Made by a program: the position numbers and the translations under genes | Shown here: positions 1-64,000 of the stretch, in pieces | Layout: each line of letters starts with the position of its first letter | How positions within the stretch are numbered: position 1 is the stretch's first letter | Source of the DNA: Beijerinckiaceae bacterium | GTDB lineage: Bacteria > Pseudomonadota > Alphaproteobacteria > Rhizobiales > Beijerinckiaceae | Assembly (NCBI GenBank): GCA_004564215.1 | Contig: CP024846.1 | Location: forward strand, 1,054,001-1,118,000 | Length of the DNA: 64,000 nt | Reading direction: 5' to 3' | Notes under the pieces: model-generated | What the model was told of the DNA's origin: nothing | What the model saw: the letters and a program-made list of their open reading frames with translations, nothing else | The model's database searches: none

Positions 1-395
1 TTGTCGATCGACTTTTTCGAATAGACCGTCCATTCGGCAATGAAGGCCTGAAAGATGGCCGCGAAGGAAAAAAATGGCAGCGTTACTGCCGGGTGCACAT
101 CTGACGACCGGTGTGAGCCGTTATTTTCCACAACGTGCGTGCTGAGATCCCTGCCCGTAATTGCAGCTTCGGCCGTCCCGGTGCCCGGGGCCAGCTCAAA
201 GCTGGAGACCTGCGTGCCCCCCTCTTCGCCATGCTCGGAACTGGCAAATACGCCTTCATTTTCTAGAGCGGCTTCCGCTTCCGGGCGCGCGGTCACTGGA
301 GCGGTTTCATTGGCTTTGGGCGTGCCGCGCCGTCTTGCCACGCGACGTGCCTTAGGCAGGCCAGATTCCTTGGCAGGGTCTGTTTCTTTAACCAC
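1..395 (-). CDS. Phasin family protein, N-terminal part (cut by window edge)
   Basis: A reading frame on the minus strand is open from a GTG at 395 to the left edge (131 codons). A GGGG Shine-Dalgarno-like run lies 5-8 bases upstream of that GTG; the nearby ATG at 400 is in another frame and stops quickly. The first ~100 residues are charged and low in complexity (Lys/Arg, then Glu/Ala). The last visible segment, [17 protein letters not shown], resembles the start of the helical phasin core, where (E)Y-x-(K/R)xS(F/I) is typical. Phasins coat polyhydroxyalkanoate granules. A second phasin lies at 5501-5935. The C-terminal part is missing, so the family call rests on a short stretch. The plus-strand frame over this region has no family resemblance and is taken as a shadow. 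Confidence 0.55.
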
Positions 396-583
396 GTCAT
401 ACCCCCGATGTTGATGTCTTAACCGATGGTCGGAGCCTAAAAATCGGCGAATCGGTTTCGCATCGATACCTTATGAAAATTATGCGCCAATTACGCCGGG
501 ATTGTGCTGCGCTGCGATACAGGCTCCGGGCTCTGGCAATGTTGATGGCATGGGATCCACCTTCCCGCCCAGCAAGAATCGAA

Positions 584-598
584 GAACAAAAAAAGAAC
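584..598 (+). promoter_or_regulatory. LexA (SOS) box of recA
   Basis: The sequence reads GAAC, seven A residues, GAAC, which is an exact direct repeat of the alphaproteobacterial LexA site (GTTC-N7-GTTC read on the other strand). It abuts the recA -35 element, so bound LexA would block RNA polymerase. The direct-repeat form differs from the E. coli CTG-N10-CAG palindrome and supports an alphaproteobacterial host. Confidence 0.85.
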
Positions 599-626
599 TT
601 GAAGCCGCGAACAAATCATGTACAAT
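599..626 (+). promoter_or_regulatory. Predicted recA promoter
   Basis: TTGAAG at 599-604 and TACAAT at 621-626 are separated by 16 bases and match sigma-70-type -35 and -10 hexamers. The LexA box ends one base before the -35. Transcription would begin near 633, leaving a leader of about 50 bases before the chosen GTG start of recA. Confidence 0.65.
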
Positions 627-685
627 TCCATTATTGCAGCGCACGTTGCGCGTGGACTTCGCACATGCCAGAAGGGAATATAGCC

Positions 686-1762
686 GTGCCTCCAGCCAGC
701 CTTCGCGTCGTAGAAGGGACATCCGTGGACAAAACCAAGGCGCTCGACGCCGCTCTGTCGCAGATCGAACGCGCCTTCGGGAAGGGCTCGATCATGCGGC
801 TGGGCAAAAACCAGAAGGTTGTCGAGATCGACACCGTGCCGACGGGTTCGCTCGGCCTGGACATTGCCCTCGGTGTCGGGGGACTCCCGCGCGGGAGAGT
901 GATCGAGATTTACGGCCCTGAATCGTCTGGCAAAACGACCTTGACCTTGCATGTCATCGCCGAAGCCCAGAAAAAGGGCGGCGTCTGTGCCTTCATCGAC
1001 GCCGAACATGCGCTCGATACCATCTATGCCCGTAAACTCGGGGTCAATCTCGAAGATCTTTTGATTTCGCAGCCTGACACCGGCGAGCAGGCGCTTGAGA
1101 TCACCGATACGCTGGTCCGCTCCGGCGCTGTCGATGTTCTGGTCATCGATTCGGTCGCAGCCTTGACCCCGCGCGCCGAAATCGAAGGCGAAATGGGCGA
1201 CAGCCAGCCGGGCCTTCAGGCGCGCCTCATGAGCCAGGCTCTGCGCAAACTCACCGCGTCGATTTCGCGCTCGCAGACAATGGTGATCTTCATCAATCAA
1301 ATCCGGATGAAGATCGGCGTCATGTATGGCAGCCCCGAGACTACGACCGGCGGGAATGCTTTGAAGTTCTATGCCTCGGTTCGGCTCGACATTCGCAGGA
1401 TCGGATCGATCAAGGACCATGACGAAGTCACGGGCAACCAGACTCGGGTCAAGGTCGTCAAGAACAAAGTCGCCCCGCCGTTCAAACAGGTCGAATTCGA
1501 CATCATGTACGGCGAAGGCATATCGAAAATAGGGGAGCTTATCGATCTTGGCGTAAAGGCCGGCGTCGTCGAAAAATCCGGAGCCTGGTTCTCCTACGAC
1601 AGTCAGAGACTCGGCCAAGGCCGGGAAAATTCCAAGAATTTCCTCAAAGCCAATCCGCAGCTTGCCGAGCGGATCGAAAAGGAAATACGCGAGAACTCGG
1701 GTCTCATCGCCGATCGCATTCTCGATCAGGCTGATGGATCGGCCGAGGACACCGGCAGCTAG
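686..1762 (+). CDS. recA: Recombinase RecA
   Basis: RecA drives homologous strand exchange and is the co-protease that triggers LexA cleavage in the SOS response. With the GTG start at 686 the protein has 358 residues, close to the family norm. Walker A GPESSGKT is at residues 77-84, and the L2-region segment and conserved core continue to the end. The start is chosen because GAAGGGA at 671-677 is a good ribosome site 8 bases upstream, and the resulting N-terminus ([15 protein letters not shown]) lines up with rhizobial RecA. An ATG at 665 would add seven residues but has no clear ribosome site; the same frame runs open to 473, which would give an implausible 64-residue extension. A LexA box and promoter precede it, and a palindromic repeat begins directly after the stop. 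Confidence 0.97.
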
Positions 1763-1875
1763 AGCGCTTCCCGATCAGATGGAATCATCTGATCGAAAAG
1801 GAATCGCTCAAGTTCAACGAGTTGGAGCATGTTCTAATCGAAAAAGTCGGTCAACTTTTTCGGAACATGCTCTAG
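1763..1875. repeat. Composite palindromic repeat, TAGAGC family, copy 1
   Basis: Two hairpins follow the recA stop codon. The first is a perfect 10-bp stem (1772-1781 with 1786-1795, loop GAAT). The second is nested: 1825-1834 pairs with 1863-1872 and, inside it, 1839-1847 pairs with 1854-1862. The element runs from the recA stop (TAG AGCGC) to GCTCTAG. The design matches the interspersed repeats common in Hyphomicrobiales genomes and the copy at 49093-49204. The remainder of the 448-base recA-alaS gap (1876-2210) shows no gene or recognisable regulatory structure. Confidence 0.7.
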
Positions 1876-2210
1876 ACTTAGCGCCAAAGTCAACGCGATT
1901 AATGGGCAGCCTATCAGGCTTATGCCGGCGCCCCCGGGACTCGACGGCTTCTGGCTCTCGATCCTGCGGTCAGCCGGCATAATTTTTTGCCGATGCGGGA
2001 GGATCACGGACAGAAGCCCTTCTTCCATCAGCGGATAAATTCGTCGTGGCGGCCTATTCAGCTTGGAAGGAACATGCTTTAAAATGAACCCTGATTTCCA
2101 GCGGCGCAGACGCCGAGGCTTAGGCTGTTTTCAAGCAAGCGGTGAGCCTGCAGCGAAATTGACTCCGCAATACAAAACCGAAACTCGACCGAGACTGCAG
2201 GTAAAGTGAA

Positions 2211-4922
2211 ATGAACGGGGTCAACGAGATCCGGTCGGCCTTCCTCGATTTTTTCAAAAGCAATGGGCACGAGATTGTGGCGTCCTCGTCCCTCGTGCCG
2301 CACAATGACCCGACGCTCATGTTTACCAACGCCGGAATGGTTCAGTTCAAGAACCTTTTTACCGGTGTCGAAAAGCGCGCCTATACGCGCGCGGCGAGCG
2401 CCCAGAAATGCGTCCGGGCCGGTGGCAAACACAATGATCTCGACAATGTCGGCTACACGGCGCGCCACCACACTTTCTTTGAAATGCTGGGAAATTTTTC
2501 CTTTGGCGATTATTTCAAGCCGCTTGCGATCGAGCTTGCCTGGAAGTTGGTCACCCAAAAATTTGATCTGGACCAAAGCCGGCTTCTGGTCACGGTCTAT
2601 CATGACGACGACGAAGCCTATGATCTATGGAAAAGGATCGCGGGGCTGCCCGATTCGAAGATCATTCGCATAGCGAGCTCCGATAATTTTTGGGCGATGG
2701 GAGACACCGGACCTTGCGGTCCCTGTTCGGAGATCTTTTTCGACCAAGGCGACAAGATTCCGGGCGGCCCGCCCGGCAGTCCCGACGAAGATGGCGACCG
2801 TTTCCTGGAGTTCTGGAATCTCGTCTTCATGCAGTTCGAGCAGGTTTCCCCCGGCCTTCGCGTCGAACTCCCGCGGCCCTCCATTGATACCGGCATGGGG
2901 CTCGAACGGATCGCCGCGCTGCTGCAGGGGGTTCCCTCCACGTATGACATCGACCTGATGCGGTCCTTGATCCTCGCCGTCGCTGCCGCGACCGGCGTCG
3001 ATCCGGACGGTCCGCAAAAGGCGAGCCACAGAGTCATTGCCGACCATCTTCGTTCATCGGCGTTTCTTGTTGCCGATGGAGTTCTCCCCTCGAACGAGGG
3101 CCGTGGTTATGTGCTTCGCCGCATCATGCGTCGGGCGATGCGGCATGCCCAGATGCTTGGCGCCCGCGAACCATTGATGTGGCGTCTCGTCCCCGCGCTT
3201 TCGCGCGAAATGGGTCAGGCCTATCCCGAGCTTTTGCGCGCCGAAGCCCTCATTACCGAAACCCTGCGGCTTGAAGAGACCCGTTTTCAGGACACGCTGG
3301 CGCGCGGCCTTTCGATCCTCGACGATGCAACCCGGGATCTTCCCCAAGGCGGCACGCTGCCGGGGCAAGTCGCCTTCAAACTTTATGACACGTTTGGGTT
3401 TCCGCTCGATCTTACGCAGGACGCCTTGCGTGCGCGATCGCTCCATGTGGACATCGAGGGGTTTCAGGCCGCGATGGAACGCCAGCGGGCCGAGGCCCGC
3501 AAGGCGTGGGCGGGTTCCGGCGAAGCCGCCACCGAGGCGGTCTGGTTTGCGGTCAAGGAAAAGGTTGGGGCAACGGAATTTCTGGGCTACGACCTGGAGC
3601 AGGCCGAAGGCCTTGTCGCGGCGATCATAAAAGACGGCACGGAAGTTGACCGTCTGAGCCAAGGCGAGTCGGGATTCGTCATCCTGAACCAAACACCGTT
3701 TTATGGTGAATCCGGCGGCCAGGTCGGCGACACCGGATGGATGCAAACCAAGGGCGTGCGCTTTCGCGTCGGCAATACGCAAAAAAAGCTCGGCAACCTT
3801 TATGTTCATGAAGGTTCGGTCGAAGCAGGCGAACTGCGTCCGGGGCTTTCCCTCGAGCTGATCGTCGATCACGAGCGTCGGAAGGCACTACGGGCCAACC
3901 ATTCGGCGACGCATCTTTTGCATGAGGCTCTGCGCCAGACCCTCGGCAGCCATGTTTCCCAAAAGGGATCGCTGGTCGCCCCGGACCGCCTGCGCTTTGA
4001 TTTTACCCATCAAAAGCCGATCAGCTCGGAAGAACTTGCTCGTATCGAAGACATCGCCAATCGGGCTGTGCTCGACAACGCACCCGTGGTGACCCGTTTG
4101 ATGAGCGTGGATGATGCCATTAAGTCCGGTGCCCGCGCCCTTTTCGGCGAGAAATACGGCGACGAAGTGCGGGTCGTCGCGATGGGCTATCCCCTCGAAC
4201 ATGAAAAGGATTCGCACCCCGACGCCGCCTTTTCAACCGAGCTTTGCGGCGGCACCCATGTCGAGCGCACCGGCGACATCGGTCTCATTAAGATCATCTC
4301 CGAAAGCGCCGTCGCGGCGGGCGTCCGCCGCGTGGAAGCCAAAACGGCAACCGAAGCGCGCCGCCACCTGACCGCTCAGGCGCAACGGCTGCATGAGGTC
4401 ACAGCGCTTCTCAGGGCACCGGAAGAAGATGCCGCCAAACGTCTAGCCAACCTCATTGAAGAGAGCCGCAAGCTCGAACGTGAATTAAGCGAGGCCCGCA
4501 GAAAACTCGCCCTGGGCGGAACCGGATCTGCAAGTGGCCAGCCCCTGCAGGACATCAGCGGAATCAAATTCTTGGCCCGCACGGTTTCCGGAATTGCCAT
4601 GAAAGATCTGAAATCGCTGGTGGACGACGCAAAGCAAAGCGTCGGCTCCGGGGTTGTCGCGATCGTGGGCGTTGATGACGAAGGCAAAGCCGGAATTGTT
4701 GTCGGCGTAACCTCGGATTTGACGGCGCGATTCGATGCTGTCCAATTGGTCCGGCCGGCAGCCATCAAACTCGGTGGCAAGGGTGGCGGGGGACGGCGTG
4801 ACATGGCCCAGGCGGGGGGCCAGATGGCGCTGGCGCGGAGGCGGCGCTCGCGGCCGTCGGCGATGCGCTGCGCCACGCCGAGAGTGCGGCCTGACCCCAG
4901 GCACAGCATTGAGACAAATTAA
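2211..4922 (+). CDS. alaS: Alanine--tRNA ligase, with apparent frameshift near the C-terminus
   Basis: AlaRS charges tRNA-Ala and edits mischarged Ser/Gly. The order is class II catalytic core (residues ~1-460), editing domain ([11 protein letters not shown], then [13 protein letters not shown] near 677) and the C-Ala domain, which begins to end normally in [16 protein letters not shown]. After that the frame switches to an Arg-rich tail that is unlike the family. Adding one C at 4820/4821 (currently GGGGGGCC) would restore [19 protein letters not shown] and end at TGA 4892-4894, with length and composition typical of AlaRS. The catalytic and editing domains are unaffected. The sequence as given encodes 903 residues. 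The stress-protein gene follows 55 bases later. Confidence 0.95.
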
Positions 4923-4977
4923 CCTCCTTGCCACCAGGCGGGAGACAATCGGTTCCAGCAGCGTGAGGGCCAGTCAA

Positions 4978-5403
4978 ATGTTCAAGAAAATATTGGTGCC
5001 GATCGACCTCACCGAATATTCCATTGCGAAACGCGCCCTCGACGCGGCCGCTGAACTCGCTCTGCAGTCGAAGGGAGCGCTCCGGCTGTTGACGGTTGAA
5101 ACTCTGCTCCCCGCGAGTTTCATGGAATATGTTCCCCCCGAATTTGATAAGTCACAGCAGGAACGCGCCTCTCGTGAATTGGAGAACATCGCCGATGGTC
5201 TGAATTTTCCCAAGGAAAACAGATCCTGCACCGTGCGATTCGGCGGCGTTTACGTGGAGATATTGGCTGAGGCGCAAGAATGGGGGGCCGATCTTATCGT
5301 GGTCGGTTCGCATCGGCCTTCGATGGCGACCTATCTCATCGGCTCAAACGCCAAAACGATCGTGCGCCATGCGAACTGTTCGGTATTGGTCATACGCTCG
5401 TAA
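4978..5403 (+). CDS. Universal stress protein (UspA family)
   Basis: This 141-residue, single-domain Usp protein has the family fold pattern: N-terminal KILVPIDLTEYSIAKRALDAA and a C-terminal VVGSHRPSMATYLIGSNAKTIV segment. The nucleotide-binding consensus G-2x-G-9x-G(S/T) is only partly kept (GSHRP...IGSNA, with Pro where the second Gly is usual), so ATP binding is uncertain. The start ATG at 4978 has a TGAGGG-type site upstream; the frame is open to 4735, but that upstream part only overlaps the end of alaS. Usp proteins act in the cytoplasm under starvation or stress. Here it sits just upstream of a phasin gene, which suggests storage or stress physiology. The exact role is unknown. Confidence 0.85.
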   Translation: MFKKILVPIDLTEYSIAKRALDAAAELALQSKGALRLLTVETLLPASFMEYVPPEFDKSQQERASRELENIADGLNFPKENRSCTVRFGGVYVEILAEAQEWGADLIVVGSHRPSMATYLIGSNAKTIVRHANCSVLVIRS

Positions 5404-5500
5404 AAAATCGGAAATTTTGCGATCGTGGCAACCGGGTCGGGCTTCATCCGTTAACGAATCTCCATACTGCCATTTTGGGGATGAAACGGAGGAAAACCAG

Positions 5501-5935
5501 ATGAACCAACAGATTCAACGTGGGACGGAAGACGCCGTCGAAAGGGCAGAGGCCGCGGTCAGCGCCATCTCGAAGAACATTCAAGCAATTGCCGGGGAAT
5601 ATCTGGAGATTTCCAAGCAATCGATTGAACATTCGACGCAAACCATGGAAAAACTTCGCAATGCGCGAGGCCTCCAGGAGGTGTTTGCCATCCAGTCCAC
5701 CTACGTCAAAGAAGCGCTCGAGAACTCGGCTGAGCACGCGCGAAAATTCACAGAACTGTTTGCGGCGTTCCCTCGCGAGATCACGAAAACCTACCAAGAT
5801 GCTTGGCGTCAATCGATCGACACCTTCGGGCAAGTGACCGAAACAGCCACCCAGACCGCTGCCGAAAACGTCGATCGTCTTTCCGACGCGGTGGGAAAAA
5901 CCTCAAGCGCTTTCGAAAATCGCGACCGTGCGTGA
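5501..5935 (+). CDS. Phasin family protein
   Basis: The product is a 144-residue, almost wholly helical protein. It has the phasin pattern: amphipathic Ala/Glu-rich N-terminus, then EYLEISKQSIEHSTQTMEKL, then LQEVFAIQSTYVKEALE (the usual lxxAxxxQsxyxxxxxe motif of phasin_2 proteins) and a helical tail. There is no signal peptide. The ATG at 5501 is preceded by a strong ACGGAGGAAA site, which rules out the longer frame from 5369. Phasins bind the surface of polyhydroxybutyrate granules and control their number and size; some phasin-like proteins serve as stress chaperones. It lies 97 bases after the universal stress gene. Confidence 0.85.
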   Translation: MNQQIQRGTEDAVERAEAAVSAISKNIQAIAGEYLEISKQSIEHSTQTMEKLRNARGLQEVFAIQSTYVKEALENSAEHARKFTELFAAFPREITKTYQDAWRQSIDTFGQVTETATQTAAENVDRLSDAVGKTSSAFENRDRA

Positions 5936-6186
5936 CAAAGGTCACGAAATTGCCGCCGGAATCTTGAGCCGATAAGCCGGTTCGATCCACGAGGCGAACA
6001 TTAGATGTTGGTGGCGGGAAAAAGTCCCGCTATCAGCTTCGGTCAGCCTGCTCCGGTCCAAGGGCTTGCCAAGTCTCGCAAAGGTCTGGAAGCTCAATGG
6101 CAGATCGGGCGAGCTAATGCGCGGCGCAGATCTTAATTCGTTCGGCCGCCATTGGCATTCACGCCTTTAATGAGATTCAGGCAAAG

Positions 6187-6726
6187 ATGCGAAAGCTCCT
6201 TCTCGTCCGCCATGCCGAAGCTGCAGCTTGCTCTCCCGAAGGAGATTTGGCGCGGGAGCTGACGCTTCAGGGCCGAACCGATGCCGGTCGCATGGGCGCG
6301 TATCTTTGCCAGATGAGGCTCATCCCCGATCTCGCCCTCGCCTCGCCGGCGCGCCGCGCGCTCGACACGCTGGACGCGATTTTGCAGGTCTTGCCCCGCG
6401 TCGCTCGCGAGGTGAACCCTTCGCTCTACAATGCGGATACCGACACCTTGCATGATGTCGTGGCCGAAACTCCGGGGTCGGTCCGGACGTTGCTGATCGT
6501 CGGACATAATCCGGGTATCGCGGAATTTGCACGGCTTCTGGTCAGCGGCCGGGATAAGGGGGCGCCGCTCCCCCGCAATTTTCCGGCGCCTTGTATCGCG
6601 GTGATAGATTTGGAGTGTGACCCTTGGCATGACATGGGCACCGCTCACGCCCGGCTCGACAGCTTCATGTCGTTTGCGAACCTCCCAGGCTACGATCATA
6701 TTCCGCGTGCGCAAAAGATGCGCTGA
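6187..6726 (+). CDS. SixA-like histidine phosphatase
   Basis: This 179-residue protein of the histidine phosphatase (phosphoglycerate mutase-like) superfamily opens with the LLVRHAEA signature. Arg8 and His9 form the phosphate-accepting RH motif, and IVGHNPG carries the second conserved His. The short form with the reduced RHx motif and the GHNPG pattern match SixA, which removes phosphate from phosphohistidine proteins; the substrate here cannot be read from sequence. A secreted hypothetical protein follows after 33 bases on the same strand. The preceding gap, 5936-6186, holds only a small GC hairpin at 6014-6030 without a T tract. Confidence 0.82.
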   Translation: MRKLLLVRHAEAAACSPEGDLARELTLQGRTDAGRMGAYLCQMRLIPDLALASPARRALDTLDAILQVLPRVAREVNPSLYNADTDTLHDVVAETPGSVRTLLIVGHNPGIAEFARLLVSGRDKGAPLPRNFPAPCIAVIDLECDPWHDMGTAHARLDSFMSFANLPGYDHIPRAQKMR

Positions 6727-6759
6727 ACTCTGCGGGGAGTCGGTCCCAGAAAGAGATGC

Positions 6760-7842
6760 ATGATGACTCCCGGGGTCTTCGGCCTGATCGTCATCGCAAT
6801 GGGCGCGATCTTGGCGGGCCGTACCGGCGCTAATGAGCTGCCAACGCAACCTTCCGGATCCTTGGTCGCCGTTGCCTCTGAGGAATCCTCGCCCTCCCCG
6901 CCGAACAATGAATTGGCGTTTCGTCCCAGCGAACGCGCCGTCACGAATTGGCGTCTGGAAGCCGCCGCCAACCTTGACCTGAAGCCTGACCTTAAGACCA
7001 AACTCGCCGACGGAAGCGCGCCCGAAGTTCCGCGCTGTGTAAAGCTGAACAATTATTGGTGCATAAAACGCGCGGGCTGGGCTGGCGAGATTGCAGCGGA
7101 CTCCGAAGGCCATGTCGCCTTTGCTTCCGCCCTCGACGGCGCAGTCGCCGCGGCAATCCTGGTCCGGCGTTACTATCAAGAATATAACCGCCACTCGGCC
7201 TCGGCCATTCTCTCGCGTTGGGCACCCGCCCAATGCGGCGGGATGACAGCCACGGTCGGCACCAAGCGGCAAAGGGCGGCCCCGGCGCAACCTGAAACGC
7301 TGCACGGCATCGCCCCCCTGGGCATCCAAAATACGCTGCGCGCCCGCTGGCTAGCCGCGCACCGGCGCGGCTTCCCCAACCGTGGCAAGGCCCTGGCCGC
7401 GTCTGCTTCCGTGGTGCCGAGCCGACCGCTGGCCCTGATGCGAGCGCCCGAGATTGCGGTCGGCATGGGCGAGCCGGAACGCTCAACACCGGTTCGGGTT
7501 CGGATTGCCGCGTTGGAATTCCCAACGCCCCCGCCGCGCAACATCGTTTCTTGCCTGGGAGACAGCCAGCGTATCCGAAATTACACGCTCCGCGCGATTG
7601 AAGGCATCGCGGCCAGCCCGGAAGAAGATTTGAATCTTTTTGCGGATAACGGAACCCCAAGCGCAAATCTGGCGCGCCTGCTTGAGAATATGGCGAAGGT
7701 CGAAATCGGCCCCTTGGGCGCCAGGAGCGAACTGGTCGCGGCCGCGGTCGGCCTCATCGCCCGAGGCGGGGGAGCGAAGAAATCGCCAGCGGAGCCCCCC
7801 GAGAATGGCACACCCGGTGCGGATTCGCGCCCGAGCCAATGA
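6760..7842 (+). CDS. Exported hypothetical protein with a P5/muramidase-like segment
   Basis: The 360-residue product begins with a hydrophobic stretch (FGLIVIAMGAILAG) that looks like a signal peptide. Residues ~88-155 contain NNYWCIKRAGWAGE, then AFASALDGAVAAAILVRRYYQEY and ILSRWAP. This order resembles phage structural protein P5-like/lysozyme-associated domains (NNPGN..W.G....F..F.....G.RA...LL..Y......I...WAP), but the resemblance is by eye. The C-terminal half is Pro/Ala-rich with a final helical part. It follows the sixA-like gene closely and precedes ycjX. I do not know its function; a periplasmic role is an inference. Confidence 0.55.
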   Translation: MMTPGVFGLIVIAMGAILAGRTGANELPTQPSGSLVAVASEESSPSPPNNELAFRPSERAVTNWRLEAAANLDLKPDLKTKLADGSAPEVPRCVKLNNYWCIKRAGWAGEIAADSEGHVAFASALDGAVAAAILVRRYYQEYNRHSASAILSRWAPAQCGGMTATVGTKRQRAAPAQPETLHGIAPLGIQNTLRARWLAAHRRGFPNRGKALAASASVVPSRPLALMRAPEIAVGMGEPERSTPVRVRIAALEFPTPPPRNIVSCLGDSQRIRNYTLRAIEGIAASPEEDLNLFADNGTPSANLARLLENMAKVEIGPLGARSELVAAAVGLIARGGGAKKSPAEPPENGTPGADSRPSQ

Positions 7843-7978
7843 TTTCTGCGCTCAACCCCTAAGAAATCGCGCCCCCCGGCTACACTCCTGGGCGCGTTTG
7901 CGTTACCGATTCTCCTCGTCCCCGCCCGGCCCGCTCTGTTGCGCTCCAAATTTTCGGAAAACCGCTGGAATTCTTGAT

Positions 7979-9481
7979 TTGTCCCTGATCTCCGATCTTC
8001 TTTTCGAAGCCCGCGCCGTGGCGCAGAGTCTTGTGGAAATGACCGCCGGCCCGCATATCCGCGTCGGCGTCACCGGGCTGTCGCGCGCCGGCAAGACCGT
8101 TTTCATCACCGCCCTCATCGAACATTTGACCAAAGCCGCAAGCCCCGCGCTTCGCGGCCGCAGAAATACCTTGCCAGTATTCCGGGCCCACGCGGAAGGC
8201 CGCCTGATCGGCGGCACACTCGAGCCGCAGCCCGATGACGCCGTGCCTCGTTTCGCCTATGAGGATCACATTGCCGCCCTGGCGGGGCCGGGGGGCCGGC
8301 TCGAGGCTCGCCACTGGCCGCAATCGACGCGCCGCATCTCCGAACTTCGGCTGCGTCTCTACTTCGATCAAAAGACCGGGTTGCGGCCCGGACGCCAATC
8401 CCTGACCATCGACATCGTCGATTATCCCGGCGAATGGCTTCTCGATTTGCCGCTGCTCGGCAAATCTTACGCGCAATGGTCACGCGAAACTTTTATTGCC
8501 TCGGCGAGTGCCGTCCGGGCGCCGCTCGCGGCGGAATGGCGCCGCCTCACCGCGAACATCGATCCGCGCGGCAAGGCGAATGAAGATGATGCGCGCCGCG
8601 GCGCCGAACTTTTCACCAATTATCTGCGCGCATGCCGTGCCGACGAGTATCATTTTTCGAGCCTGCCGCCCGGGCGCTTCCTGATGCCCGGCGACCTCGA
8701 AGGGTCCCCTGCCCTCACTTTCGTACCGCTCGCCCTTGACGAAGGCGAGGCCTACCCGCTGGACTCGCTCGCCGCGATGATGGAGCGGCGCTACGAGGCT
8801 TACAAGGCCCATGTCGTCAAACCGTTTTTCCGCGATCATTTTGCAAGGCTCGACCGCCAAATCGTGCTCGTCGACGCGCTGGCGGCCCTGAACGCCGGGC
8901 CGGCCGCGATGCGCGACCTCGAAATCGCCATCACCGATGTCCTAGCCGCGTTCCGCGCCGGACGCTCAAATCTATTGTCGGGCCTGTTTCGTCCGAAGAT
9001 CGACAAAATACTATTCGCCGCGACCAAGGCCGATCATCTTCATCATACGAGCCATGATCGGCTCGAAGCCATCTTGCGGCTTCTTACCGCAAAGGCCATC
9101 GCGCGTGTCGAGACGGTGGGAGCCGTGGTCGACGTTATTGCACTTGCCGCTGTCCGGGCGACGCGCGAGGCCAAGGTCGGCGGCTATGATGAGCCGGCGC
9201 TGGAGGCTGTCATCGGCACGCCGCTCGATGGCGAGCGGATTGGCGATGAAGTCTTCGATGGAAAAGCGGAAGCCGCAATTTATCCTGGCGAACTTCCGAG
9301 CGATCCGGAAGCCGTGTTTCATGGCGAAGCGCGCACCGTCAAGCCCAGCGAGATCGACTACCGCTTCGTTCGTTTCCGACCGCCAATCGCCGTGCGCGGC
9401 GAGGATGGCAGCGTTTTCCCGCCGCCCCATATTCGGCTCGACCGCGCGCTCCAGTTTCTGATCGGCGACCGGCTCGCGTGA
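7979..9481 (+). CDS. ycjX: YcjX family P-loop protein
   Basis: This is a DUF463/YcjX-type ATP/GTP-binding protein of about 500 residues. Walker A is GLSRAGKT (residues 33-40 from the chosen start), followed by the family block TVFITALIEHL and later IDIVDYPGEWLLDLPLL. The frame is open from 7640, but the upstream part overlaps the previous gene and resembles nothing. TTG at 7979 puts LISDLLFEAR just ahead of the conserved core, as in rhizobial homologues, and a TGGAA site lies ~8 bases upstream. The start is therefore plausible rather than certain. YcjX is typically paired with YcjF, as it is here. Its biochemical role is unsettled; it is part of the phage-shock-associated pair in enterobacteria. 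Confidence 0.88.
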   Translation: MSLISDLLFEARAVAQSLVEMTAGPHIRVGVTGLSRAGKTVFITALIEHLTKAASPALRGRRNTLPVFRAHAEGRLIGGTLEPQPDDAVPRFAYEDHIAALAGPGGRLEARHWPQSTRRISELRLRLYFDQKTGLRPGRQSLTIDIVDYPGEWLLDLPLLGKSYAQWSRETFIASASAVRAPLAAEWRRLTANIDPRGKANEDDARRGAELFTNYLRACRADEYHFSSLPPGRFLMPGDLEGSPALTFVPLALDEGEAYPLDSLAAMMERRYEAYKAHVVKPFFRDHFARLDRQIVLVDALAALNAGPAAMRDLEIAITDVLAAFRAGRSNLLSGLFRPKIDKILFAATKADHLHHTSHDRLEAILRLLTAKAIARVETVGAVVDVIALAAVRATREAKVGGYDEPALEAVIGTPLDGERIGDEVFDGKAEAAIYPGELPSDPEAVFHGEARTVKPSEIDYRFVRFRPPIAVRGEDGSVFPPPHIRLDRALQFLIGDRLA

Positions 9482-9611
9482 GGCCATCGACAGCCATTCT
9501 GTTTCATGACCCAAATCAAGCACTATATGACTGATTTAACGCTAGGGTTGCCGCTAGCTTACGCTCGCTTCGCGGCTGCCCGCCAAGCGAAAAGTCCAAC
9601 GAGGTATTGCC

Positions 9612-10676
9612 GTGCCGCTTGAACCCAAACCCCGCCCACGCGCCTACCGCCTCGACGAGCTGAGCATGACCTTCACCGGTTCCCTCAATGAAAAGCCGGT
9701 CGGCGCCGTCGTGATCGAGGTCACGCCCGACCCTTATGAAGCGGAGGCCAAGGCGGCGATGGCGGCCCATGATGCCGATGAAGCCGCGGTCGAGGTGGCG
9801 CAAAAGCAAGGCGTCATTGCTCGCACGTTTCTGTCCTGGTCGGGCGTCTTCTGGTCGGCCTTGGGCGGTCTCGTTTCCCTGAGTTTCGGCCTTTGGCTGA
9901 CAAAGCTGATCGATGATTTGTTTGCCCGAGCGCCGCTCTTCGGCGCGGTCGCCCTCGCGCTGGCGGGCCTTGCCGGAGTTGCGTTGTTCGTTCTCACGGT
10001 GCGAGAAATCAGCGCCATCCTCCGCCAACGCCATATCGCCGAGATGCATATCGGGCTTGCGCATGCGCGGGAAACAGACGATTCCAAGGAAGCAAGGCGC
10101 CTCGTCCTTCAGCTGTCGCAGCTTTACGCCACGCGGCCGGAGACCGCCCGCGCCCGCAACCACCTCCGCGATCTGACGCATGACATTGTCGATGGACGCG
10201 ACCTGATCGATATCGCCGAGCGCACCCTCGTGGAGCCGCTCGACCTTGAGGTTCGCCAAGAAATCGCGACCGCCGCCAAACGCGTGTCGGTCGTCACCGC
10301 GCTGGCGCCCCGCGCGATCATCGACGTCGTTTTCGTCGCGGCGCAGGCGATCCGGCTGATCCGGCGCATCGCGGTCATCTATGGCGGCAGGCCGGGCTTG
10401 CTTGGGTTTCTCAAACTTTTGCGCTCCATCGCGGCGCATCTGGCGATCACCGGAGGCATGGCCGCCGGTGATAGCATTCTTCAGCAATTCCTCGGTCATG
10501 GCATTGCCGCCAAACTGTCGGCCCGCCTCGGCGAAGGCGTGTTGAATGGTCTCTTGACCGCGCGCGTCGGGCTGTCCGCGATGGCGGTCTGCCGACCGCT
10601 GCCCTATTCGACCGGGCGCGCGCCCGGCGTCGGCGATGTCGCGCCATTTTTGTTCAGGACAGAGAAGAAGGGGTGA
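9612..10676 (+). CDS. ycjF: YcjF family (DUF697/UPF0283) inner-membrane protein
   Basis: The protein has 354 residues. A GTG start at 9612 follows a GAGG site by seven bases. The N-terminal ~70 residues are soluble (Pro-rich, then acidic). Two membrane segments lie in the stretch SGVFWSALGGLVSLSFGLWL and PLFGAVALALAGLAGVALFVL. The C-terminal domain has the DUF697 pattern (ALAPRAIIDVVFVAAQAIRLIRRIA...YGGRPG). It stands 130 bases after ycjX and completes the usual ycjX-ycjF pair. The gap between them contains a small inverted sequence but no gene. The function is unknown beyond the association with the GTPase-like partner. Confidence 0.9.
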   Translation: MPLEPKPRPRAYRLDELSMTFTGSLNEKPVGAVVIEVTPDPYEAEAKAAMAAHDADEAAVEVAQKQGVIARTFLSWSGVFWSALGGLVSLSFGLWLTKLIDDLFARAPLFGAVALALAGLAGVALFVLTVREISAILRQRHIAEMHIGLAHARETDDSKEARRLVLQLSQLYATRPETARARNHLRDLTHDIVDGRDLIDIAERTLVEPLDLEVRQEIATAAKRVSVVTALAPRAIIDVVFVAAQAIRLIRRIAVIYGGRPGLLGFLKLLRSIAAHLAITGGMAAGDSILQQFLGHGIAAKLSARLGEGVLNGLLTARVGLSAMAVCRPLPYSTGRAPGVGDVAPFLFRTEKKG

Positions 10677-10694
10677 GGGAGGTCCTAGAAGCGA

Positions 10695-11879
10695 ATGAGC
10701 CGACAAACTGGCGATGTGCAGTCGTTCATCAGCAAGGAGCTGCACAGCCTACTCTTCATCGAGGAGTTTGTGTTTTCGCGGAATAAATTCTCGCCGCCTT
10801 CGTCTAGCGAGCTGGAGCTTGCAGACGCCGTCGTTTTACTCGGCGACGTTCTGCTCATTTATCAGATCAAAGAACGCTCGCCGAACCATGCTAGCGACGC
10901 CGAAGCCGAACGCAATTGGTTCGAAACCAAAGTAATTAGGAAAGCCACAAAACAGGTATGCGACACGCTGCACTACCTAAAGTCGTATTCGGAGATCCGC
11001 GTCCCGAATGAGCGCGGTCGCGTCTTCAATCTCGCCGGAAGTGCATTCGCAGAAATTCTGAAAATCGTCGTGTACCTACCTTCTCCGAACTTGCCGGACG
11101 CTTGCCGACGGATCCGCCATCGTATAAGCAGTTCGGCAGGGTTTATCCACATCGTCGACGCCCAGGATTACTTGGAGATCGCTCGGACGCTGCGGGTACC
11201 CGAAGAAGTGGTCCGGTACTTCAAGTATCGCGAGATTGTCCTGACGCGCTTTTCCGACAATTGCGCTAGTCTGCCAGAATCAGCGATCGCAGGGCACTTC
11301 GTAGGCGGGAATCCCGCTGTGTCTCCGACGGTCGAGTCCGCAAAATGCCTGCACCGACTTGTGCAAGACGAAGAGAAATGGGATCTTACTCCGTTCCTGC
11401 GTGGTCTGCATGACCACCTTTCTGTGCCGGGATTCAGTGGCGACTATTACGACATCCTAATTGAATTCGCGAAGTTGCCGCGCTCAATGTGGCGCGTGAT
11501 TAAAGAGCGCATTTGCCTATGCATCGAAAAGGTGCAGAAGGATGACTTCGCTCGACCATATCGCATCACAGCATCAAATACAGGATGTGGTTTTGTGTTC
11601 ATCCCGGTGCAGTCTGAATTCGTCCGGAAGCCTGACTGGCAGACCATTCGTCTCCGCGCAATCCAACAGCTCACGCAGGCTCACAAGTACGACCAGCGTC
11701 TGGCGAAGTGCATTGGCATCCTGGTCGCGAAGGATGGAGAGCATTTCGACATATGTTGGTCTCTGGTCGCCCATGAATGGATGGATGATCCCGAGTTCCA
11801 ACGCGTCCTGGACAAGAATTTTCCGTTCCGTCCAGTCAAGGAGGCGGAAGTCTACGGCTACCTGTTCACCGAGGATTAG
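10695..11879 (+). CDS. Orphan hypothetical protein with a possible PD-(D/QxK) nuclease core
   Basis: I do not recognise this 394-residue protein as a named family. Near the N-terminus, a helix (FISKELHSLL) is followed by ELELADAVVLLGDVLLIYQIKERS. Asp44 in a hydrophobic strand and Gln57-Ile-Lys59 in the next strand match the D...QxK arrangement of Mrr-like endonuclease folds; Glu60 adds to it. The remaining ~320 residues have mixed alpha/beta composition, with no membrane segment or signal. It starts 18 bases after ycjF on the same strand but has no known link to it. Base composition is uneven (one 60-base row at 11521 is 47% GC) and lower than the neighbours, which suggests acquisition. A role in defence or nucleic-acid metabolism is inference. 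Confidence 0.5.
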   Translation: MSRQTGDVQSFISKELHSLLFIEEFVFSRNKFSPPSSSELELADAVVLLGDVLLIYQIKERSPNHASDAEAERNWFETKVIRKATKQVCDTLHYLKSYSEIRVPNERGRVFNLAGSAFAEILKIVVYLPSPNLPDACRRIRHRISSSAGFIHIVDAQDYLEIARTLRVPEEVVRYFKYREIVLTRFSDNCASLPESAIAGHFVGGNPAVSPTVESAKCLHRLVQDEEKWDLTPFLRGLHDHLSVPGFSGDYYDILIEFAKLPRSMWRVIKERICLCIEKVQKDDFARPYRITASNTGCGFVFIPVQSEFVRKPDWQTIRLRAIQQLTQAHKYDQRLAKCIGILVAKDGEHFDICWSLVAHEWMDDPEFQRVLDKNFPFRPVKEAEVYGYLFTED

Positions 11880-12214
11880 CGGCCAAGGATCTAACGCGCG
11901 AGAGGTAAAGGATAAAATTTCGTACCGACAACACTCCAGGATAGCGGAAATCACAGTCAAAGCAGATTTTGGGGTTCCTCCGCGCTCAATGTGGACGAAA
12001 TCCGCCCGGCCTCGCTCCCGGAAAATGCTCTCTATCTATTTGTTTTGAAAAACTTTTGCAGAACCCACGCCATCACCCTGAGGAAGCCCGAAGGGCTGTC
12101 TCGAAGGGCGCGAGGGCGCATCCTTCGAGACGGGCGCTTCGCGCCCTCCTCAGGATGAGGCGCCCTTTTCCCTATCGACGGGCTTGTGCGCTACACATGC
12201 TCAAGAAACGCGTT
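11880..12214. other. Non-coding gap holding a palindromic repeat
   Basis: This 335-base stretch separates the orphan putative nuclease gene from the end of the small coiled-coil gene on the opposite strand. Apart from the palindromic repeat at 12073-12158 I see no convincing frame. The short open frames here are shadows of the upstream gene or of the repeat itself. Confidence 0.6.
12073..12158. repeat. CCTGAGGA-bounded palindromic repeat, intergenic copy
   Basis: The ends CCTGAGGA (12077-12084) and TCCTCAGG (12147-12154) are inverted copies. Inside, TCTCGAAGG (12099-12107) pairs with CCTTCGAGA (12122-12130), and small GC hairpins fill the arms. The same signature (CCTGAGGAG, TCTCGAAGG, CCTTCGAGACGG, CTCCTCA) forms the element inserted in ileS at 31706-31875, so at least two copies occur in this window. 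Confidence 0.75.
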
Positions 12215-12475
12215 TCAACTTTCTTGCGCCGGGGGCGTGTTCCGCCGATCCTTGGGGGCCGCCTCGATCAGCTTTGCCGGACGCCTCGCTCCACTGCCGA
12301 AAGCCGAAGCCGCGGCGAGGAAACCCTCCATACGGCCTTCGAGCGCCGCCAGCCGTTTGTCCATTTCGACGACGCTCACGGCCAGTTGTTCCAACTTCTT
12401 GCTCTGACTTGTGATCCGTTCCTCGAGCAGGATCGCCGTCTTGATCGCCTTTAGCGCGTCGCCGATCCCGCTCAC
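12215..12475 (-). CDS. Small coiled-coil protein, second gene of an RHH operon
   Basis: The 86-residue product is helical, with heptad-like spacing in IKTAILLEERITSQSKKLEQLAVSVVEMDKRLAALEGRMEGFL, then a low-complexity Ala/Pro/Arg tail. The GTG start at 12475 overlaps the TGA of the upstream gene (4-nt overlap), so the two are translationally coupled. The pattern is that of a small partner protein bound through a coiled coil. I do not recognise a family. It could be a toxin-antitoxin-like or plasmid-maintenance-like partner, but nothing in the sequence proves this. Confidence 0.6.
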   Translation of the reverse strand: MSGIGDALKAIKTAILLEERITSQSKKLEQLAVSVVEMDKRLAALEGRMEGFLAAASAFGSGARRPAKLIEAAPKDRRNTPPAQES

Positions 12476-12747
12476 ACGCGGTCCCGCTTGAAATGAGCGA
12501 GCGCCGCATCTAGGGCTGCGTCGGTGCGATCGAGCTGCGCAAGGGTAATCGCATGAAGCGCTTCGAAACCCGCGACAAGGCTGCGCAGCTCCGCCTCCAC
12601 CGCGTCATCGGCGGGCTCGTAATTCAGCGCCGCCCGCCGGACGAATTCGGCCGTCGAAATCTTGCCCGCCAGGGCGGCCTTGCGCTCGACGCGCGCCTTG
12701 TCCTTTGCCGTGATCGGGACAACCAATCGCTGCGTCGCAAGGCTCAT
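12472..12747 (-). CDS. Ribbon-helix-helix-like small DNA-binding protein
   Basis: This 91-residue protein has an N-terminal pattern typical of ribbon-helix-helix folds: a short strand (TQRLVVPIT), helix (KDKARVERKAALAG), then ISTAEFVRRAALNY. The C-terminal half is an acidic helical region (EAELRSLVAGFEALHAITLAQL). The ATG at 12747 is chosen because GGAG lies six bases upstream; TTG 12759 and ATG 12753 are in the same frame. It lies 77 bases downstream of ilvC but has its own palindromic operator-like sequence, suggesting autoregulation as in CopG/antitoxin proteins. It is coupled to the 86-residue coiled-coil gene. The family call is by pattern only. Confidence 0.6.
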   Translation of the reverse strand: MSLATQRLVVPITAKDKARVERKAALAGKISTAEFVRRAALNYEPADDAVEAELRSLVAGFEALHAITLAQLDRTDAALDAALAHFKRDRV

Positions 12748-12762
12748 TTCCATCTCCAAATC

Positions 12763-12794
12763 ATGGACATCATCATATACATGATCATGTCCAT
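12763..12794 (-). promoter_or_regulatory. Palindromic operator-like site of the RHH operon
   Basis: Two 14-base arms (12763-12776 and 12781-12794; arm ATGGACATCATCAT) form an inverted repeat with one mismatch around the four-base centre ATAC. On the minus strand the site contains TATGAT, a good -10 hexamer, about 25 bases before the RHH start. A dimeric ribbon-helix-helix protein bound here would cover its own promoter. The site lies between the ilvC stop and the RHH gene, so a terminator role for ilvC is an alternative, though no T tract follows. Confidence 0.6.
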
Positions 12795-12823
12795 TTCGGC
12801 AATAGTTCTGGCCTTCGCCCGCC

Positions 12824-13885
<1,062 letters not shown>

Positions 13886-13960
13886 TCAAAATGGGCTGGA
13901 TGGGGTTTTAGGCCGCGGCAGCGCTGGGGTCAAAATTTTCCAAAAGCCGGCCTAACCCCG

Positions 13961-14512
13961 CTAAATGGGGTTTGGACCGCGCGAAATGGCCGCCACGCCG
14001 GTGCGCGAGACTTCGACGAGCCCGATGGGCCTCATCAATTCGATGAATTGATCGATCTTGCCGACAGCGCCCGTAAGTTCAAAGACAAAGCTCTCGATCG
14101 AGGCGTCGATCACCCGCGCGCGGAAGGCGTCCGCAAGCCGCAAAGCCTCGTCGCGATTGGCGCCGCGGCCGACGACCTTGATCATCGCAAGCTCGCGTTC
14201 CACAGCGTTGCCGCGCAAAGTCAGATCCGTGACCTTATGGATCGGCACGAGCCGCTCCAACTGATGGCCGATCTGCTCGATCGCCTCAGGTGTCCCGGAC
14301 GTGACAATCGTGATCCGCGAAAGATGCTCGGCATGCGCCACCTCCGCCACCGTCAAGCTTTCAATGTTGTAGCCGCGTCCCGAAAACAGACCGACCACGC
14401 GGGCAAGAACGCCCGGCTCGTTATCGACCAGAACCGAGAGCGTATGCACCTCGATGTTGGATTTGCCGAGAGCGGACGAATAGGGAGAGAGCGGAGCGGC
14501 GGATGCGTTCAT
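13961..14512 (-). CDS. ilvN: Acetolactate synthase small (regulatory) subunit
   Basis: The regulatory subunit of acetohydroxyacid synthase has 183 residues. An ACT domain begins at ~residue 20 (HTLSVLVDNEPGVLARVVGLFSGRGYNIESL) and binds valine for feedback control. The C-terminal ALS_ss_C domain follows, ending in GLVEVSRTGVAAISRG. It activates and confers valine inhibition on the large subunit. Only four bases separate it from the ilvB stop, so the two are co-transcribed and probably coupled. Control is through the ilvB leader attenuator. Confidence 0.96.
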   Translation of the reverse strand: MNASAAPLSPYSSALGKSNIEVHTLSVLVDNEPGVLARVVGLFSGRGYNIESLTVAEVAHAEHLSRITIVTSGTPEAIEQIGHQLERLVPIHKVTDLTLRGNAVERELAMIKVVGRGANRDEALRLADAFRARVIDASIESFVFELTGAVGKIDQFIELMRPIGLVEVSRTGVAAISRGPNPI

Positions 14513-14516
14513 GACA

Positions 14517-16271
14517 TTACACCAACATCTTACCGGCGGCGTCGATCGCAGTTTCGAGGTCCGCGTCCTGGCCCGGGAGAATCATTTCATTATGTGCCTT
14601 GCCGGAGGGAATCATCGGCAGGCAGTTTTCGGTTTTGTCGACCACGCAATCGAAGATAACCGTGTTCGGCGTTTCGATCATTTCCATGATGGCGGCGTCG
14701 AGATCGGCCGGGTCAGAGCAGCGAATGCCATGCGCTCCATAGGCGTCGGCGAGCTTGACGAAATCAGGCAGCGCCTCGGAATAGCTCTCCGAATAGCGTC
14801 CGTCATGCAGCAGCTCCTGCCATTGACGCACCATCCCCATATATTCGTTGTTGAGGATAAAAATCTTGACCGGCAAGCGATATTGCGCGGCCGTCGAAAG
14901 CTCCTGGATGTTCATGAGGATCGACGCTTCGCCTGCGATATCGATGACGAGCGAATCGGGATGCGCCATCTGCGCGCCGATGGCCGCCGGGAGACCGTAC
15001 CCCATGGTGCCAAGACCGCCGGACGTCATCAAGCGGTTGGGCGCCTCGAAATGATAGTGCTGCGCCGCCCACATTTGATGCTGACCGACTTCGGTTGTGA
15101 TGTAGGTGTCGCGCTCTTTGGTCAGTTCGTAAAGACGCTGAACCGCGTATTGCGGCTTGATCACCTCTTTCGTGGCGACGAACGCCAGCGAATTGCGCGC
15201 CCGCCATTTATCGATTTGCATCCACCATTTGGCGAGCGCCGTGGCATCGGCTGAACGGCCCTGCCAAGCCTCGATCAATTGGCGCAGCACATGCGTGCAA
15301 TCGCCGACAATGCCGAGATCGATCTTCACATTCTTGTTGATGGAAGAGGGGTCTATGTCGATGTGGATCTTCTTGGAGCCGGGGGAGAAGGCGTCGAGCC
15401 GGCCAGTGATGCGATCGTCAAACCGCGCGCCGACCGCGATCATCAGATCGCAATCATGCATCGCGTTGTTGGCCTCGTAGGTGCCGTGCATGCCGAGCAT
15501 TCCGAGCCAGTTCTTGCCCGATGCCGGATAGGCGCCGAGCCCCATCAGGGTCGAAGTGATGGGAAAGCCGGTGAGGCCGACCAATTCGCGGAGCAGCCGC
15601 GAGGCCTCCACGCCGGAATTGATCACCCCGCCCCCGGTATAAAAGATCGGGCGCTTGGCCGCGGCCATCATCGCAGCCGCCTCCTTCACCCGGTCGGAAT
15701 CGCCGTCGAGCTTCGGCCGGTAGGTTTTGTGTTCGATGTTGATCGGCCCGATATAGCTGCCTAATGCAAATTGCACGTCCTTCGGGATATCGATGACGAC
15801 CGGTCCCGGACGGCCGTTCTGGGCAACATAAAAAGCCTCGTGCAAAACGCGCGGCAAATCCTCGATCTGGCGGACCAGGTAATTATGCTTGGTGCAATGG
15901 CGCGTGATCCCAACCGTGTCGCACTCCTGGAAGGCGTCCGAGCCGATGAGATGGGTGGGCACTTGGCCGGTGATGCAGACCAATGGGATTGAATCCATCA
16001 AGGCATCGGTGAGGCCTGTAATGGCGTTGGTGGCGCCTGGGCCGGAGGTGACCAGAAGCACGCCGACCTTGCCGGTCGACCGCGCGAAGCCTTCGGCGGC
16101 ATGGGCCGCCCCTTGTTCGTGGCGCACCAGCACGTGCTTGATGTGCTTTTGGTGGAAGAGCGCATCGTAAATCGGCAGAACAGCTCCGCCCGGATAGCCG
16201 AAAATGGTTTCGACACCCTGGTCCCGCAACGCCCAGACGACCATTTCCGCGCCGGTCATCAGATTGCTCAT
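14517..16271 (-). CDS. ilvB: Acetolactate synthase large subunit
   Basis: The catalytic subunit condenses pyruvate with pyruvate or 2-oxobutyrate using thiamine diphosphate and FAD. It has 584 residues from the ATG at 16271. That start is preceded at good distance by TTGGAGC and gives the usual N-terminus (MTGAEMVVWALRDQGVETIF follows within a few residues); an in-frame ATG at 16292 has no ribosome site. The N-terminal TPP-pyrimidine domain carries HEQGAAHAAEGFARSTGK with the catalytic Glu region. The central FAD/transhydrogenase-like domain and the C-terminal TPP domain with the diphosphate loop (IAGEASILMNIQEL) follow. The operon is ilvB-ilvN-(ilvC), preceded by an attenuator with a leader peptide. 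Confidence 0.97.
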   Translation of the reverse strand: MSNLMTGAEMVVWALRDQGVETIFGYPGGAVLPIYDALFHQKHIKHVLVRHEQGAAHAAEGFARSTGKVGVLLVTSGPGATNAITGLTDALMDSIPLVCITGQVPTHLIGSDAFQECDTVGITRHCTKHNYLVRQIEDLPRVLHEAFYVAQNGRPGPVVIDIPKDVQFALGSYIGPINIEHKTYRPKLDGDSDRVKEAAAMMAAAKRPIFYTGGGVINSGVEASRLLRELVGLTGFPITSTLMGLGAYPASGKNWLGMLGMHGTYEANNAMHDCDLMIAVGARFDDRITGRLDAFSPGSKKIHIDIDPSSINKNVKIDLGIVGDCTHVLRQLIEAWQGRSADATALAKWWMQIDKWRARNSLAFVATKEVIKPQYAVQRLYELTKERDTYITTEVGQHQMWAAQHYHFEAPNRLMTSGGLGTMGYGLPAAIGAQMAHPDSLVIDIAGEASILMNIQELSTAAQYRLPVKIFILNNEYMGMVRQWQELLHDGRYSESYSEALPDFVKLADAYGAHGIRCSDPADLDAAIMEMIETPNTVIFDCVVDKTENCLPMIPSGKAHNEMILPGQDADLETAIDAAGKMLV

Positions 16272-16331
16272 TTCTTGCTCCAACGCATGCACTGCAACGA
16301 ATTTGTTCTCGGTTTCTAGGATTTGGACAAT

Positions 16332-16353
16332 AAAAAAGGCCCCTGAGGGCCTT
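16332..16353 (-). terminator. Attenuator terminator hairpin of ilvB
   Basis: On the minus strand a 7-bp stem, AAGGCCC with GGGCCTT, closes a four-base loop and is followed by a run of T (positions 16336-16353 form the hairpin, the T tract is 16332-16335). It lies between the leader peptide stop (16385) and the ilvB start (16271), the position of an intrinsic terminator used for attenuation. No other terminator of this quality is visible in this gap. Confidence 0.8.
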
Positions 16354-16384
16354 GGATACGCGCCAGTTCCGGGTAATGCGGAGC

Positions 16385-16435
16385 CTATCTCCGCCCCGTC
16401 TCGGGCGCGCGCGTTACGATAACAAGGATATTCAC
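16385..16435 (-). CDS. ilvL: ilvB leader peptide (attenuation)
   Basis: A 16-codon frame starts at GTG 16435 and ends at TAG 16385. Residues 2-7 are Asn-Ile-Leu-Val-Ile-Val, i.e. five consecutive branched-chain codons (ATC CTT GTT ATC GTA). A GGGGA run lies ~8 bases upstream of the GTG. When charged Ile/Leu/Val tRNAs are scarce, ribosomes would stall here and prevent formation of the terminator at 16332-16353. The gene is too short for a normal frame search, but its content and position before ilvB make the assignment firm. Confidence 0.85.
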   Translation of the reverse strand: MNILVIVTRAPETGRR

Positions 16436-16464
16436 AGGAAATCCCCAGCCGATTAACAGCTTAT

Positions 16465-16493
16465 CTCTTAGCTGATGCGCGCGACACGGTCAA
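16465..16493 (-). promoter_or_regulatory. Predicted ilvB operon promoter
   Basis: On the minus strand, TTGACC (16493-16488) and TAAGAG (16470-16465) are separated by 17 bases. Transcription would start about 25 bases before the leader peptide GTG, a typical distance for an attenuated amino-acid operon. Confidence 0.55.
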
Positions 16494-16642
16494 TAAGGTT
16501 TGTTCAAACCAACGCATGGTTTGCCGTAAGCTTGACTAGTGGGCTCGGGGCGTCCGCGCCTGTTTGGTGCGCAAGCGGCGCTGCCGGGCCTGCCGGCCGC
16601 AATAAGCTTCCAAACCTCCTTCGCGCCCTGTACTCATAAACC

Positions 16643-17467
16643 ATGACCAATGATACACAGCCAACTCCCCCCATTTTGGGCGGCCAGCGCCGTGTCACCG
16701 CGCGCGCGCTGCTCCTCGGCGACCGGATCGATGCCGCCGGGCTCGAACGGTCCGACATGATTTCGGCGACGCCTTTGGCCTTTCATTCCGGCGCGCATGG
16801 ATTCGTCTCGTTGTACCGATTTGGCGTCGCGGTCATGATCGGCTTGTCGCCGCTGGAAGAAGATGGCGTGCTCAAGCAGGTGAAATTGCGTGTTTCCGGA
16901 CCGCACGAGCACATTGACGACGAATCCGCCATTCTCGAGATTTCGCCCGATCACGACGACAAGATCCCGCCTGGCGGCGCCATCGCGATGAAAGATCTGT
17001 CCGCCCAGCGCCTGCTGGTTGTCGCCGACGCCCTCGCCAAGAGCGTTTCGCTCGGCCGCGACGAACGCGAGGTCAATGCGGTGTTCGACATCATCGAGCC
17101 TTTCGCCGCCGATCTCGCCCGCAATGGCCGGCCCCCTTGGAAGCGCCGCTCGATGTTGAAACTCATCGGCCAAACGCTGCTTGTTCAACATCGAGTGTCA
17201 GGCCGCGTCGCTGTCGAAGAAAAGCCCGATGTATTGTGGGACCGGCCCGATCTCGAACGGCTCTACGCCCGGCTCGAAGACGAATATGAATTGAAGGAGC
17301 GTGCCGAGACGCTGAAACGCAAGCTCGACGTCATCGTCGAGACCGCACGAACGCTCACCGACATGATCGACGCCGATCGCGCGACGCGGCTCGAAGCAAC
17401 GGTGGTGATCCTGATCGTCGCCGAAATTCTGCTGACGATCGGCCAGATCATGTTTTGGGGGCACTAG
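16643..17467 (+). CDS. RMD1/YagE family (DUF155) protein
   Basis: The 274-residue product has the DUF155 pattern: an N-terminal mixed alpha/beta part ([19 protein letters not shown]...[10 protein letters not shown]), a central helical block rich in [18 protein letters not shown], and a C-terminal membrane anchor ([21 protein letters not shown]) as the last element. Related yeast proteins act at mitochondria or in microtubule control, but the bacterial role is unknown. It is divergent from the ilvB operon; the gap 16293-16642 is filled by the ilv leader and promoter. Its 3' end overlaps the end of miaA by 20 bases, tail to tail. Confidence 0.85.
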
Positions 17468-18383
17468 CTTTAGAATGCGCGCTTAAAATCAGCGCCTCCG
17501 CGTCTTTCGGCGTGGCCCATTGAAACGAAGGGAGCTGGTGGCGCGCGAAGGTCAATTGCCGCTTGGCGTAGCGGCAGGTATCAAGCTTGGCGCGGCTCGC
17601 GGCCTCGGCCAAGGAAATTTCCCCTTTCAAATGGGCGATCAAATGCGGCACGCCATGCGCGCGCATGACGGGCAAGGAAGGATCGAGGCCCCGCTCGCGG
17701 AGCGCATCGACCTCCTGCAGAGCACCGTCCGTCAGCATGGCGTCGAAACGCTTGTCGATCCGCGCTTTGAGCGCGTCGCGCTCGGTCGCCAAGAAAACCG
17801 CGACGGCTTGCGCCGGGTCGAGCAGCGGCGCGGACCGCTTGGCCTGAAAAAGAGAAAGACTTTTCCCTGTGGCCTCAAAAACCTCCAGCGCCCGCAAAAT
17901 TCGCTGCGGATCGGTCGGCCGCAATCGCGCCGCCATCATTGGATCTCGGCGCGCGAGGTCGGCGTGGAGGACCGCGACTGGAACATTTTGCGCACGCGCC
18001 CGCATTCTGTCGCGCACCTCATCGGGAACTGGCGGGATTTCCGACAGACCCTGGGTCAGAGCCTTGAAGTAAAGGCCGGTGCCTCCGACCAAAATCGGCA
18101 GACGCCCGGAGCGTCTCGTCGCATCGAGCGCAAGCGCCACATCCTTCAGCCAAAGGCCGACCGAATGATTGATCGCGCCATCGACATGGCCAAACAGCCG
18201 ATGCGGTGCCTTGGCCTCGTCTTGGAGATCCGGACGCGCCGTCAATATGCGAAGATCGCGATAGACCTGCATCGAATCGGCATTGATGACCACGCCGTCC
18301 AGGGCGCACGCGAGACGCAGCGCCAGCGCGGACTTGCCGCTCGCCGTTGGTCCCGCAATGAGAATCGCTGAAACTGGTATCAA
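17448..18383 (-). CDS. miaA: tRNA dimethylallyltransferase
   Basis: MiaA transfers a dimethylallyl group from DMAPP to N6 of A37 in tRNAs reading UNN codons. The 311-residue protein opens with the P-loop [17 protein letters not shown]. It has the MiaA motifs [19 protein letters not shown] and [17 protein letters not shown], and the C-terminal [14 protein letters not shown]. It is 50 bases downstream of ispH, which makes its DMAPP substrate through the MEP pathway, and near tadA, another tRNA modification gene on the same strand. Length and motifs are normal. Confidence 0.97.
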
Positions 18384-18433
18384 TGGCGTTGTCGCAGTTC
18401 GGAAGGCGACCCTGCTCCGCCCGCTTTAGTAGG

Positions 18434-19390
18434 CTACACCGCTTGCCGCAACTCACGCGGGAGGGGGAAGAATACGCTTTCGTCCGCGGTCGACACGGTC
18501 TCTACGCGCAATTCAAAGCGCTTTGCGAAAGCGTCCATGATTTCCTCGACAAGAATTTCAGGCGCTGAGGCACCGGCCGTGATTCCGAGCGTGGAAATAT
18601 TGCTGAACAGATCCCATTCGACATCTTCGGCGCGCAAGACAAGACGGGCAAGCTTGCATCCCGACCGTTCGGCCACTTCCTTCAGCCTTTGCGAATTCGA
18701 AGAATTGGACGAGCCGACCACGAGCAAGGCATCGACGATCGGGGCAACATGCTTCACCGCTTCCTGCCGATTGGTCGTCGCGTAGCAAATATCCTCCCGA
18801 TGCGGGCCGACGATATTGGGAAACCGGCGCGTCAGGGCAGCAACCATCGAGCGGGTATCGTCGACAGACAAGGTGGTCTGGGTGACGTAAGCCAGATTAT
18901 TCTCGTTTACGGGCCGCAGGTTTTCGACATCCTCCGGGGTCTGCACCAGGAGAATTGAATTGCTTGGCAGTTGCCCCAAGGTGCCGACAACTTCGGGGTG
19001 GCCCGCATGGCCGACGAGAAGGACTTGGCGGCCCTGCCTGTGGTGGAGCTCGGCCTCGCGATGAACTTTCGTGACCAGCGGGCACGTCGCGTCGATAGCG
19101 AAGATCTTACGGGCTTCAGCCTGTTCCGGGATCGACTTGGGCACGCCGTGGGCGGAAAAGATCACCGGCTTCGTCGTGTCGGGAACCTCGTCCAGTTCCT
19201 CGACGAAGATCGCGCCTTTGGCCTTCAACCCTTCCACGACATATTTGTTGTGTACGATTTCATGACGGACATACACGGGCGCGCCATGGATCCGCAGCGC
19301 CTCCTCGACTGCGTCGATGGCGCGCACGACGCCCGCGCAAAAACCGCGCGGCGCACAAAGGTAGACATGGAGCTTGGGCTTTATGGTCAT
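18434..19390 (-). CDS. ispH: 4-hydroxy-3-methylbut-2-enyl diphosphate reductase
   Basis: IspH is the last enzyme of the MEP pathway and reduces HMBPP to IPP and DMAPP. The 318-residue protein has the iron-sulfur cluster cysteines at C18 ([13 protein letters not shown]), C103 (DATCPLV) and C202. The substrate-binding His (HGVPKS, GHAGHPE) and the SSNSQRL segment are also present. The start ATG gives the conserved strand [14 protein letters not shown] near the N-terminus. It precedes miaA, which uses its product. It is separated from tadA by 132 bases of non-coding DNA. Confidence 0.97.
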
Positions 19391-19522
19391 TCGACGCTTG
19401 GCTAGGGGCCCTTTCGTTTAGGTGTTCGCGCCTTCGGCTGTCAAGTACGCCGCTCTCCGCAGCCTGACCACAGGGCGGTTTATGCCCGGACTTGTTTCTA
19501 AACCTATTGTTTTTTAACCCTT

Positions 19523-19975
19523 TTAACGGCGAGACAGGAAGAAGGACGTCAGCATTTCGGCCGCTTCCAAGGCGCGGATCCCGCCATAAATCTCCGGCGC
19601 GTGGTGACAAGTCGGCTGTGAAAAAAAACGCGCCCCATGCTCCACGGCTCCGCCTTTCGGGTCTGGCGCGGCAAAGTAGAGACGGCGCAGTCGCGCAAAG
19701 GAAATTGCCGCCGCGCACATGGCACAAGGCTCAAGCGTGACATAAAGATCGCAGCCCGTCAGCCTTTCGGAATTTTCAGCGCTGCACGCCCGGCGGATCG
19801 CTAGGATTTCCGCATGGGAGGTCGGATCCCTGTCGCCAAGGGTCTGGTTGCCGGCAAAGGAAAGAATCTTGCCGTTGCGCACAATCACGGCACCCACCGG
19901 GACCTCGCCGCGTTCCATGGCCGCGCGCGCTTCACTGAAAGCGCAGGACATCGGATCGATTTCTGAATGCCGCAT
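19523..19975 (-). CDS. tadA: tRNA-specific adenosine deaminase
   Basis: TadA converts adenosine to inosine at the wobble position (34) of tRNA-Arg. The zinc site is intact: H54-A-E56 (TSHAEILAI, E56 catalytic) and C84/C87 in LEPCAMCAAA. From the ATG at 19975 the protein has 150 residues, the usual length. The frame stays open up to 20035, but the extra 20 residues are not family-like. No start has a strong ribosome site, so the exact N-terminus is open. It heads the minus-strand group tadA-ispH-miaA and is divergent from the pseudouridine synthase gene. Confidence 0.95.
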   Translation of the reverse strand: MRHSEIDPMSCAFSEARAAMERGEVPVGAVIVRNGKILSFAGNQTLGDRDPTSHAEILAIRRACSAENSERLTGCDLYVTLEPCAMCAAAISFARLRRLYFAAPDPKGGAVEHGARFFSQPTCHHAPEIYGGIRALEAAEMLTSFFLSRR

Positions 19976-20097
19976 GGCCGGAATGACCTGGAGAAGCGCC
20001 TGTGAAGACGGGATTTGGCGCGATCTTGTCCTCATTTGATCGATAAGATCAAACGCCTTTGGTTCCCTTTTGAGTTCATAGTCTGCTATCAGGCTCT

Positions 20098-21810
20098 ATG
20101 CGCGACCATCCTAACAAAGACCCTCATTCCCGCCGCAAGCCTTCCGGTCCCGCGGCCGGCGGACGGCCTCGCCTTAGCAAGGAGACGCACGGCAGCGTTA
20201 CGGAAAAAAAAGACTTTAAGGGCGCGGCAGGCCTTAAACCACGTTCCCCATCGCGAAAAAAGCCTCCCGCGGGCGATTGGAGCCGGCCCAAGCCCGATCT
20301 GGTCCAGGCGGCGCCATCGAGCCCGGAGGACACAAGCGCGCGAATCGCCAAGGTCATGGCGCGGGCCGGCCTCTGTTCGCGCCGCGATGCGGAAGCTTGG
20401 ATTGGCGAAGGCCGCGTCAGCTTGAATGGCACGGTCATCACCAGCCCGGCGGTAAATGTTCGCAAGGACGACAAGATCACCGTCGATGGCGAGCCCCTCG
20501 CCCAACGCGCCCGCACCCGACTCTTCTTGTTCCACAAGCCGCGCGGCCTCGTGACGACTGAACACGACCCCGAGGGCCGGCAGACGATCTTCGATTTTTT
20601 GCGCGAGCACTGGCCGCAAGGCCCCCGCGTCGTCAGCATAGGCCGGCTCGACATCAATACGGAAGGACTCTTGCTGCTCACCAATGATGGCGGCCTCGCC
20701 CGCGTCCTTGAACTGCCTTCGACCGGCTGGGTGCGGCGGTATCGCGTAAGGGCGAAGGGAGAGACCGATCAAGGCGTTCTCGACCAGCTCCGCCAGGGTG
20801 TGACGCTGGAAGGCGTGAATTACGCGGGCATTGAAGCTACGCTCGATCGTGTGCAAGGCGCCAATTGCTGGCTTACAATGGCGTTGCGTGAGGGCAAAAA
20901 CCGCGAGATCAAACGTGTGCTCGAGCATGTCGGGCTTGAGGTCAACCGCCTGATCCGGATTTCCTTCGGACCTTTTCAGCTGGGCGAAATTGCCGAGGGC
21001 GCCGTCGACGAGGTGCCAACGCGGGTGCTGCGGGATCAGCTCGGGCCTACGCTCGCAAAGGCCGCCGGAGCCGATTTTTTGAGCCCGATGCAAGAGCAGG
21101 CCGAACCAACCCCGGTAATTCTGACCAGCCGTCGGCCGGAGAGCGGTGCGCGTCCCGCACGCGAACGCCCGGAGACTCCACGGCGTGGAAGAAGTGACCG
21201 CGCGCCCAAACCGCGAGAAGTCGAACGTCAAACCGAAGAACGGCCAGACTTAAAGGTTAAGCCCCCGCCGCGTCAGCGAAAGCATATTTCGGTCTTGCGC
21301 GCCGAACATGGCGATGCAGGTTTGGCGAAGCGCAAACGGATCGAGCGACACGAGACCGCCGATCGCAGTGGCCGGACCGTTCACGTCGAACGACTCGTCA
21401 CAGTCGACGACAAAAAGCAAACCAGAAGCAAACCATCGCCTGGGCGTCACGGACGCAGCCTTGAGGATGGGCGCAAAAAACCTGCTTATGGGTCGGCGCC
21501 CAAATCAAAGCTCGCCTATGGATCGGTGTCCAATTCGCGGACGGAACGAGACGGTTCGGAAAGGCCGCAGCGGTCGCGCTTTGCAAAGTCTGGCGACCGA
21601 CCGCAGGGGGCCACAAAATCCTGGCGGACCTCCGAAGATAAGCCAGCAAGAGCATCAGGCGAAGGCCGTCCCGCGCGCCAGTACGAGCGAAAACCCGGCG
21701 AAGCTTCGCGCGGGCCACAGCCAAAAGGCAAAGCCGGACAGGGACGCCCGGGCGGCAGAAAACCAGACCGTCGGGGTGATGGACCCCAGCGCCCTCGCGG
21801 TAAGTCGTGA
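20098..21810 (+). CDS. RsuA/RluB-type pseudouridine synthase with long basic tail
   Basis: The core is a normal RsuA/RluB-family rRNA pseudouridine synthase. An S4 RNA-binding domain (RIAKVMARAGLCSRRDAEAWI, residues ~82-130) is followed by the catalytic domain with GRLDINTEGLLLLTNDG, in which Asp185 is the nucleophile. EGKNREIKRVLEHVGLEVNRLIR completes it. Residues 1-75 are a basic, Pro-rich N-terminal extension. About 220 residues at the C-terminus are Arg/Lys/Pro/Gly-rich and disordered. Such tails occur in rhizobial homologues. rRNA helix specificity cannot be told, so no symbol is given. The stop is four bases before rsmD, which modifies the same ribosome. Confidence 0.92.
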   Translation: MRDHPNKDPHSRRKPSGPAAGGRPRLSKETHGSVTEKKDFKGAAGLKPRSPSRKKPPAGDWSRPKPDLVQAAPSSPEDTSARIAKVMARAGLCSRRDAEAWIGEGRVSLNGTVITSPAVNVRKDDKITVDGEPLAQRARTRLFLFHKPRGLVTTEHDPEGRQTIFDFLREHWPQGPRVVSIGRLDINTEGLLLLTNDGGLARVLELPSTGWVRRYRVRAKGETDQGVLDQLRQGVTLEGVNYAGIEATLDRVQGANCWLTMALREGKNREIKRVLEHVGLEVNRLIRISFGPFQLGEIAEGAVDEVPTRVLRDQLGPTLAKAAGADFLSPMQEQAEPTPVILTSRRPESGARPARERPETPRRGRSDRAPKPREVERQTEERPDLKVKPPPRQRKHISVLRAEHGDAGLAKRKRIERHETADRSGRTVHVERLVTVDDKKQTRSKPSPGRHGRSLEDGRKKPAYGSAPKSKLAYGSVSNSRTERDGSERPQRSRFAKSGDRPQGATKSWRTSEDKPARASGEGRPARQYERKPGEASRGPQPKGKAGQGRPGGRKPDRRGDGPQRPRGKS

Positions 21811-21814
21811 TGCC

Positions 21815-22372
21815 ATGCGCGTTGTCGGCGGCAGTCTGAAAGGACACGCGCTGAAGAGCCCGGCTTCGGGGGCGATCCGGCCGACCTCCGACCGCTTGCG
21901 TGAAACGGTTTTCAATATTCTTGCGCATTCCTACGGGAACCCGGTGACCGATGCCCGCGTCATCGATCTTTTTGCCGGTACGGGCGCCATGGGGATCGAA
22001 GCCCTCTCGCGGGGCGCGGCATTTGCGCTGCTCGTGGACCAGGGAACCGAGGCCTGCGCACTCATCCGCGTAAATGTCACATCGCTCGGTCTCGCCGGCG
22101 CGACGCGCATCCTCAAGCGCGACGCGCGCAAACTTGGCCGCGCGCCGGAGACGGAGAGATTCGATCTCGCCTTTCTCGATCCGCCGTATAATCAGGGGCT
22201 GGTCGCGCCGACGCTCGCCGCGTTGCGCGGCGGCGCTTGGCTTAGCACGGATGCCCTTGTGGTCATCGAAGAAGCAGCGCAGGCCGAAGTCGCTATTCCA
22301 GAGGGTTTCGCGCAGATCGAGCAACGCTGTTATGGCGATACGCAGGTCTTGTTCGCCCGCATCACCGCGTAA
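21815..22372 (+). CDS. rsmD: 16S rRNA (guanine966-N2)-methyltransferase
   Basis: RsmD methylates G966 of 16S rRNA. From the ATG at 21815 the product has 185 residues, the family norm. MRVVGGSLKGHALKSP leads into RPTSDRLRETVFNIL, then the SAM motif VIDLFAGTGAMGIEALSRGA and the catalytic FDLAFLDPPYNQG (NPPF/DPPY motif). The frame is open far upstream, but that part is the shifted tail of the preceding gene. The ATG follows the preceding stop by four bases and has GGTAAG about ten bases upstream. It probably belongs to an operon with the pseudouridine synthase. Confidence 0.95.
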   Translation: MRVVGGSLKGHALKSPASGAIRPTSDRLRETVFNILAHSYGNPVTDARVIDLFAGTGAMGIEALSRGAAFALLVDQGTEACALIRVNVTSLGLAGATRILKRDARKLGRAPETERFDLAFLDPPYNQGLVAPTLAALRGGAWLSTDALVVIEEAAQAEVAIPEGFAQIEQRCYGDTQVLFARITA

Positions 22373-22395
22373 TCACGCGCAGCTTGGACAAAGTT

Positions 22396-23667
22396 TCAGG
22401 CACGCTGCAAAGCCCGCCAGCCGATGTCACGACGGCAGAAGCCGCCCGCCCATTCGATCGCGTCGATGGCCGCATAGGCTCGCGTCCGTGCCTCCGCCAC
22501 ATCGACGCCGAGTGCTGTCACGTTGAGGACGCGGCCACCATCGGCGATCAGCTTGTCGCCGACGCGCTTCGTCCCGGCATGAGTGATCGAAACGAAGGGC
22601 ATGGCCTCGGCCCGCGCGAGGTTACGGATTTCACTCCCCTTGATCGGCGCCTCGGGATAACCCTTGGCGGCGAGCACGACACTGAGCGCGGTCAGAGGAG
22701 AAAGCCGCACCGCCCGTTCCGGCAGGCGTCCCTCGACGCAGGCGATGAGAAAGGGGAGAAGATCCTCTTCCAGACGGGGCAGTATGGCTTGGGTTTCCGG
22801 ATCGCCAAACCGCACGTTGAATTCGATCAGCTTGGGCCCTTCCTTACAAATCATGAGGCCGGCAAAGAGGACGCCTTTGAAAGGCGTGCCTTCCGCCGCC
22901 ATTCCCGCGAGCGTCGGCTCAATGATCTTTTGCATGACAATTTCGCTCATCCCGGCGTCCATGATCGGTGCCGGCGAATAGGCCCCCATTCCGCCCGTGT
23001 TGGGTCCCTGCTCTCCTTCGCCGACCCGCTTATGATCCTGCGCAGAGGCAAATTTCAGCGCCCGTCGGCCATCGCAAAGCACGAAGAAAGAGACTTCTTC
23101 CCCTTCGAGAAACTCCTCGATGATCAGCCTTTGTCCAGCTCGGCCGAAGGCCCCGGACAACACCGTGTCAATGGCTGCGATTGCCTCATCAACACGCGCC
23201 GCCACGATCACGCCCTTGCCCGCGGCCAGTCCATCGGCCTTGATGACAATCGGCGCGCCTTGCTTGCGCACGTAATCCTTGGCCGCGGCGGCATCCTGAA
23301 AAGCGGCGTAGCCGGCAGTCGGTATGTTGTGGCGGCGGCAAAAATCCTTGGTGAATGCTTTCGATCCTTCCAGCCGCGCGGCCGCCTTGGTTGGACCGAA
23401 AGCCTTGATCCCATTGGCGGCGAGAGCGTCGACGATCCCTGCGACCAGCGGCCCCTCCGGACCCACGACCACGAGATCGATTCGGTTGACCTTGCAAAAT
23501 GTAATGACCGCGGCATGATCGTTGATGTCGAGCACGACCACATGCGCAATCGACGCCATGCCCGGATTGCCGGGCGCGACAAAGAGCTTTTCCAGCAACG
23601 GACTTTTCGCAAGCGCGATGGCGATCGCATGTTCGCGCCCGCCGGAACCGAGGATCAGGACATTCAT
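22396..23667 (-). CDS. purD: Phosphoribosylamine--glycine ligase
   Basis: PurD forms glycinamide ribonucleotide from phosphoribosylamine, glycine and ATP in purine synthesis. The 423-residue protein has the N-terminal nucleotide-binding MNVLILGSGGREHAIA, the ATP-grasp core (IVIKADGLAAGKGVIVA; LIIEEFLEGEEVSFFVL) and GPNTGGMGAYSPAP. FNVRFGDPETQAILPRL carries the Mg ligands. The start ATG at 23667 fits the family N-terminus; the open frame continues to 23826 without homology. It is convergent with rsmD (23 bases apart) and lies 125 bases downstream of mutL. Confidence 0.97.
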   Translation of the reverse strand: MNVLILGSGGREHAIAIALAKSPLLEKLFVAPGNPGMASIAHVVVLDINDHAAVITFCKVNRIDLVVVGPEGPLVAGIVDALAANGIKAFGPTKAAARLEGSKAFTKDFCRRHNIPTAGYAAFQDAAAAKDYVRKQGAPIVIKADGLAAGKGVIVAARVDEAIAAIDTVLSGAFGRAGQRLIIEEFLEGEEVSFFVLCDGRRALKFASAQDHKRVGEGEQGPNTGGMGAYSPAPIMDAGMSEIVMQKIIEPTLAGMAAEGTPFKGVLFAGLMICKEGPKLIEFNVRFGDPETQAILPRLEEDLLPFLIACVEGRLPERAVRLSPLTALSVVLAAKGYPEAPIKGSEIRNLARAEAMPFVSITHAGTKRVGDKLIADGGRVLNVTALGVDVAEARTRAYAAIDAIEWAGGFCRRDIGWRALQRA

Positions 23668-23791
23668 GGTGGGCCTAAATACTCCCGCGCGGCGATGGAA
23701 ATGTCGGAAGGCTAAGGTCGCGGCGCGCGCATAGAGTCTTGGGAACGAAGTTGGTCTCTTGCCCTGAAACAAGCGCAGCGCGCAAGGATAC

Positions 23792-25609
23792 TTATTTGCG
23801 CCCGAACAGTCTTTCAACATCAGCAAGCTTCAATTCGATATAGGTCGGGCGCCCGTGGTTGCATTGGCCGGAGCCGGGCGTGCGTTCCATTTCACGCAAT
23901 AGCGCATTCATTTCCGCCGCGCCAAGATGGCGTCCCGCGCGCACCGAATGGTGGCAGGCGAGAGTCGCAAGCACATGATCGAGGCGCTTTTCCAAGGGCG
24001 CCAAGGCGCGCTCGTCCTCGCAAAGCGTGGCGGCGAGATCGCGAACGAGGCGCTCCGCATCGCCGCATTTCAATGCCGCGGGCATTTCATGAACCACGAC
24101 CGCGCCCGGCCCAAAAGGCTCGACGACAAGGCCGAATTCCTTGAGCAGCGGGGCAGCATCCTCGATCCGTCCGACATCGCCCTGTTCCATCTCAACGACC
24201 GCGGGAATGAGCAGGGTCTGGCGCGGAACGTCCCGACCCGCACGCGCGGCTTTCAGACGTTCATACACAAGGCGCTCATGCGCTGCATGTTGATCGACAA
24301 TCACGATCCCGTCGCGGGTCTGGGAAACAATATAAGTCTCGTGGATTTGCGCCCGTGCCGCGCCGAGTGGAGAATCGATATCTTCTTGCGCAATCTCCTG
24401 CGCATGAGGGCGTGTATCGGCCGTGCTTGTCTCACTGAGGAGCGCAAGATCCGCAAAGACTTGCGCCGCCGGCTCAGAGACACCCGGATAGGCCGGAGAT
24501 TTTCGCCAATCCCAATCGGCGGCGGGTGAAGGAGTCCGGGGAAATGCACTCTCCAGGTTACGGCGCCCGGCGATAAGATCGAGTGCAGCCGCGCCATGAG
24601 AGGGAGTTGCGCGATGCAGCGCGGCTTGCAGCGACTGCTTCAAGGCGCCGATCAGAAGGCCGCGCACGAGGCCGGAATCGCGGAACCGCACTTCCGCCTT
24701 TGCCGGATGCACGTTGACATCGACCTCGCGCGGATCGCAATGGACGAAGAGGACGAGCACCGGATGCCGCCCTTGCGGCACATAATCCATGTAGGCCGCG
24801 CGCACCGCTCCGGACAGCAGCTTGTCGCGGACCGGCCGTCCGTTGACGAAGAGATATTGCGCCTGTGCATTGGCCCTGTGCCAGGTTGGCAGGCCGGCAT
24901 AGCCGGCGAGCGAGATATTTTCCCGCATGGCCTCGATCGGAAGCGCATTGGCGCGAAATTCCTGACCGACGACATCGGCGAGCCTTGCAAGCAGGCTGTC
25001 GTCCTCGCCGCAAGCGAGAAAATCGAAACCGGCGGTCTCCGTGCTGGCAAAGGTGAAGCGCACCTCCTTGTGCGCCATCGCCAGGCGATGCAAAGCGTCG
25101 GCGCAGGCCCTCGCCTCGGCGCGATCGCTTTTAAGGAATTTAAGCCGAGCTGGGGTCGCAGCGAAAAGATCGCGCACTTCGACACGGGTTCCCGGCGGCG
25201 CGCCACAAGGCGCCACGGGTTTCTTCAGACCTTGATCGACCGTGATATGCGACCCATGCGGCGCACCCTCCGTTCTTGAAAAAATATCGAGCGTGGCGAC
25301 CGAGCCGATCGACGGCAGAGCCTCTCCACGAAAGCCGAGCGTCGCGATCTGGGAAAGATCGCCCGTCGGCAGTTTCGAGGTCGCATGGCGCTCAACCGCG
25401 AGGTCGAGATCTTCGGGGTTCATGCCAGATCCATCGTCGACGACGCGGATCAGGGCGCGGCCGCCGGATTCAATGGCAACATCGATCCGCCCTGCGCCCG
25501 CATCGAGTGCATTCTCGACCAATTCCTTCACCACGGCGGACGGCCGCTCGATCACCTCGCCCGCGGCGATGCGATCGACAAGAACGGGATCGAGACGGCG
25601 GATCGGCAT
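23792..25609 (-). CDS. mutL: DNA mismatch repair protein MutL
   Basis: MutL links MutS mismatch recognition to strand removal. The 605-residue protein has the GHKL ATPase domain with ELVENALDAGA, DDGSGM and TLGFRGEAL (residues ~1-330). It has the dimerisation/endonuclease C-terminal domain with DQHAAHERLVYE at 439-450 and the CNHGRPT metal motif near the end. The DQHA(x)2E(x)4E motif implies an intrinsic nicking activity, as expected in bacteria without MutH. The start ATG at 25609 gives the canonical MPIRRLDP N-terminus; 28 further upstream codons are open but unrelated. It ends the ileS-to-mutL block on the minus strand. Confidence 0.97.
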   Translation of the reverse strand: MPIRRLDPVLVDRIAAGEVIERPSAVVKELVENALDAGAGRIDVAIESGGRALIRVVDDGSGMNPEDLDLAVERHATSKLPTGDLSQIATLGFRGEALPSIGSVATLDIFSRTEGAPHGSHITVDQGLKKPVAPCGAPPGTRVEVRDLFAATPARLKFLKSDRAEARACADALHRLAMAHKEVRFTFASTETAGFDFLACGEDDSLLARLADVVGQEFRANALPIEAMRENISLAGYAGLPTWHRANAQAQYLFVNGRPVRDKLLSGAVRAAYMDYVPQGRHPVLVLFVHCDPREVDVNVHPAKAEVRFRDSGLVRGLLIGALKQSLQAALHRATPSHGAAALDLIAGRRNLESAFPRTPSPAADWDWRKSPAYPGVSEPAAQVFADLALLSETSTADTRPHAQEIAQEDIDSPLGAARAQIHETYIVSQTRDGIVIVDQHAAHERLVYERLKAARAGRDVPRQTLLIPAVVEMEQGDVGRIEDAAPLLKEFGLVVEPFGPGAVVVHEMPAALKCGDAERLVRDLAATLCEDERALAPLEKRLDHVLATLACHHSVRAGRHLGAAEMNALLREMERTPGSGQCNHGRPTYIELKLADVERLFGRK

Positions 25610-25749
25610 GGAATGATATTCCTTAATAAACGCTCGTCCCGCAGAACGCCCAAAGTGGCGTTTCGACGGATGCGGATACCAGCTGCTTCTCACCAGAGGT
25701 TGGCGCCCGGCCGCTCAATCTACTCCTTGACGAGAGCGCCGGCGCGCGC

Positions 25750-25796
25750 AAGTTTCGGCGTAGGAAACTTTTCCAAAGTTTCCTACGCCGAAACTT
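25750..25796. repeat. Perfect 22-bp hairpin between the M16 gene and mutL
   Basis: Positions 25750-25771 and 25775-25796 are exact reverse complements (22 of 22) around the three-base centre TCC. The position, 3' of the M16 peptidase gene and 140 bases before mutL, suits a transcript end or mRNA-stabilising stem. There is no long T tract on the minus strand; the plus-strand side is followed by CTCTTTT. It does not match either of the other repeat types in this window. Confidence 0.75.
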
Positions 25797-25913
25797 CTCT
25801 TTTGGGTCAAAGGCGGCGCGCATCAGCGGCCGGGGCCCGTGCAAAAGCACGACTCGATTATTCGCGCTTGAGCTTGGCGGCTAAGCGGTCGGCCTCCCGA
25901 ACGAACGGACTTA

Positions 25914-27206
25914 TCACATCCCTTCCGGCTTTCCCGCCACCGTGACGAGCAGCTTCCCGTCTCCGAAAAGGCGCTTTGCGGCACGTTTGGCGTCTTCCAT
26001 CGTCACCGCGGCGATCAGCCTGTTGCGCTCATCCAAATAGTCGACGCCATAGTCATCGGTCTGGAGATGCAAGAGCTGGTTTGCGATCTTGGTCGAGGTA
26101 TCAAAGCGAAGCGCATAGGAGCCAATGAGATATTTTTTCGCCTTGTCGAGTTCTTCCGCGGTCGGGCCGAGCTCCGCGAGGCTCGCAATCTCGCTTTCAA
26201 TCACGGACATCGATTCGGCGGCGCGCTCATTCTTGGTCGATGTGCCACCGGTCAGCATGGCGGCGTGATCATAGGTGACGAGTTGCGAATAGACCGAATA
26301 GGCAAGTCCGCGTTTCTCGCGCACTTCGCGAAACAGCCGGGCCGAGAAAATTCCCCCGCCCAGAATATGGTTGATGACCGTGGCGGCGATGAAATCCGGG
26401 TCCTTGCGGGCAAGACCCTCGCGGCCAAAGCGGATGGTCGATTGCGGCACGTCGATCGGCGTGACATGCCGCGTGCCGGCTCCGGAAAAACCGGCTGGCG
26501 CGACGGGATTGAGGTCGGCCTTTTCCTGGAGCGGCCCGAAGACATCATCGAGATGGCGCGCGAGCGTCGCCGCATCGATCGCGCCGACGGCGGCGATCTT
26601 GAGGTTGCCCCTGGCGAACATGGCGCTGCGCATATCGATCAAATGGCCGCGAGTCAGCGTCGGTAAAGTCGCAAGATCGCCGCGCACCGGCAGCCCATAG
26701 GGATGATTTGGGTAAGCGATGGCGCGGAAGCTTCGGCTGGCGACGAAGTCGGGCTCATTCACCTCGCGTCTCAGACCGGCGGCGATCTGGCTCATGACCC
26801 GTTCGAAAGGCTCGGTGTCGAGACGCGCTTCGGTCACCGCCAGCCGCAAAAGCTCGAAGGCGCGCGCGCTATTCTTCGACAGGGTCTGCATGCGGCCCGT
26901 CAAAAGATCGCGATCGGCTGAAAAGGATATTTCGATCGCATCCTCGTCGAGGGCGCGATGAAATGCTTCCGCATCATAGGGCCCCGCCCCCTCGTCGAGA
27001 AGGCCCGCGAGCAAGGTCGCGGCGCCAGGCTTTCCGATCGGATCCTGGGAGGCTCCGCCCTTGAAGGCAAATTCGAGGGCGACGAGAGGAACCGCGTAAT
27101 CCTCGACAAGCCAGGCTTCGAGGCCGCCCTTCGAGATAACCTTCTGCACAGCCGATGCACGGGAAGGCGTTTCAGTACGGGCGAGCTGGGTCATGTCATT
27201 GTTCAA
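25914..27206 (-). CDS. M16 family peptidase-like protein, non-catalytic partner
   Basis: The 430-residue protein has the two-domain M16 (pitrilysin/processing peptidase) fold, with YNHPYGLPVRGD-like and REVREKRGLAYSVYSQ segments. The HxxEH zinc motif is absent: the corresponding place reads AATLLAGLLDEGAG. It is therefore the inactive subunit of a heterodimer, as in known M16B pairs, and the active subunit is encoded directly upstream. The TTG at 27206 has GTGGAA at good spacing; an ATG at 27194 is the alternative. Homology to the mitochondrial processing peptidase alpha/beta pair is known for such proteins. The substrate is unknown. Confidence 0.92.
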   Translation of the reverse strand: MNNDMTQLARTETPSRASAVQKVISKGGLEAWLVEDYAVPLVALEFAFKGGASQDPIGKPGAATLLAGLLDEGAGPYDAEAFHRALDEDAIEISFSADRDLLTGRMQTLSKNSARAFELLRLAVTEARLDTEPFERVMSQIAAGLRREVNEPDFVASRSFRAIAYPNHPYGLPVRGDLATLPTLTRGHLIDMRSAMFARGNLKIAAVGAIDAATLARHLDDVFGPLQEKADLNPVAPAGFSGAGTRHVTPIDVPQSTIRFGREGLARKDPDFIAATVINHILGGGIFSARLFREVREKRGLAYSVYSQLVTYDHAAMLTGGTSTKNERAAESMSVIESEIASLAELGPTAEELDKAKKYLIGSYALRFDTSTKIANQLLHLQTDDYGVDYLDERNRLIAAVTMEDAKRAAKRLFGDGKLLVTVAGKPEGM

Positions 27207-27254
27207 GAGTTTATTCCACTTAACTCGGAGGAAAGCCTGCGTTCAGCACGCGAT

Positions 27255-28634
27255 CTATGCGCTTAGCCCGACGCTCTCCGTCGTTTGCGGTTCGGCGGGC
27301 AGTAGGAAGCCGGTCACGCTGCGTCTCTTGTCGAGCCAGCGGGCCGCCTTTTTCACGTCCGCGGCGGTCACAGCCTCGATTCGATCCGGCCATTGCGCAA
27401 CATCCTCGATGGCGAGGCCGGTCGCGAGCGAGGCGCCATACCAGCGCGCAAGCGCCGCCTGATTGTCCTGCGCATAGATCGCATCGGCAATGAGGCGGGT
27501 TTTGGCGCGATGGAAATCGGCTTCATTGACGCCTTGCGCGGTGACGCGTGCGATCACCGCGTCGATCGCCGCATCGAGGCGTTCAAGCGTAACCCCCGGC
27601 GCGGGCATTGCGTAGACATAGAACCGGGTATCGTCGACCGCGGTCCCCTGGTAATGGGCGCCCGCCGCCACCGCGATTTTGTCTTCCATGACCAAGGTCT
27701 TGAACAGAAGGCTCGTCTGGCCGCCGCCGAGAAGGTGCGCGAGAACTTCGAGCGCCTCCGCCTCGCCGGATGCGGCGGTCTTATAGGACGGGACCAGAAA
27801 AATGGTTTGATGCGAGGGCTGCTCCACCTTCTCATCGGCAAGCGTCACGAGACGATGGGCCCGCGGCTCCGGTTCGCGCGGACGCAGGCGCTTCGGCGGT
27901 TCGCCGCGCGCCGGGACCGAGCCGTAATATTTTTCGGCGAGCGCAATGACGTCCTTTGCCTCGACATCGCCGGCCACGACAAGGATCGCGTTTTCCGGAG
28001 TGTAAAATCGGTCGTAATAGGTAAGGGCGTCGATGCGGTCGAGGCTCTCGATTTCATGACCCCAACCGATGATCGGCTTGCCGTAGGGATGCTGGGTGAA
28101 AAGCGCCGCTTGGACGGCCTCGTTAAGCTGGTCCGAAGGGTCGGAATCGGTCCGCATCCGCCGCTCTTCAAGAACAACATCGCGCTCGGGCGCCACAACC
28201 TCGTCGGTCAGGACGAGGTTCTTCATCCGGTCGGCCTCATATTCCATGCAGATGTCGAGGTGTTCCTTGGCAACGCGCTGGAAATAGGCGGTATAATCGT
28301 TCGAGGTAAAGGCGTTTTCCTGCCCGCCGATATCGGCGACGAGCTCGGAGAATTTGCCCTGCGGATGGTTCTTCGTGCCCTTGAACATCAGATGTTCGAG
28401 GAAATGCGCGATTCCCGATTTGCCCAGCGGATCGTCGGCGGACCCATTGCGATACCAGATCATATGCGTCGCAACCGGCGCGCGGTGATCCGGAATGACG
28501 ACGATATCGAGACCGTTTGCGAGCTTGGCACGCGTAATCGCCGGGCCGCCAGGCTGGGTCGGCGCTTGCGCCGTGGGGGTGAGAGAAACCGGGTTTTGTA
28601 CCACCACCGCTTCGCCAAAAGACATTCGATCCAT
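27255..28634 (-). CDS. M16 family zinc metallopeptidase (active subunit)
   Basis: The 459-residue M16B protease has the zinc site H77-F-L-E80-H81 in GKSGIAHFLEHLMFKGT, with the distal Glu in VVLEERRMRTDSDP. The C-terminal domain ends in a family-like KKAARWLDKRR. The gene precedes the inactive partner by 48 bases, so a heterodimer is likely. No clear signal peptide is seen; the first 35 residues are a flexible linker-like segment. ATG 28634 has GGAAAG upstream. The role is in peptide or protein fragment degradation; targets are not evident. Confidence 0.94.
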   Translation of the reverse strand: MDRMSFGEAVVVQNPVSLTPTAQAPTQPGGPAITRAKLANGLDIVVIPDHRAPVATHMIWYRNGSADDPLGKSGIAHFLEHLMFKGTKNHPQGKFSELVADIGGQENAFTSNDYTAYFQRVAKEHLDICMEYEADRMKNLVLTDEVVAPERDVVLEERRMRTDSDPSDQLNEAVQAALFTQHPYGKPIIGWGHEIESLDRIDALTYYDRFYTPENAILVVAGDVEAKDVIALAEKYYGSVPARGEPPKRLRPREPEPRAHRLVTLADEKVEQPSHQTIFLVPSYKTAASGEAEALEVLAHLLGGGQTSLLFKTLVMEDKIAVAAGAHYQGTAVDDTRFYVYAMPAPGVTLERLDAAIDAVIARVTAQGVNEADFHRAKTRLIADAIYAQDNQAALARWYGASLATGLAIEDVAQWPDRIEAVTAADVKKAARWLDKRRSVTGFLLPAEPQTTESVGLSA

Positions 28635-28831
28635 CCGCTTTCCAGACGTTTCATCGCCTCAAGCTAACGAGCGGAGGCGCCTGACCGCTGCCGTCCGCTG
28701 TGCAGGGTCCCGGACCGAATATAGGATAGAAATTTGAAAAACAGCACAGATTTAATCTGGCGGCAGCAACCACGGCGAGGACTCCCGCCAGCCCGGTCCA
28801 GGTCAGGCAAACGCCGGTTTTACCCGCCCCG

Positions 28832-29509
28832 CTAATCGATCGAAGATTTGTGACGCTGCGACCGGATAAAGGCTTGCGGATCGGCGGAATCGGGCCGGTC
28901 CTTGGGGGCTTCGACAGTTGCTTTGGCGACACCGGTCGCTTTTCTGTAGCCTGGCGGGGGCTCGGTCAGAAATTTCCGCGACGGCTCCGGTCCTGGCTGA
29001 ATAACGTCCGGCTGGGCGCCAGTGACGGCCGCTTGAAGCGCTTTCCAGGGGGCATAGAGGCAGATCGGAGTGCCGGCGCCGGCCTGACAATCATTGCCGC
29101 CGCCGGGGTTCGAAGGTAACGCCGCGCGGCCCTGCTGCTGCAATTCGGTCTGGGACATCTCGACCCGCGAATTCGGATTGATCTGGGGCGCGGGCCTGCG
29201 CGAATCCATGGCCCGGCGACGCTCTTCGACCACGTGCGGGTCGACGGGCCAGGACGGATCGCGAACGGTTTCCTTCGGCGGGGGCAGATCGATGCGGGGC
29301 GGAACCACAATCGGCGCCCTGGCGCGATAATCGATCAGGTCCTGTTCCTTGTCGAACTGCATGCCCACGAAGCCGAGCACCGAATTGAAAGGGTTGGTGT
29401 CTTCTTCCGCGTGGGCCGGGGACACCGTGGGCCCACTCAAGGAGAGGAGCGCCGCCGCCGCGGTCGCCAAGCCGAGTCTGCGCCACAAAACCATGTCGAA
29501 GATCATCAC
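28832..29509 (-). CDS. Exported hypothetical protein between lspA and the M16 pair
   Basis: The 225-residue product has a clear Sec signal peptide (basic start, hydrophobic LGLATAAAALLSLSG, cleavage after AHA near residue 34). The mature part is Pro-rich and low in complexity, with two Cys (CQAGAGTPICLY) that could form a disulfide. AGAGGA lies before the ATG. It is the third gene in the run ileS-lspA-this gene-M16-M16-mutL, an arrangement I know from other Hyphomicrobiales. No enzymatic motif is seen. A periplasmic role is inferred from the signal only. Confidence 0.7.
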   Translation of the reverse strand: MMIFDMVLWRRLGLATAAAALLSLSGPTVSPAHAEEDTNPFNSVLGFVGMQFDKEQDLIDYRARAPIVVPPRIDLPPPKETVRDPSWPVDPHVVEERRRAMDSRRPAPQINPNSRVEMSQTELQQQGRAALPSNPGGGNDCQAGAGTPICLYAPWKALQAAVTGAQPDVIQPGPEPSRKFLTEPPPGYRKATGVAKATVEAPKDRPDSADPQAFIRSQRHKSSID

Positions 29510-29636
29510 GTCTATCCTCTTCAGCCCTGGGACGCGTCGCGCATCCGGCTTGCGTTGAATCCTCGGTGGATTTCACGCCCGGTCTTTTTGGTCGGCGTTC
29601 GGGGCTTTTTAGAGGCAGATCAGCGGCAAAACCTCA

Positions 29637-30137
29637 TCATTGCGGGGCCGCCCCGCCGACCTCGCCGGATTTTCTTTGCGGAAAGAGCGAATCATAAATC
29701 AGCAGGACGACACCGGCGACAATCGCGACATCGGCGAGATTGAAGACGTACCAAGAAAAGGTACCGATATGAAAATGATAGAAATCGGCGACGAACCCGT
29801 AGGCCAGCCGGTCATAGGCATTGCCGAGCGCGCCACCAACGATGAAGCCAAGCCCCAAGGCCGTGGTCTTGGTTGCTGACCGCCAAAGCCAGAAACTGAG
29901 GAAGGCGGTGGCCGTCAGGGCAATCAAGAGCAGACCAAACCGCTCCATTGCGGTTTGGGCGCGCAACAGTGAATAGGAAATGCCGGGGTTTTTGGCATAA
30001 ATCACGTCAAAAAAAGACGTCAACCGGATAGGCTGGTGCGCCTCGATGCCAAATATAAAGATAAGCCAAAGCTTGTTGGCTTGATCAGCTGCAAGCGTGG
30101 CGCCCGCCGCTAAAAAGCCAAGGAGGCGAGCACTCAT
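29637..30137 (-). CDS. lspA: Lipoprotein signal peptidase (SPase II)
   Basis: LspA cleaves prolipoprotein signal peptides in the inner membrane. The 166-residue protein has four membrane segments and the two catalytic aspartates, D109 (GNAYDRL) and D136 (VFNLADVAI). Its ATG at 30137 overlaps the ileS stop as ATGA, so translation is coupled to ileS, a common arrangement. A GTG at 30143 is a possible alternative start. The usual AxxDQxxK near the N-terminus appears as AADQANKLW. Confidence 0.95.
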
Positions 30138-33100
30138 GGCCACCGTCCCAGCGCCTGTAGTTCCCGCAAGGCCTGCGCGTCGCGCGGCGTGACGCCGGGA
30201 AATTCAGGATCGGCTCCGACCAGCGGAGAAATTTTCCAGGACCTGGCGCATTTTCTTCCTTCGGCGCGCGCGCTTACGACCGCGACACCTTGGATGTCGT
30301 CCAGCCGGAAGGCGTCGGCCGGTCCCTCGCCGGCCTCGATGCCGATATTCGAGGTGATGCAGATTTCAGCGAAATCCACGGAGGCGAGAATGTCGCGCAG
30401 GCCGGCATCGACAATATACACGGTTGGCGCGGCTTCGAGCGAAGAACCGATCCGCTTCTGGGCCCGCTCGATCTCCAGGGCGCCGGTGACAACCGAGCGG
30501 ACACGGCGAATCCGCTCCCATTTTTCCGCAAGCGCATCGTCACGCCAGGAAGCCGGCACGTCCGGAAATCCTTCGAGATGCACCGAGACGGCTTCGGGGT
30601 AGCGAGATAACCAGGCTTCTTCCGAGGTGAAAACAAGAATAGGCGCGAGCCAACATGTGACGCAGCGAAAAATTTGCTCGATGGCGACGAGCGCGGCACG
30701 GCGCTTCTCGCTCGAGGGCGGATCGCAATACAGCGTGTCCTTGCGGATGTCGAAATAGAAGGCCGAAAGATCGCTGTTGAGGAAGGCCGAGAGTCGCGCG
30801 ACGACACGCTTATAGTCGAAGCGGAGGTAGGCATCTCGGATCTCGCCATCCAATTCGGCAAGACGATGCAGCATGAGTTTTTCGATCTCGCCCATCGCCT
30901 GCCAGCCTGTTGGATCGGCGGCATCGTAATGGGCAAGCGAGCCCAGCATCCAGCGGATCGTATTGCGGAGTTTCCGGTAGGTCTCGACGAATGTCTTCAG
31001 GATTTCCGGCCCGATGCGCATATCGTCGGAATAATCCGAGGCCGCCACCCAGAGGCGCAGAATATCGGCGCCGGCATCCTTGATCACGCTTTGCGGCGCA
31101 ACGACATTGCCAAGCGATTTCGACATTTTCTGGCCCTTCTCATCGAGAACGAAACCATGCGTCAGAACCGCGTCGTAAGGGGCGCGGCCACGCGTGCCGC
31201 AGGATTCCAGCAGCGAGGAATGGAACCAGCCGCGATGCTGGTCCGAGCCTTCGAGATACATGATTTCGTCCTGGCCGCCATCGCGTATGCGATCTATGCC
31301 GGCAAGGCCTGGGAAATGCTTCCGATCATCAAGGGTAAAGGCATGGGTCGAGCCCGAATCGAACCAGACATCGAGAACATCGTCGATTTTTTCGTATTTT
31401 TCCGGATCGTGTTCCGGCTCGAGAAAACGCGCGGCCGCGCCTTCCGCGAACCAAGCGTCGGCGCCCTCCTGTTCGAAAGCATCCGCGATGCGTCGATTAA
31501 CCTTGTCGTCGAGAAGGATTTTCTTCGTATCCTTGTTGACGAAGATCGCGATCGGCACGCCCCAGGCGCGCTGGCGTGAGACGACCCAATCCGGGCGATT
31601 GGCGATCATGCCGGTGATGCGGTTTTCGCCGGCGGCGGGATACCATTTCGTAATGGCGATCTCGCGCAGCGCGATCTCGCGCAAAGTGAGTGCATTTCGA
31701 AGTGCCCCCTCATCCTGAGGAGCGTGCGCAGCACGCGTCTCGAAGGATGAAGAACCGGCACTTGACCCCTCGCCCTTCGAGACGGCGCCAGCCAAGTCGG
31801 GCCTGCCCGACTTGGCCTCTGATGAACCAATGTCGGCTAAAGCCGACATTGGTTGCGCCTCCTCAAGATGAGGGGTCTCGATCACCTTATCGAGTGCAAT
31901 GAACCATTGCGGCGTGTTCCGAAAAATCAGCGGCTTCTTGGAGCGCCAGGAATGCGGATATTGATGTTTTAATTTTCCGCGCGCCACGAGATTGCCGGCC
32001 TCGATGAGGGCCTTAATGACCGCATCATTGGCGTCGCCTTTGTTGCCTTTATCGTCGATGACGCGGCGGCCGGTGAACCCCGGCGCTTCTTCGGTGAAGA
32101 AGCCGTCGGCATCGACGGTGTAGGGGATGCGCGTGTCGATGCCGCATTCAGCAAGAACGCGGCCATTCGCCATCCAGATGTCGAAGTCGTCGCGACCATG
32201 GCCCGGCGCGGTATGGACAAAGCCCGTCCCGGTCTCGTCGGTGACATGGTCGCCGTCAAGAAGGGGAACCTTGAAGTCGTAGCCGGCGAATTCTATCCCA
32301 AGCTTATCGTTGGCTAACGGGTGCGCGCATTCGCCAGCGGACAATATCGTCGGATCGATGGTGCCAAGCTGCTCGTATCCCTCAACGCGAGCGGCCTTGA
32401 ATACCTCGGGCGCTAGCTTCGCAGCGAGGATATAAGTCGCGCCAACTTTCGCCCAGTTGTCCGCAGATGCCTGCGTTACGCGATAGAGTCCGTACACGAT
32501 TTTCGATGAAAAACAGATTGCACGATTGGCAGGGATCGTCCACGGGGTAGTAGTCCAAATGACTACCGAAGTTGGAACTAACTGATCACCAACTGGAGAG
32601 AGCTTACCAAAATTGTTCCACTCGACTTTGTGCCAATCAACGGTACGACCTCTCCCTACCATTCGGCATGGAAAGGCGACCCATACCGCATCGCTGACAT
32701 GATCCTCATATTCGACCTCGGCTTCCGCCAGCGCCGTCTTCTCGACCACGCTCCACATCACCGGTTTCGAGCCGCGATATAGGGTGCCGTTCGCCGCAAA
32801 TTTCATGATCTCGCGGGCGATCTGAGCTTCGGCGGGATAGGTCATCGTCAAATAGGGATGGTCCCAATCCCCGGTCACGCCGAGCCGCTTGAATTCCTCT
32901 TTTTGCACCTCGACCCAATGATCGGCGAACACCCGGCATTCGCGGCGGAACTCGTTGATCGGGACGGCGTCCTTATTGCGACCTTTCGCGCGATAATTCT
33001 CCTCGATCTTCCATTCGATCGGCAAGCCGTGGCAATCCCACCCCGGCACATAATTCGAATCCTTGCCGAGCATCTGCTGGGAACGGGTCACCAGATCCTT

Positions 33101-33376
33101 GAGGATCTTATTCAGCGCATGGCCGATATGGATATTGCCATTGGCATAGGGCGGCCCATCGTGGAGGACGAATTTCGGCCTGCCCCGCCCAGCCTCGCGC
33201 AGGCGTCCATAAAGATCGATCTCCCGCCAACGGGCGAGCAGCTCCGGCTCCCGCTTCGGCAAACCGGCGCGCATCGGGAAATCGGTTTGCGGAAGATAGA
33301 GGCTCTTTGAATAATCCGGCGCGTTCTCCGCGTTATTGACGGGAGTGTCCGTGGCCACCTTCGTCTGTTCGTTCAT
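30134..33376 (-). CDS. ileS: Isoleucine--tRNA ligase with an in-frame palindromic-element insertion
   Basis: IleRS is a class Ia synthetase with editing. HIGH lies at residues 83-86 (NIHIGHALN), the CP1 editing domain has [17 protein letters not shown], and KMSKS is at 750-754. The protein is 1080 residues long from ATG 33376. About 57 residues (~501-557, between FIALDKVIE and [11 protein letters not shown]) are encoded by a palindromic repeat (31706-31875) and are Ser/Ala/Gly-rich, with no family counterpart. Flanking sequence is normal and the frame is intact, so the enzyme is probably active with a surface loop. A stretch at 32461-32640 is only 48% GC (87 of 180). lspA overlaps the stop. 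Confidence 0.95.
31706..31875. repeat. Palindromic element inserted in ileS
   Basis: The element is bounded by 17-base inverted repeats (31706-31722 and 31859-31875, one mismatch). Inside are GCGTGC/GCACGC, TCTCGAAGG/CCTTCGAGA, an 11-bp hairpin (CCAAGTCGGGC arm, ~31792-31815) and a 12-bp hairpin (CCAATGTCGGCT arm, ~31827-31852). It shares its signature with the intergenic copy at 12073-12158. The frame of ileS runs through it without a stop. Confidence 0.8.
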
Positions 33377-33579
33377 TTCATTCAGGCCTACGCGAGCGCG
33401 GCGCGGCAAAGCCGCTGGTAAATGCAAAGCCGCATGGATGGATTCGACGTCCCCCCGGCCAAGCGCTCAAGCGCGGGCCGGGCCCATAATTCGCCGAAAA
33501 CGAGGGTCGGTCTGTGTGGCCATACATGCGTTCTAGCAACTGTCGCGCGCCGAATAAAGCCTTTCGAAATGGCTTGTTT

Positions 33580-34446
33580 TCAACCGAAGGTGCGCGACGC
33601 CCGCCAGAGGGTCCATTGCCGGCGCCATTGTGGAAGCTCTATGACGGTTTTGAAAGGATCGTAGGCGGGCTTTTCCATCAGGCGCAAATAAGGTTCGCAG
33701 AGGGAAGCGGCCAAAAAGGCGGGACGGGACTTGGTTGGCAGGCTGCGAAGCCGGGCGTCAAAAATATCGAGATGGTTGCGGGCGACCGCGCGCATGCCCG
33801 CGAGCGCCGCCATGACCGCGGGGGAAGCACGCCCCGTCATGACATCGTCGAGGTCCGCACCCTGCCCCTGCAAAATCTCAACCGGGACGAAAACCTGCCC
33901 ACGCACACTATGCCAAGGCAAAGCCCGGAGCAATCCGGTGATCCCGAAGGCGATCCCCGCGTGATCGGCCACGCCAAGACCAGCACCGCCCTCCTCGCCG
34001 TCCAGGATCAGCGCGGCAAGCTGAAAAAGATTTGCGGATGTGGCCTTCGTGTAGGTTTCGAGCGCCTCGATCGATTCCATCGGATCGTCGTAAAGATCGC
34101 GTAGCCGTGCATCGATCAATTCAAGAAAGAGCGGCTTCGGCAAATTGAAACGCTCGATCGTATCGAGCAAGGCTGCTGCGACGGGGTTGGCCTTCGCATC
34201 CTCCGACGTGGTCCCCTCCAGCGCGTCCCGCCACCACTGGAACCGGATTTCTCCCAGCATCGGCTCCGAGACGACTTCGCGCGCGCGGGCGATCTCGAGG
34301 CTGAAGGCGAAGACGGCGTGGACATGCCGCCGCGCTTGCTGTGGGATGAAAAGGCACGCCAGCCACCGGTCGACATCGTCGCGGCGCAACAGCCGATCGC
34401 AATAGGCATAATCCTGATCGCCCGCGTGGCTCTTTGATTCACTCAT
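33580..34446 (-). CDS. Squalene/phytoene synthase family protein, likely non-catalytic (NDUFAF6-like)
   Basis: The 288-residue protein has the all-helical squalene/phytoene synthase fold pattern (YCDRLLRRDDVDRWLACLF; GEIRFQWWRDALEG; LFQLAALIL; GITGLLRALPWHSVRGQVFVPVEIL). Both Asp-rich DxxxD motifs that bind diphosphate are lost: the sites read AFSLEIARAREVV and LLRALPWHSVRG. Prenyl-transfer activity is therefore unlikely. Mitochondrial NDUFAF6, a complex I assembly factor, belongs to this degenerate group. The start ATG overlaps the upstream stop as TGATG, coupling it to the Mth938-like gene, whose mitochondrial homologue is NDUFAF3. Confidence 0.85.
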   Translation of the reverse strand: MSESKSHAGDQDYAYCDRLLRRDDVDRWLACLFIPQQARRHVHAVFAFSLEIARAREVVSEPMLGEIRFQWWRDALEGTTSEDAKANPVAAALLDTIERFNLPKPLFLELIDARLRDLYDDPMESIEALETYTKATSANLFQLAALILDGEEGGAGLGVADHAGIAFGITGLLRALPWHSVRGQVFVPVEILQGQGADLDDVMTGRASPAVMAALAGMRAVARNHLDIFDARLRSLPTKSRPAFLAASLCEPYLRLMEKPAYDPFKTVIELPQWRRQWTLWRASRTFG

Positions 34447-34835
34447 CACGGCACGGCCAGAAGCGCTGCCGCAACCCGGCGCTTCTCGCCGAGCAGGATC
34501 GAATAGGTCCGTGCAGCGGCTCCGGTCGGCATCGGCTCGGCTCTTATATTGGCCTCACGGAGGCGCTGGCGTATTTGATTCGACAAAGGCACGAGCTCCA
34601 GCCCGGTTCCGACCAGAAGATGTTCGATGAGCCCCGGCGGTTCACCAAAGACCGCGTCCAGCGATGCGACATCGATCTCGGCCGGGATGACCGGAGCCCA
34701 TGCTAAAATTCCCGAAGGCAGGGCGAGTATGGAACCGCGATGCGACATTCCGGCGAAGCGAAAACCGCCTGCTCCGTATCCTTCGATGGCATGGATGCCC
34801 GGCAGGAAGCCGGCATATTTCGGCTCGACCATCAT
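34446..34835 (-). CDS. Mth938-like domain protein (NDUFAF3-like)
   Basis: The 129-residue, single-domain protein has the Mth938/DUF498 pattern: IEGYGAGGFRFAGMSHRGSILALPSGILAWAP, then LLVGTGLELVPLSNQIRQRL and an aromatic TYSILLGEKRRVAAALLAV at the end. Human NDUFAF3, a complex I assembly factor, is of this family, and alphaproteobacterial homologues are typically encoded beside secDF. Here it is coupled to the squalene-synthase-like gene. A DUF347 gene separates it from secF. Bacterial function has not been fixed; a role in respiratory-complex or membrane-protein assembly is an inference. Confidence 0.85.
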   Translation of the reverse strand: MMVEPKYAGFLPGIHAIEGYGAGGFRFAGMSHRGSILALPSGILAWAPVIPAEIDVASLDAVFGEPPGLIEHLLVGTGLELVPLSNQIRQRLREANIRAEPMPTGAAARTYSILLGEKRRVAAALLAVP

Positions 34836-35061
34836 CGTTTTACCCGGGCCATTTTTTGTCGCTTTTTCATCTCACTCTATCAAACAGTCTCAACGCTTTT
34901 TAGGCTCTGGGTCCAGCGCTCGTTGGCTTTTGTCCAAGGGAGTTCAACATGATATATTGACAACCAAGGAGAATCCGCGCGCCCGACCGAGGCACGTTTC
35001 TCCCATGTTTACGAATTGCTTTTCGGTTCGCTGCGAATTCCAAACGGCAGGTTTGCATGTC

Positions 35062-35805
35062 ATGAATGACACCCCGCACAAGGTTTCCCCAATCACCATT
35101 GCCTTTTGGGTCATGATGATTAGCGCGACGACTCTCGGTGAGACGGGTGGAGACCTATTATCAACAACATTGAACTTCGGCTTCGGGATGAGCACGGTTA
35201 TATTTTTCGGGCTTTTCGCTTTCATTCTCGCGGTGCAGACCGCTTTGAAAGCCTATAGCCCCTTCATCTTTTGGACGATCCTCGTTGCGAGCAACTCAAC
35301 CGCCACGACATTGTCAGATTATTTCGTCCATACTGTTGGGTTGGGATATGCCAAGGGCTTGCTGGTCTTGGCGATCGCCCTAGCATGCTTGCTGGCACTG
35401 TGGCGATTCACCTTTAGATCCGGATCGGCGGCCGCCATCACCAAACCAAAAGACGAGATATTTTTCTGGGTCACCGTGCTCTTTGCAAACACGCTCGGAA
35501 ACGATCTCGGGGATCTCTTATCCGATCGACTTGGCTACCAAAGTAGTTGGCTTGTCGTTGCGGCTTTGCTGACTGCCATCCTCGCCTTTTACCGCCTGAC
35601 GAACATCTCGCGAAGCGTTTTGTTTTGGCTTGCGTTCGTCCTTGCCCGTCCGATGGGCACGACCTTGGGTACGCTGCTCACGAAAACCAATGAGAATGGC
35701 GGCTTCGATCTGGGGACGGTCGGTCCTTCATTCGTCCTCCTGTGTTTCCTCGTCGGCTGCATTCTGATGACACGCAAATATCGGCCCGATGCGATCGGGG
35801 CCTAG
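35062..35805 (+). CDS. DUF347 (COG4705) membrane protein
   Basis: The 247-residue protein has about eight membrane segments built from repeated units with the motif (A/S)TT-L-G-E/D: ISATTLGETGGDLLST, NSTATTLSDYFV, FANTLGNDLGDLLSD, ARPMGTTLGTLLTK. This four-fold DUF347 repeat is diagnostic. The ATG at 35062 is chosen; the open frame from 34627 is antisense to the Mth938-like gene. The gene is AT-richer than its neighbours (a 60-base row at 35161 is 45% GC) and stands on the opposite strand in the middle of a conserved block, so I suspect acquisition. No transported ligand is known from sequence. Confidence 0.85.
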   Translation: MNDTPHKVSPITIAFWVMMISATTLGETGGDLLSTTLNFGFGMSTVIFFGLFAFILAVQTALKAYSPFIFWTILVASNSTATTLSDYFVHTVGLGYAKGLLVLAIALACLLALWRFTFRSGSAAAITKPKDEIFFWVTVLFANTLGNDLGDLLSDRLGYQSSWLVVAALLTAILAFYRLTNISRSVLFWLAFVLARPMGTTLGTLLTKTNENGGFDLGTVGPSFVLLCFLVGCILMTRKYRPDAIGA

Positions 35806-35856
35806 AAATCCTCAGCAGCTGTTTGTGCCCTGGCCAAAAGGACGGGGGACCATCGT

Positions 35857-36804
35857 CTAGGACGACGCCTTTTCGGAGGCATCGGCCGATGAAGGCGCCT
35901 GCCCCACGGTTTCGCTGCGCAGCCCAAGATAGATCAGCATGGGCGAACAAATGAAGACGGAGGAATAGGTCGCGACGAAAATGCCCCAAATCATCGCGAG
36001 CGAGAAGGAGCGGATGACTTGGCCGCCGAAGACCACCAGCGAAAGAAGGGCCAGAAACACCGTCGTCGCGGTCATGATGGTCCGCGGGAGCACGGCGTTG
36101 ACTGAAAGATCGATCAATTGATCGGTCGGCATTTTACGATATTTCCGCATCATCTCGCGGATACGATCGAGCACCACGACCGTTTCGTTCAAGGAATAGC
36201 CGACAATGGTCAGGATGGCCGCAATGGACGTGGTGTTGAATTCAAGCCGGGTCAGCGCGAAAAATCCGACCGTCAACAAGAGGTCGTGCATGGTCGCGAT
36301 GATGGCGCCAACCGCGAACTGCCATTCGAAGCGGAACCAGAGATAGCACAGCACGGCTATGATCGAAATAACGATGCCAAGAGTACCTGACTGGACGAGT
36401 TCACCGGAGACGCGCGGGCCGACGACTTCGGTACGGCGGACGTCGTAGCCATCGCCAATGGCGTCTTTCACCAGATTGACCGCGGCCTGCTGCGCGGCAT
36501 CACCGCCCGGCTGAAGACCGAACCGCAGGGTCACGTCCGACGGGCTTCCAAAACCCTGAACCTCGACATCGCCGAGCTTCATATGTTCGGCGATCGAACG
36601 CAATTGGGCGATATCGGCGGTGCCCGATCTGGCGCGCAGCTCGATCAAGGTGCCGCCAGAAAAGTCGATCCCGAAATTCATTCCCAGGGTCAGGAAAAGG
36701 ACAACCGAGATAATCGAGAACAGCGCCGAAAACGGATAGCTCACGCGCCGAAAGCGCATGAATGGAAATTTGGTGTTCTCGGGCGCAAGGCGCAGGAGTT
36801 TCAT
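35857..36804 (-). CDS. secF: Protein translocase subunit SecF
   Basis: SecF with SecD uses the proton gradient to drive late steps of protein export. The 315-residue protein has six membrane segments and the first periplasmic domain (GMNFGIDFSGGTLIELRA, then VTLRFGLQPGG). The conserved MHDLLLTVGFFALTRLEFNTTSIAAILTIVGYSLNETVVVLDRIRE follows in TM4-TM5. ATG 36804 is the family start; 30 more open codons upstream are not conserved. The gene is 127 bases downstream of secD. The C-terminal tail is Ser/Ala-rich. Confidence 0.96.
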   Translation of the reverse strand: MKLLRLAPENTKFPFMRFRRVSYPFSALFSIISVVLFLTLGMNFGIDFSGGTLIELRARSGTADIAQLRSIAEHMKLGDVEVQGFGSPSDVTLRFGLQPGGDAAQQAAVNLVKDAIGDGYDVRRTEVVGPRVSGELVQSGTLGIVISIIAVLCYLWFRFEWQFAVGAIIATMHDLLLTVGFFALTRLEFNTTSIAAILTIVGYSLNETVVVLDRIREMMRKYRKMPTDQLIDLSVNAVLPRTIMTATTVFLALLSLVVFGGQVIRSFSLAMIWGIFVATYSSVFICSPMLIYLGLRSETVGQAPSSADASEKASS

Positions 36805-36931
36805 TCGATCAGGCCTTTTGCCAAACTCGGCGGTTTCGCTGGCACATTGGAGCAGTTTATCCCTTCGCCGTGGGCGCATGACAGTACCGCACAACTTTTG
36901 CGCCGCACAGCGTCCGCCCCGGCCAAAGCCA

Positions 36932-38527
36932 TTAGATTGGTAACTTGGTCGGCCGCTTGTAGCGGTACCAAAGCGCGATCATCATGCGGGTCATGGTCAC
37001 CGCCGTCACGATCGAGGTCAGAATTCCGAGCGCGAGAGAAACAGCGAAGCCACGAACCGGTCCGGCACCGAGGAAATATAGAATCGCCGCGGCGACGAAC
37101 ATGGTGACATTGGAATCGACGATAGTGGCAAAGGCGCGTTTGAAACCGGCATCGAGCGCTGAAACGATCGAGCGCCCCATATGCGCCTCCTCGCGGATAC
37201 GCTCATAAATCAACACATTCGAGTCCACCGCCATGCCGATCGTAAGAACAATGCCGGCGATGCCGGGCAGAGTAAGCGTCGCACCCAGAAGCACGAGTCC
37301 GGCAAAGATGAAGGCGATATGGACGAACAGCGCGATATTGGCGAACACCCCGAAAATGCCATAGGTGATCAGCATGTAAAATGCGACGAGGGCGGCACCG
37401 ACATAGGCGGCGCGCTTGCCGGCATCGATCGAATCCTGACCGAGGCCCGGCCCCACCGTGCGTTCCTCGACAATCGTGAGTTTGGCCGGCAGCGCACCCG
37501 CGCGCAGGAGAATGGCGAGATTATTCGCCTGTTCCACGGTGAAGCGGCCGGAGATCTGCCCCGAACCACCGGTGATCGGACCCAGAATTCTTGGCGCCGA
37601 AATAACCTTCCCGTCGAGGATGATGGCAAACAGCTTGCCGACATTTTCCGACGTGACCTCGCCGAATTTCTGGCCGCCACGAATGTTGAACCGGAAATTG
37701 ACGATCGGCTCCTGCGTGCGACTGTCAAAGCCCGGCTGCGCATCGGTCAAGTCCTCGCCCTGAACCATGACGCGCTTTTCGACCGGAAGCTTGCCGGGTT
37801 GTTCCACCTGATCCAAAAGTTCGATCTCGGACGTATCTGCGCCCGGTTCGCCAACCAAACGGAATTCGAGCTTGGCCGTTGTGCCGAGGATTTCCTTGAG
37901 CTTGCTCGTATCTTGAAGGCCCGGCACCTCGACAAGGATGCGGTCCGTGCCTTGGCGCTGGATATTGGGCTCGGTGGTGCCCAGAGCATCGACGCGGCGG
38001 CGGAGCACTTCGATCGATTGCTCGACGGCACGGCGGATCTTGCTTTCAACGCCCGCTTCGGTGACCGTGAACTGGATGAGACCGCTCTCGTTCTCGGTCA
38101 CATCGAAGGCCGGCGCGCGGTTCGAATCGGCAAGGCCGCTTCCGGCGGGTCCCGCCAATTGCCTAAGCTTTGGCATGACCCTGGCGCGCTCGGTGGCATC
38201 GGGAATGCGCAATTGCACGCCGCGCGGCTGAAGGCCGATCCCGCCGGTGATCGAAATCTTTTCCTCGCGCAACACTCTGCGAACGCTGTCCCGCAGATTT
38301 TCGACAAGGGTTTTTACGACCGAATTGCTGTCAACCTCCAAAAGGACATGCGATCCGCCCTGCAAGTCGAGACCGAGCACGATGGCGCGCGCCGGCACCC
38401 AACGCGGCAGATGGGAAATCAGCGCCGCGCGACTGTCCGGGCTCAATAGACTGGGTACGATGACAAGGAGGGCAAACACCGTCATCGCCAGAATGGATAT
38501 GATCTTCCAGGTCGCGAAACGCAGCAT
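36932..38527 (-). CDS. secD: Protein translocase subunit SecD
   Basis: SecD has 531 residues and the usual architecture: one N-terminal membrane segment (ISILAMTVFALLVIVPSLL), DLQGGSHVLLEV at the start of the periplasmic P1 domain, and a base with LEFRLVGEPGAD. Five C-terminal membrane helices follow, with GIAGIVLTIGMAVDSNVLIYERIREEA. It forms SecDF with the downstream secF and associates with YajC, encoded 80 bases upstream. The order yajC-secD-secF on one strand supports an operon. Confidence 0.97.
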   Translation of the reverse strand: MLRFATWKIISILAMTVFALLVIVPSLLSPDSRAALISHLPRWVPARAIVLGLDLQGGSHVLLEVDSNSVVKTLVENLRDSVRRVLREEKISITGGIGLQPRGVQLRIPDATERARVMPKLRQLAGPAGSGLADSNRAPAFDVTENESGLIQFTVTEAGVESKIRRAVEQSIEVLRRRVDALGTTEPNIQRQGTDRILVEVPGLQDTSKLKEILGTTAKLEFRLVGEPGADTSEIELLDQVEQPGKLPVEKRVMVQGEDLTDAQPGFDSRTQEPIVNFRFNIRGGQKFGEVTSENVGKLFAIILDGKVISAPRILGPITGGSGQISGRFTVEQANNLAILLRAGALPAKLTIVEERTVGPGLGQDSIDAGKRAAYVGAALVAFYMLITYGIFGVFANIALFVHIAFIFAGLVLLGATLTLPGIAGIVLTIGMAVDSNVLIYERIREEAHMGRSIVSALDAGFKRAFATIVDSNVTMFVAAAILYFLGAGPVRGFAVSLALGILTSIVTAVTMTRMMIALWYRYKRPTKLPI

Positions 38528-38607
38528 GATTTTTTAAAATATCCACGATTAGGGGCGCAGACGGCGCCATCGGCCCGGGTCAGGCCGGTTCCACGCTTAG
38601 TTTCTGT

Positions 38608-38958
38608 TCAAGCTTGATCCTTGACCGGCTCGCCCTTGGCCCGCACGTCCGAAATCATCGCCCGAGCCACCCGAACGCGAACATTCGGGGCAATTTCGAG
38701 TTCGAGTTCGGTCTCGTCGACCACCCGCGTGATTTTGCCAATCAATCCGCCCGACGTCGTGACACTGTCACCCCGCCGCATATTCTTCAGGAGATTGGCA
38801 TGTTCCTTCGCCCGCTTTTGCTGCGGTCGAATGATGAGGAAATACATGATGGCAATCACCAGCACGAGGGGCACGATCGGGGTGCTGGTGAGAAAATCGG
38901 TCGCGGCAGGTGCGGAAGGAGGAGTCCCGGCGGCTTGAGCGAAAGCAGTCGTAGTCAA
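38608..38958 (-). CDS. yajC: Preprotein translocase subunit YajC
   Basis: The 116-residue protein has a single N-terminal membrane segment (FLTSTPIVPLVLVIAIMYFLIIRPQQKRAKEH) and the conserved soluble RRGDSVTTSGGLIGKITRVVDETELELEIAPNVRVRVAR domain. The RPQQKR motif directly after the helix is the family signature. It lies at the head of the secDF operon. The upstream gap 38959-39227 separates it from the divergent DUF815 gene and shows no gene. Confidence 0.95.
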   Translation of the reverse strand: MTTTAFAQAAGTPPSAPAATDFLTSTPIVPLVLVIAIMYFLIIRPQQKRAKEHANLLKNMRRGDSVTTSGGLIGKITRVVDETELELEIAPNVRVRVARAMISDVRAKGEPVKDQA

Positions 38959-39227
38959 AATCGGTTCTCCTTGTCGGGTCCGTGAAGACCGCCTCGGCGG
39001 AATTCCATCCGGATCGCGCGCGAATATAGCCAGAGCCGGCGCGAAAGCAATGGCGCCAAAACAGGATCTCCAGAACCCGATTTTCGCGCTATTGGGCGAT
39101 CGCCCTCCCCTCCGCGACGATCAACCCTTATGGAGGGGCGCTGCCTGGGATTGCTGACAAGGTCAAGCTTACAGTTCCCATCGCCAGTTAAAGAGTCTAA
39201 AGCCTCTTCTTGCTTCCGGACAACGAC

Positions 39228-40121
39228 ATGACCAGAGAAACAGACGTCGCCGCCCTTCTCGAAAGCGGCAAAGCGCTGGAGCGGATCGCCGCCGCGCTCG
39301 AAAAACTCGCAGGGACCCGCTCGCCTGCTTCGGATTTCGCTGCGGCCGACGCCTTCGTTTTCGAGGCCGGCAACGCATGTCTCGTCCCGGTCGCGCGGGT
39401 CAATCGGGTCGAAATCTCGTTATTGCGGGGCATCGACAGGGTTCGAGACGCCCTGGTCCAAAATACCGAGCGCTTCGCCCAGGGCTTCGCAGCCAATAAT
39501 GCACTTTTATGGGGCGCACGCGGCATGGGTAAATCCTCGCTGGTCAAGGCCGTGCACGCGACAATCAACGCGCGGCTGGCAGCCCGCCCCGGCGCTAAGC
39601 CCCTAAAACTGGTGGAGATACATCGCGAGGACATCGATAGCCTGCCCGGCCTTATGACGCTCCTCCGCGAGGCCCCGTGGCGTTTTCTGGTGTTTTGCGA
39701 CGATCTTTCGTTCGACGGCACGGATACGAAGTACAAATCGCTGAAGGCCGTTCTGGAAGGGGGGATCGAGGGGCGCCCGCCGAATGTGCTGTTTTATGCA
39801 ACCTCGAACAGACGGCACATTCTTTCCAGGGAGATGGTCGAAAATGAAAGAGGGACCGCGATCAATCCGGACGAAGCGGTTCAGGAAAAAATCTCGCTTT
39901 CCGACCGGTTCGGCCTATGGCTCGGTTTCCATTCCTGTTCGCAAGAGGACTATCTCGCCATGGTTTTTGGCTATGCGGACTGTTTCGGCCTTGCTGTGGA
40001 CCCTGCTGACCTCGAGCGCGAAGCCCTCGAATGGGCGGTGACACGCGGCTCGCGTTCGGGCCGTACGGCCTGGCAATATATTCAGGATCTCGCCGGAAGG
40101 ATGGGCAAAGCGGTGGAGTGA
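39228..40121 (+). CDS. DUF815 AAA+ family ATPase
   Basis: The 297-residue protein has an N-terminal helical part and a P-loop ATPase domain. Walker A is GARGMGKSS (96-103/104), Walker B FLVFCDDLSF with D158-D159, and a sensor-1 region LFYATSNRRHI contains an Asn/Arg. The end is ITR GSRSGRTAWQYIQDLAG-like. This is the DUF815 pattern found in many alphaproteobacteria. Its target is unknown. The ATG at 39228 is chosen over an in-frame TTG at 39210. It is the first plus-strand gene after yajC. Confidence 0.9.
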   Translation: MTRETDVAALLESGKALERIAAALEKLAGTRSPASDFAAADAFVFEAGNACLVPVARVNRVEISLLRGIDRVRDALVQNTERFAQGFAANNALLWGARGMGKSSLVKAVHATINARLAARPGAKPLKLVEIHREDIDSLPGLMTLLREAPWRFLVFCDDLSFDGTDTKYKSLKAVLEGGIEGRPPNVLFYATSNRRHILSREMVENERGTAINPDEAVQEKISLSDRFGLWLGFHSCSQEDYLAMVFGYADCFGLAVDPADLEREALEWAVTRGSRSGRTAWQYIQDLAGRMGKAVE

Positions 40122-40162
40122 ACCGGCTTTTCGAACCAGTTCACCCCGTCGTGGCCGAAAAT

Positions 40163-41038
40163 TTATGCGCGGGCGACTTCGAGCCGGCCCATGCGTCCGT
40201 TCCGATAGTCAACCATGGCTTGGTCGATCTCTGCCGCCGTGTTCATAACGAAGGGCCCGTGCCCCACCACCGGTTCATCGATCGGCTGCCCGTTGAGAAG
40301 CAGAAGTTTGGTATCTTCCAGCGCTTCGAGGGCGAATGTTTCCTGTTCCCGATCGAAGACCGCCAATTCAGCCGCCCCGACCGTTTCACCCGATGGCAGC
40401 CGGACACGGCCGCTCAGCACAAAGAGCGCGGTCGTCCAGCCGGCGGGAACCCGAAACTCCGCAGGACGATCAGCTTTGAGGCGGATATCCCATAGATTCA
40501 TGGGACTGAATGTATGTGCCGGCCCTTGCATCCCTTGGTAGTTGCCCGCGATGATCCGTACATAGCCTGTATCCGAAGAGAGATCGACCCGAGGGATTTG
40601 CGCGTTGGAGAGGCTTTGGTAGGCCGGGGGAGCCTTCTTGTCTTTGGCCGCGAGATTGACCCAAAGCTGAATCACCTCGAAGGGTCCGCCGCGCTTGGCA
40701 AATTCGGGCGCGTGAAACTCCTCGTGAACGAGCCCCGCGGCCGCCGTCATCCATTGCACATCGCCGGGACCGATGGACCCGCCGGCGCCGGACGAATCCC
40801 GATGTTCGAGTTCGCCGCTATAAACGATCGTCACCGTTTCGAAACCGCGATGGGGGTGTGCACCGACTCCCCGCCTTTGCTCTGTCGGAGGGAACATATG
40901 CGGGCCGGCATAGTCGAGCAGCAGAAACGGCGACAGTTCCCGGCTGAAATCATGGTAGGAGAAAATGCTGCGGACCGGAAACCCATCGCCGACCCAATGG
41001 CGTTCGTTGTTGCGTTGGATGAATGCTAGTTTTTTCAT
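40163..41038 (-). CDS. Pirin family protein
   Basis: The 291-residue bicupin has the pirin metal site: GVGAHPHRGFETVTIVYSGELEHRDS in the N-terminal cupin, which carries the HxH...E...E ligands. The C-terminal pirin_C domain follows (AELAVFDREQETFALEALEDTKLLLLNGQPIDEPVVGHGPFVMNT). GGAGA lies seven bases before ATG 41038. Bacterial pirins include quercetin-dioxygenase-like and regulatory proteins, so the activity here cannot be assigned. It is convergent with the DUF815 gene. Confidence 0.92.
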   Translation of the reverse strand: MKKLAFIQRNNERHWVGDGFPVRSIFSYHDFSRELSPFLLLDYAGPHMFPPTEQRRGVGAHPHRGFETVTIVYSGELEHRDSSGAGGSIGPGDVQWMTAAAGLVHEEFHAPEFAKRGGPFEVIQLWVNLAAKDKKAPPAYQSLSNAQIPRVDLSSDTGYVRIIAGNYQGMQGPAHTFSPMNLWDIRLKADRPAEFRVPAGWTTALFVLSGRVRLPSGETVGAAELAVFDREQETFALEALEDTKLLLLNGQPIDEPVVGHGPFVMNTAAEIDQAMVDYRNGRMGRLEVARA

Positions 41039-41213
41039 CGTTTCGTCTCCATTCCAGAGAATTCTTGCCACCAGAATAATAACTCCGTGAGGCCAAGACT
41101 TGGTGAGACAAAACCCAATCGAGGGCTTGTTTTGCTATACTGTAAAATGCGATCCAACGGCAGCAATTCAAGTGGTCGATAGCCCGGCTAAAGCATAACC
41201 ACACGCGTTCAAT

Positions 41214-42251
41214 CTATGCTGCTGCTGCGCCAAGGCCGGACGAGCCCTCGTGACTCGCTTGCTCCGTATCCTCTTGCGAGGGCTCGATATGCTTCAGCGC
41301 CGCGCGCAGAGTTTCGGCATCCGCGCCCCTTTTGACGGCCTCGGTTGCGAGTTGGCGCCGCCACGCCCGCGCGCCTCTCCGGCCGTTGAAGAGTCCAAGG
41401 AGATGCCGCGTCATCGCATGGAGCGGGATGCCCTCGCCCAGGCGGCCTTCAACATAAGGAATGAACGCCTCGACCGCAGCCCTCGCATCTGCGATCGGGG
41501 GCGCCTCACCAAACAATACCGGATCGACATCGAGTAGAAGCTCAGGCGTCTGATAGGCGGCGCGTCCCACCATCACACCATCGAAGCGGCCAAGTTCGGT
41601 TTGCATCTGATCCAATGTTGCAAGGCCGCCATTGAGCACGACCGGAACATCAGGAAACCGCTGCTTCACCGCATGAACGAGATCGTAATCCAGCGGCGGA
41701 ATGTGGCGATTGTCTTTGGGCGACAAGCCTTTCAGCCAAGCCTTCCTGGCATGGACAATGAGGACGTCGCACCCGGCGGCAATGACGCGCTCGGCCAAAA
41801 TCCCGAGAGCGGCTTCGGGGTCTTGTTCATCAACGCCCGTGCGGCACTTGACTGTCACCGGCAAGGCAACCCGCGCCTTGATCGCGGCAACGCAATCCCC
41901 AACGAGATCCGGTTCTCTTATCAAACAGGCGCCAAAAGCCCCGCTCTGCACACGCTCGGACGGGCAACCAATGTTCAGGTTGATTTCATCATAGCCAAAA
42001 TCGGCGCAAATCTCCGCCGCCACCGCCATTTCGGTGGGATCGCAACCGCCAAGTTGCACGGCCACGGGGTGCTCGGCAGCCTCGAAGCCAAGCAGGCGAC
42101 ACCGGTCGCCATGTAGAACGGCCGCGGTTGTCAGCATCTCGGTGTAGAGCCGCGCCCGCCGTGACAGAATACGATGGAAAAACCGGCAATGCCGGTCCGT
42201 CCAATCCATCATGGGCGCGATTGAAAATCTGTATGTTTGATGCTGCGGCAT
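41214..42251 (-). CDS. dusA: tRNA-dihydrouridine(20/20a) synthase
   Basis: DusA reduces uridine in the tRNA D-loop with FMN and NADPH. The 345-residue protein has FSIAPMMDWTDRHCRFF (FMN binding), EINLNIGCPSERVQSG with catalytic Cys96, VTVKCRTGVD and IVHARKAWLKGLSPKDNRHIPPL. VVLNGG and DGVMVGRAAYQ end the TIM barrel. The MMDWTDRHCR signature and the APMMDWT start favour DusA over DusB/C. The last ~20 residues are a low-complexity tail. Confidence 0.95.
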   Translation of the reverse strand: MPQHQTYRFSIAPMMDWTDRHCRFFHRILSRRARLYTEMLTTAAVLHGDRCRLLGFEAAEHPVAVQLGGCDPTEMAVAAEICADFGYDEINLNIGCPSERVQSGAFGACLIREPDLVGDCVAAIKARVALPVTVKCRTGVDEQDPEAALGILAERVIAAGCDVLIVHARKAWLKGLSPKDNRHIPPLDYDLVHAVKQRFPDVPVVLNGGLATLDQMQTELGRFDGVMVGRAAYQTPELLLDVDPVLFGEAPPIADARAAVEAFIPYVEGRLGEGIPLHAMTRHLLGLFNGRRGARAWRRQLATEAVKRGADAETLRAALKHIEPSQEDTEQASHEGSSGLGAAAA

Positions 42252-42618
42252 GAAACCCGATCAAATAAACCCGCGTCTGCGCCCCTCTTACCCGACACGC
42301 CGCATCTTTTCGAGCGGTTTGACGCCGCAGCGCGGCGGACCTAGTCTCAAAGGTAGCAAGGTCGGTTTGCAACGCTGCATGAGCGCGACAAGAGCAGATG
42401 TAGGAGCGGCTCCTGCGATGCGACAAAGATTGACCTGGATCAGGGCGCCCCGTCCCCGCCCGGCTTAGCTAAACACGATCCGAACGCCAGAAACTTGCCG
42501 ACGGACCGAGCGGCCCTGCCGGCGTCATCACCCCTTCATGAATTGCGGACAGTCGGTATTGGCTCAGTCCGTCACCCACGCTGGCAAAAAGAAACTTTCG
42601 CGAATAAGGAGCACACCT
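42252..42618. other. Non-coding gap before the Spy/CpxP-like gene
   Basis: This 367-base stretch lies between the divergent dusA and the Met-rich periplasmic protein gene. Short open frames on both strands have no family resemblance or ribosome site. A 6-bp hairpin (CGCCGC/GCGGCG, 42323-42337) is the only clear structure. It presumably holds the promoters of both genes, but I cannot identify them with confidence. Confidence 0.5.
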
Positions 42619-43365
42619 ATGAAGACTCGTGTCTGTCGTCCGTTCTCCATTCTTTCCATTGCTGCGACTTTGGCGCTCGGTCCCTTAAGCGCGTCCGCCG
42701 AAACTGCCGCTCCGCCGGCGGCAGGGCATGAGCATACCGACGGTGGCATGTCCATGGGCATGAAGGGCGAACACTCCGAGATGAATTGCGAGGCGATGGC
42801 CGAGAACATGGATCACATGGCGGAACACATGGGATCCATGCACGACATGATGAGCTGCCAAAACATGGCCGGTCACATGCAAAAGATGCGGGCCATGATG
42901 CATCACATGATGTCGATGATGGTTTCGCAAATCGATAATCGTCTTGCCTCGCTCAAGACCGATCTAAAAATTACCGACACGCAGCTGCCCCTATGGAACA
43001 ATTTTGCGGACGCACTCCGTTCGGCCGCAAAATCGATGGAAGCACCGCATCACGAGAAGCCGCAAGCTGCCGCCGAAAAACCCGCGGCCGCACCAGAGGG
43101 CTCAACATCCTACCCCGATGCGGGCGCAATCAAGAAGCTCGAAAGCCCCACGCCGGCTGAGGGAGCCATGCATCACGAAGCGACGGAAGCCACCGCCGCA
43201 GAGCCGCTTCCGACACAGCTCGAAGATCACGAGAAAAAGCTGACGAAGCATCTTGCCGATCTGAAGGCGATCAGAACGGCGCTTGATCCCCTTTACGCTT
43301 CGTTCAGCGATGAACAGAAGAAGGTCGCGGATGGCTTGATGATCGGCCCCATGGGCGTCATGTAG
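42619..43365 (+). CDS. Met/His-rich Spy/CpxP-like periplasmic protein
   Basis: The 248-residue protein has a signal peptide (FSILSIAATLALGPLSASAE, cleavage after ASA). The first ~75 mature residues are extremely Met- and His-rich (repeats such as MDHMAEHM, MHHMMSMM) with two Cys. A region with the LTxxQ-like ITDTQLPLWNNFADALRSAAKSM follows, as in Spy/CpxP proteins. After a Pro/Ala-rich linker a second helical part contains LADLKAIRTALDPLYASFSDEQKK. AAGGAG precedes ATG 42619. The Met/His cluster suggests copper or other soft-metal binding in the periplasm; this is an inference. Genes for a cytochrome c and phosphoketolase follow. Confidence 0.75.
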   Translation: MKTRVCRPFSILSIAATLALGPLSASAETAAPPAAGHEHTDGGMSMGMKGEHSEMNCEAMAENMDHMAEHMGSMHDMMSCQNMAGHMQKMRAMMHHMMSMMVSQIDNRLASLKTDLKITDTQLPLWNNFADALRSAAKSMEAPHHEKPQAAAEKPAAAPEGSTSYPDAGAIKKLESPTPAEGAMHHEATEATAAEPLPTQLEDHEKKLTKHLADLKAIRTALDPLYASFSDEQKKVADGLMIGPMGVM

Positions 43366-43622
43366 CGCGATCTTGCGAGCCGGCCATGCGCGCTGTGCTT
43401 GCGGACCAAACTGGACCCCAACATCGATTTACTTCCAGGCAGGCCCGTAAAGCATTCTCCGCGAAGGCCCGAAACCTAGATGCGCCGATCAATGTTCAGT
43501 CCGTCGAGCGGCGCCGCCAAGGCCACAGCGGCGCCGATTTCATTTCACTTTCCCCTGGTCCGCACTTAACCTCGACCTAATTAAGGTAGGCCCCTCCGAC
43601 GCTTCCACCTGAGGAATAGCAA

Positions 43623-43976
43623 ATGATGCCACTGGTTTCCACGCGGGGATCTTTGAGTTTTTTTCTGGCCTGCGGTCTGCTCGCTGCGACACTTGCGACA
43701 GCGACCTCCGCCCCTGGCCAAATCGTCAACGGCGATACCGGGATGGGCCGGCAATTGGCGAAGAATTGGTGCAGCGACTGTCACGCGGTGGGCCCTAATG
43801 ATGAGACGAACGGCGACGGACCAAGTTTTGTCTCGATCGCGAACATGCCTTCAACGACGTCGATTTCGCTGCACGCCTTCTTGCAGACCTCGCACGAGCG
43901 GATGCCCAATCTGGTGCTGACGCAAACCCAAATCGACGATGTGGTGGCCTATATTCTCAGCTTGAGAAGCGAATGA
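43623..43976 (+). CDS. Small c-type cytochrome
   Basis: This 117-residue monohaem cytochrome has a signal peptide (SLSFFLACGLLAATLATATSA). The haem motif is C50-S-D-C53-H54 and the probable axial ligand Met94 lies in HERMPNLVLTQTQIDDVVAYILSL, the usual C-terminal helix of class I cytochromes. TGAGGA precedes the ATG. It is followed after 44 bases by phosphoketolase. The partner is unknown; maturation would need the Ccm system, part of which lies at 61.4-62.7 kb. Confidence 0.9.
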   Translation: MMPLVSTRGSLSFFLACGLLAATLATATSAPGQIVNGDTGMGRQLAKNWCSDCHAVGPNDETNGDGPSFVSIANMPSTTSISLHAFLQTSHERMPNLVLTQTQIDDVVAYILSLRSE

Positions 43977-44020
43977 GACTCGGCCGTCCCGGCCTTATCT
44001 CCTGAGTAGGAGTTCGCGTC

Positions 44021-46477
44021 ATGAGCAGCCCCGAAGCCACAGGGAATCTGACCCGCGAAGCGTTGTCGGCCACCCACGGGCCAGCGCCCATGCACGCCTT
44101 AAAGCCGAACGTCCTCTCACCCGAACTTCTGCAAAAAATGAACGCCTATTGGCGCGCATCGAACTATATTTCCGTCGGGCAGATCTATTTGCGTGACAAT
44201 CCTTTGCTTGAGGTTCCGCTTACCCTGGACCATGTCAAGCCACGCCTTCTCGGCCATTGGGGAACGACACCCGGCCTCAATTTTATTTATGTGCACCTCA
44301 ATCGGCTCATCACGGCGAACGACCTGGATATGATCATTGTGATCGGCCCCGGTCATGGTGGCCCGGGCCTCGTGGCGCAAACCTATCTCGAGGGGTCCTA
44401 CACCGAACGCTACCCGAATATCGAGCGAAACAAGAATGGCTTGCGCCGCTTGTTCCGCCAATTTTCCTGGCCATACGGAGTACCGAGCCACGTCGGCCCC
44501 GAAACGCCGGGCTCCATTCATGAAGGCGGCGAACTCGGCTATTCGCTCGTTCATGCCTATGGGGCGGCGTTCGACAACCCCGACCTCATCGTGAGCTGTG
44601 TCGTCGGCGATGGCGAGGCGGAAACCGGGGCGCTCGCCGCCAGCTGGCACTCCAACAAATTTCTTAACCCGGCGCGGGATGGCGCGGTTCTTCCGATCCT
44701 GCATCTCAACGGCTTCAAGATCGCCAATCCAACCGTACTGGCGCGAATCAGCGAGCAGGAACTAACTGATCTTTTCAAAGGCTATGGCTATGAGCCGCTG
44801 TTCGTGGAGGGCAGCGATCCCGACGAAGTTCACCAGCTTCTCGCAAGCGCGTTGGACCAGGCTCTGAGTGAGATTCGCGCGATCCAAAGCGAAGCCCGCA
44901 ACTCTTCGCAACCGCCGGAGCGGCGGCGCTGGCCAATGATCATCTTCAAAACGCCCAAAGGCTGGACCGGTCCTAAATTCGTAGACGGAAAGCCGGTTGA
45001 AGGCACTTGGCGCGCGCATCAGGTTCCGATTACCGAATTCAAAACCGCCGGACATTTGGCGCAGCTCGAAGACTGGATGAAGAGCTACAAACCGGACGAG
45101 CTCTTCGACGAATGCGGCACGTTTCGCGAAGACTATGCAGCTCTGGCCCCCACTGGACATCGGCGCATGGGATTTAATCCACATGCCAATGGCGGCGAAC
45201 TGCTGCGTCCCCTTTCAATGCCGGACTTCCGCGCCTATGCGGTGAGCGTTGCAACCCCAGGCGAGGTCCGAGCCGAAGCGACCCGCGTTCTCGGTGGGTT
45301 TCTTCGCGATGTGATGAAACTCAACCTGCCCCACAAAAACTTCCGCCTCTTCGGCCCGGACGAAACCGCATCGAACAGGCTTGAGGCGGTGTATGAAGTG
45401 TCCGGTAAGGAATGGATGGCGCGCATCGACGAAGTGGATATCGATCTCAGCGCCGAAGGTCGAGTGATGGAAGTTTTGAGCGAGCACCTCTGTCAGGGTT
45501 GGCTCGAAGGCTATCTTCTCACCGGCCGCCATGGTCTCTTCTCATGCTACGAAGCCTTTATCCAAATCATCGGCTCGATGTTCAACCAGCATGCGAAGTG
45601 GCTGAAGACCACCCGCACGATCGCTTGGCGAAAGCCGATCCCGTCGCTCAATTATTTGCTGACTTCGCATGTCTGGCGGCAGGATCATAATGGCTCGTCG
45701 CATCAGGATCCGGGTTTCATAGATCATGTCGCCAACAAGAAGGCCGACACGGTGCGGATCTATCTCCCGCCCGATGCCAACTGTCTTCTCTCGGTTGCCG
45801 ATCATTGTCTTCGCAGCCGCCACTATGTCAATTTGACTGTCATCGGGAAACAGCCCGAGTGGCAATGGCTGGATATCGAGGCGGCCGTTCGCCATTGTAG
45901 CGTCGGTGCTGGAATTTGGCATTGGGCCGGCAATGAGAAGGGCGGCGATCCCGACGTCGTCATGGCCTGCGCCGGAGACGTGCCCACTCTGGAGACCCTG
46001 GCGGCGGTGACCCTCTTGCGGCAATATGTTCCCGACATCCGGGTCCGCGTCGCGAACGTCGTCGACCTTATGGCGCTACAGCCGCAATCGGAACATCCGC
46101 ACGGGCTGGAAGACAAGGATTTCGACCGGATTTTTACGGCCGACAAGCCGGTGATCTTTGCTTTCCACGGCTATCCCACCCTGATTCACCGGCTCACCTA
46201 CAGGCGGCAAAACCACGACAATATCCATGTGCGTGGATTTTGCGATGAAGGAACCACGACGACTCCGTTCGATATGGTCGTCATGAACAGGCTAGACCGC
46301 TATCAACTCGCGCTCGATGCGATCCATCGGATCGAGCGCCTCCGCGACCAATGGGAGGTGGCGAGCGAGCGCTATTGGACAACCATGGAACGCCACAAGC
46401 TTTATGTTTGCGAACATGGCCAGGACATGCCCGAGGTTTTGAACTGGCACTGGACGCCGTGGGACGCGGCCTGCTAG
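44021..46477 (+). CDS. xfp: Phosphoketolase (xylulose 5-phosphate/fructose 6-phosphate)
   Basis: The thiamine-diphosphate enzyme splits xylulose 5-P (and often fructose 6-P) with phosphate to acetyl-phosphate plus an aldose phosphate. The 818-residue length is typical. Phosphoketolase signatures present include [45 protein letters not shown] (TPP binding), and later [32 protein letters not shown], which contains the QDPGF-type loop. Fructose activity cannot be told from sequence. AGGAG (44008-44012) is the ribosome site and can pair with CTCCT just upstream. The gene may serve C2 supply for biosynthesis or storage polymer. Confidence 0.95.
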
Positions 46478-46484
46478 CGCAGTC

Positions 46485-47162
46485 TCACTGCCGGCCGGCG
46501 ACTTCATCGATATGGGCGAGAAGGTCGGCGGGGTCCTCATAGACTCGATAGGCTCCCGCGCGCTCGAGCTCTTCCTGGCCATAGCCTCCGGACAACAGGC
46601 CGATCCCCAAAGCTCGGGCGCGACGGCTCGCGAGCATGTCCCAGACACTATCGCCGACCACGGACGCGGTCTCGATCTCAACGCCGAGCCGTTCCGCCGC
46701 GGTCAGAAACAGATCGGGATCCGGTTTGGCAAATCTGACTTGGTCGCGGGTGACGATCACAACGCGGTCGAAATCGACCCCGAGTTGCTCCAGCACGGGC
46801 CGCGCCGTGTCCAGCCGTCCGCTTGTCGCAATGGCCCAGGGAATTTGCATCGTGGTCAAATAGGCCAGAAGCTCGCGTGCACCGGGCAGCGGTTGCACTT
46901 CGCGCGACCGCCGTTCGTAGGCCGCGGCGTGAAGCTTCAACAGGCGTTCGATCCGCTCGGGGCTGATTTCCCGTCGGGTTTCGCGCAGAAGCATATTGGT
47001 GAAAAGGCCCCCGCTCATGCCGACTTTGCGGTGAATGCGCCAGATCGAAAGCCTGATGCCCTCGGTCTCAAGCGCCTCGTGCCAAGCGAGCACATGCTGG
47101 TAAACGCTATCGACGAGCGTGCCATCGAGATCGAACAGAAATGAAGTTTGGGGACGCCGCAT
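46485..47162 (-). CDS. HAD family hydrolase (phosphoglycolate-phosphatase-like)
   Basis: The 225-residue haloacid-dehalogenase hydrolase has motif I FDLDGTLVDS (nucleophile Asp11, acid Asp13), a helical cap, motif II WAIATSG, the Lys of motif III in RFAKPDPDLFL and motif IV SVVGDSVWDMLAS. It is of the phosphoglycolate/beta-phosphoglucomutase-like subgroup. Its stop is eight bases from the phosphoketolase stop, tail to tail. A sugar-phosphate or glycolate-phosphate substrate would fit this neighbourhood but is not shown. Confidence 0.85.
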   Translation of the reverse strand: MRRPQTSFLFDLDGTLVDSVYQHVLAWHEALETEGIRLSIWRIHRKVGMSGGLFTNMLLRETRREISPERIERLLKLHAAAYERRSREVQPLPGARELLAYLTTMQIPWAIATSGRLDTARPVLEQLGVDFDRVVIVTRDQVRFAKPDPDLFLTAAERLGVEIETASVVGDSVWDMLASRRARALGIGLLSGGYGQEELERAGAYRVYEDPADLLAHIDEVAGRQ

Positions 47163-47413
47163 CGTTTGCCATTCCTTGCAAGAAACTTGACCGTCCTATC
47201 CGAACCGCTGAGTTTAGAAAACCTCGGCGCGGCCGAAACCGCCGCCGCCTCATGTTTTAGCGCCAAAAAGCTTCGCGGAAAGCTGGCACTCTGCGTCAAA
47301 ATTGTCTTGAAAGACATTGGACTTCCGCCACGATAATATGACATTGACGAAACGTGTCGGGGCCAAAACATAGACCGGGACCAGGCCCAACGCCCAGACT
47401 TCGAGAGGATGCG

Positions 47414-48319
47414 GTGACCAAAGACCCCTATGAGATCCTGGGCGTGCAACGAAGCGACTCCGCCGCGGACATTCAAAAGGCGTATCGCAAGCTTGCCAAG
47501 AAACTGCATCCCGACCTCAATCCCGGCAACCGTGAGTCCGAGGAGGAGTTCAAGAAGGTCGCCTCGGCCTATGACATTCTGAGCGACCCCGAGAAGCGGG
47601 GCAGATTCGATCGCGGCGAGATCGATGCGTCGGGCGCGGAACGGCCTCAGCACCAGTTCTATCGCGATTACGCGAGAGCGGGCCCGGAATATCATCCGTA
47701 TTCGTCCGATGCAGGCTACGCCGACATGATGGACGAAGAGATCCTGTCGAATTTGTTCCGCAACGCCCGGACGCGGGCTCGCGCGGACGGCAGGGACGTT
47801 CAATACAAGCTGCCCGTCGAGTTTCTTGCCGCCGTGAACGGCGCGACGAGCCGGGTCATGCTACCGGACGGCTCCGCCCTTGACGTCGTGGTTCCTCCTG
47901 GCACGCGGGATGGCCAGATCCTGCGCTTGCGCGGCAAGGGCGAACCGGGGTTCGGCGGCGGCAAGCCGGGCGATGCGCTGGTCGAAATCGAGGTCAAGCC
48001 TCACCGCTTCTTCAGGCGGGAGGGCGATGACATTCATCTCGATTTGCCGATCAGCCTCACCGAGGCTGTTCTGGGTGGGGAAGTGCGGGTGCCGACAACG
48101 ACGGGGGCGGTCACCATGACGGTGCCGAAAGGGGCCAACACGGGCCGGGTCCTTCGCCTCAAGGGCAAGGGCGCGGCGCGGCCAAACGGAACCCCAGGCG
48201 ATCAATATGTTACTCTTAAGATCGTGCTCCCTGAAAAGATCGATCCGGAGCTTGAGGCGTTTGCAATGAACTGGATCGCGGGAAAAGAAGAAAATCCGCG
48301 CGCCGGGATGGAGGGGTAG
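47414..48319 (+). CDS. cbpA: DnaJ-class chaperone CbpA
   Basis: The 301-residue J-domain protein opens with [36 protein letters not shown], with the HPD motif at 32-34. It has no zinc-finger (CxxCxGxG) repeats and ends in the DnaJ_C beta domains ([54 protein letters not shown]). It is a CbpA rather than a DnaJ. The GTG at 47414 has AGAGG five bases upstream; the longer frame from 47354 is not family-like. It is directly followed by cbpM and stimulates DnaK. Confidence 0.9.
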
Positions 48320-48601
48320 ATGGTCGATCGGCAGCAATTCTTGACCCGTACCCGCCTCGAAGTCGAGACGCTGGAAATATGGATCAAGGAAGAATGGTTG
48401 ATCCCGCGCCAGGAGGCGACCGGCCAAGAATTTTCTGACGCCGATATTGCGCGGGTGCAGCTCATCAAGGATCTGAAGCATGATCTTGGCGTCAATGACG
48501 AGGGCATAGGGGTCATTCTCAATTTGATCGATCAGTTGCACGGGTTGAGAGGGATGATGCGCGAACTGCTTCGCTCGGTCCAAGACAAGACTCAATCTTG
48601 A
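48320..48601 (+). CDS. cbpM: Chaperone modulator CbpM-like protein
   Basis: The 93-residue helical protein has the CbpM/MerR_2-like pattern: LEIWIKEEWLIPRQEATGQEFSDADIARVQLIKDLKHDLGVNDEGIGVILNLIDQLH. The ATG follows the cbpA stop with no gap and has GGAGGGG as ribosome site. CbpM inhibits CbpA by binding its J-domain; this is known for the E. coli pair and inferred here from the adjacency. Its stop overlaps the start of a cytochrome c gene. Confidence 0.88.
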   Translation: MVDRQQFLTRTRLEVETLEIWIKEEWLIPRQEATGQEFSDADIARVQLIKDLKHDLGVNDEGIGVILNLIDQLHGLRGMMRELLRSVQDKTQS

Positions 48602-49074
48602 CCGCGCTGGATCGAGCCACATTTGCCGCGATGAGCTTTCTGCTTGCGGCCAGCCCCGTCCTTGCGGAGCCTCTCGATCCGCTTGCGAGAGGCGCTTATC
48701 TTTCCAGGATCACCGGCTGCGCGGGTTGCCATACGCCGCGCACCGCGGCGGGTGAACTCATTGTCGAGCGGTTGATGACAGGCGGGGAACGCCCAATCCC
48801 GGCCGGCACATTGGGGCGATTTTACCCTCCCAATATCACGCCGGACCTTGAAACCGGCATCGGTACATGGAGCGTCGAAGATCTGATCAAAGCCCTCAAA
48901 AGCGGCGTAACACCCGACGGGCGCGTCCTGTCCAGTGCCATGCCCTGGCGGACACAATTCAACCAGCTGGAGGAGGCCGACGCACGGGCAATCGGGATCT
49001 ATCTCAAATCCCTGCCGGCGGTCGCCCATCGTGTTCCGCCGCCCCTTCCGATGGACACCAAGCCGGCGCCGTAG
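48598..49074 (+). CDS. Monohaem cytochrome c, coupled to cbpM
   Basis: The TTG at 48598 overlaps the cbpM TGA (TTGA), so the two are translationally coupled. It gives a 158-residue preprotein with a short signal peptide (AAMSFLLAASPVLAE). The haem motif is C41-A-G-C44-H45. Met115 in SSAMPW is a probable axial ligand and the terminal helix is ARAIGIYLKSL. The pattern (YLSRITGCAGCHTP...G...FYPPNITPD..TGIGTWS..D...AL..G..PDGR..SSAMPW) is that of cytochromes tied to alcohol or aldehyde dehydrogenases. No such enzyme is adjacent. The partner is unknown. Confidence 0.88.
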   Translation: MTALDRATFAAMSFLLAASPVLAEPLDPLARGAYLSRITGCAGCHTPRTAAGELIVERLMTGGERPIPAGTLGRFYPPNITPDLETGIGTWSVEDLIKALKSGVTPDGRVLSSAMPWRTQFNQLEEADARAIGIYLKSLPAVAHRVPPPLPMDTKPAP

Positions 49075-49092
49075 GGGCAAAAAGATACGCTA

Positions 49093-49204
49093 GATCACGA
49101 TGATTTTGGATTGACTCAATCCAAAATCATCGTGATCGATTCCAAAAACTTTAGAGCGGGATGCGGGCGGAAAACCGGTTTCCACTTTTCCTTATCCCGC
49201 TCTA
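49093..49204. repeat. Composite palindromic repeat, TAGAGC family, copy 2
   Basis: The first part is a perfect 22-base inverted repeat (49093-49114 and 49116-49137, single-base centre). The second part is a TAGAGCGGGAT/ATCCCGCTCTA hairpin (49152-49162 and 49194-49204) enclosing GGAAAACCGGTTTCC. The stop codon of plsC (49204-49202, minus) lies inside the right arm. The design is the same as the repeat after recA at 1763-1875 and can serve as a transcript end for both convergent genes. Confidence 0.75.
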
Positions 49205-49966
49205 GGAGACCGCAGCGTCTTTGAGCAACGCGCCTTTCAACGAAGGATCGGCAGCCAGCGCCTCGGCGACGAGTTCTGACGTCGCCGCTTCGATCCGGCT
49301 TTCCAAAAGCTGCATGAAACTTTCTTTGTCGAGGCCCGGCGCGATCGGTTCCAGGAAAGCGATCGTGACCTTGCCGGGATGAATTGTCAGACTGCGGCGC
49401 GCCCAGAACAGGCCCGCGTTCAAGGCGACCGGCACGCAGACCGCTTCGGTTTCACAATAAAGATGCGCGACCCCTGACTTGTATTGGGGCGGGGCGCCGA
49501 CATTTTTGCGCGTGCCTTCGGGAAAAATGATGATCTGGCGGCCCTCCTCCACGGCCTGGCGCGCCTGGCGCGCCAAATCGCTGAGGGCCAGACTTCGCTT
49601 GGCGCGATCGATCGCCAATTGCTCCGCGCCCTGGAGGTACCACCCGAAAATGGGGATCCGCAACAATTCGCGTTTGAGAACGAAGGTAAAATCCGACCCC
49701 TTGGTCGTCAGCGCCAAGGTTTCGAGGGTCGATTGATGCTTTGAAGCGACGATGCAGGCGCCGCGCGGCAAGTTCTCGAGGCCGCGGAATATGATCTTGG
49801 TTCCGCAGACCGTGTCCAACAGCCAAACCGCCGAGCCGGTCCAAAACTTCGCGTAGCTCTGGACGCTTCGTCGGCCCATGAAAAGGACCGGCAGCCCAAA
49901 AATCGCCAGCGCGGTGGTGGTCAGGTAGAAAAGAAAGTTGAAAGCAAAGGACCGGAGTAAGATCAT
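49202..49966 (-). CDS. plsC: 1-acyl-sn-glycerol-3-phosphate acyltransferase
   Basis: PlsC acylates lysophosphatidic acid in the inner membrane. The 254-residue protein has an N-terminal membrane segment, block I KHQSTLETLAL (HxxxxE where HxxxxD is usual), block III FPEGTRKN and block IV-like VPVALNAG. The start is uncertain: ATG 49966 or GTG 49987, neither with a strong ribosome site. Its stop codon is part of the repeat at 49152-49204. The HxxxxE variant is known in rhizobial homologues as far as I recall. Confidence 0.92.
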   Translation of the reverse strand: MILLRSFAFNFLFYLTTTALAIFGLPVLFMGRRSVQSYAKFWTGSAVWLLDTVCGTKIIFRGLENLPRGACIVASKHQSTLETLALTTKGSDFTFVLKRELLRIPIFGWYLQGAEQLAIDRAKRSLALSDLARQARQAVEEGRQIIIFPEGTRKNVGAPPQYKSGVAHLYCETEAVCVPVALNAGLFWARRSLTIHPGKVTIAFLEPIAPGLDKESFMQLLESRIEAATSELVAEALAADPSLKGALLKDAAVS

Positions 49967-50096
49967 GCGTGTTCGTTGCCGTAGCACTGTGGCGAATGCG
50001 AGGAGCCGGGACCTTCGGAAGCCAAAGAGGCCGAGGCGCAGCCACGGCCCCTGGTTTTTGCGCCGACCTTAAGACAGGTCTTGTAAATCGGGCGGG

Positions 50097-50327
50097 TCAG
50101 GTTCCCTTACACTTTGCCCGGAATGTCTTGCGGGCCTTCCCATGCAGCCCCTGAGCGTCCGCTTTCGCTGAACATTCCTTGGCCTTGGCCTTTCGAGCCG
50201 CATCGGCGTCGGTCGCTTTGGGAGCGGTCGCCGCAGCCGGCGGGGTGGCTTGGGCCTGCGCCAAGCCGGGTTGGGCGCAGGAAAAGGCAACGGTTCCAAT
50301 AATAATTAAAGAAGCAGGAATTTTCAT
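50097..50327 (-). CDS. PsiF-like small exported protein
   Basis: The 76-residue product has a signal peptide (MKIPASLIIIGTVAFSCAQPGLAQAQ), an Ala-rich linker and one PsiF-type unit (AKECSAKADAQGLHGKARKTFRAKC), with the paired Cys spacing typical of the family. The chosen ATG at 50327 is preceded by GGTGGG; a longer frame from 50411 is not supported. PsiF is phosphate-starvation induced in E. coli, with no known activity. It is divergent from the ArsR-methyltransferase operon. Confidence 0.8.
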   Translation of the reverse strand: MKIPASLIIIGTVAFSCAQPGLAQAQATPPAAATAPKATDADAARKAKAKECSAKADAQGLHGKARKTFRAKCKGT

Positions 50328-50434
50328 TCGACCCACCTTTGGCATCAAAGTGTTAGGAGGCGGCGCCAAACTATCTCTCGGCGCCGACTTATCCAAGCCC
50401 GTAATCGTCAATCCGCCAGAACGCGGAAAATAGC

Positions 50435-50464
50435 TTTACATATAAATATATCTGCATATTTATA
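50435..50464 (+). promoter_or_regulatory. Promoter and operator-like palindrome of the met operon
   Basis: TTTACA at 50435-50440 and TATTTA at 50457-50462 are separated by 16 bases. The spacer and -10 are covered by a 9-base inverted repeat: TATAAATAT at 50441-50449, spacer ATCTGC, ATATTTATA at 50456-50464. It is the only AT-rich palindrome near and stands 28 bases before the ArsR-type regulator start. Autoregulation is the simplest reading. Confidence 0.65.
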
Positions 50465-50492
50465 GGGGCCATGATATTTTTTGGAAAGCCCC

Positions 50493-51503
50493 ATGTCTGA
50501 TCCAGGACACGTCTCTTTCGACGCCGTTCTCGGCGCCTCGGCCGCCGCTGGCGAGGCGACGCGTTTGCGTCTACTGGCTCTTGTCGCGGAAGCCGAACTC
50601 ACGGTGAGCGAACTTGTCACAATTCTCGGCCAATCGCAGCCACGCATTTCCCGCCATTTGAAACTGCTCGTGGAAGCTGGGCTCGTGGAACGTCACCGCG
50701 AAGGCGCCTGGGTTTTCTTTCTCATTGCCCAAACCGGCCCGGTCGCTGGCCTGGCGCGCGATCTCATCGCTCGGTTGGCGCCGGAGGACCCGCATCTCGC
50801 GGCCGACCGGGCGCGGCTTTCCGAGGTGCGGCATGCCCGCGCCGATCAAGCGGCCCGCTATTTCGCGGCGCAAGCGGCGAATTGGGATCAAGTGCGGGCC
50901 CTGCATATCCCGGAGGAGCGCGTCGAAGCCGCGATCCTCAAGGCAATCGGCCCTGGCCCATTGCACGCGCTGCTTGATCTTGGTACCGGCACCGGCCGGA
51001 TGCTCGAACTTTTGGCCCCCCACGCCGACCGCGCCGTCGGGGTCGATCAATCGCCGCAAATGCTGAGCGTTGCCCGCGTCCGCATCGAGCGGGCGGGCCT
51101 TCGCAATGTGCAATTGCGGCAAGGCGATATTTATGCGGTGCCCGTGGAAACCGATTTCTACGATCTCGTGATCATGCATCAGGTCCTGCATTATCTCGAT
51201 GATCCCTTGCGGGCCATTCGCGAAGCCGGACGCGCCTTGCGTCCGGGCGGGCGCCTCATGATCGTCGATTTCGCGCCGCACGAGGAAGAAAATCTCCGCA
51301 CCGATCATGCCCATCGGCGGCTCGGATTCGCGCCGGAGGAAGTGGCAGGCTTCATGACCGCCGCCGGATTGGATTTCATCGCCAAGGACCATCTCGTCCC
51401 CGACCCCGGCGAAGGGGGCAAGCTGACGGTATCGATTTGGCTCGGGCGCGATCGCCGGATTATTGCCGACCCCCTTCCCTTAACCACGCGAGCGGTCGCA
51501 TGA
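50493..51503 (+). CDS. ArsR family regulator fused to a SAM-dependent methyltransferase
   Basis: The 336-residue protein has an N-terminal ArsR winged helix (residues ~10-85: GEATRLRLLALV, TVSELVTILGQSQPRISRHLKLLVEAGLVERHREG) and a C-terminal class I methyltransferase-like domain (LLDLGTGTGRMLELLAP at ~160-175, VIMHQVLHYLDDP, GGRLMIVDFAP). The ArsR cysteine metal site is not seen, so the ligand is probably not a metal. In an operon with metF and metH it is a candidate SahR-type regulator that senses S-adenosylhomocysteine or SAM through the methyltransferase fold. GGAAAG precedes the ATG. The stop overlaps the metF start (ATGA). Confidence 0.85.
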   Translation: MSDPGHVSFDAVLGASAAAGEATRLRLLALVAEAELTVSELVTILGQSQPRISRHLKLLVEAGLVERHREGAWVFFLIAQTGPVAGLARDLIARLAPEDPHLAADRARLSEVRHARADQAARYFAAQAANWDQVRALHIPEERVEAAILKAIGPGPLHALLDLGTGTGRMLELLAPHADRAVGVDQSPQMLSVARVRIERAGLRNVQLRQGDIYAVPVETDFYDLVIMHQVLHYLDDPLRAIREAGRALRPGGRLMIVDFAPHEEENLRTDHAHRRLGFAPEEVAGFMTAAGLDFIAKDHLVPDPGEGGKLTVSIWLGRDRRIIADPLPLTTRAVA

Positions 51504-52417
51504 ACGAGATGCAGTCCTGTAGTTTTCCAAGGGCAAGCCGCACGGTTTGTCCCGACATCTCCGTCTCCTTCGAGTTTTTCCCGCCGGCGACCGAAGCGAT
51601 GGAGGCAACTCTTTGGGACTCGATCAAACGCTTGGCGCCGCTTGGTCCAAGTTTCGTCTCGGTCACCTATGGCGCCGGAGGCTCCACGCGCGAACGCACT
51701 CATGCGACGGTCGCGCGGATCGTGAACGAGACTTCGGTGAAGCCGGCCGCACATTTGACCTGCGTCGCGGCCGCGCGGAACGAAATCGACGCCATCGTCC
51801 GCGACTATTGGGACGCGGGTGTCCGCCATATCGTCGCGTTGCGCGGCGATCCGCAAGATGGACCCGGGACGAAATTTCGCCCGCATCCGGATGGCTATAC
51901 GAATTCGGCCGCGCTGGTCGCAGGAATCAAGCGCGTCGCCGATTTTGAGATCTCGGTCGCCACCTATCCGGAAGGCCACCCCGAAAGCATCTCGGCCGAC
52001 GCCGATATCGATGTCTTGCAAGCAAAGATCGATGCCGGAGCCAACCGGGCAATTACCCAGTTCTTTTTCGAAAATGACCGTTACCTTCGTTTCGTCGATA
52101 AGGTCCGCGCGCGCGGGATCGACGTTCCCATTGTCCCTGGGATCGTTCCGGTCCAAAACTTCAAGCAGACAGCCAATTTCGCCAAGAAGGCCGGCGCCAG
52201 TGTTCCGCAATGGCTCGCCGACCGCTTCGAAGGGCTCGACGACGATCCGCAAACGCGAAGGCTGATTGCCGCGACGGTCGCCGCCGAACAGGTCCTCGAT
52301 CTTGTCGATCATGGCATAAGAGATTTCCATTTCTACACGATGAACCGCGCCGACCTTGTCTATGCGATTTGCCATCTGTTGGGCCTTCGCCCAAAACTCG
52401 AACAAGAGGCCGCCTGA
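51500..52417 (+). CDS. metF: Methylenetetrahydrofolate reductase
   Basis: MetF reduces 5,10-methylene-THF to 5-methyl-THF for methionine synthesis, using FAD. The 305-residue TIM-barrel protein has [10 protein letters not shown] (FEFFPP motif), [33 protein letters not shown] and [10 protein letters not shown]. The start overlaps the regulator stop by ATGA, and the stop overlaps the metH start (TGATG), so the three genes are coupled. The longer frame upstream overlaps the regulator and is not family-like. Confidence 0.97.
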
Positions 52418-55400
52418 TGACCCGAAGGTTTACCGGCGAAGAAACGCGGGCGGCAATTCAAGCCGCTGCCCGGGAAAGAATTCTGGTGCTCGACGGCGCC
52501 ATGGGGACGATGATTCAACAACATAAATTCAGCGAAGCCGAATTTCGCGGCGATCGCTTTGCCGATTGGCCGCGGGATTTGCGTGGCAACAATGATCTGT
52601 TGAGCCTCACCCAGCCGCAAGCCATCAAAGCGATTCATCTCGCCTATCTGGAAGCCGGCGCCGATATCATCGGCACCAATACCTTCAATTCGACGCGAAT
52701 TTCCCAAGCCGACTATGGGATGGAAGAAATTGTCTTCGAATTGAACGCCGAGTCCGCCCGCCTGGCCCGGGAAGCGGCAGATGAGGCCGAGCAGAAGGAC
52801 GGAAAGCGCCGCTTCGTCGCCGGCGCATTGGGGCCGACCAATCGAACCGCCTCGATTTCGCCCGACGTCAACAATCCTGGCTTTCGCGCGGTCAGTTTCG
52901 ATGATTTGCGGGAAACCTATACCGAGGCGGCGACCGCGCTGATCGAGGGCGGGGCCGACCTGCTAATCGTCGAGACCATCTTCGACACGCTCAACGCCAA
53001 AGCCGCCCTAGCCGCTATCGACGGCGTATTCGAAGCCCGCGGCGAGCACTTGCCGGTGATGATCTCCGGCACGATTACGGATTTGTCCGGGCGCACTCTA
53101 TCGGGCCAGACCCCGACCGCGTTCTGGTACTCGCTGCGCCACGCCAAGCCGTTGACGATCGGGCTCAACTGCGCCCTCGGGGCACGCGAAATGCGCGCCC
53201 ATCTCGCCGAACTTTCACGGATCGCAGATACGCTGATTTGCGCCTATCCCAACGCCGGCCTCCCCAATGAGTTCGGCCTTTACGACGAGAGCCCGGAATA
53301 TATGGCCTCTCTCGTCGGCGAATTTGCGGAGGCCGGTCTCGTCAATATCATCGGCGGCTGCTGCGGCACGACGCCCGCGCACATCCATGCGATCGCAGCG
53401 CGCATTCAGGGAATTGCGCCGCGAAGGATACCGACTATCGAGCCATTGCTGCGCCTTTCTGGGCTCGAGCCCTTCGTGCTCAATCACGAGATCCCGTTCG
53501 TCAACGTGGGCGAACGCACCAATGTGACGGGCTCGGCCAAATTCCGCAAATTGGTGAAGGAAGGCGATTTTGCCGCCGCCCTCGACGTGGCCCGCGATCA
53601 AGTGGCGATGGGCGCGCAGGTGATCGACGTCAACATGGATGAGGGCCTGCTCGATTCGGCAAAGGCCATGGTCGAGTTCCTCAACCTCGTCGCCGCCGAG
53701 CCTGACATCTCGCGGGTCCCGGTGATGATCGACTCATCGAAGTTCGCCGTGATCGAAGGCGGTCTGAAATGCGTACAAGGCAAGTCTATCGTCAACTCCA
53801 TCTCGATGAAGGAGGGCGTTGAAAAATTCATCGCCGACGCCAAGGTCGTGCGCTCCTACGGGGCGGCTGTCGTTGTCATGGCGTTCGACGAAAAGGGACA
53901 GGCCGATACCAAAAAGCGCAAGGTCGATATTTGCACCCGCGCCTATGAAATTCTGACGCAGGAAGTGGGATTTCCGCCCGAAGACATCATCTTCGATCCG
54001 AATATCTTTGCCGTCGCGACGGGCATCGAAGAACATAATAATTACGGCGTCGATTTCATCGAAGCCACGCAGGAAATCCGCAAGCGGTTTCCGCTCGTCC
54101 ATATCTCCGGCGGCGTTTCCAATCTTTCCTTCTCGTTTCGCGGCAACGAGCCGGTCCGCCAAGCCATGCATTCGGTGTTTCTCTTCCATGCGATTGCGGC
54201 CGGCATGGATATGGGTATCGTCAACGCGGGCCAGTTGTCCGTTTATGCCGAAATCAATCCTGAACTGCGCAAGGCCTGCGAGGATGTGGTCCTCAACCGC
54301 CGCCCCGACGCGACAGAACGGCTGCTCAATCTTGCCGAGAATTACAAAGGCCAAGGCGCGGAAAAACTCGAAAAGAATCTCGTCTGGCGCGAGGAGCCGG
54401 TGGGAAAGCGTCTTGAACATGCGCTCGTCAACGGCATTACCGAATTCATCGACCGCGATGTCGAGGAAGCGCGTGCGTTGGCCGCGAAACCGCTCGATGT
54501 GATCGAAGGCCCCTTGATGGCCGGGATGAATGTCGTCGGCGACCTGTTCGGCGCCGGCAAGATGTTTTTGCCGCAAGTCGTCAAATCGGCGCGGGTGATG
54601 AAACAGGCCGTCGCCTATCTGATGCCTTTCATGGACGAGGAAAAGAGAAAGAACGGCGGCGCCGGGCGCTCCAGTGCTGGCAAGATCTTGATGGCGACGG
54701 TCAAGGGCGATGTGCATGACATCGGCAAGAACATCGTCGGCGTGGTACTCGCCTGCAACAATTACGAAGTCATCGATCTTGGCGTCATGGTCTCGGCGGC
54801 GAAGATTCTCGCGACCGCGCGGGCTGAGAAAGTCGATTGCGTCGGCCTTTCCGGCCTTATCACGCCCTCGCTCGATGAAATGTGTTTTGTCGCCTCCGAG
54901 ATGGAGCGCGAGGGATTTGATCTGCCCTTGCTCATCGGCGGCGCGACGACGAGCCGGGTCCATACCGCGGTCAAGATCCACCCGAATTACGCCAAGGGTC
55001 AGGCTGTTTATGTGACGGACGCGAGCCGCGCCGTCGGCGTCGTGCAATCGCTTCTGTCATCCCAATCCCGCGACCTCACGATCGAATCGGTGCGGGCCGA
55101 ATATGCCAAAGTCGCCGATGCGCATCGCCGAGCCGAAGCTGACAAGCAGCGCCTGCCGATCGCAAAGGCCCGGGCCAATGCGTTCCGCCCAGACTGGGCG
55201 AGCTACGATCCGCCGCGTCCGACGTTTCGCGGGACAAGGGTGTTTCGCACCTATGACATCGGCGAGATCATTCCCTATATCGATTGGACGCCGTTTTTCC
55301 AGACCTGGGAATTGCGCGGCCGCTATCCTGCAATTCTCGACGATCCCAAGCAGGGCGAAGTGGCCAGGCAATTGTTGGACGATGCCCAAGCCATGCTGAA

Positions 55401-56160
55401 ACGGGTTGTCGAGGAACGCTGGTTCGACCCCAAGGCCGTCATCGGCTTCTGGCCGGCCAACAGCATCGGAGAAGACATCAAACTTTATACCGGCGACTCG
55501 CGGACAAGCGAGCTTGCGACCTTCCACACCTTGCGCCAGCAATTGGCGCGGCGGGACGGGCGCCCCAATCTCGCACTTGCCGATTTCGTCGCGCCGGTCG
55601 ATAGCGGCAAGGCCGATTATATCGGCGGCTTCGTCGTCACCGCCGGAGCGCAGGAAGGCAAGATCGCCGACCGGTTTGCCAAAGCCAATGACGATTATGG
55701 GTCAATTCTCGTCAAAGCCCTTGCCGACCGCATTGCCGAAGCTTTTGCCGAATGCATGCATGAACGCGTGCGGCGCGAGTTTTGGGGTTATGCGCCAGAC
55801 GAGGTTCTGACCAATGACGAGCGACTGGCGGAGGATTATCGCGGGATCCGCCCCGCGCCCGGCTATCCGGCGCAGCCTGATCACACCGAAAAGGCAACCC
55901 TGTTCAACCTGCTCGAGGCGCCAAAACGGATCGGTGTCACCTTGACCGAAAGCTTCGCGATGTGGCCCGGTTCGTCTGTGTCGGGCCTCTATCTCGCCCA
56001 CCCGGAGGCGCATTATTTTGGTGTCGCCAAAATCGAGCGCGATCAGGTGGAGGATTATGCCCGCCGCAAGGGGATGAGCGTGGCGGAGGTGGAACGCTGG
56101 CTCGCGCCGGTCATGAATTACACGCCGGTGGACGTGGCCGAAACCGCCGCGGCGGAATAG
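52417..56160 (+). CDS. metH: Cobalamin-dependent methionine synthase
   Basis: The 1247-residue MetH has all four modules: homocysteine-binding barrel with zinc ligands C252, C315 and C316; pterin-binding barrel ([19 protein letters not shown]); B12 module with GDVHDIGKN, His767 being the lower cobalt ligand; and C-terminal SAM reactivation domain ([12 protein letters not shown], near 1115). All modules are continuous with no frameshift. It joins metF in a coupled operon under the ArsR-methyltransferase regulator. No cobalamin riboswitch is seen upstream. Confidence 0.97.
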
Positions 56161-56258
56161 GCCGCAATCTTTCGGGCGCGCCTGCTCATTTGGCTCGGCA
56201 ATGATGACGACGATGAATGAGAGACAAGCTTGTCAAATATCGCGCGCGGCGGCGAAAC

Positions 56259-57365
56259 CTAATAGGCGAACATCACTGCGATGAGAACAATGGCCGCGAT
56301 CCAAGCGGTCTCAAGCAGCATCAGGGCGATCGGCCTCCACCCGACCGCCGCGAGATCCTTGAACGAAGTCTTCATGCCCAGTGCCGCGATGGCCGTGACG
56401 AGGCACCAGCGAGACACATCGTTGGCTGCGTCGCTCGCCACTTTGGGCAACAGGCCGAGGCTATTCAGCGCCACGAGAACGGCGAAGCCGACCAGAAAAA
56501 GGGGAAGCTTCGCCTTCGCGCCACTCTGGGCGCCCTTCGCTCCACGACTGATTATGAAAGCGATGGAGAAAACCACGGGCAGCAGCATGGTGACCCGCAG
56601 TAGCTTGACGTAGGTCGCCACGTCGCCGGTTTGTGGCGAGATCGAATAGCCCGCCCCCACCACCTGGGCCACGTCATGGATGGTGCCCCCAAGGAAGATG
56701 CCGGCATGAACGTGATCAAGCCCAACAACTGTAACGAACAGCGGATAGGCGATCATGGCGATGGTGGACAGCACCGTCACGGTCACCACGGTGAGTATGG
56801 TGTCCCTTTCGCTTTCGGGCGTGCGGGGCAACACCGAAGCGATGGCCAGGGCCGCCGAGGCGCCACAGATACCTACAGCGCCGCCGGATAGCACTCCAAA
56901 GGAACGACTGAGCCCTAGCCAATGAGCGACGAAGGCGCCGAGCGCAATGGTGCTGATGATTCCCCCCAACACGGTCGCGATCGGCATGCCTCCCAATTCG
57001 AGGATCTGGGTGGCGGTGATTCGCGCCCCAAGCAACGCCACCCCGACCCGTAACACCGCCTTCGACGAGAATTCGATCCCCGCCACGCAGCGGCCTTCCT
57101 CATGCAGGAAGTGAAAGGTCATCCCGAAAAGAAGGGCGAACAGCATCACCGGAGACCGATACTGTTGTGACAACCATGTGGCGGCTAGGGCTATCGTCGC
57201 CGCTACCAGTAGGCCTGGATATATTTGAAAGAAGAACGCGCCCCATCCAGCCGGGCGAGGCGGAGCCGGCAATGCGAACGTGTCCGCCGTCAACCCCTCC
57301 ATCCCGTCGTAGGATCGAAAAATCGCGTGCGCAGAGGCGGTGTCCGTATCAAGATCGGTGCTCAT
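56259..57365 (-). CDS. YeiH family putative sulfate exporter (UPF0324)
   Basis: The 368-residue protein has about ten membrane segments. Family signatures include KAVLRVGVALLGARITATQI, GLSRSFGVLSGGAVGICGASAALA and GIFLGGTIHDVAQVVGAGYSISP. The N-terminal ~45 residues are soluble. YeiH-type proteins are proposed sulfate or sulfite permeases; the direction and substrate are not proven. It lies 22 bases downstream of leuB on the same strand, so co-transcription is likely. Confidence 0.88.
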   Translation of the reverse strand: MSTDLDTDTASAHAIFRSYDGMEGLTADTFALPAPPRPAGWGAFFFQIYPGLLVAATIALAATWLSQQYRSPVMLFALLFGMTFHFLHEEGRCVAGIEFSSKAVLRVGVALLGARITATQILELGGMPIATVLGGIISTIALGAFVAHWLGLSRSFGVLSGGAVGICGASAALAIASVLPRTPESERDTILTVVTVTVLSTIAMIAYPLFVTVVGLDHVHAGIFLGGTIHDVAQVVGAGYSISPQTGDVATYVKLLRVTMLLPVVFSIAFIISRGAKGAQSGAKAKLPLFLVGFAVLVALNSLGLLPKVASDAANDVSRWCLVTAIAALGMKTSFKDLAAVGWRPIALMLLETAWIAAIVLIAVMFAY

Positions 57366-57386
57366 GACGACTCGCTATCGCCCATT

Positions 57387-58496
57387 TCACGCCGCCGCCT
57401 TCAGTTCGTTCAGAATCGCTTCGCCCATCTGCGCCGTTGAAAGGGTTTGTTTCGCATCGCCCGCAATGTCGGCGGTGCGCAGCCCCTTGGCGAGCACGTC
57501 CGCGATCGCCTTTTCGATGCGATCGGCAAGCTCGCCGAGATTGAAGGAGTAGCGCAAGGCCATGCCGAAAGATCCGATCATCGCGATCGGATTGGCAATC
57601 CCCTTGCCGGCGATGTCGGGCGCGGAGCCATGCACCGGCTCGTAAAGCGCCTTGCGGGTGTCTCCCTTCGCATTTTTTTCGCCGAGCGATGCCGAAGGCA
57701 ACATGCCGAGCGAGCCGGTCAGCATGGCGGCCACGTCCGACAACATGTCGCCAAAGAGATTATCGGTGACGATGACATCGAATTGCTTCGGCCGCCGCAC
57801 AAGCTGCATGCCCAGCGCATCGGCAAGTTGGTGTTCAAGTTCGACATCGGGATATTCGCGCGCATGCAGCGCGGTGATGACCTCGTTCCAAAGGACGCCG
57901 GATTTCATCACATTGCGCTTGTCGGACGACGTCACCTTGTTGCGGCGCTTGCGGGCGAGTTCGAATGCGATCCGCCCGATCCGTTCAATCTCGTAGGTAT
58001 CATAGACCTGCGTATCGATTCCGCGCTTCTGGCCATTGCCAAGGTCGATGATTTGCTTGGGTTCGCCGAAATAGACGCCGCCGGTCAATTCGCGAACGAT
58101 CATGAGATCGAGGCCATCGACGAGTTCCCGCTTGAGGGACGAGGCATCTGCGAGCGCCGGATAACAGATCGCCGGGCGCAAATTCGCGAAAAGATTCAGA
58201 TCCTTGCGAAGCCGCAAAAGTCCCGCCTCGGGACGCACTTCATAAGGAACGCCATCCCATTTGGGGCCGCCCACGGCGGCAAGAAGCACCGCATCCGCGG
58301 CCTCCGCGCGTGCCATGTCCGCATCGCTTATTGCAGTCTTGTGGACGTCATAGGCCGAGCCACCGACGAGGCCTTTTTCGATTTCGAAATGGACAATTCC
58401 CTCGCTCGTGAACCAAGCGGCGATTTTCTCGACCTCGGCCATGACCTCGGGACCGATACCGTCGCCCGGAAGAACGAAGAGCTTATGATGAGCCAT
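57387..58496 (-). CDS. leuB: 3-isopropylmalate dehydrogenase
   Basis: LeuB oxidises and decarboxylates 3-isopropylmalate to 2-oxoisocaproate in leucine synthesis. The 369-residue protein has the beta-decarboxylating dehydrogenase motifs [31 protein letters not shown] and [30 protein letters not shown], plus [16 protein letters not shown]. The chosen ATG at 58496 gives the family N-terminus; the frame is open 20 codons further. It follows acnA on the same strand after 75 bases. Confidence 0.97.
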
Positions 58497-58571
58497 GCTT
58501 TGCGATCCATGAAACGCGGCGCGAAAGCCGGAGGCCAAAAGCTCCGGCCCACGCACGCCTAAACCGAAAAA

Positions 58572-61301
58572 TTACGCCGCTGCGAGCTGGCGCAGCACAT
58601 AGGGAAGGATGCCGCCGTTCTTGAAATATTCAAGCTCGTCCAGCGTGGCGATCCGGCAGAGCAGCGGAACCTTCACCACTCTCTCGTCGGAATATTTAAT
58701 CTCGGCCTCCATCATCTGGCGTGGCTTCAATGTGCTGCCGAGGCCATGGATGGTGACCAGCTCATCCCCCTTGAGCTGCAAGCTTTTCCACGTCGTACCG
58801 GGCTCGAAGGTCAGCGGCAGGACTCCCATGCCAACGAGGTTCGAACGGTGAATGCGCTCGAAGGACTCGGCGATGACCGCCCGGACCCCCAGCAGCCTCG
58901 TGCCTTTTGCCGCCCAGTCCCGCGAGGAGCCGTTGCCATATTCGGCGCCGGCGAAAACGACCAGCGGAACACCCTCCGCTTGATATTTCATCGAGGCTTC
59001 GAAGATCGACATTTCCTCGCCGTCCGGCCAATGCTTGGTCAGCCCGCCTTCCGGCACGGCGCCATCTTGCTTTTGCAGGACAAAATTCTTGATCCTGATG
59101 TTGGCGAAGGTGCCGCGCATCATGATTTCATGATTGCCGCGCCGCGTTCCATATTGGTTGAAATTGTCCTTCGAAACCTGCCGTTCGACGAGATATTGGC
59201 CGGCCGGCGACGCTTCCTTGATCGAACCTGCCGGTGAAATATGGTCGGTCGTGATCTTATCGCCGAAAAGCGCCAGAATGCGCGCATTCTCGATTTCGCG
59301 GATCGGCTCCGGCTCGGCCGTAAGCCCCTCGAAATAGGGTGGGTTGCGCACATAGGTCGAGCCGATGTCCCATTTGTAGGTCTCACCGGCCGGCGCCTTG
59401 ACCTTCCGCCAATGCGTGTCGCCGTTGAAAACATCAGCATAGCGTGACTTGAACACTTTCTTGGTCACATAGGCATCGATGATCTCGGCGATCTCATCCT
59501 GAGAAGGCCAGATGTCCTTGAGAAACACCGGGTGGCCCTTCTTATCGTGGCCAAGCGGATCGACCGTAAGATCCGTTGCGACCGTGCCGGCGAGCGCATG
59601 CGCGACGACAAGCGGCGGCGAGGCAAGATAGTTGGCCTGGACATCGGGACTGACGCGGCCCTCGAAATTGCGGTTGCCGGAAAGAACTGCCGCGGCGACG
59701 ATGCCATTTTCGTTGATGGTCTGCGAGATTTCCGGCGCCAAAGGTCCCGAATTGCCAATGCAGGTCGTGCAGCCGAAGCCGACCAGATTGAAACCGAGTT
59801 TGTCTAGCGACTTCTGCAATCCGGACGCTGCGAGATATTCGGCAACGACTTGGCTTCCGGGCGCAAGCGACGTCTTGACCCACGGCTTAACGCCGATTCC
59901 CTTGGCGATCGCGTTGCGGGCCAGCAAGCCGGCGCCAATCAGCACATTCGGATTCGAGGTATTGGTGCAGGAGGTGATCGCGGCGATGACCACATCGCCG
60001 TGGCCGAGATCGAAATTTTTTCCCTCGACCGCATAACGTTTCGAAAGTTCGCCTGGCTTTTTATATTCGGTATCGAGCGCGGCCTTGAAGCCGGCGCCGA
60101 CCGAGCCGAGCGCAACACGCCCCTCGGGACGCTTGGGGCCCGCCATCGACGGCGTCACCGAATCCAGTTCCAAGGACAGCGTATCTGTGAAGACCGGATC
60201 CGGTGTGGTCTTGGTGCGATAGAGACCTTGTGCTTTTGCATAAGCCTCGACAAGGGCGACGCGGGCCGGCGTGCGGGCCGAAGTCTCGAGATAGGAGAGG
60301 GTCTCCGAATCGATGGGGAAGAAGCCGCAGGTGGCACCATATTCCGGCGCCATATTTGCGATGGTCGCGCGATCGGCGAGCGAAAGATGATTGAGGCCCG
60401 CTCCGTAAAACTCAACGAATTTGCCGACGACACCTTTTTTGCGCAGCATCTGCGTCACGGTGAGAACGAGATCGGTCGCGGTCACGCCGGCCGGGAGCCT
60501 GCCGGTCAACTGAAATCCAATCACCTCCGGCAGGAGCATGGAAAGCGGTTGGCCAAGCATGCAGGCTTCCGCCTCGATCCCACCGACCCCCCAACCGAGG
60601 ACCGAGAGTCCATTCACCATGGTCGTATGCGAATCGGTTCCAACCAGCGTGTCCGGATAAGCGACCTCGACGGTGGCGGCCTTGCCACGCGGCGGTGCGA
60701 ATTTTTCCTTGCGGGTCCAAACCGTCTGGGCGAGATATTCGAGATTGACCTGATGGCAAATCCCGGTGCCGGGCGGAACGACGCGGAAATTGTCGAAGGA
60801 TCCCTGGCCCCATTTCAAGAACCGATACCGTTCGCCGTTGCGGCCGTACTCCAAATCGACATTGGTCTTCAAGGCCTTGCTGTTGCCGAAGGCATCGACG
60901 ATCACGGAATGATCGATCACAAGATCGACCGGCACCAGCGGATTGATCTTTTGCGGATCGCCACCAAGGCTCGTCATGGCGTCGCGCATCGCGGCAAGAT
61001 CGACAACCGCCGGCACGCCCGTAAAATCCTGCATCAAGACCCGGGCCGGACGAAACGCGATCTCGCGCTCGGTCGTCCCCTTGTTCACGACCCATGCGGC
61101 GACCGCCTCGATATCTTCCTTTGTGACGGTGCGGCCGTCTTCATAGCGAAGCAGATTTTCGAGTAAAACCTTCATCGAAAACGGGAGCTGCGCTATCCCC
61201 GCGAGCCCGTTTTTCTCCGCCGCCTTGAGGGAAAAATAATGATAGGTCTTGCTGCCTACCGTAAGCTTCTTGCGGCATTTGAAACTGTCGAGCGACGTCA
61301 T
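58572..61301 (-). CDS. acnA: Aconitate hydratase A
   Basis: Aconitase interconverts citrate and isocitrate in the TCA cycle. The 909-residue length is normal for AcnA. Cluster ligands are in ITSCTNTSNPNVLIGAGLLA and FGCTTCIGNSGPL. The swivel domain carries GAEYGNGSSRDWAAKGTRLLGV, and the N-terminal half contains VGTDSHTTMVNGLSVLGWGVGGIEAEA. It begins with TSLDSFKCRKKL. It is divergent from ccmA (131 bases). The promoter region is AT-rich in its middle, but no regulator site is certain. Confidence 0.97.
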   Translation of the reverse strand: MTSLDSFKCRKKLTVGSKTYHYFSLKAAEKNGLAGIAQLPFSMKVLLENLLRYEDGRTVTKEDIEAVAAWVVNKGTTEREIAFRPARVLMQDFTGVPAVVDLAAMRDAMTSLGGDPQKINPLVPVDLVIDHSVIVDAFGNSKALKTNVDLEYGRNGERYRFLKWGQGSFDNFRVVPPGTGICHQVNLEYLAQTVWTRKEKFAPPRGKAATVEVAYPDTLVGTDSHTTMVNGLSVLGWGVGGIEAEACMLGQPLSMLLPEVIGFQLTGRLPAGVTATDLVLTVTQMLRKKGVVGKFVEFYGAGLNHLSLADRATIANMAPEYGATCGFFPIDSETLSYLETSARTPARVALVEAYAKAQGLYRTKTTPDPVFTDTLSLELDSVTPSMAGPKRPEGRVALGSVGAGFKAALDTEYKKPGELSKRYAVEGKNFDLGHGDVVIAAITSCTNTSNPNVLIGAGLLARNAIAKGIGVKPWVKTSLAPGSQVVAEYLAASGLQKSLDKLGFNLVGFGCTTCIGNSGPLAPEISQTINENGIVAAAVLSGNRNFEGRVSPDVQANYLASPPLVVAHALAGTVATDLTVDPLGHDKKGHPVFLKDIWPSQDEIAEIIDAYVTKKVFKSRYADVFNGDTHWRKVKAPAGETYKWDIGSTYVRNPPYFEGLTAEPEPIREIENARILALFGDKITTDHISPAGSIKEASPAGQYLVERQVSKDNFNQYGTRRGNHEIMMRGTFANIRIKNFVLQKQDGAVPEGGLTKHWPDGEEMSIFEASMKYQAEGVPLVVFAGAEYGNGSSRDWAAKGTRLLGVRAVIAESFERIHRSNLVGMGVLPLTFEPGTTWKSLQLKGDELVTIHGLGSTLKPRQMMEAEIKYSDERVVKVPLLCRIATLDELEYFKNGGILPYVLRQLAAA

Positions 61302-61432
61302 CGGACTTGTCCCCGCGGAAGTTGGTCGAAATGGTGGGAAGAGGTTGGGTTATAAATAATTTTTACGCCAAGAGCTACACGGATGATAGAGGAAAGCCTT
61401 GTTTCGTCGATTGGGCCGCTGGCGGTTGATTC

Positions 61433-62035
61433 ATGATGCGACTTTCTGCCTCAAAGCTCACCATCGAACGCGGTGGCCGGATCGTCATCGCGGACCTCTC
61501 CTTCACGGTGGAGAAAGGCGAGAGTTTGACCGTCACGGGCCCTAATGGCGCCGGAAAATCGACTCTTCTGCGAGCGCTCGCCGGGCTCCTGCCCCTTGCC
61601 GAGGGGACAATCGCTCTCGCTCCTGCATCCGACAAGACGCTTGCCGAACAGGTGCATTACATCGGTCATGCCGATGCCCTCAAGGGCGTTCTCACGGTCA
61701 GGGAGAATCTCGATTTTTTTGCTGCCATGCTGGAGTCCGGGAACGGCGGGCTGCCAACGAAAACAGCGCTTGCGGAGTTCGGACTTTCGCATACGGCCGA
61801 TTTGCCGGCCGCCTATCTCTCGGCTGGCCAGAAGCGGCGCGCGGCGCTCGCCAAGCTTCGCATCGTCAAGCGTCCGATTTGGCTTCTGGACGAACCGTCG
61901 ACGGCGCTCGACAGCGCCTCGCAAGCGCTCATGACGCAGATCATGGCAGCGCATCTGGCCGAAGGCGGGATGATTGTCGCTGCCACCCACGCCAGGCTCG
62001 ATCTGGTCGGGCAGGAGCTTCGGCTATCTCCATGA
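61433..62035 (+). CDS. ccmA: Cytochrome c biogenesis ATP-binding export protein CcmA
   Basis: CcmA is the ATPase of the CcmABCD complex, which releases haem-loaded CcmE for c-type cytochrome assembly. The 200-residue ABC protein has Walker A GPNGAGKST, signature LSAGQKRR, Walker B IWLLDEP and the switch His in AATHARL. It is divergent from acnA and its stop overlaps the ccmB start as ATGA. The c-type cytochromes elsewhere in this window are expected clients of the pathway. Confidence 0.95.
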   Translation: MMRLSASKLTIERGGRIVIADLSFTVEKGESLTVTGPNGAGKSTLLRALAGLLPLAEGTIALAPASDKTLAEQVHYIGHADALKGVLTVRENLDFFAAMLESGNGGLPTKTALAEFGLSHTADLPAAYLSAGQKRRAALAKLRIVKRPIWLLDEPSTALDSASQALMTQIMAAHLAEGGMIVAATHARLDLVGQELRLSP

Positions 62036-62739
62036 AAACGCATCAACTTTCCGATCAACTGCAGAGACCTGGCTCACCTCTTTACGCGCTTTTCAGGCGG
62101 GAAATGCAGGTCGGCCGGCGCATCGGCGGAGGCACCAGTCTCGGGGTGGTCTTTTTTCTGATCCTCGTCACGCTAAGCGCTTTCGCCATCGGACCCGACC
62201 TCGCTTTGCTGGGCAAGATCGCCCCGGCGATCTTATGGATCAGCGGTCTGCTCGCGACATTGCTCGGGCTCGATCGGCTGTTTCAAGCCGACCACGAGGA
62301 TGGCTCGCTCGATCTGCTTTTGACCAGCAGCACCCCTTTGGAATTGATTGTCCTCGTCAAATGTCTCGCTCATTGGATTTTAACCGGCCTCCCTCTGGTG
62401 GCGGCCGCGCCCTTCTTTGGCTTGATGCTCGGCTTGCCGGCCAGCCAGCTTTGGAGCGTCACCCTTTCCCTTCTTGCCGGCACCCCTGCCCTCACTTTGA
62501 TCGGCGCGGTGGGCGCGGCGTTGACCGTCAGCCTGCGCCGCGGTGGGCTTTTGCTCGCGGTCTTGATCCTGCCTCTCTGCGTGCCGGTGCTGATCTTCGG
62601 GGTCGCGGCGGCGGGAGCAGATTCGCAGTCGCTCGTCCCTTTCGCGACTCCCTTTTTGATCCTTTGTGCCCTGACCTTGATTGCTCTCGTAGGTGCGCCC
62701 GTCGCGGCCGCCGCCGCACTCCGTCACATGAGTGAATAG
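62032..62739 (+). CDS. ccmB: Haem exporter protein CcmB
   Basis: The 235-residue inner-membrane protein has six hydrophobic segments and the CcmB patterns RREMQVGRR, LDRLFQADHEDGSLDLLLTSSTPLELIVLVKCLAHW and TPALTLIGAVGAALTVSLRRGGLLLAVLILPLCVPVLIFGVAA. It is coupled to ccmA. The usual next gene, ccmC, is not here; a DUF2092 gene follows 115 bases downstream. Confidence 0.95.
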   Translation: MKTHQLSDQLQRPGSPLYALFRREMQVGRRIGGGTSLGVVFFLILVTLSAFAIGPDLALLGKIAPAILWISGLLATLLGLDRLFQADHEDGSLDLLLTSSTPLELIVLVKCLAHWILTGLPLVAAAPFFGLMLGLPASQLWSVTLSLLAGTPALTLIGAVGAALTVSLRRGGLLLAVLILPLCVPVLIFGVAAAGADSQSLVPFATPFLILCALTLIALVGAPVAAAAALRHMSE

Positions 62740-62854
62740 ATGTTCGAAGTGTTTTGTTCTTTCGAATTTACGCTGGCGACAGCTTTATTATTTATACTCG
62801 ATATGTTTTTGTGTAACTCACCTTCCGCGTGACGCCAGGGCAATTGAGGCCATT

Positions 62855-63733
62855 ATGAAACAGCTTGGGGTTCTCCTATTATGTGCTGCGTTGAGTTTTT
62901 GTTTGCCGCAGGGCGGCATGGCGGAGACGGCGGCGCCAGATCCAGAAGAGACGGTGACGACGCCAGAGCTACCGGAGACGGCACCAGACGCCGGAGCGCC
63001 AGAGGTTGCGGCGCCGGAGCCAGCGGCGCAAGATCCGGCCCATCCTGCGATCGAGCCGGCGGCGCTCGACCTGATCAAGGCCATGAGCGAAAAGCTGGCG
63101 GCGGCCAAGAGCATCGCTTTCGTTGCGCGCGGCGCGTTTGACGTCCCTGCCCGCAACGGCCAGCCCTTGTTTTATCATACCCGCTCCGACATTCTGCTCG
63201 TCCGGCCCAATAAGCTTCGCGTCGTCGTGCCCGGCGACGGGCCTCCGTCAGAGTTCTATTATGACGGCTCGAAGGTTGCGGTTTTCACCCCCAAGGCTGA
63301 CCTGGTTGCGATCACGGATGCGCCCGGCAATGTCGAGGGGATGCTCGAAGACATTTACAAGAAGGCCGGGGTCTATTTCCCCTTTGTCGATTTCATCGTC
63401 GCCAACCCCTATAAGACGCTGACCGATGGATTGACCGGCGCCTTTGTGATCGGCAAATCGGAAGTCGTGGGCGATACGACCACCGATATCGTTTCCCTCT
63501 CCGACCCGAACGTGCATCTCCAGATCTGGATCGGATCGAAGGACAAGCTGCCTCGGCTCATCTGGGCCACGGCGGCCGACGCGCAGGAAAAGCCGCGTCA
63601 CGTCGTTGAGTTTTCCAATTGGAAGCTCGACGGCAAACTGAGCAAGGACGTGGCGTTTGCGCCGCATACCAAAGCCTCGACCAAGCAGATTCCCTTCGAC
63701 CGGCCGGATAACCAGCAATCCTCCAAGGAATAA
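62855..63733 (+). CDS. DUF2092-type exported protein
   Basis: The 292-residue protein has a signal peptide (LGVLLLCAALSFCLPQGGMAE) followed by a Pro/Glu/Ala-rich linker of ~55 residues. A LolA/outer-membrane-lipoprotein-carrier-like beta domain follows (AFVARGAFDV..., YHTRSDILLVRPNKLRVVVPGDGPPSEFYYDGSKVAVFTP; FVDFIVANPY; LPRLIWATAADAQEKPRHVVEFSNWKLDGKL). This is the DUF2092 arrangement. TTGAGG precedes the ATG. It stands directly before a glycine-rich exported protein gene. The function is unknown. Confidence 0.75.
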   Translation: MKQLGVLLLCAALSFCLPQGGMAETAAPDPEETVTTPELPETAPDAGAPEVAAPEPAAQDPAHPAIEPAALDLIKAMSEKLAAAKSIAFVARGAFDVPARNGQPLFYHTRSDILLVRPNKLRVVVPGDGPPSEFYYDGSKVAVFTPKADLVAITDAPGNVEGMLEDIYKKAGVYFPFVDFIVANPYKTLTDGLTGAFVIGKSEVVGDTTTDIVSLSDPNVHLQIWIGSKDKLPRLIWATAADAQEKPRHVVEFSNWKLDGKLSKDVAFAPHTKASTKQIPFDRPDNQQSSKE

Positions 63734-63771
63734 TTCAGGGTCCGGTCCCAGATTCGAGATGAGGTCAACAT

Positions 63772-64000
63772 CATGACGCGCAACTTTTCTATGAGCGGCG
63801 TTCTTCTCGCCGTGGCACTCACCCTGAGTGGAACTCTACCGGCCGACGCTTTTCGTGGCGGCGGATTTGGCGGTGGCGGGTTTGGTGGCGGCGGGTTTCA
63901 CGCCGGCGGATTCGGCGGGGGCGGATTTGGCGCCGCCGGTTTCGGCGGCGGCGGCGCCTGGCACGCGGGGGGCGTTGGACCCGCTGATAACGCTTGGCAC
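63772..64000 (+). CDS. Glycine-rich exported protein, N-terminal part (cut by window edge)
   Basis: Seventy-six codons are visible: a signal peptide (SGVLLAVALTLSGTLPADA) then tandem Gly-rich units of the GGGFGG type with interspersed His, Ala and Trp. GAGATGAGG lies upstream of ATG 63772. It is 38 bases after the DUF2092 gene, suggesting one operon. Composition suggests a surface or periplasmic structural protein. The rest of the gene is outside the window. Confidence 0.6.

Follow-up and report, generated by a model that had tools for sequence, protein, structure and literature searches.

Rickettsia palindromic elements (RPEs) are palindromic repeats of ~100-150 bp that lie in frame in conserved genes and are solvent-exposed in structure models (PMC3767692; PMC2229807); for RPE-4, RPE-6 and RPE-7, the choice between an insertional ‘hotspot’ and a common origin is left open in the available text (PMC3767692). 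Closer in lineage are the CGTC REPs, alphaproteobacterial repeats organised as inverted dimers and described as having no dedicated transposase (PMC3733652, Di Nocera 2013). Their defining features are an unpaired CGTC (or TGTC/CCTC) tag, a stem of 8-9 bp beginning with AT and a loop of 4-5 nt, mostly in head-to-head dimers (PMC3733652). Intragenic REPs are described there too, among them copies in DNA repair genes and in tRNA synthetases of X. oryzae, E. lithoralis and S. alaskensis; the synthetases are not further specified, and the main text of that paper makes no mention of ileS (PMC3733652). The same source describes different REPs at about one site of recB in two species of Xanthomonas (PMC3733652), and Br-REP1 of Bradyrhizobium, which is reported from intergenic regions, comprises three side-by-side palindromes of which the central one also occurs alone (PMC5082802). 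Among the listed matches from the main texts of open-licence papers, no publication on repeats in ileS was found; a paper on Brucella tandem-repeat typing (PMC1513380) was set aside as a candidate, the repeat's sequence word being part of a primer there and ‘palindromic’ being absent from its available text, and the other titles listed for words of the repeat do not concern bacterial repeats.

Here we describe a palindromic element inside the isoleucyl-tRNA synthetase (IleRS) gene, ileS, lying in a 64-kb stretch of DNA (hereafter the window, meaning the whole stretch analysed) of a source genome that consists of one contig of 3.33 Mb (G000). A preliminary description of the window had drawn a parallel with RPEs. 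The parallel stands insofar as the palindrome is open in frame and sits in an essential synthetase of an order other than Rickettsiales, but the element is not, as was also claimed, unique to this ileS: the insert is common to relatives, and the same site hosts other repeat classes.

A composite palindrome inside ileS

The encoded protein matches TIGR00392 with 766 bits (cut-off 621) in two stretches, the best of which ends at residue 499; other TIGR00392 matches in the source genome score at most 52.5 bits, among the matches listed. The best solved IleRS sequence, 8c9e, aligns up to residue 495 and resumes at 565, with two chain residues between, and such matches to solved IleRS argue for an IleRS fold.

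The element itself (Table 1) is a quasi-palindrome of 170 nt, with 17-nt inverted ends (31706-31722 and 31859-31875) that are 94% complementary, one mismatch included, and with two perfect inner hairpins of 12 bp (31791-31816) and 14 bp (31825-31854). Its size, position and ends are as first described; the inverted ends would suit one part of the definition of a MITE, which also asks for a target site duplication. Folding of the coding strand gives -120.9 kcal/mol, where shuffled sequences average -70.0 (sd 4.3; z -11.8; none of 200 shuffles equal). The frame had been said to stay open through the element, and so it does: only one of the three coding-strand frames is open, that of ileS, and two of six when both strands are taken together. 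Within the window, the nonamer TCTCGAAGG occurs eight times against 0.64 expected, and the two-arm signature reported at 12073-12158 is indeed present there; Rfam, at gathering scores, gave zero matches within the 64 kb.

What the preliminary description had missed is that the element is a composite, namely a two-armed REP-like repeat (class A) with another repeat (E) nested within it. It had also supposed that the insert has no counterpart in the family, which proved wrong, in that an orthologue (L041/L268) carries both class A arms at the same site without the inner hairpins. Where the window has the 66 nt of E, L268 has 3 nt, the arm 1 apex reading GGCGC-GAA-GCGCC on the same stems, so that E accounts for a net gain of 21 codons.

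Table 1. Coordinates of the ileS element, its parts and related features in the window
Feature	Position	Strand	Basis and remarks
ileS, isoleucyl-tRNA synthetase, 1080 aa	30134..33376	-	TIGR00392 match; an upstream TTG start would extend it to 33427
Composite palindromic element (class A with nested E)	31706..31875	-	Inverted ends, fold z -11.8, open frame; corresponds to IleRS residues about 502-557
Class A arm 2 (3' arm in the mRNA)	31706..31749	-	Tip GCGTGC-GCA-GCACGC (+ strand); class A pattern match
Class A arm 1, 3' half	31766..31788	-	Pairing with 31855-31875; arm uninterrupted in L041/L268
Class A arm 1, 5' half	31855..31875	-	Inverted ends; comparison with L041/L268
Nested E repeat, two hairpins (31825-31854 and 31791-31816)	31789..31854	-	Stands where arm 1 would have its GAA apex
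Second class A copy in the window	12073..12158		Arm 2 tip differs from that of the ileS copy

In a structure model built with 50 diverse homologues (mean pLDDT 83.8, pTM 0.78), residues 503-560 form the longest stretch with pLDDT below 50 (blocks of 24-40, no secondary structure), a value also depressed by the shallow alignment over the insert. Its flanks, a strand at 482-493 and a helix at 565-575, are modelled well (blocks of 74-93). The insert is thus predicted to be disordered between well-modelled core elements, and probably adds a ‘floppy’ surface loop; at about 57 residues between the end of the strand (493) and the start of the helix (565), the loop is of the length originally proposed. 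A first model from 43 close homologues (pLDDT 58.8, pTM 0.37) was discarded as poor.

The IleRS loop in orthologues

A search at the level of the genus covered 15 genomes and yielded 12 readable loops (L269 lacks the motif; G102 and G105 are fragmentary), of which five carry class A arms and seven do not. Both arms are present in L268 (the same loop as L041, USCa_AHI), arm 1 only in M. aurea (L014/L271), and arm 2 only in L270 (the same loop as P0023, Methylocapsa D3K7). The window's arm 2 tip is identical in L041/L268 and L270, and was found in no fetched locus outside ileS; because this tip is common to the window, USCa_AHI and D3K7, and confined to ileS, the three most likely descend from one old, inherited insertion. 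The arm 1 tip, GGCGCGAAGCGCC, recurs in the copy at 12073 and at other loci and is therefore not diagnostic, so that M. aurea, in which arm 2 is absent, is linked to the other loops by spacer and length. From the last arm to the helix, the codons align without gaps in the window, L268 and L270 (after arm 2) and M. aurea (after arm 1). Furthermore, L268 contains two GAGGGT direct repeats 60 nt (20 codons) apart. At 44 aa, the loop of M. aurea is shorter than that of L268 (64 aa) by exactly this distance, and loss of one GAGGGT unit would shrink the longer loop to the M. aurea length. A single ancestral class A insertion is hence the most likely origin, most firmly so for the window, L268 and L270.

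Saying this, insertion appears to have recurred. M. silvestris (L095) has different tips, and its arm 1 is read in another frame (PLTLRSG..RLEGR), one that is seen in six of 117 proteins; from its sequence, this insert is most simply an independent class A copy. An earlier assignment of the PLTLRSG.. peptides to a separate repeat family was rejected for M. silvestris, where the DNA is class A in another frame; the other five such proteins are classed from peptide alone.

The wider set comprised the best 120 of 8000 scored homologues, from which 117 loops were read (P0018, P0048 and P0072, without flanking motifs, were left out). By peptide pattern, 57 of the 117 are repeat-derived (class A in 38, B in 15 and D in five, one loop having both A and D), where class B denotes the PHPNPPPQGGRE type and class D the GEGQGEG or PLPASGER type; these labels rest on peptides rather than DNA, and not all are strong (P0092, assigned to D, has a DNA fold z of +0.9 in L016). 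A further 33 loops are short (at most 26 aa) and without class, and the remaining 27 are of other kinds. Arm 2 of class A lies in the SSFET..PQDEG frame in 33 of the 117 loops and the pattern for the other open frame in none, while arm 1 takes its second frame in the six proteins already mentioned. An insert of this kind does therefore occur elsewhere, which the preliminary description had wished to see distinguished from a conserved domain; it behaves like a repeat, being present, one-armed or absent, and with 33 of 117 loops short and classless, and the others differing in class, arms and frame, a conserved IleRS domain was not found.

In an alignment of the 120 proteins (118 rows), no site of IleRS varies more in length than the loop (sd 18.6, maximum 72 aa). 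A second length-variable site at residues 239-267 (about 32576-32662 in the window) spans 0-51 aa (sd 12.5), with few repeat-like peptides among its 30 longest versions. We also noted a second class A peptide in P0090, near residue 818, whose arm 1 frame differs from that in the main loop of the same protein.

At the DNA level, we surveyed 170 loci (L019, L092, L093, L204 and L213 lack the motif), using a loop search that accepted flanks in any frame. Of the 165 loops placed, 164 have a length divisible by three and are stop-free, the exception being a mis-placed hit (L058); 123 of the 164 are 16-34 aa long. Among 158 unique loops read from DNA, 39 reach at least 35 aa, and 15 of these fold with z of -3 or lower, against three of 78 neighbouring control windows of the same length; the 24 that miss this mark include the class A loops L014 (-2.3) and L111 (-1.1), as well as L016.

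Across the family, a loop was read in 88 of 99 genomes (30 loci and 58 of 60 further stretches, two stretches having no motif; G055 and eight genomes with weak or short matches account for the others), with at least 35 aa in 26 loops and at least 60 aa in 12. Patterns of class D and class B occur in 72 and 75 of the 99 genomes respectively, with tens of copies in many, although class B counts in low-count genomes do not exceed the control. Genome G008 holds 59 D and 71 B pattern copies and yet has a loop of 23 aa, so repeat-rich genomes can keep short loops, and entry into the loop is not automatic. Taking these sequences together, the IleRS loop is a hotspot for repeats of several classes.

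Class A and E repeats beyond ileS

In the source genome, the class A arm pattern has 13 matches (six forward, seven reverse; control 0) that group into eight sites. Six of these, in four stretches, appear intergenic as judged from ORFs rather than annotation, and the copy at 12073 has no convincing gene, overlapping just a 161-aa TTG ORF of doubtful standing; the ileS copy thus appears to be the only clear genic one of the eight. Two opposed arms fit the strict pattern at five of the eight sites, and in the two-armed ileS copy one arm matches. The Y1 (RAYT) transposase, PF01797, by which RAYT/REPIN membership would be recognised, has no match in the source genome, while five of 14 control genomes were positive.

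The pattern is present in 27 of the 99 family genomes (control matches 0). Class A tips vary yet stay paired: 68 tips of at least 13 nt from fetched family loci have 39 distinct left arms, and a mean of 4.75 of 5 pairs form, compared with 2.45 in permuted tips (largest of 2000 permutations, 2.99). Differing as they do in sequence and length while remaining complementary, the tip stems look as if renewed by template switching.

A search with the class A peptide gave matches in 20 of the 99 family genomes. We read 12 of its 30 loci, one of them ileS itself; in six, class A falls within an ORF assignable to a known family, and in five it does not, so that no rate of genic class A is claimed. The in-frame hosts, identified by NCBIfam except L255 (by likeness to L241), are XdhA (L227), CobN (L238), UvrC (L243, with a relative of E), LigD (L241 and L255, near the end of the ORF) and DnaE2 (L250), where class A adjoins a CCTCCCC-type hairpin. 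In L250 (dnaE2, G073) a single in-frame insert contains both, and this site may be another hotspot.

As to E, its second hairpin (pattern AAGTCGGGN{2,8}CCCGASTT) is found in 22 of the 99 genomes, with control matches in two. Among 52 distinct copies of this hairpin read, 35 have another hairpin adjoining and 17 are single (both as called by script). The sequences flanking E pair at -20 kcal/mol or better in 31 of the 52, versus 32% of mismatched flank pairs, and in 29 of the 35 double-hairpin copies versus 46%; the observed mean pairing was reached by none of 10000 permutations, a figure that is not a probability since E copies are related. By eye, the hosts of E are class A arms (the window, L264 in uvrC, L306 and L312), CCTCTCCC-type hairpins (e.g. 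L325, L301 and L320) and the TTCCCGG type (L263 and L304). In family genomes, E (31789-31854 in the window; L256-L267 and L295-L334) is thus frequently located in the apex of a larger hairpin, the hosts belonging to several repeat classes.

We tentatively suggest, at slightly less than even odds, that E is a mobile double hairpin which inserts at the apical loops of other REP hairpins and in this way parasitises repeats; the 17 single hairpins, and the 21 of 52 copies without strong flank pairing, speak against a strict nesting rule. Were this reading true, the ileS copy would have caught E in a host repeat within an ORF, an orthologue still showing the apex without it, and the IleRS loop would record three layers, those of the gene, the class A repeat and the E repeat. 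A repeat that nests in apices would in turn point to a hairpin-directed mechanism of insertion, in a genome without a Y1 transposase match.

Origin of the insert and its place among known repeats

Synthesising these observations, the explanation that we favour, at a probability of roughly 80%, is an inherited REP-like insertion with E nested in it, translated as a tolerated loop at a permissive hotspot. A selfish REP-like palindrome would have entered ileS, most likely once, in an ancestor of the Methylocapsa/USC-alpha group, its phase leaving a hydrophilic frame open; the class A insert would then have been inherited, trimmed or lost, and in the source genome E would have landed in the apex of arm 1, adding 21 codons. 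The mRNA is presumably translated straight through, such that IleRS would bear a disordered loop of about 57 residues. Neutral tolerance is most likely: the loop is located where orthologues vary too (16 to 93 residues), which is why it can be tolerated, and because the site is permissive, other repeat classes may enter it independently and make it a hotspot.

An alternative that we consider rather unlikely, though the strongest of the rivals, is that ready-made loop alleles move between species by recombination, and that this movement, not repeated insertion, causes most of the scatter. On a quick tree of the 117 proteins (31 of 114 inner branches drawn open), the class A0 label (29 rows) needs 23 changes, of which starred branches force 17, where shuffled labels need 26.0 on average and 27 of 500 shuffles come as low, a weak clustering that suits such exchange; later class calls need 28 changes for A, 11 for B and five for D. 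All loop classes jointly need 59 changes versus 71.3 when shuffled, with none of 200 as low, and are thus clustered. The tree is compatible with fast turnover of the loop, but does not let gain, loss and transfer of alleles be counted separately. For some pairs, the two halves of the protein disagree (84% and 97% for P0011/P0024), which likewise speaks for recombination, and the non-repeat alleles ..DTLRNRALKEI (Methyloferula) and ..DTIRNRALREI (M. polymorpha) recur in distant rows. Against this, different tips, two frames and different classes at one site need separate insertions, and an element distinguishes M. ligni from P0090, the two being 93.9% identical in the rest of the protein; among other close pairs whose loops differ are P0014/P0119 (93.9% identity) and P0028/P0082 (92.8%). 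We record separately that a non-palindromic allele (..DTLRNRALKEI and alike; L106, P0027, P0057 and P0096) in distant IleRS rows suggests loop exchange.

Inherited insertion with neutral tolerance also has to be set against an adaptive role, with either the peptide or the mRNA hairpin acting as a regulator of IleRS or of its synthesis. We regard this as improbable. The hairpin is very strong, and arm 2 matched in its hydrophilic frame in 33 of 117 loops and in none in the other open frame, but purging of basic or hydrophobic inserts would produce such a preference as well, and unrelated genes also read arm 2 in that frame. Close relatives do without the insert, loop lengths and sequences vary widely, and several unrelated repeats serve in its place. 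Perfect hairpins this strong can stall ribosomes or confuse assembly, and from such general knowledge one might suppose that the stretch is untranslated (through bypassing or RNA processing) or an artefact of assembly. That is very improbable here, as bypassing would not require the frame to be kept in every placed loop bar the mis-hit, and the same arms recur in other genomes while the source genome is one contig.

Three aspects are new: an essential synthetase harbours a hotspot for several repeat classes, deletions can be traced in copies shared between relatives, and one repeat nests at hairpin apices. Tips, frames and classes help to separate a hotspot from the divergence of one insert, a question that the available text of the Rickettsia work leaves open (PMC3767692), and they separate here one probably inherited class A copy, with trimming, from separate insertions of other copies and classes. 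The group has cultured strains, in which the mobility, tolerance and cost of intragenic palindromes are testable.

By analogy, the ileS element works like RPEs and intragenic REPs, kinds already known. As in RPEs, a palindromic repeat lies in frame in conserved genes (a likeness of description), whereas the order is another one, the hosts are relatives of free-living methanotrophs, the element is a nested composite and two reading frames are used. Class A resembles CGTC REPs in its alphaproteobacterial setting and, by eye, in an arm start of CCTC+AT, and may share their arrangement as inverted dimers, but it has long variable tips instead of loops of 4-5 nt. The grouping of palindromes is similar to that of Br-REP1, from which the sequence differs, and compared with recB of Xanthomonas the IleRS loop has taken up three repeat classes, in many lineages, within an essential enzyme.

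Follow-up and report, generated by a model that had tools for sequence, protein, structure and literature searches.

An in-frame palindromic repeat in ileS of a Beijerinckiaceae bacterium lies in a loop of isoleucyl-tRNA synthetase that holds many different inserts in related genomes

The DNA analysed here (the window, 64,000 nucleotides in all) covers positions 1054001-1118000 of a 3.33 Mb genome assembled as a single contig, with a G+C content of 58.8% (calculated over 1.264 Mb). It includes ileS, which encodes isoleucyl-tRNA synthetase (IleRS) on the minus strand (30134..33427) and whose closest named relatives are the ileS genes of Methylocapsa and other Beijerinckiaceae. The open reading frame (ORF) of 1097 amino acids scores 766 bits against TIGR00392 (cut-off 621) and also matches PF00133 and PF08264. 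Its first start codon is TTG, and the true start may be internal. Since all other matches to IleRS in this genome are weak (E 1e-14 or worse), it is very probable that the genome contains a single IleRS gene.

Within ileS lies a palindromic element of 170 bp (31706..31875) that is read in frame on the minus strand as approximately residues 518-574. Its ends are inverted repeats of 17 nt (31706..31722 and 31859..31875) which are 94% complementary, in agreement with the one mismatch reported when this DNA was first inspected from its letters alone (the sequence-only reading). The internal hairpins described at that stage are also present, but there are four inner stems and not three. One half-unit contains an inner stem at 31717..31741 (arms 31717-31727 and 31731-31741, 82% complementary), and a stem formed by CGTCTCGAAGG and CCTTCGAGACG joins the two half-units (31736..31784; arms 31736-31746 and 31774-31784, 11 nt, 100% complementary). 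The other half-unit contains two perfect hairpins, one of 12 bp (31791..31816; arms 31791-31802 and 31805-31816, 100%) and one of 14 bp (31825..31854; arms 31825-31838 and 31841-31854, 100%). The coding strand of the element folds with -122.7 kcal/mol (z -10.1; 0/200 shuffles equally stable) and the opposite strand is similarly structured (z -11.0; 0/200 shuffles equally stable). The frame stays open throughout, as had been claimed, and adds about 57 residues to IleRS in the form of a peptide that is presumably translated.

The element is one copy of a repeat. The window contains two exact matches to its core, CATCCTTCGAGAC (12119 and 31737), and the first of these positions falls within another copy of this type of repeat, located between genes (12073..12158; 88% over 42 nt), which bears out the signature that the sequence-only reading had seen in both places. 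If up to one mismatch is allowed, the core has 3 matches in the window versus 0.12 expected, and 16 in the whole genome (8 of them exact) versus 2 for a backward control; one exact match, at 122 kb, is an ordinary part of an 861-aa frame and not an element. The wider element maps to six genome loci, namely ileS, where it is in frame, and five (the copy at 12073-12158 among them) with no open frame longer than 169 aa over the core. An initial search pattern was uninformative (7 matches versus 8 for its backward control), and Rfam gave no match in the window at the gathering score. A genome search with one query found no second copy of the 31791-31816 hairpin, and for the 31825-31854 hairpin it returned just its own reverse complement.

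An AF2 model of the protein (mean pLDDT 82) resembles the bacterial IleRS structures 8c9e/8c9f and 1qu2. Residues 519-577 have pLDDT below 50 and are flanked by a strand (501-510) and a helix (582-592), such that the element corresponds to a predicted disordered loop bordered by the strand ending QWFIALDK and the helix starting TLREIAL. In the solved structure 8c9e, only two residues separate the aligned flanks of the site. To judge from the model, an insert at this loop need not disturb the IleRS core. A second stretch of the protein, residues 258-282 (~32580-32660), is also variable in length and has pLDDT below 50. In one other genome (G178, locus L195) the IleRS carries a palindromic insert elsewhere, near the position of residue 842 of the window IleRS (34 aa, z -8.6).

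The sequence-only reading held that the added residues have no counterpart in the family, and our main result is that this claim is overturned. In related genomes the corresponding stretch is bounded by QWF(I/V)A(L/M)D(K/R) and LR, and it holds many different inserts, mostly other palindromic repeats. The site is common to relatives and the sequences inserted there differ; an identical insert forming a conserved domain in orthologues, the outcome that the sequence-only reading had named as refuting it, was not seen. The differing sequences, together with the pLDDT below 50, rule out a conserved extra domain, and the presence of inserts at the same place in relatives rules out an insert unique to the window's genome. 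In the Methylocapsa clade, both halves of the element are present in two genomes (G172 and G202), M. aurea has the left half only, G198 has the right half only, and next to nothing of the element is found in M. acidiphila and M. palsarum; the reading frame is preserved with whole, half or absent elements alike. The window copy has two additional perfect hairpins in its left half which are absent from G172, and at that place G202 has other extra sequence. The half-elements in these relatives suggest that such inserts may decay in frame.

The distribution of inserts was assessed in a family sample that was not picked by insert (84 genomes, 43 genera), using a 99-aa probe from an insert-free genome. 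The probe matched 82 of the 84 genomes, and 78 were kept after exclusion of the two matchless genomes and of four with a divergent IleRS (G020, G043, G060 and G079). The latter match the probe at just 32-35% identity, which suggests a different kind of IleRS. The probe was split in 17/78 genomes, with one open frame for both halves in every case, and a large insert occupied this loop in 10/78. Linker length was measured from TPQWF to NRI in 76 of the 78, the remaining two being judged from the splitting of the probe. It was 32-40 residues in 51 genomes, 42-57 in 14 and 65-104 in 10, with one mis-picked; at the extraction step, L267 and L278 were missing from the 81 loci, and the cut for L268 fell at the wrong end. 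All 10 large inserts were more stable than all of their 100 shuffles (z -2.9 to -11.2), and flanking windows in the same genes gave z -1.7 to +2.2.

It is conceivable that these observations reflect some artefact (an assembly error, a pseudogene, or an insert that is removed at the RNA or protein level), the case being known from sequence alone. An assembly artefact, a caveat raised at the outset, is unlikely because the genome is a single contig and separately sequenced relatives carry related elements at the site. The lack of any second IleRS found in the genome, the intact frame in 17/17 split cases and the related inserts carried by public IleRS proteins (retrieved by element-only protein searches) also argue against artefacts of these kinds, which we regard as extremely improbable.

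The 10 large inserts fall into three DNA groups with zero cross matches between them (BLASTN, E <= 1e-3): L036/L038, L043/L063, and L041/L050/L052/L054/L057/L058, the members of the last being linked directly or via one another. On an IleRS tree calculated with the linker omitted (75 rows, after L268 and the three loci from other families, L281-L283, were dropped), at least nine changes are needed to account for the 10 large inserts. Because palindromic inserts from three or more DNA groups, unrelated to one another, occupy this loop in other genera, insertion or replacement took place several times. A single ancient insertion in the family ancestor, which later diverged or was replaced through gene conversion by repeats resident in the genome and which most lineages lost, is harder to reconcile with three groups that do not match one another and with large inserts that are scattered on the tree among near relatives with linkers of basal length. 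Such a history would suit the elements of the window's genome (G000), G172, G202 and G198, which look related by descent within the Methylocapsa clade, as well as the medium-length linkers in 14 of the 76 genomes, but we consider it very improbable.

We also assembled a larger set from several searches (147 loci that include the site; 119 are distinct and 102 have full length), which over-represents inserts because many loci were chosen by their score with an insert-bearing query. In this insert-enriched set, z was below -3 for 28/38 inserts at this loop, compared with 2/28 at the second variable site, which is usually not palindromic, and 1/76 random ileS windows. There are also insert-bearing linkers without significant structure (L056, z +1.1; L150, -0.9; L088, +0.4). 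Six medium linkers were scored, giving z -7.6 for L280, -2.3 for L269 and between -0.5 and +0.9 for L276, L272, L261 and L245; fold scoring of the medium and class-level linkers returned no value for 5 of 17 loci. The unstructured medium linkers suit a process of decay, without proving it. Among 14 inserts of one flagged DNA type, 13 are read in a frame giving PHPEE/SFET/APQDE (12 recognised by pattern and one, L053, by eye), the exception being L038, which is mixed. This bias fits a filter that may act at the protein level, yet descent makes the number of independent events far fewer. The GEG/SGERG repeat type is also multi-copy, being present in 8/13 genomes with up to 29 matches in one.

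Inserts at this loop also occur beyond the family. In an order-level sample of 101 genomes, of which three belong to the family, 98 were matched, and two besides the window's own (G204 and G232) had approximately 32-33 extra residues; their inserts are weakly structured (z -2.0 and -1.7, with 4/100 shuffles equally stable for each). Named inserts from outside the family were found in Devosia geojensis (z -2.9), Mesorhizobium sp. LHD-90 (z -5.9), M. ephedrae (z -4.4) and Rhizobiales bacterium 65-79, the last without significant structure (z -0.9). At the class level, 185 of 190 genomes gave a match, and seven were followed among the matches listed, chosen for weak or multiple matches. Four of these seven had 16-39 extra residues, a proportion that reflects this choice and is not a class frequency, and palindromic structure is seen in two of the four inserts (z -8.9 and -4.7) but not in the other two (z -1.5 and +0.9). 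Insert cases outside the order exist, but are rarer.

Based upon these observations, we think it probable that mobile palindromes have repeatedly entered a permissive loop of IleRS and then decayed in frame, an account in which transposition, translation and neutrality are presumed. In this model, a putatively mobile palindrome resembling REP or MITE sequences would have landed in frame in ileS, at a surface loop between the QWFIALDK strand and the TLREIAL helix that is likely to be permissive. Such repeats may move via transposition or copying, and an insert would be expected to survive if it has a length divisible by three and encodes a hydrophilic stretch free of stops. This peptide would be translated and hang out from the enzyme as a flexible loop. 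Deletions driven by the hairpins might later trim the insert, so that short scars remain and a further element can be accommodated.

Palindromes that lie in frame inside conserved genes are familiar from Rickettsia, where they are called Rickettsia palindromic elements (RPE). The window element is likewise an in-frame palindrome in a conserved gene, but it is found in the Beijerinckiaceae (as judged by its named relatives), and IleRS differs from the RPE case in that a single loop of the enzyme is used by several groups of unrelated repeats. The parallel with RPE that the sequence-only reading drew is apt as regards behaviour, the element being in frame in an essential synthetase, but in-frame palindromes outside Rickettsia had already been described (PMC3733652, 2013). 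According to the accessible part of that paper, in-frame REPs occur in many bacteria and their hosts include tRNA synthetases of X. oryzae, E. litoralis and S. alaskensis. REPs of the GTAG/CGTC type are there described as short and palindromic, mostly intergenic, sometimes intragenic and in frame, and arranged singly or as dimers, and recB of X. campestris and of X. oryzae are reported to hold REPs that differ from each other but lie at nearly the same position (PMC3733652). The same part of the text contains neither the term 'isoleucyl' nor a loop shared across genera, and the synthetases it covers may include IleRS. Our own literature search found no report of palindromic inserts in the IleRS loop.

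The window element resembles intragenic REPs in the wide sense, in that it is palindromic, multi-copy and mostly intergenic, and also occurs within a genuine gene whose reading frame it leaves intact. A CGTC REP, as defined in the accessible text, has a CGTC, TGTC or CCTC tag and a stem of 8-9 bp starting with A-T pairs around a loop of 4-5 nt, with other loop lengths in some families (PMC3733652). Compared by eye, the window unit may be read as starting with CCTC-AT, but what it encloses is far longer than 4-5 nt and is itself a hairpin. The element also shares with MITEs its short length, terminal inverted repeats and multiple copies. With the IleRS loop, in-frame palindromes would no longer be isolated instances but would form a natural experiment with replicates, one loop of an essential enzyme having been entered repeatedly by inserts of different repeat groups that apparently decay in frame. 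The loop might serve as a natural record of mobile DNA becoming protein sequence. Rates of gain, choice of frame, decay and effects on the enzyme become measurable at this loop. The old question of whether such inserts are harmless filler or provide material from which proteins are built can be put to the test here, in an enzyme that is well understood.

Several searches bear on which other genes host in-frame palindromes. An element of the ileS type lies in frame within CobN of two genomes, G161 (L290, assigned by Pfam) and G187 (L291, assigned by likeness), and a protein search with the CobN insert returned CobN in 3/3 cases (two from Methylosinus and one from Methylocapsa aurea); CobN may be a second recurrent insertion site. 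In 12 chosen genomes, a query derived from ileS gave 28 matches, and frames of at least 1000 aa were ileS in 8/8, a result that the query itself favours. The intergenic copy gave 34 matches in the same genomes, 8 of them in frames of at least 500 aa: four in ileS, two in CobN, one in a LigD-like gene near its C end and one in a frame without a Pfam family. Element-only protein searches returned IleRS in 6/6 and 3/3 matches, one match per search being the query's own record, and they cannot rank host genes because their range is limited to close relatives of the respective query. A fold scan covering 38% of the window's genome yielded 36 structured sites, 13 of which lie in predicted ORFs; read by eye, only those in ileS and in the gene for an ACR3 arsenite transporter look like internal inserts. 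The ACR3 gene contains two hairpins and is longer than its plasmid homologues by about 38 residues (estimated from match lengths). One of the two hairpins lies in frame within these extra residues (L360:2445-2570) and has an arm identical to the left arm of a perfect 22-nt repeat, GATCACGATGATTTTGGATTGA, at 49093-49137 of the window. In-frame palindromes are therefore not confined to ileS in this genome, and the inserts in cobN and ACR3 rule out ileS as the sole host gene. Among the cases met here none is repeated as often as the IleRS loop, which is not a genome-wide ranking of hosts, and tolerance alone fails to explain this loop over others, with 2 sites resembling internal inserts among the 13 structured ORF sites.

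A selected function of the inserts is possible. They might be kept because a hairpin in the middle of the mRNA acts in translational pausing between the enzyme halves, in mRNA processing or in attenuation, or because a flexible loop is useful, with different palindromes recruited to the same job. The reuse of one loop by unrelated repeat groups, the strong folding of the element on both strands and the position of the site after a core strand in mid-enzyme are what might be expected of such a role. Large inserts are however absent from all but 10 of the 78 family genomes, half-elements and linkers without significant structure persist, and cobN and ACR3 also host inserts, so we judge maintenance by selection unlikely. 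A bolder version, which strikes us as quite unlikely, would make the IleRS loop a class-wide landing site at which unrelated mobile palindromes are recruited and not simply tolerated. The resident one would supply a mid-gene hairpin in the mRNA, or a flexible spacer, by which the synthesis or the folding of IleRS is tuned, the function being conserved while the sequence is replaced. Repeated entry followed by in-frame decay is the reading that we prefer. Finally, two further structured ORF sites in the window's genome (G000:C1:937101 and 1121451) lie at ORF starts, which may be mis-set, and encode repeat-like peptides, and a third (G000:C1:193701) lies inside a predicted ORF. A further perfect inverted repeat, with 22-nt arms around a loop of 3 nt, is present at 25750-25796 of the window, in a position that is apparently intergenic.
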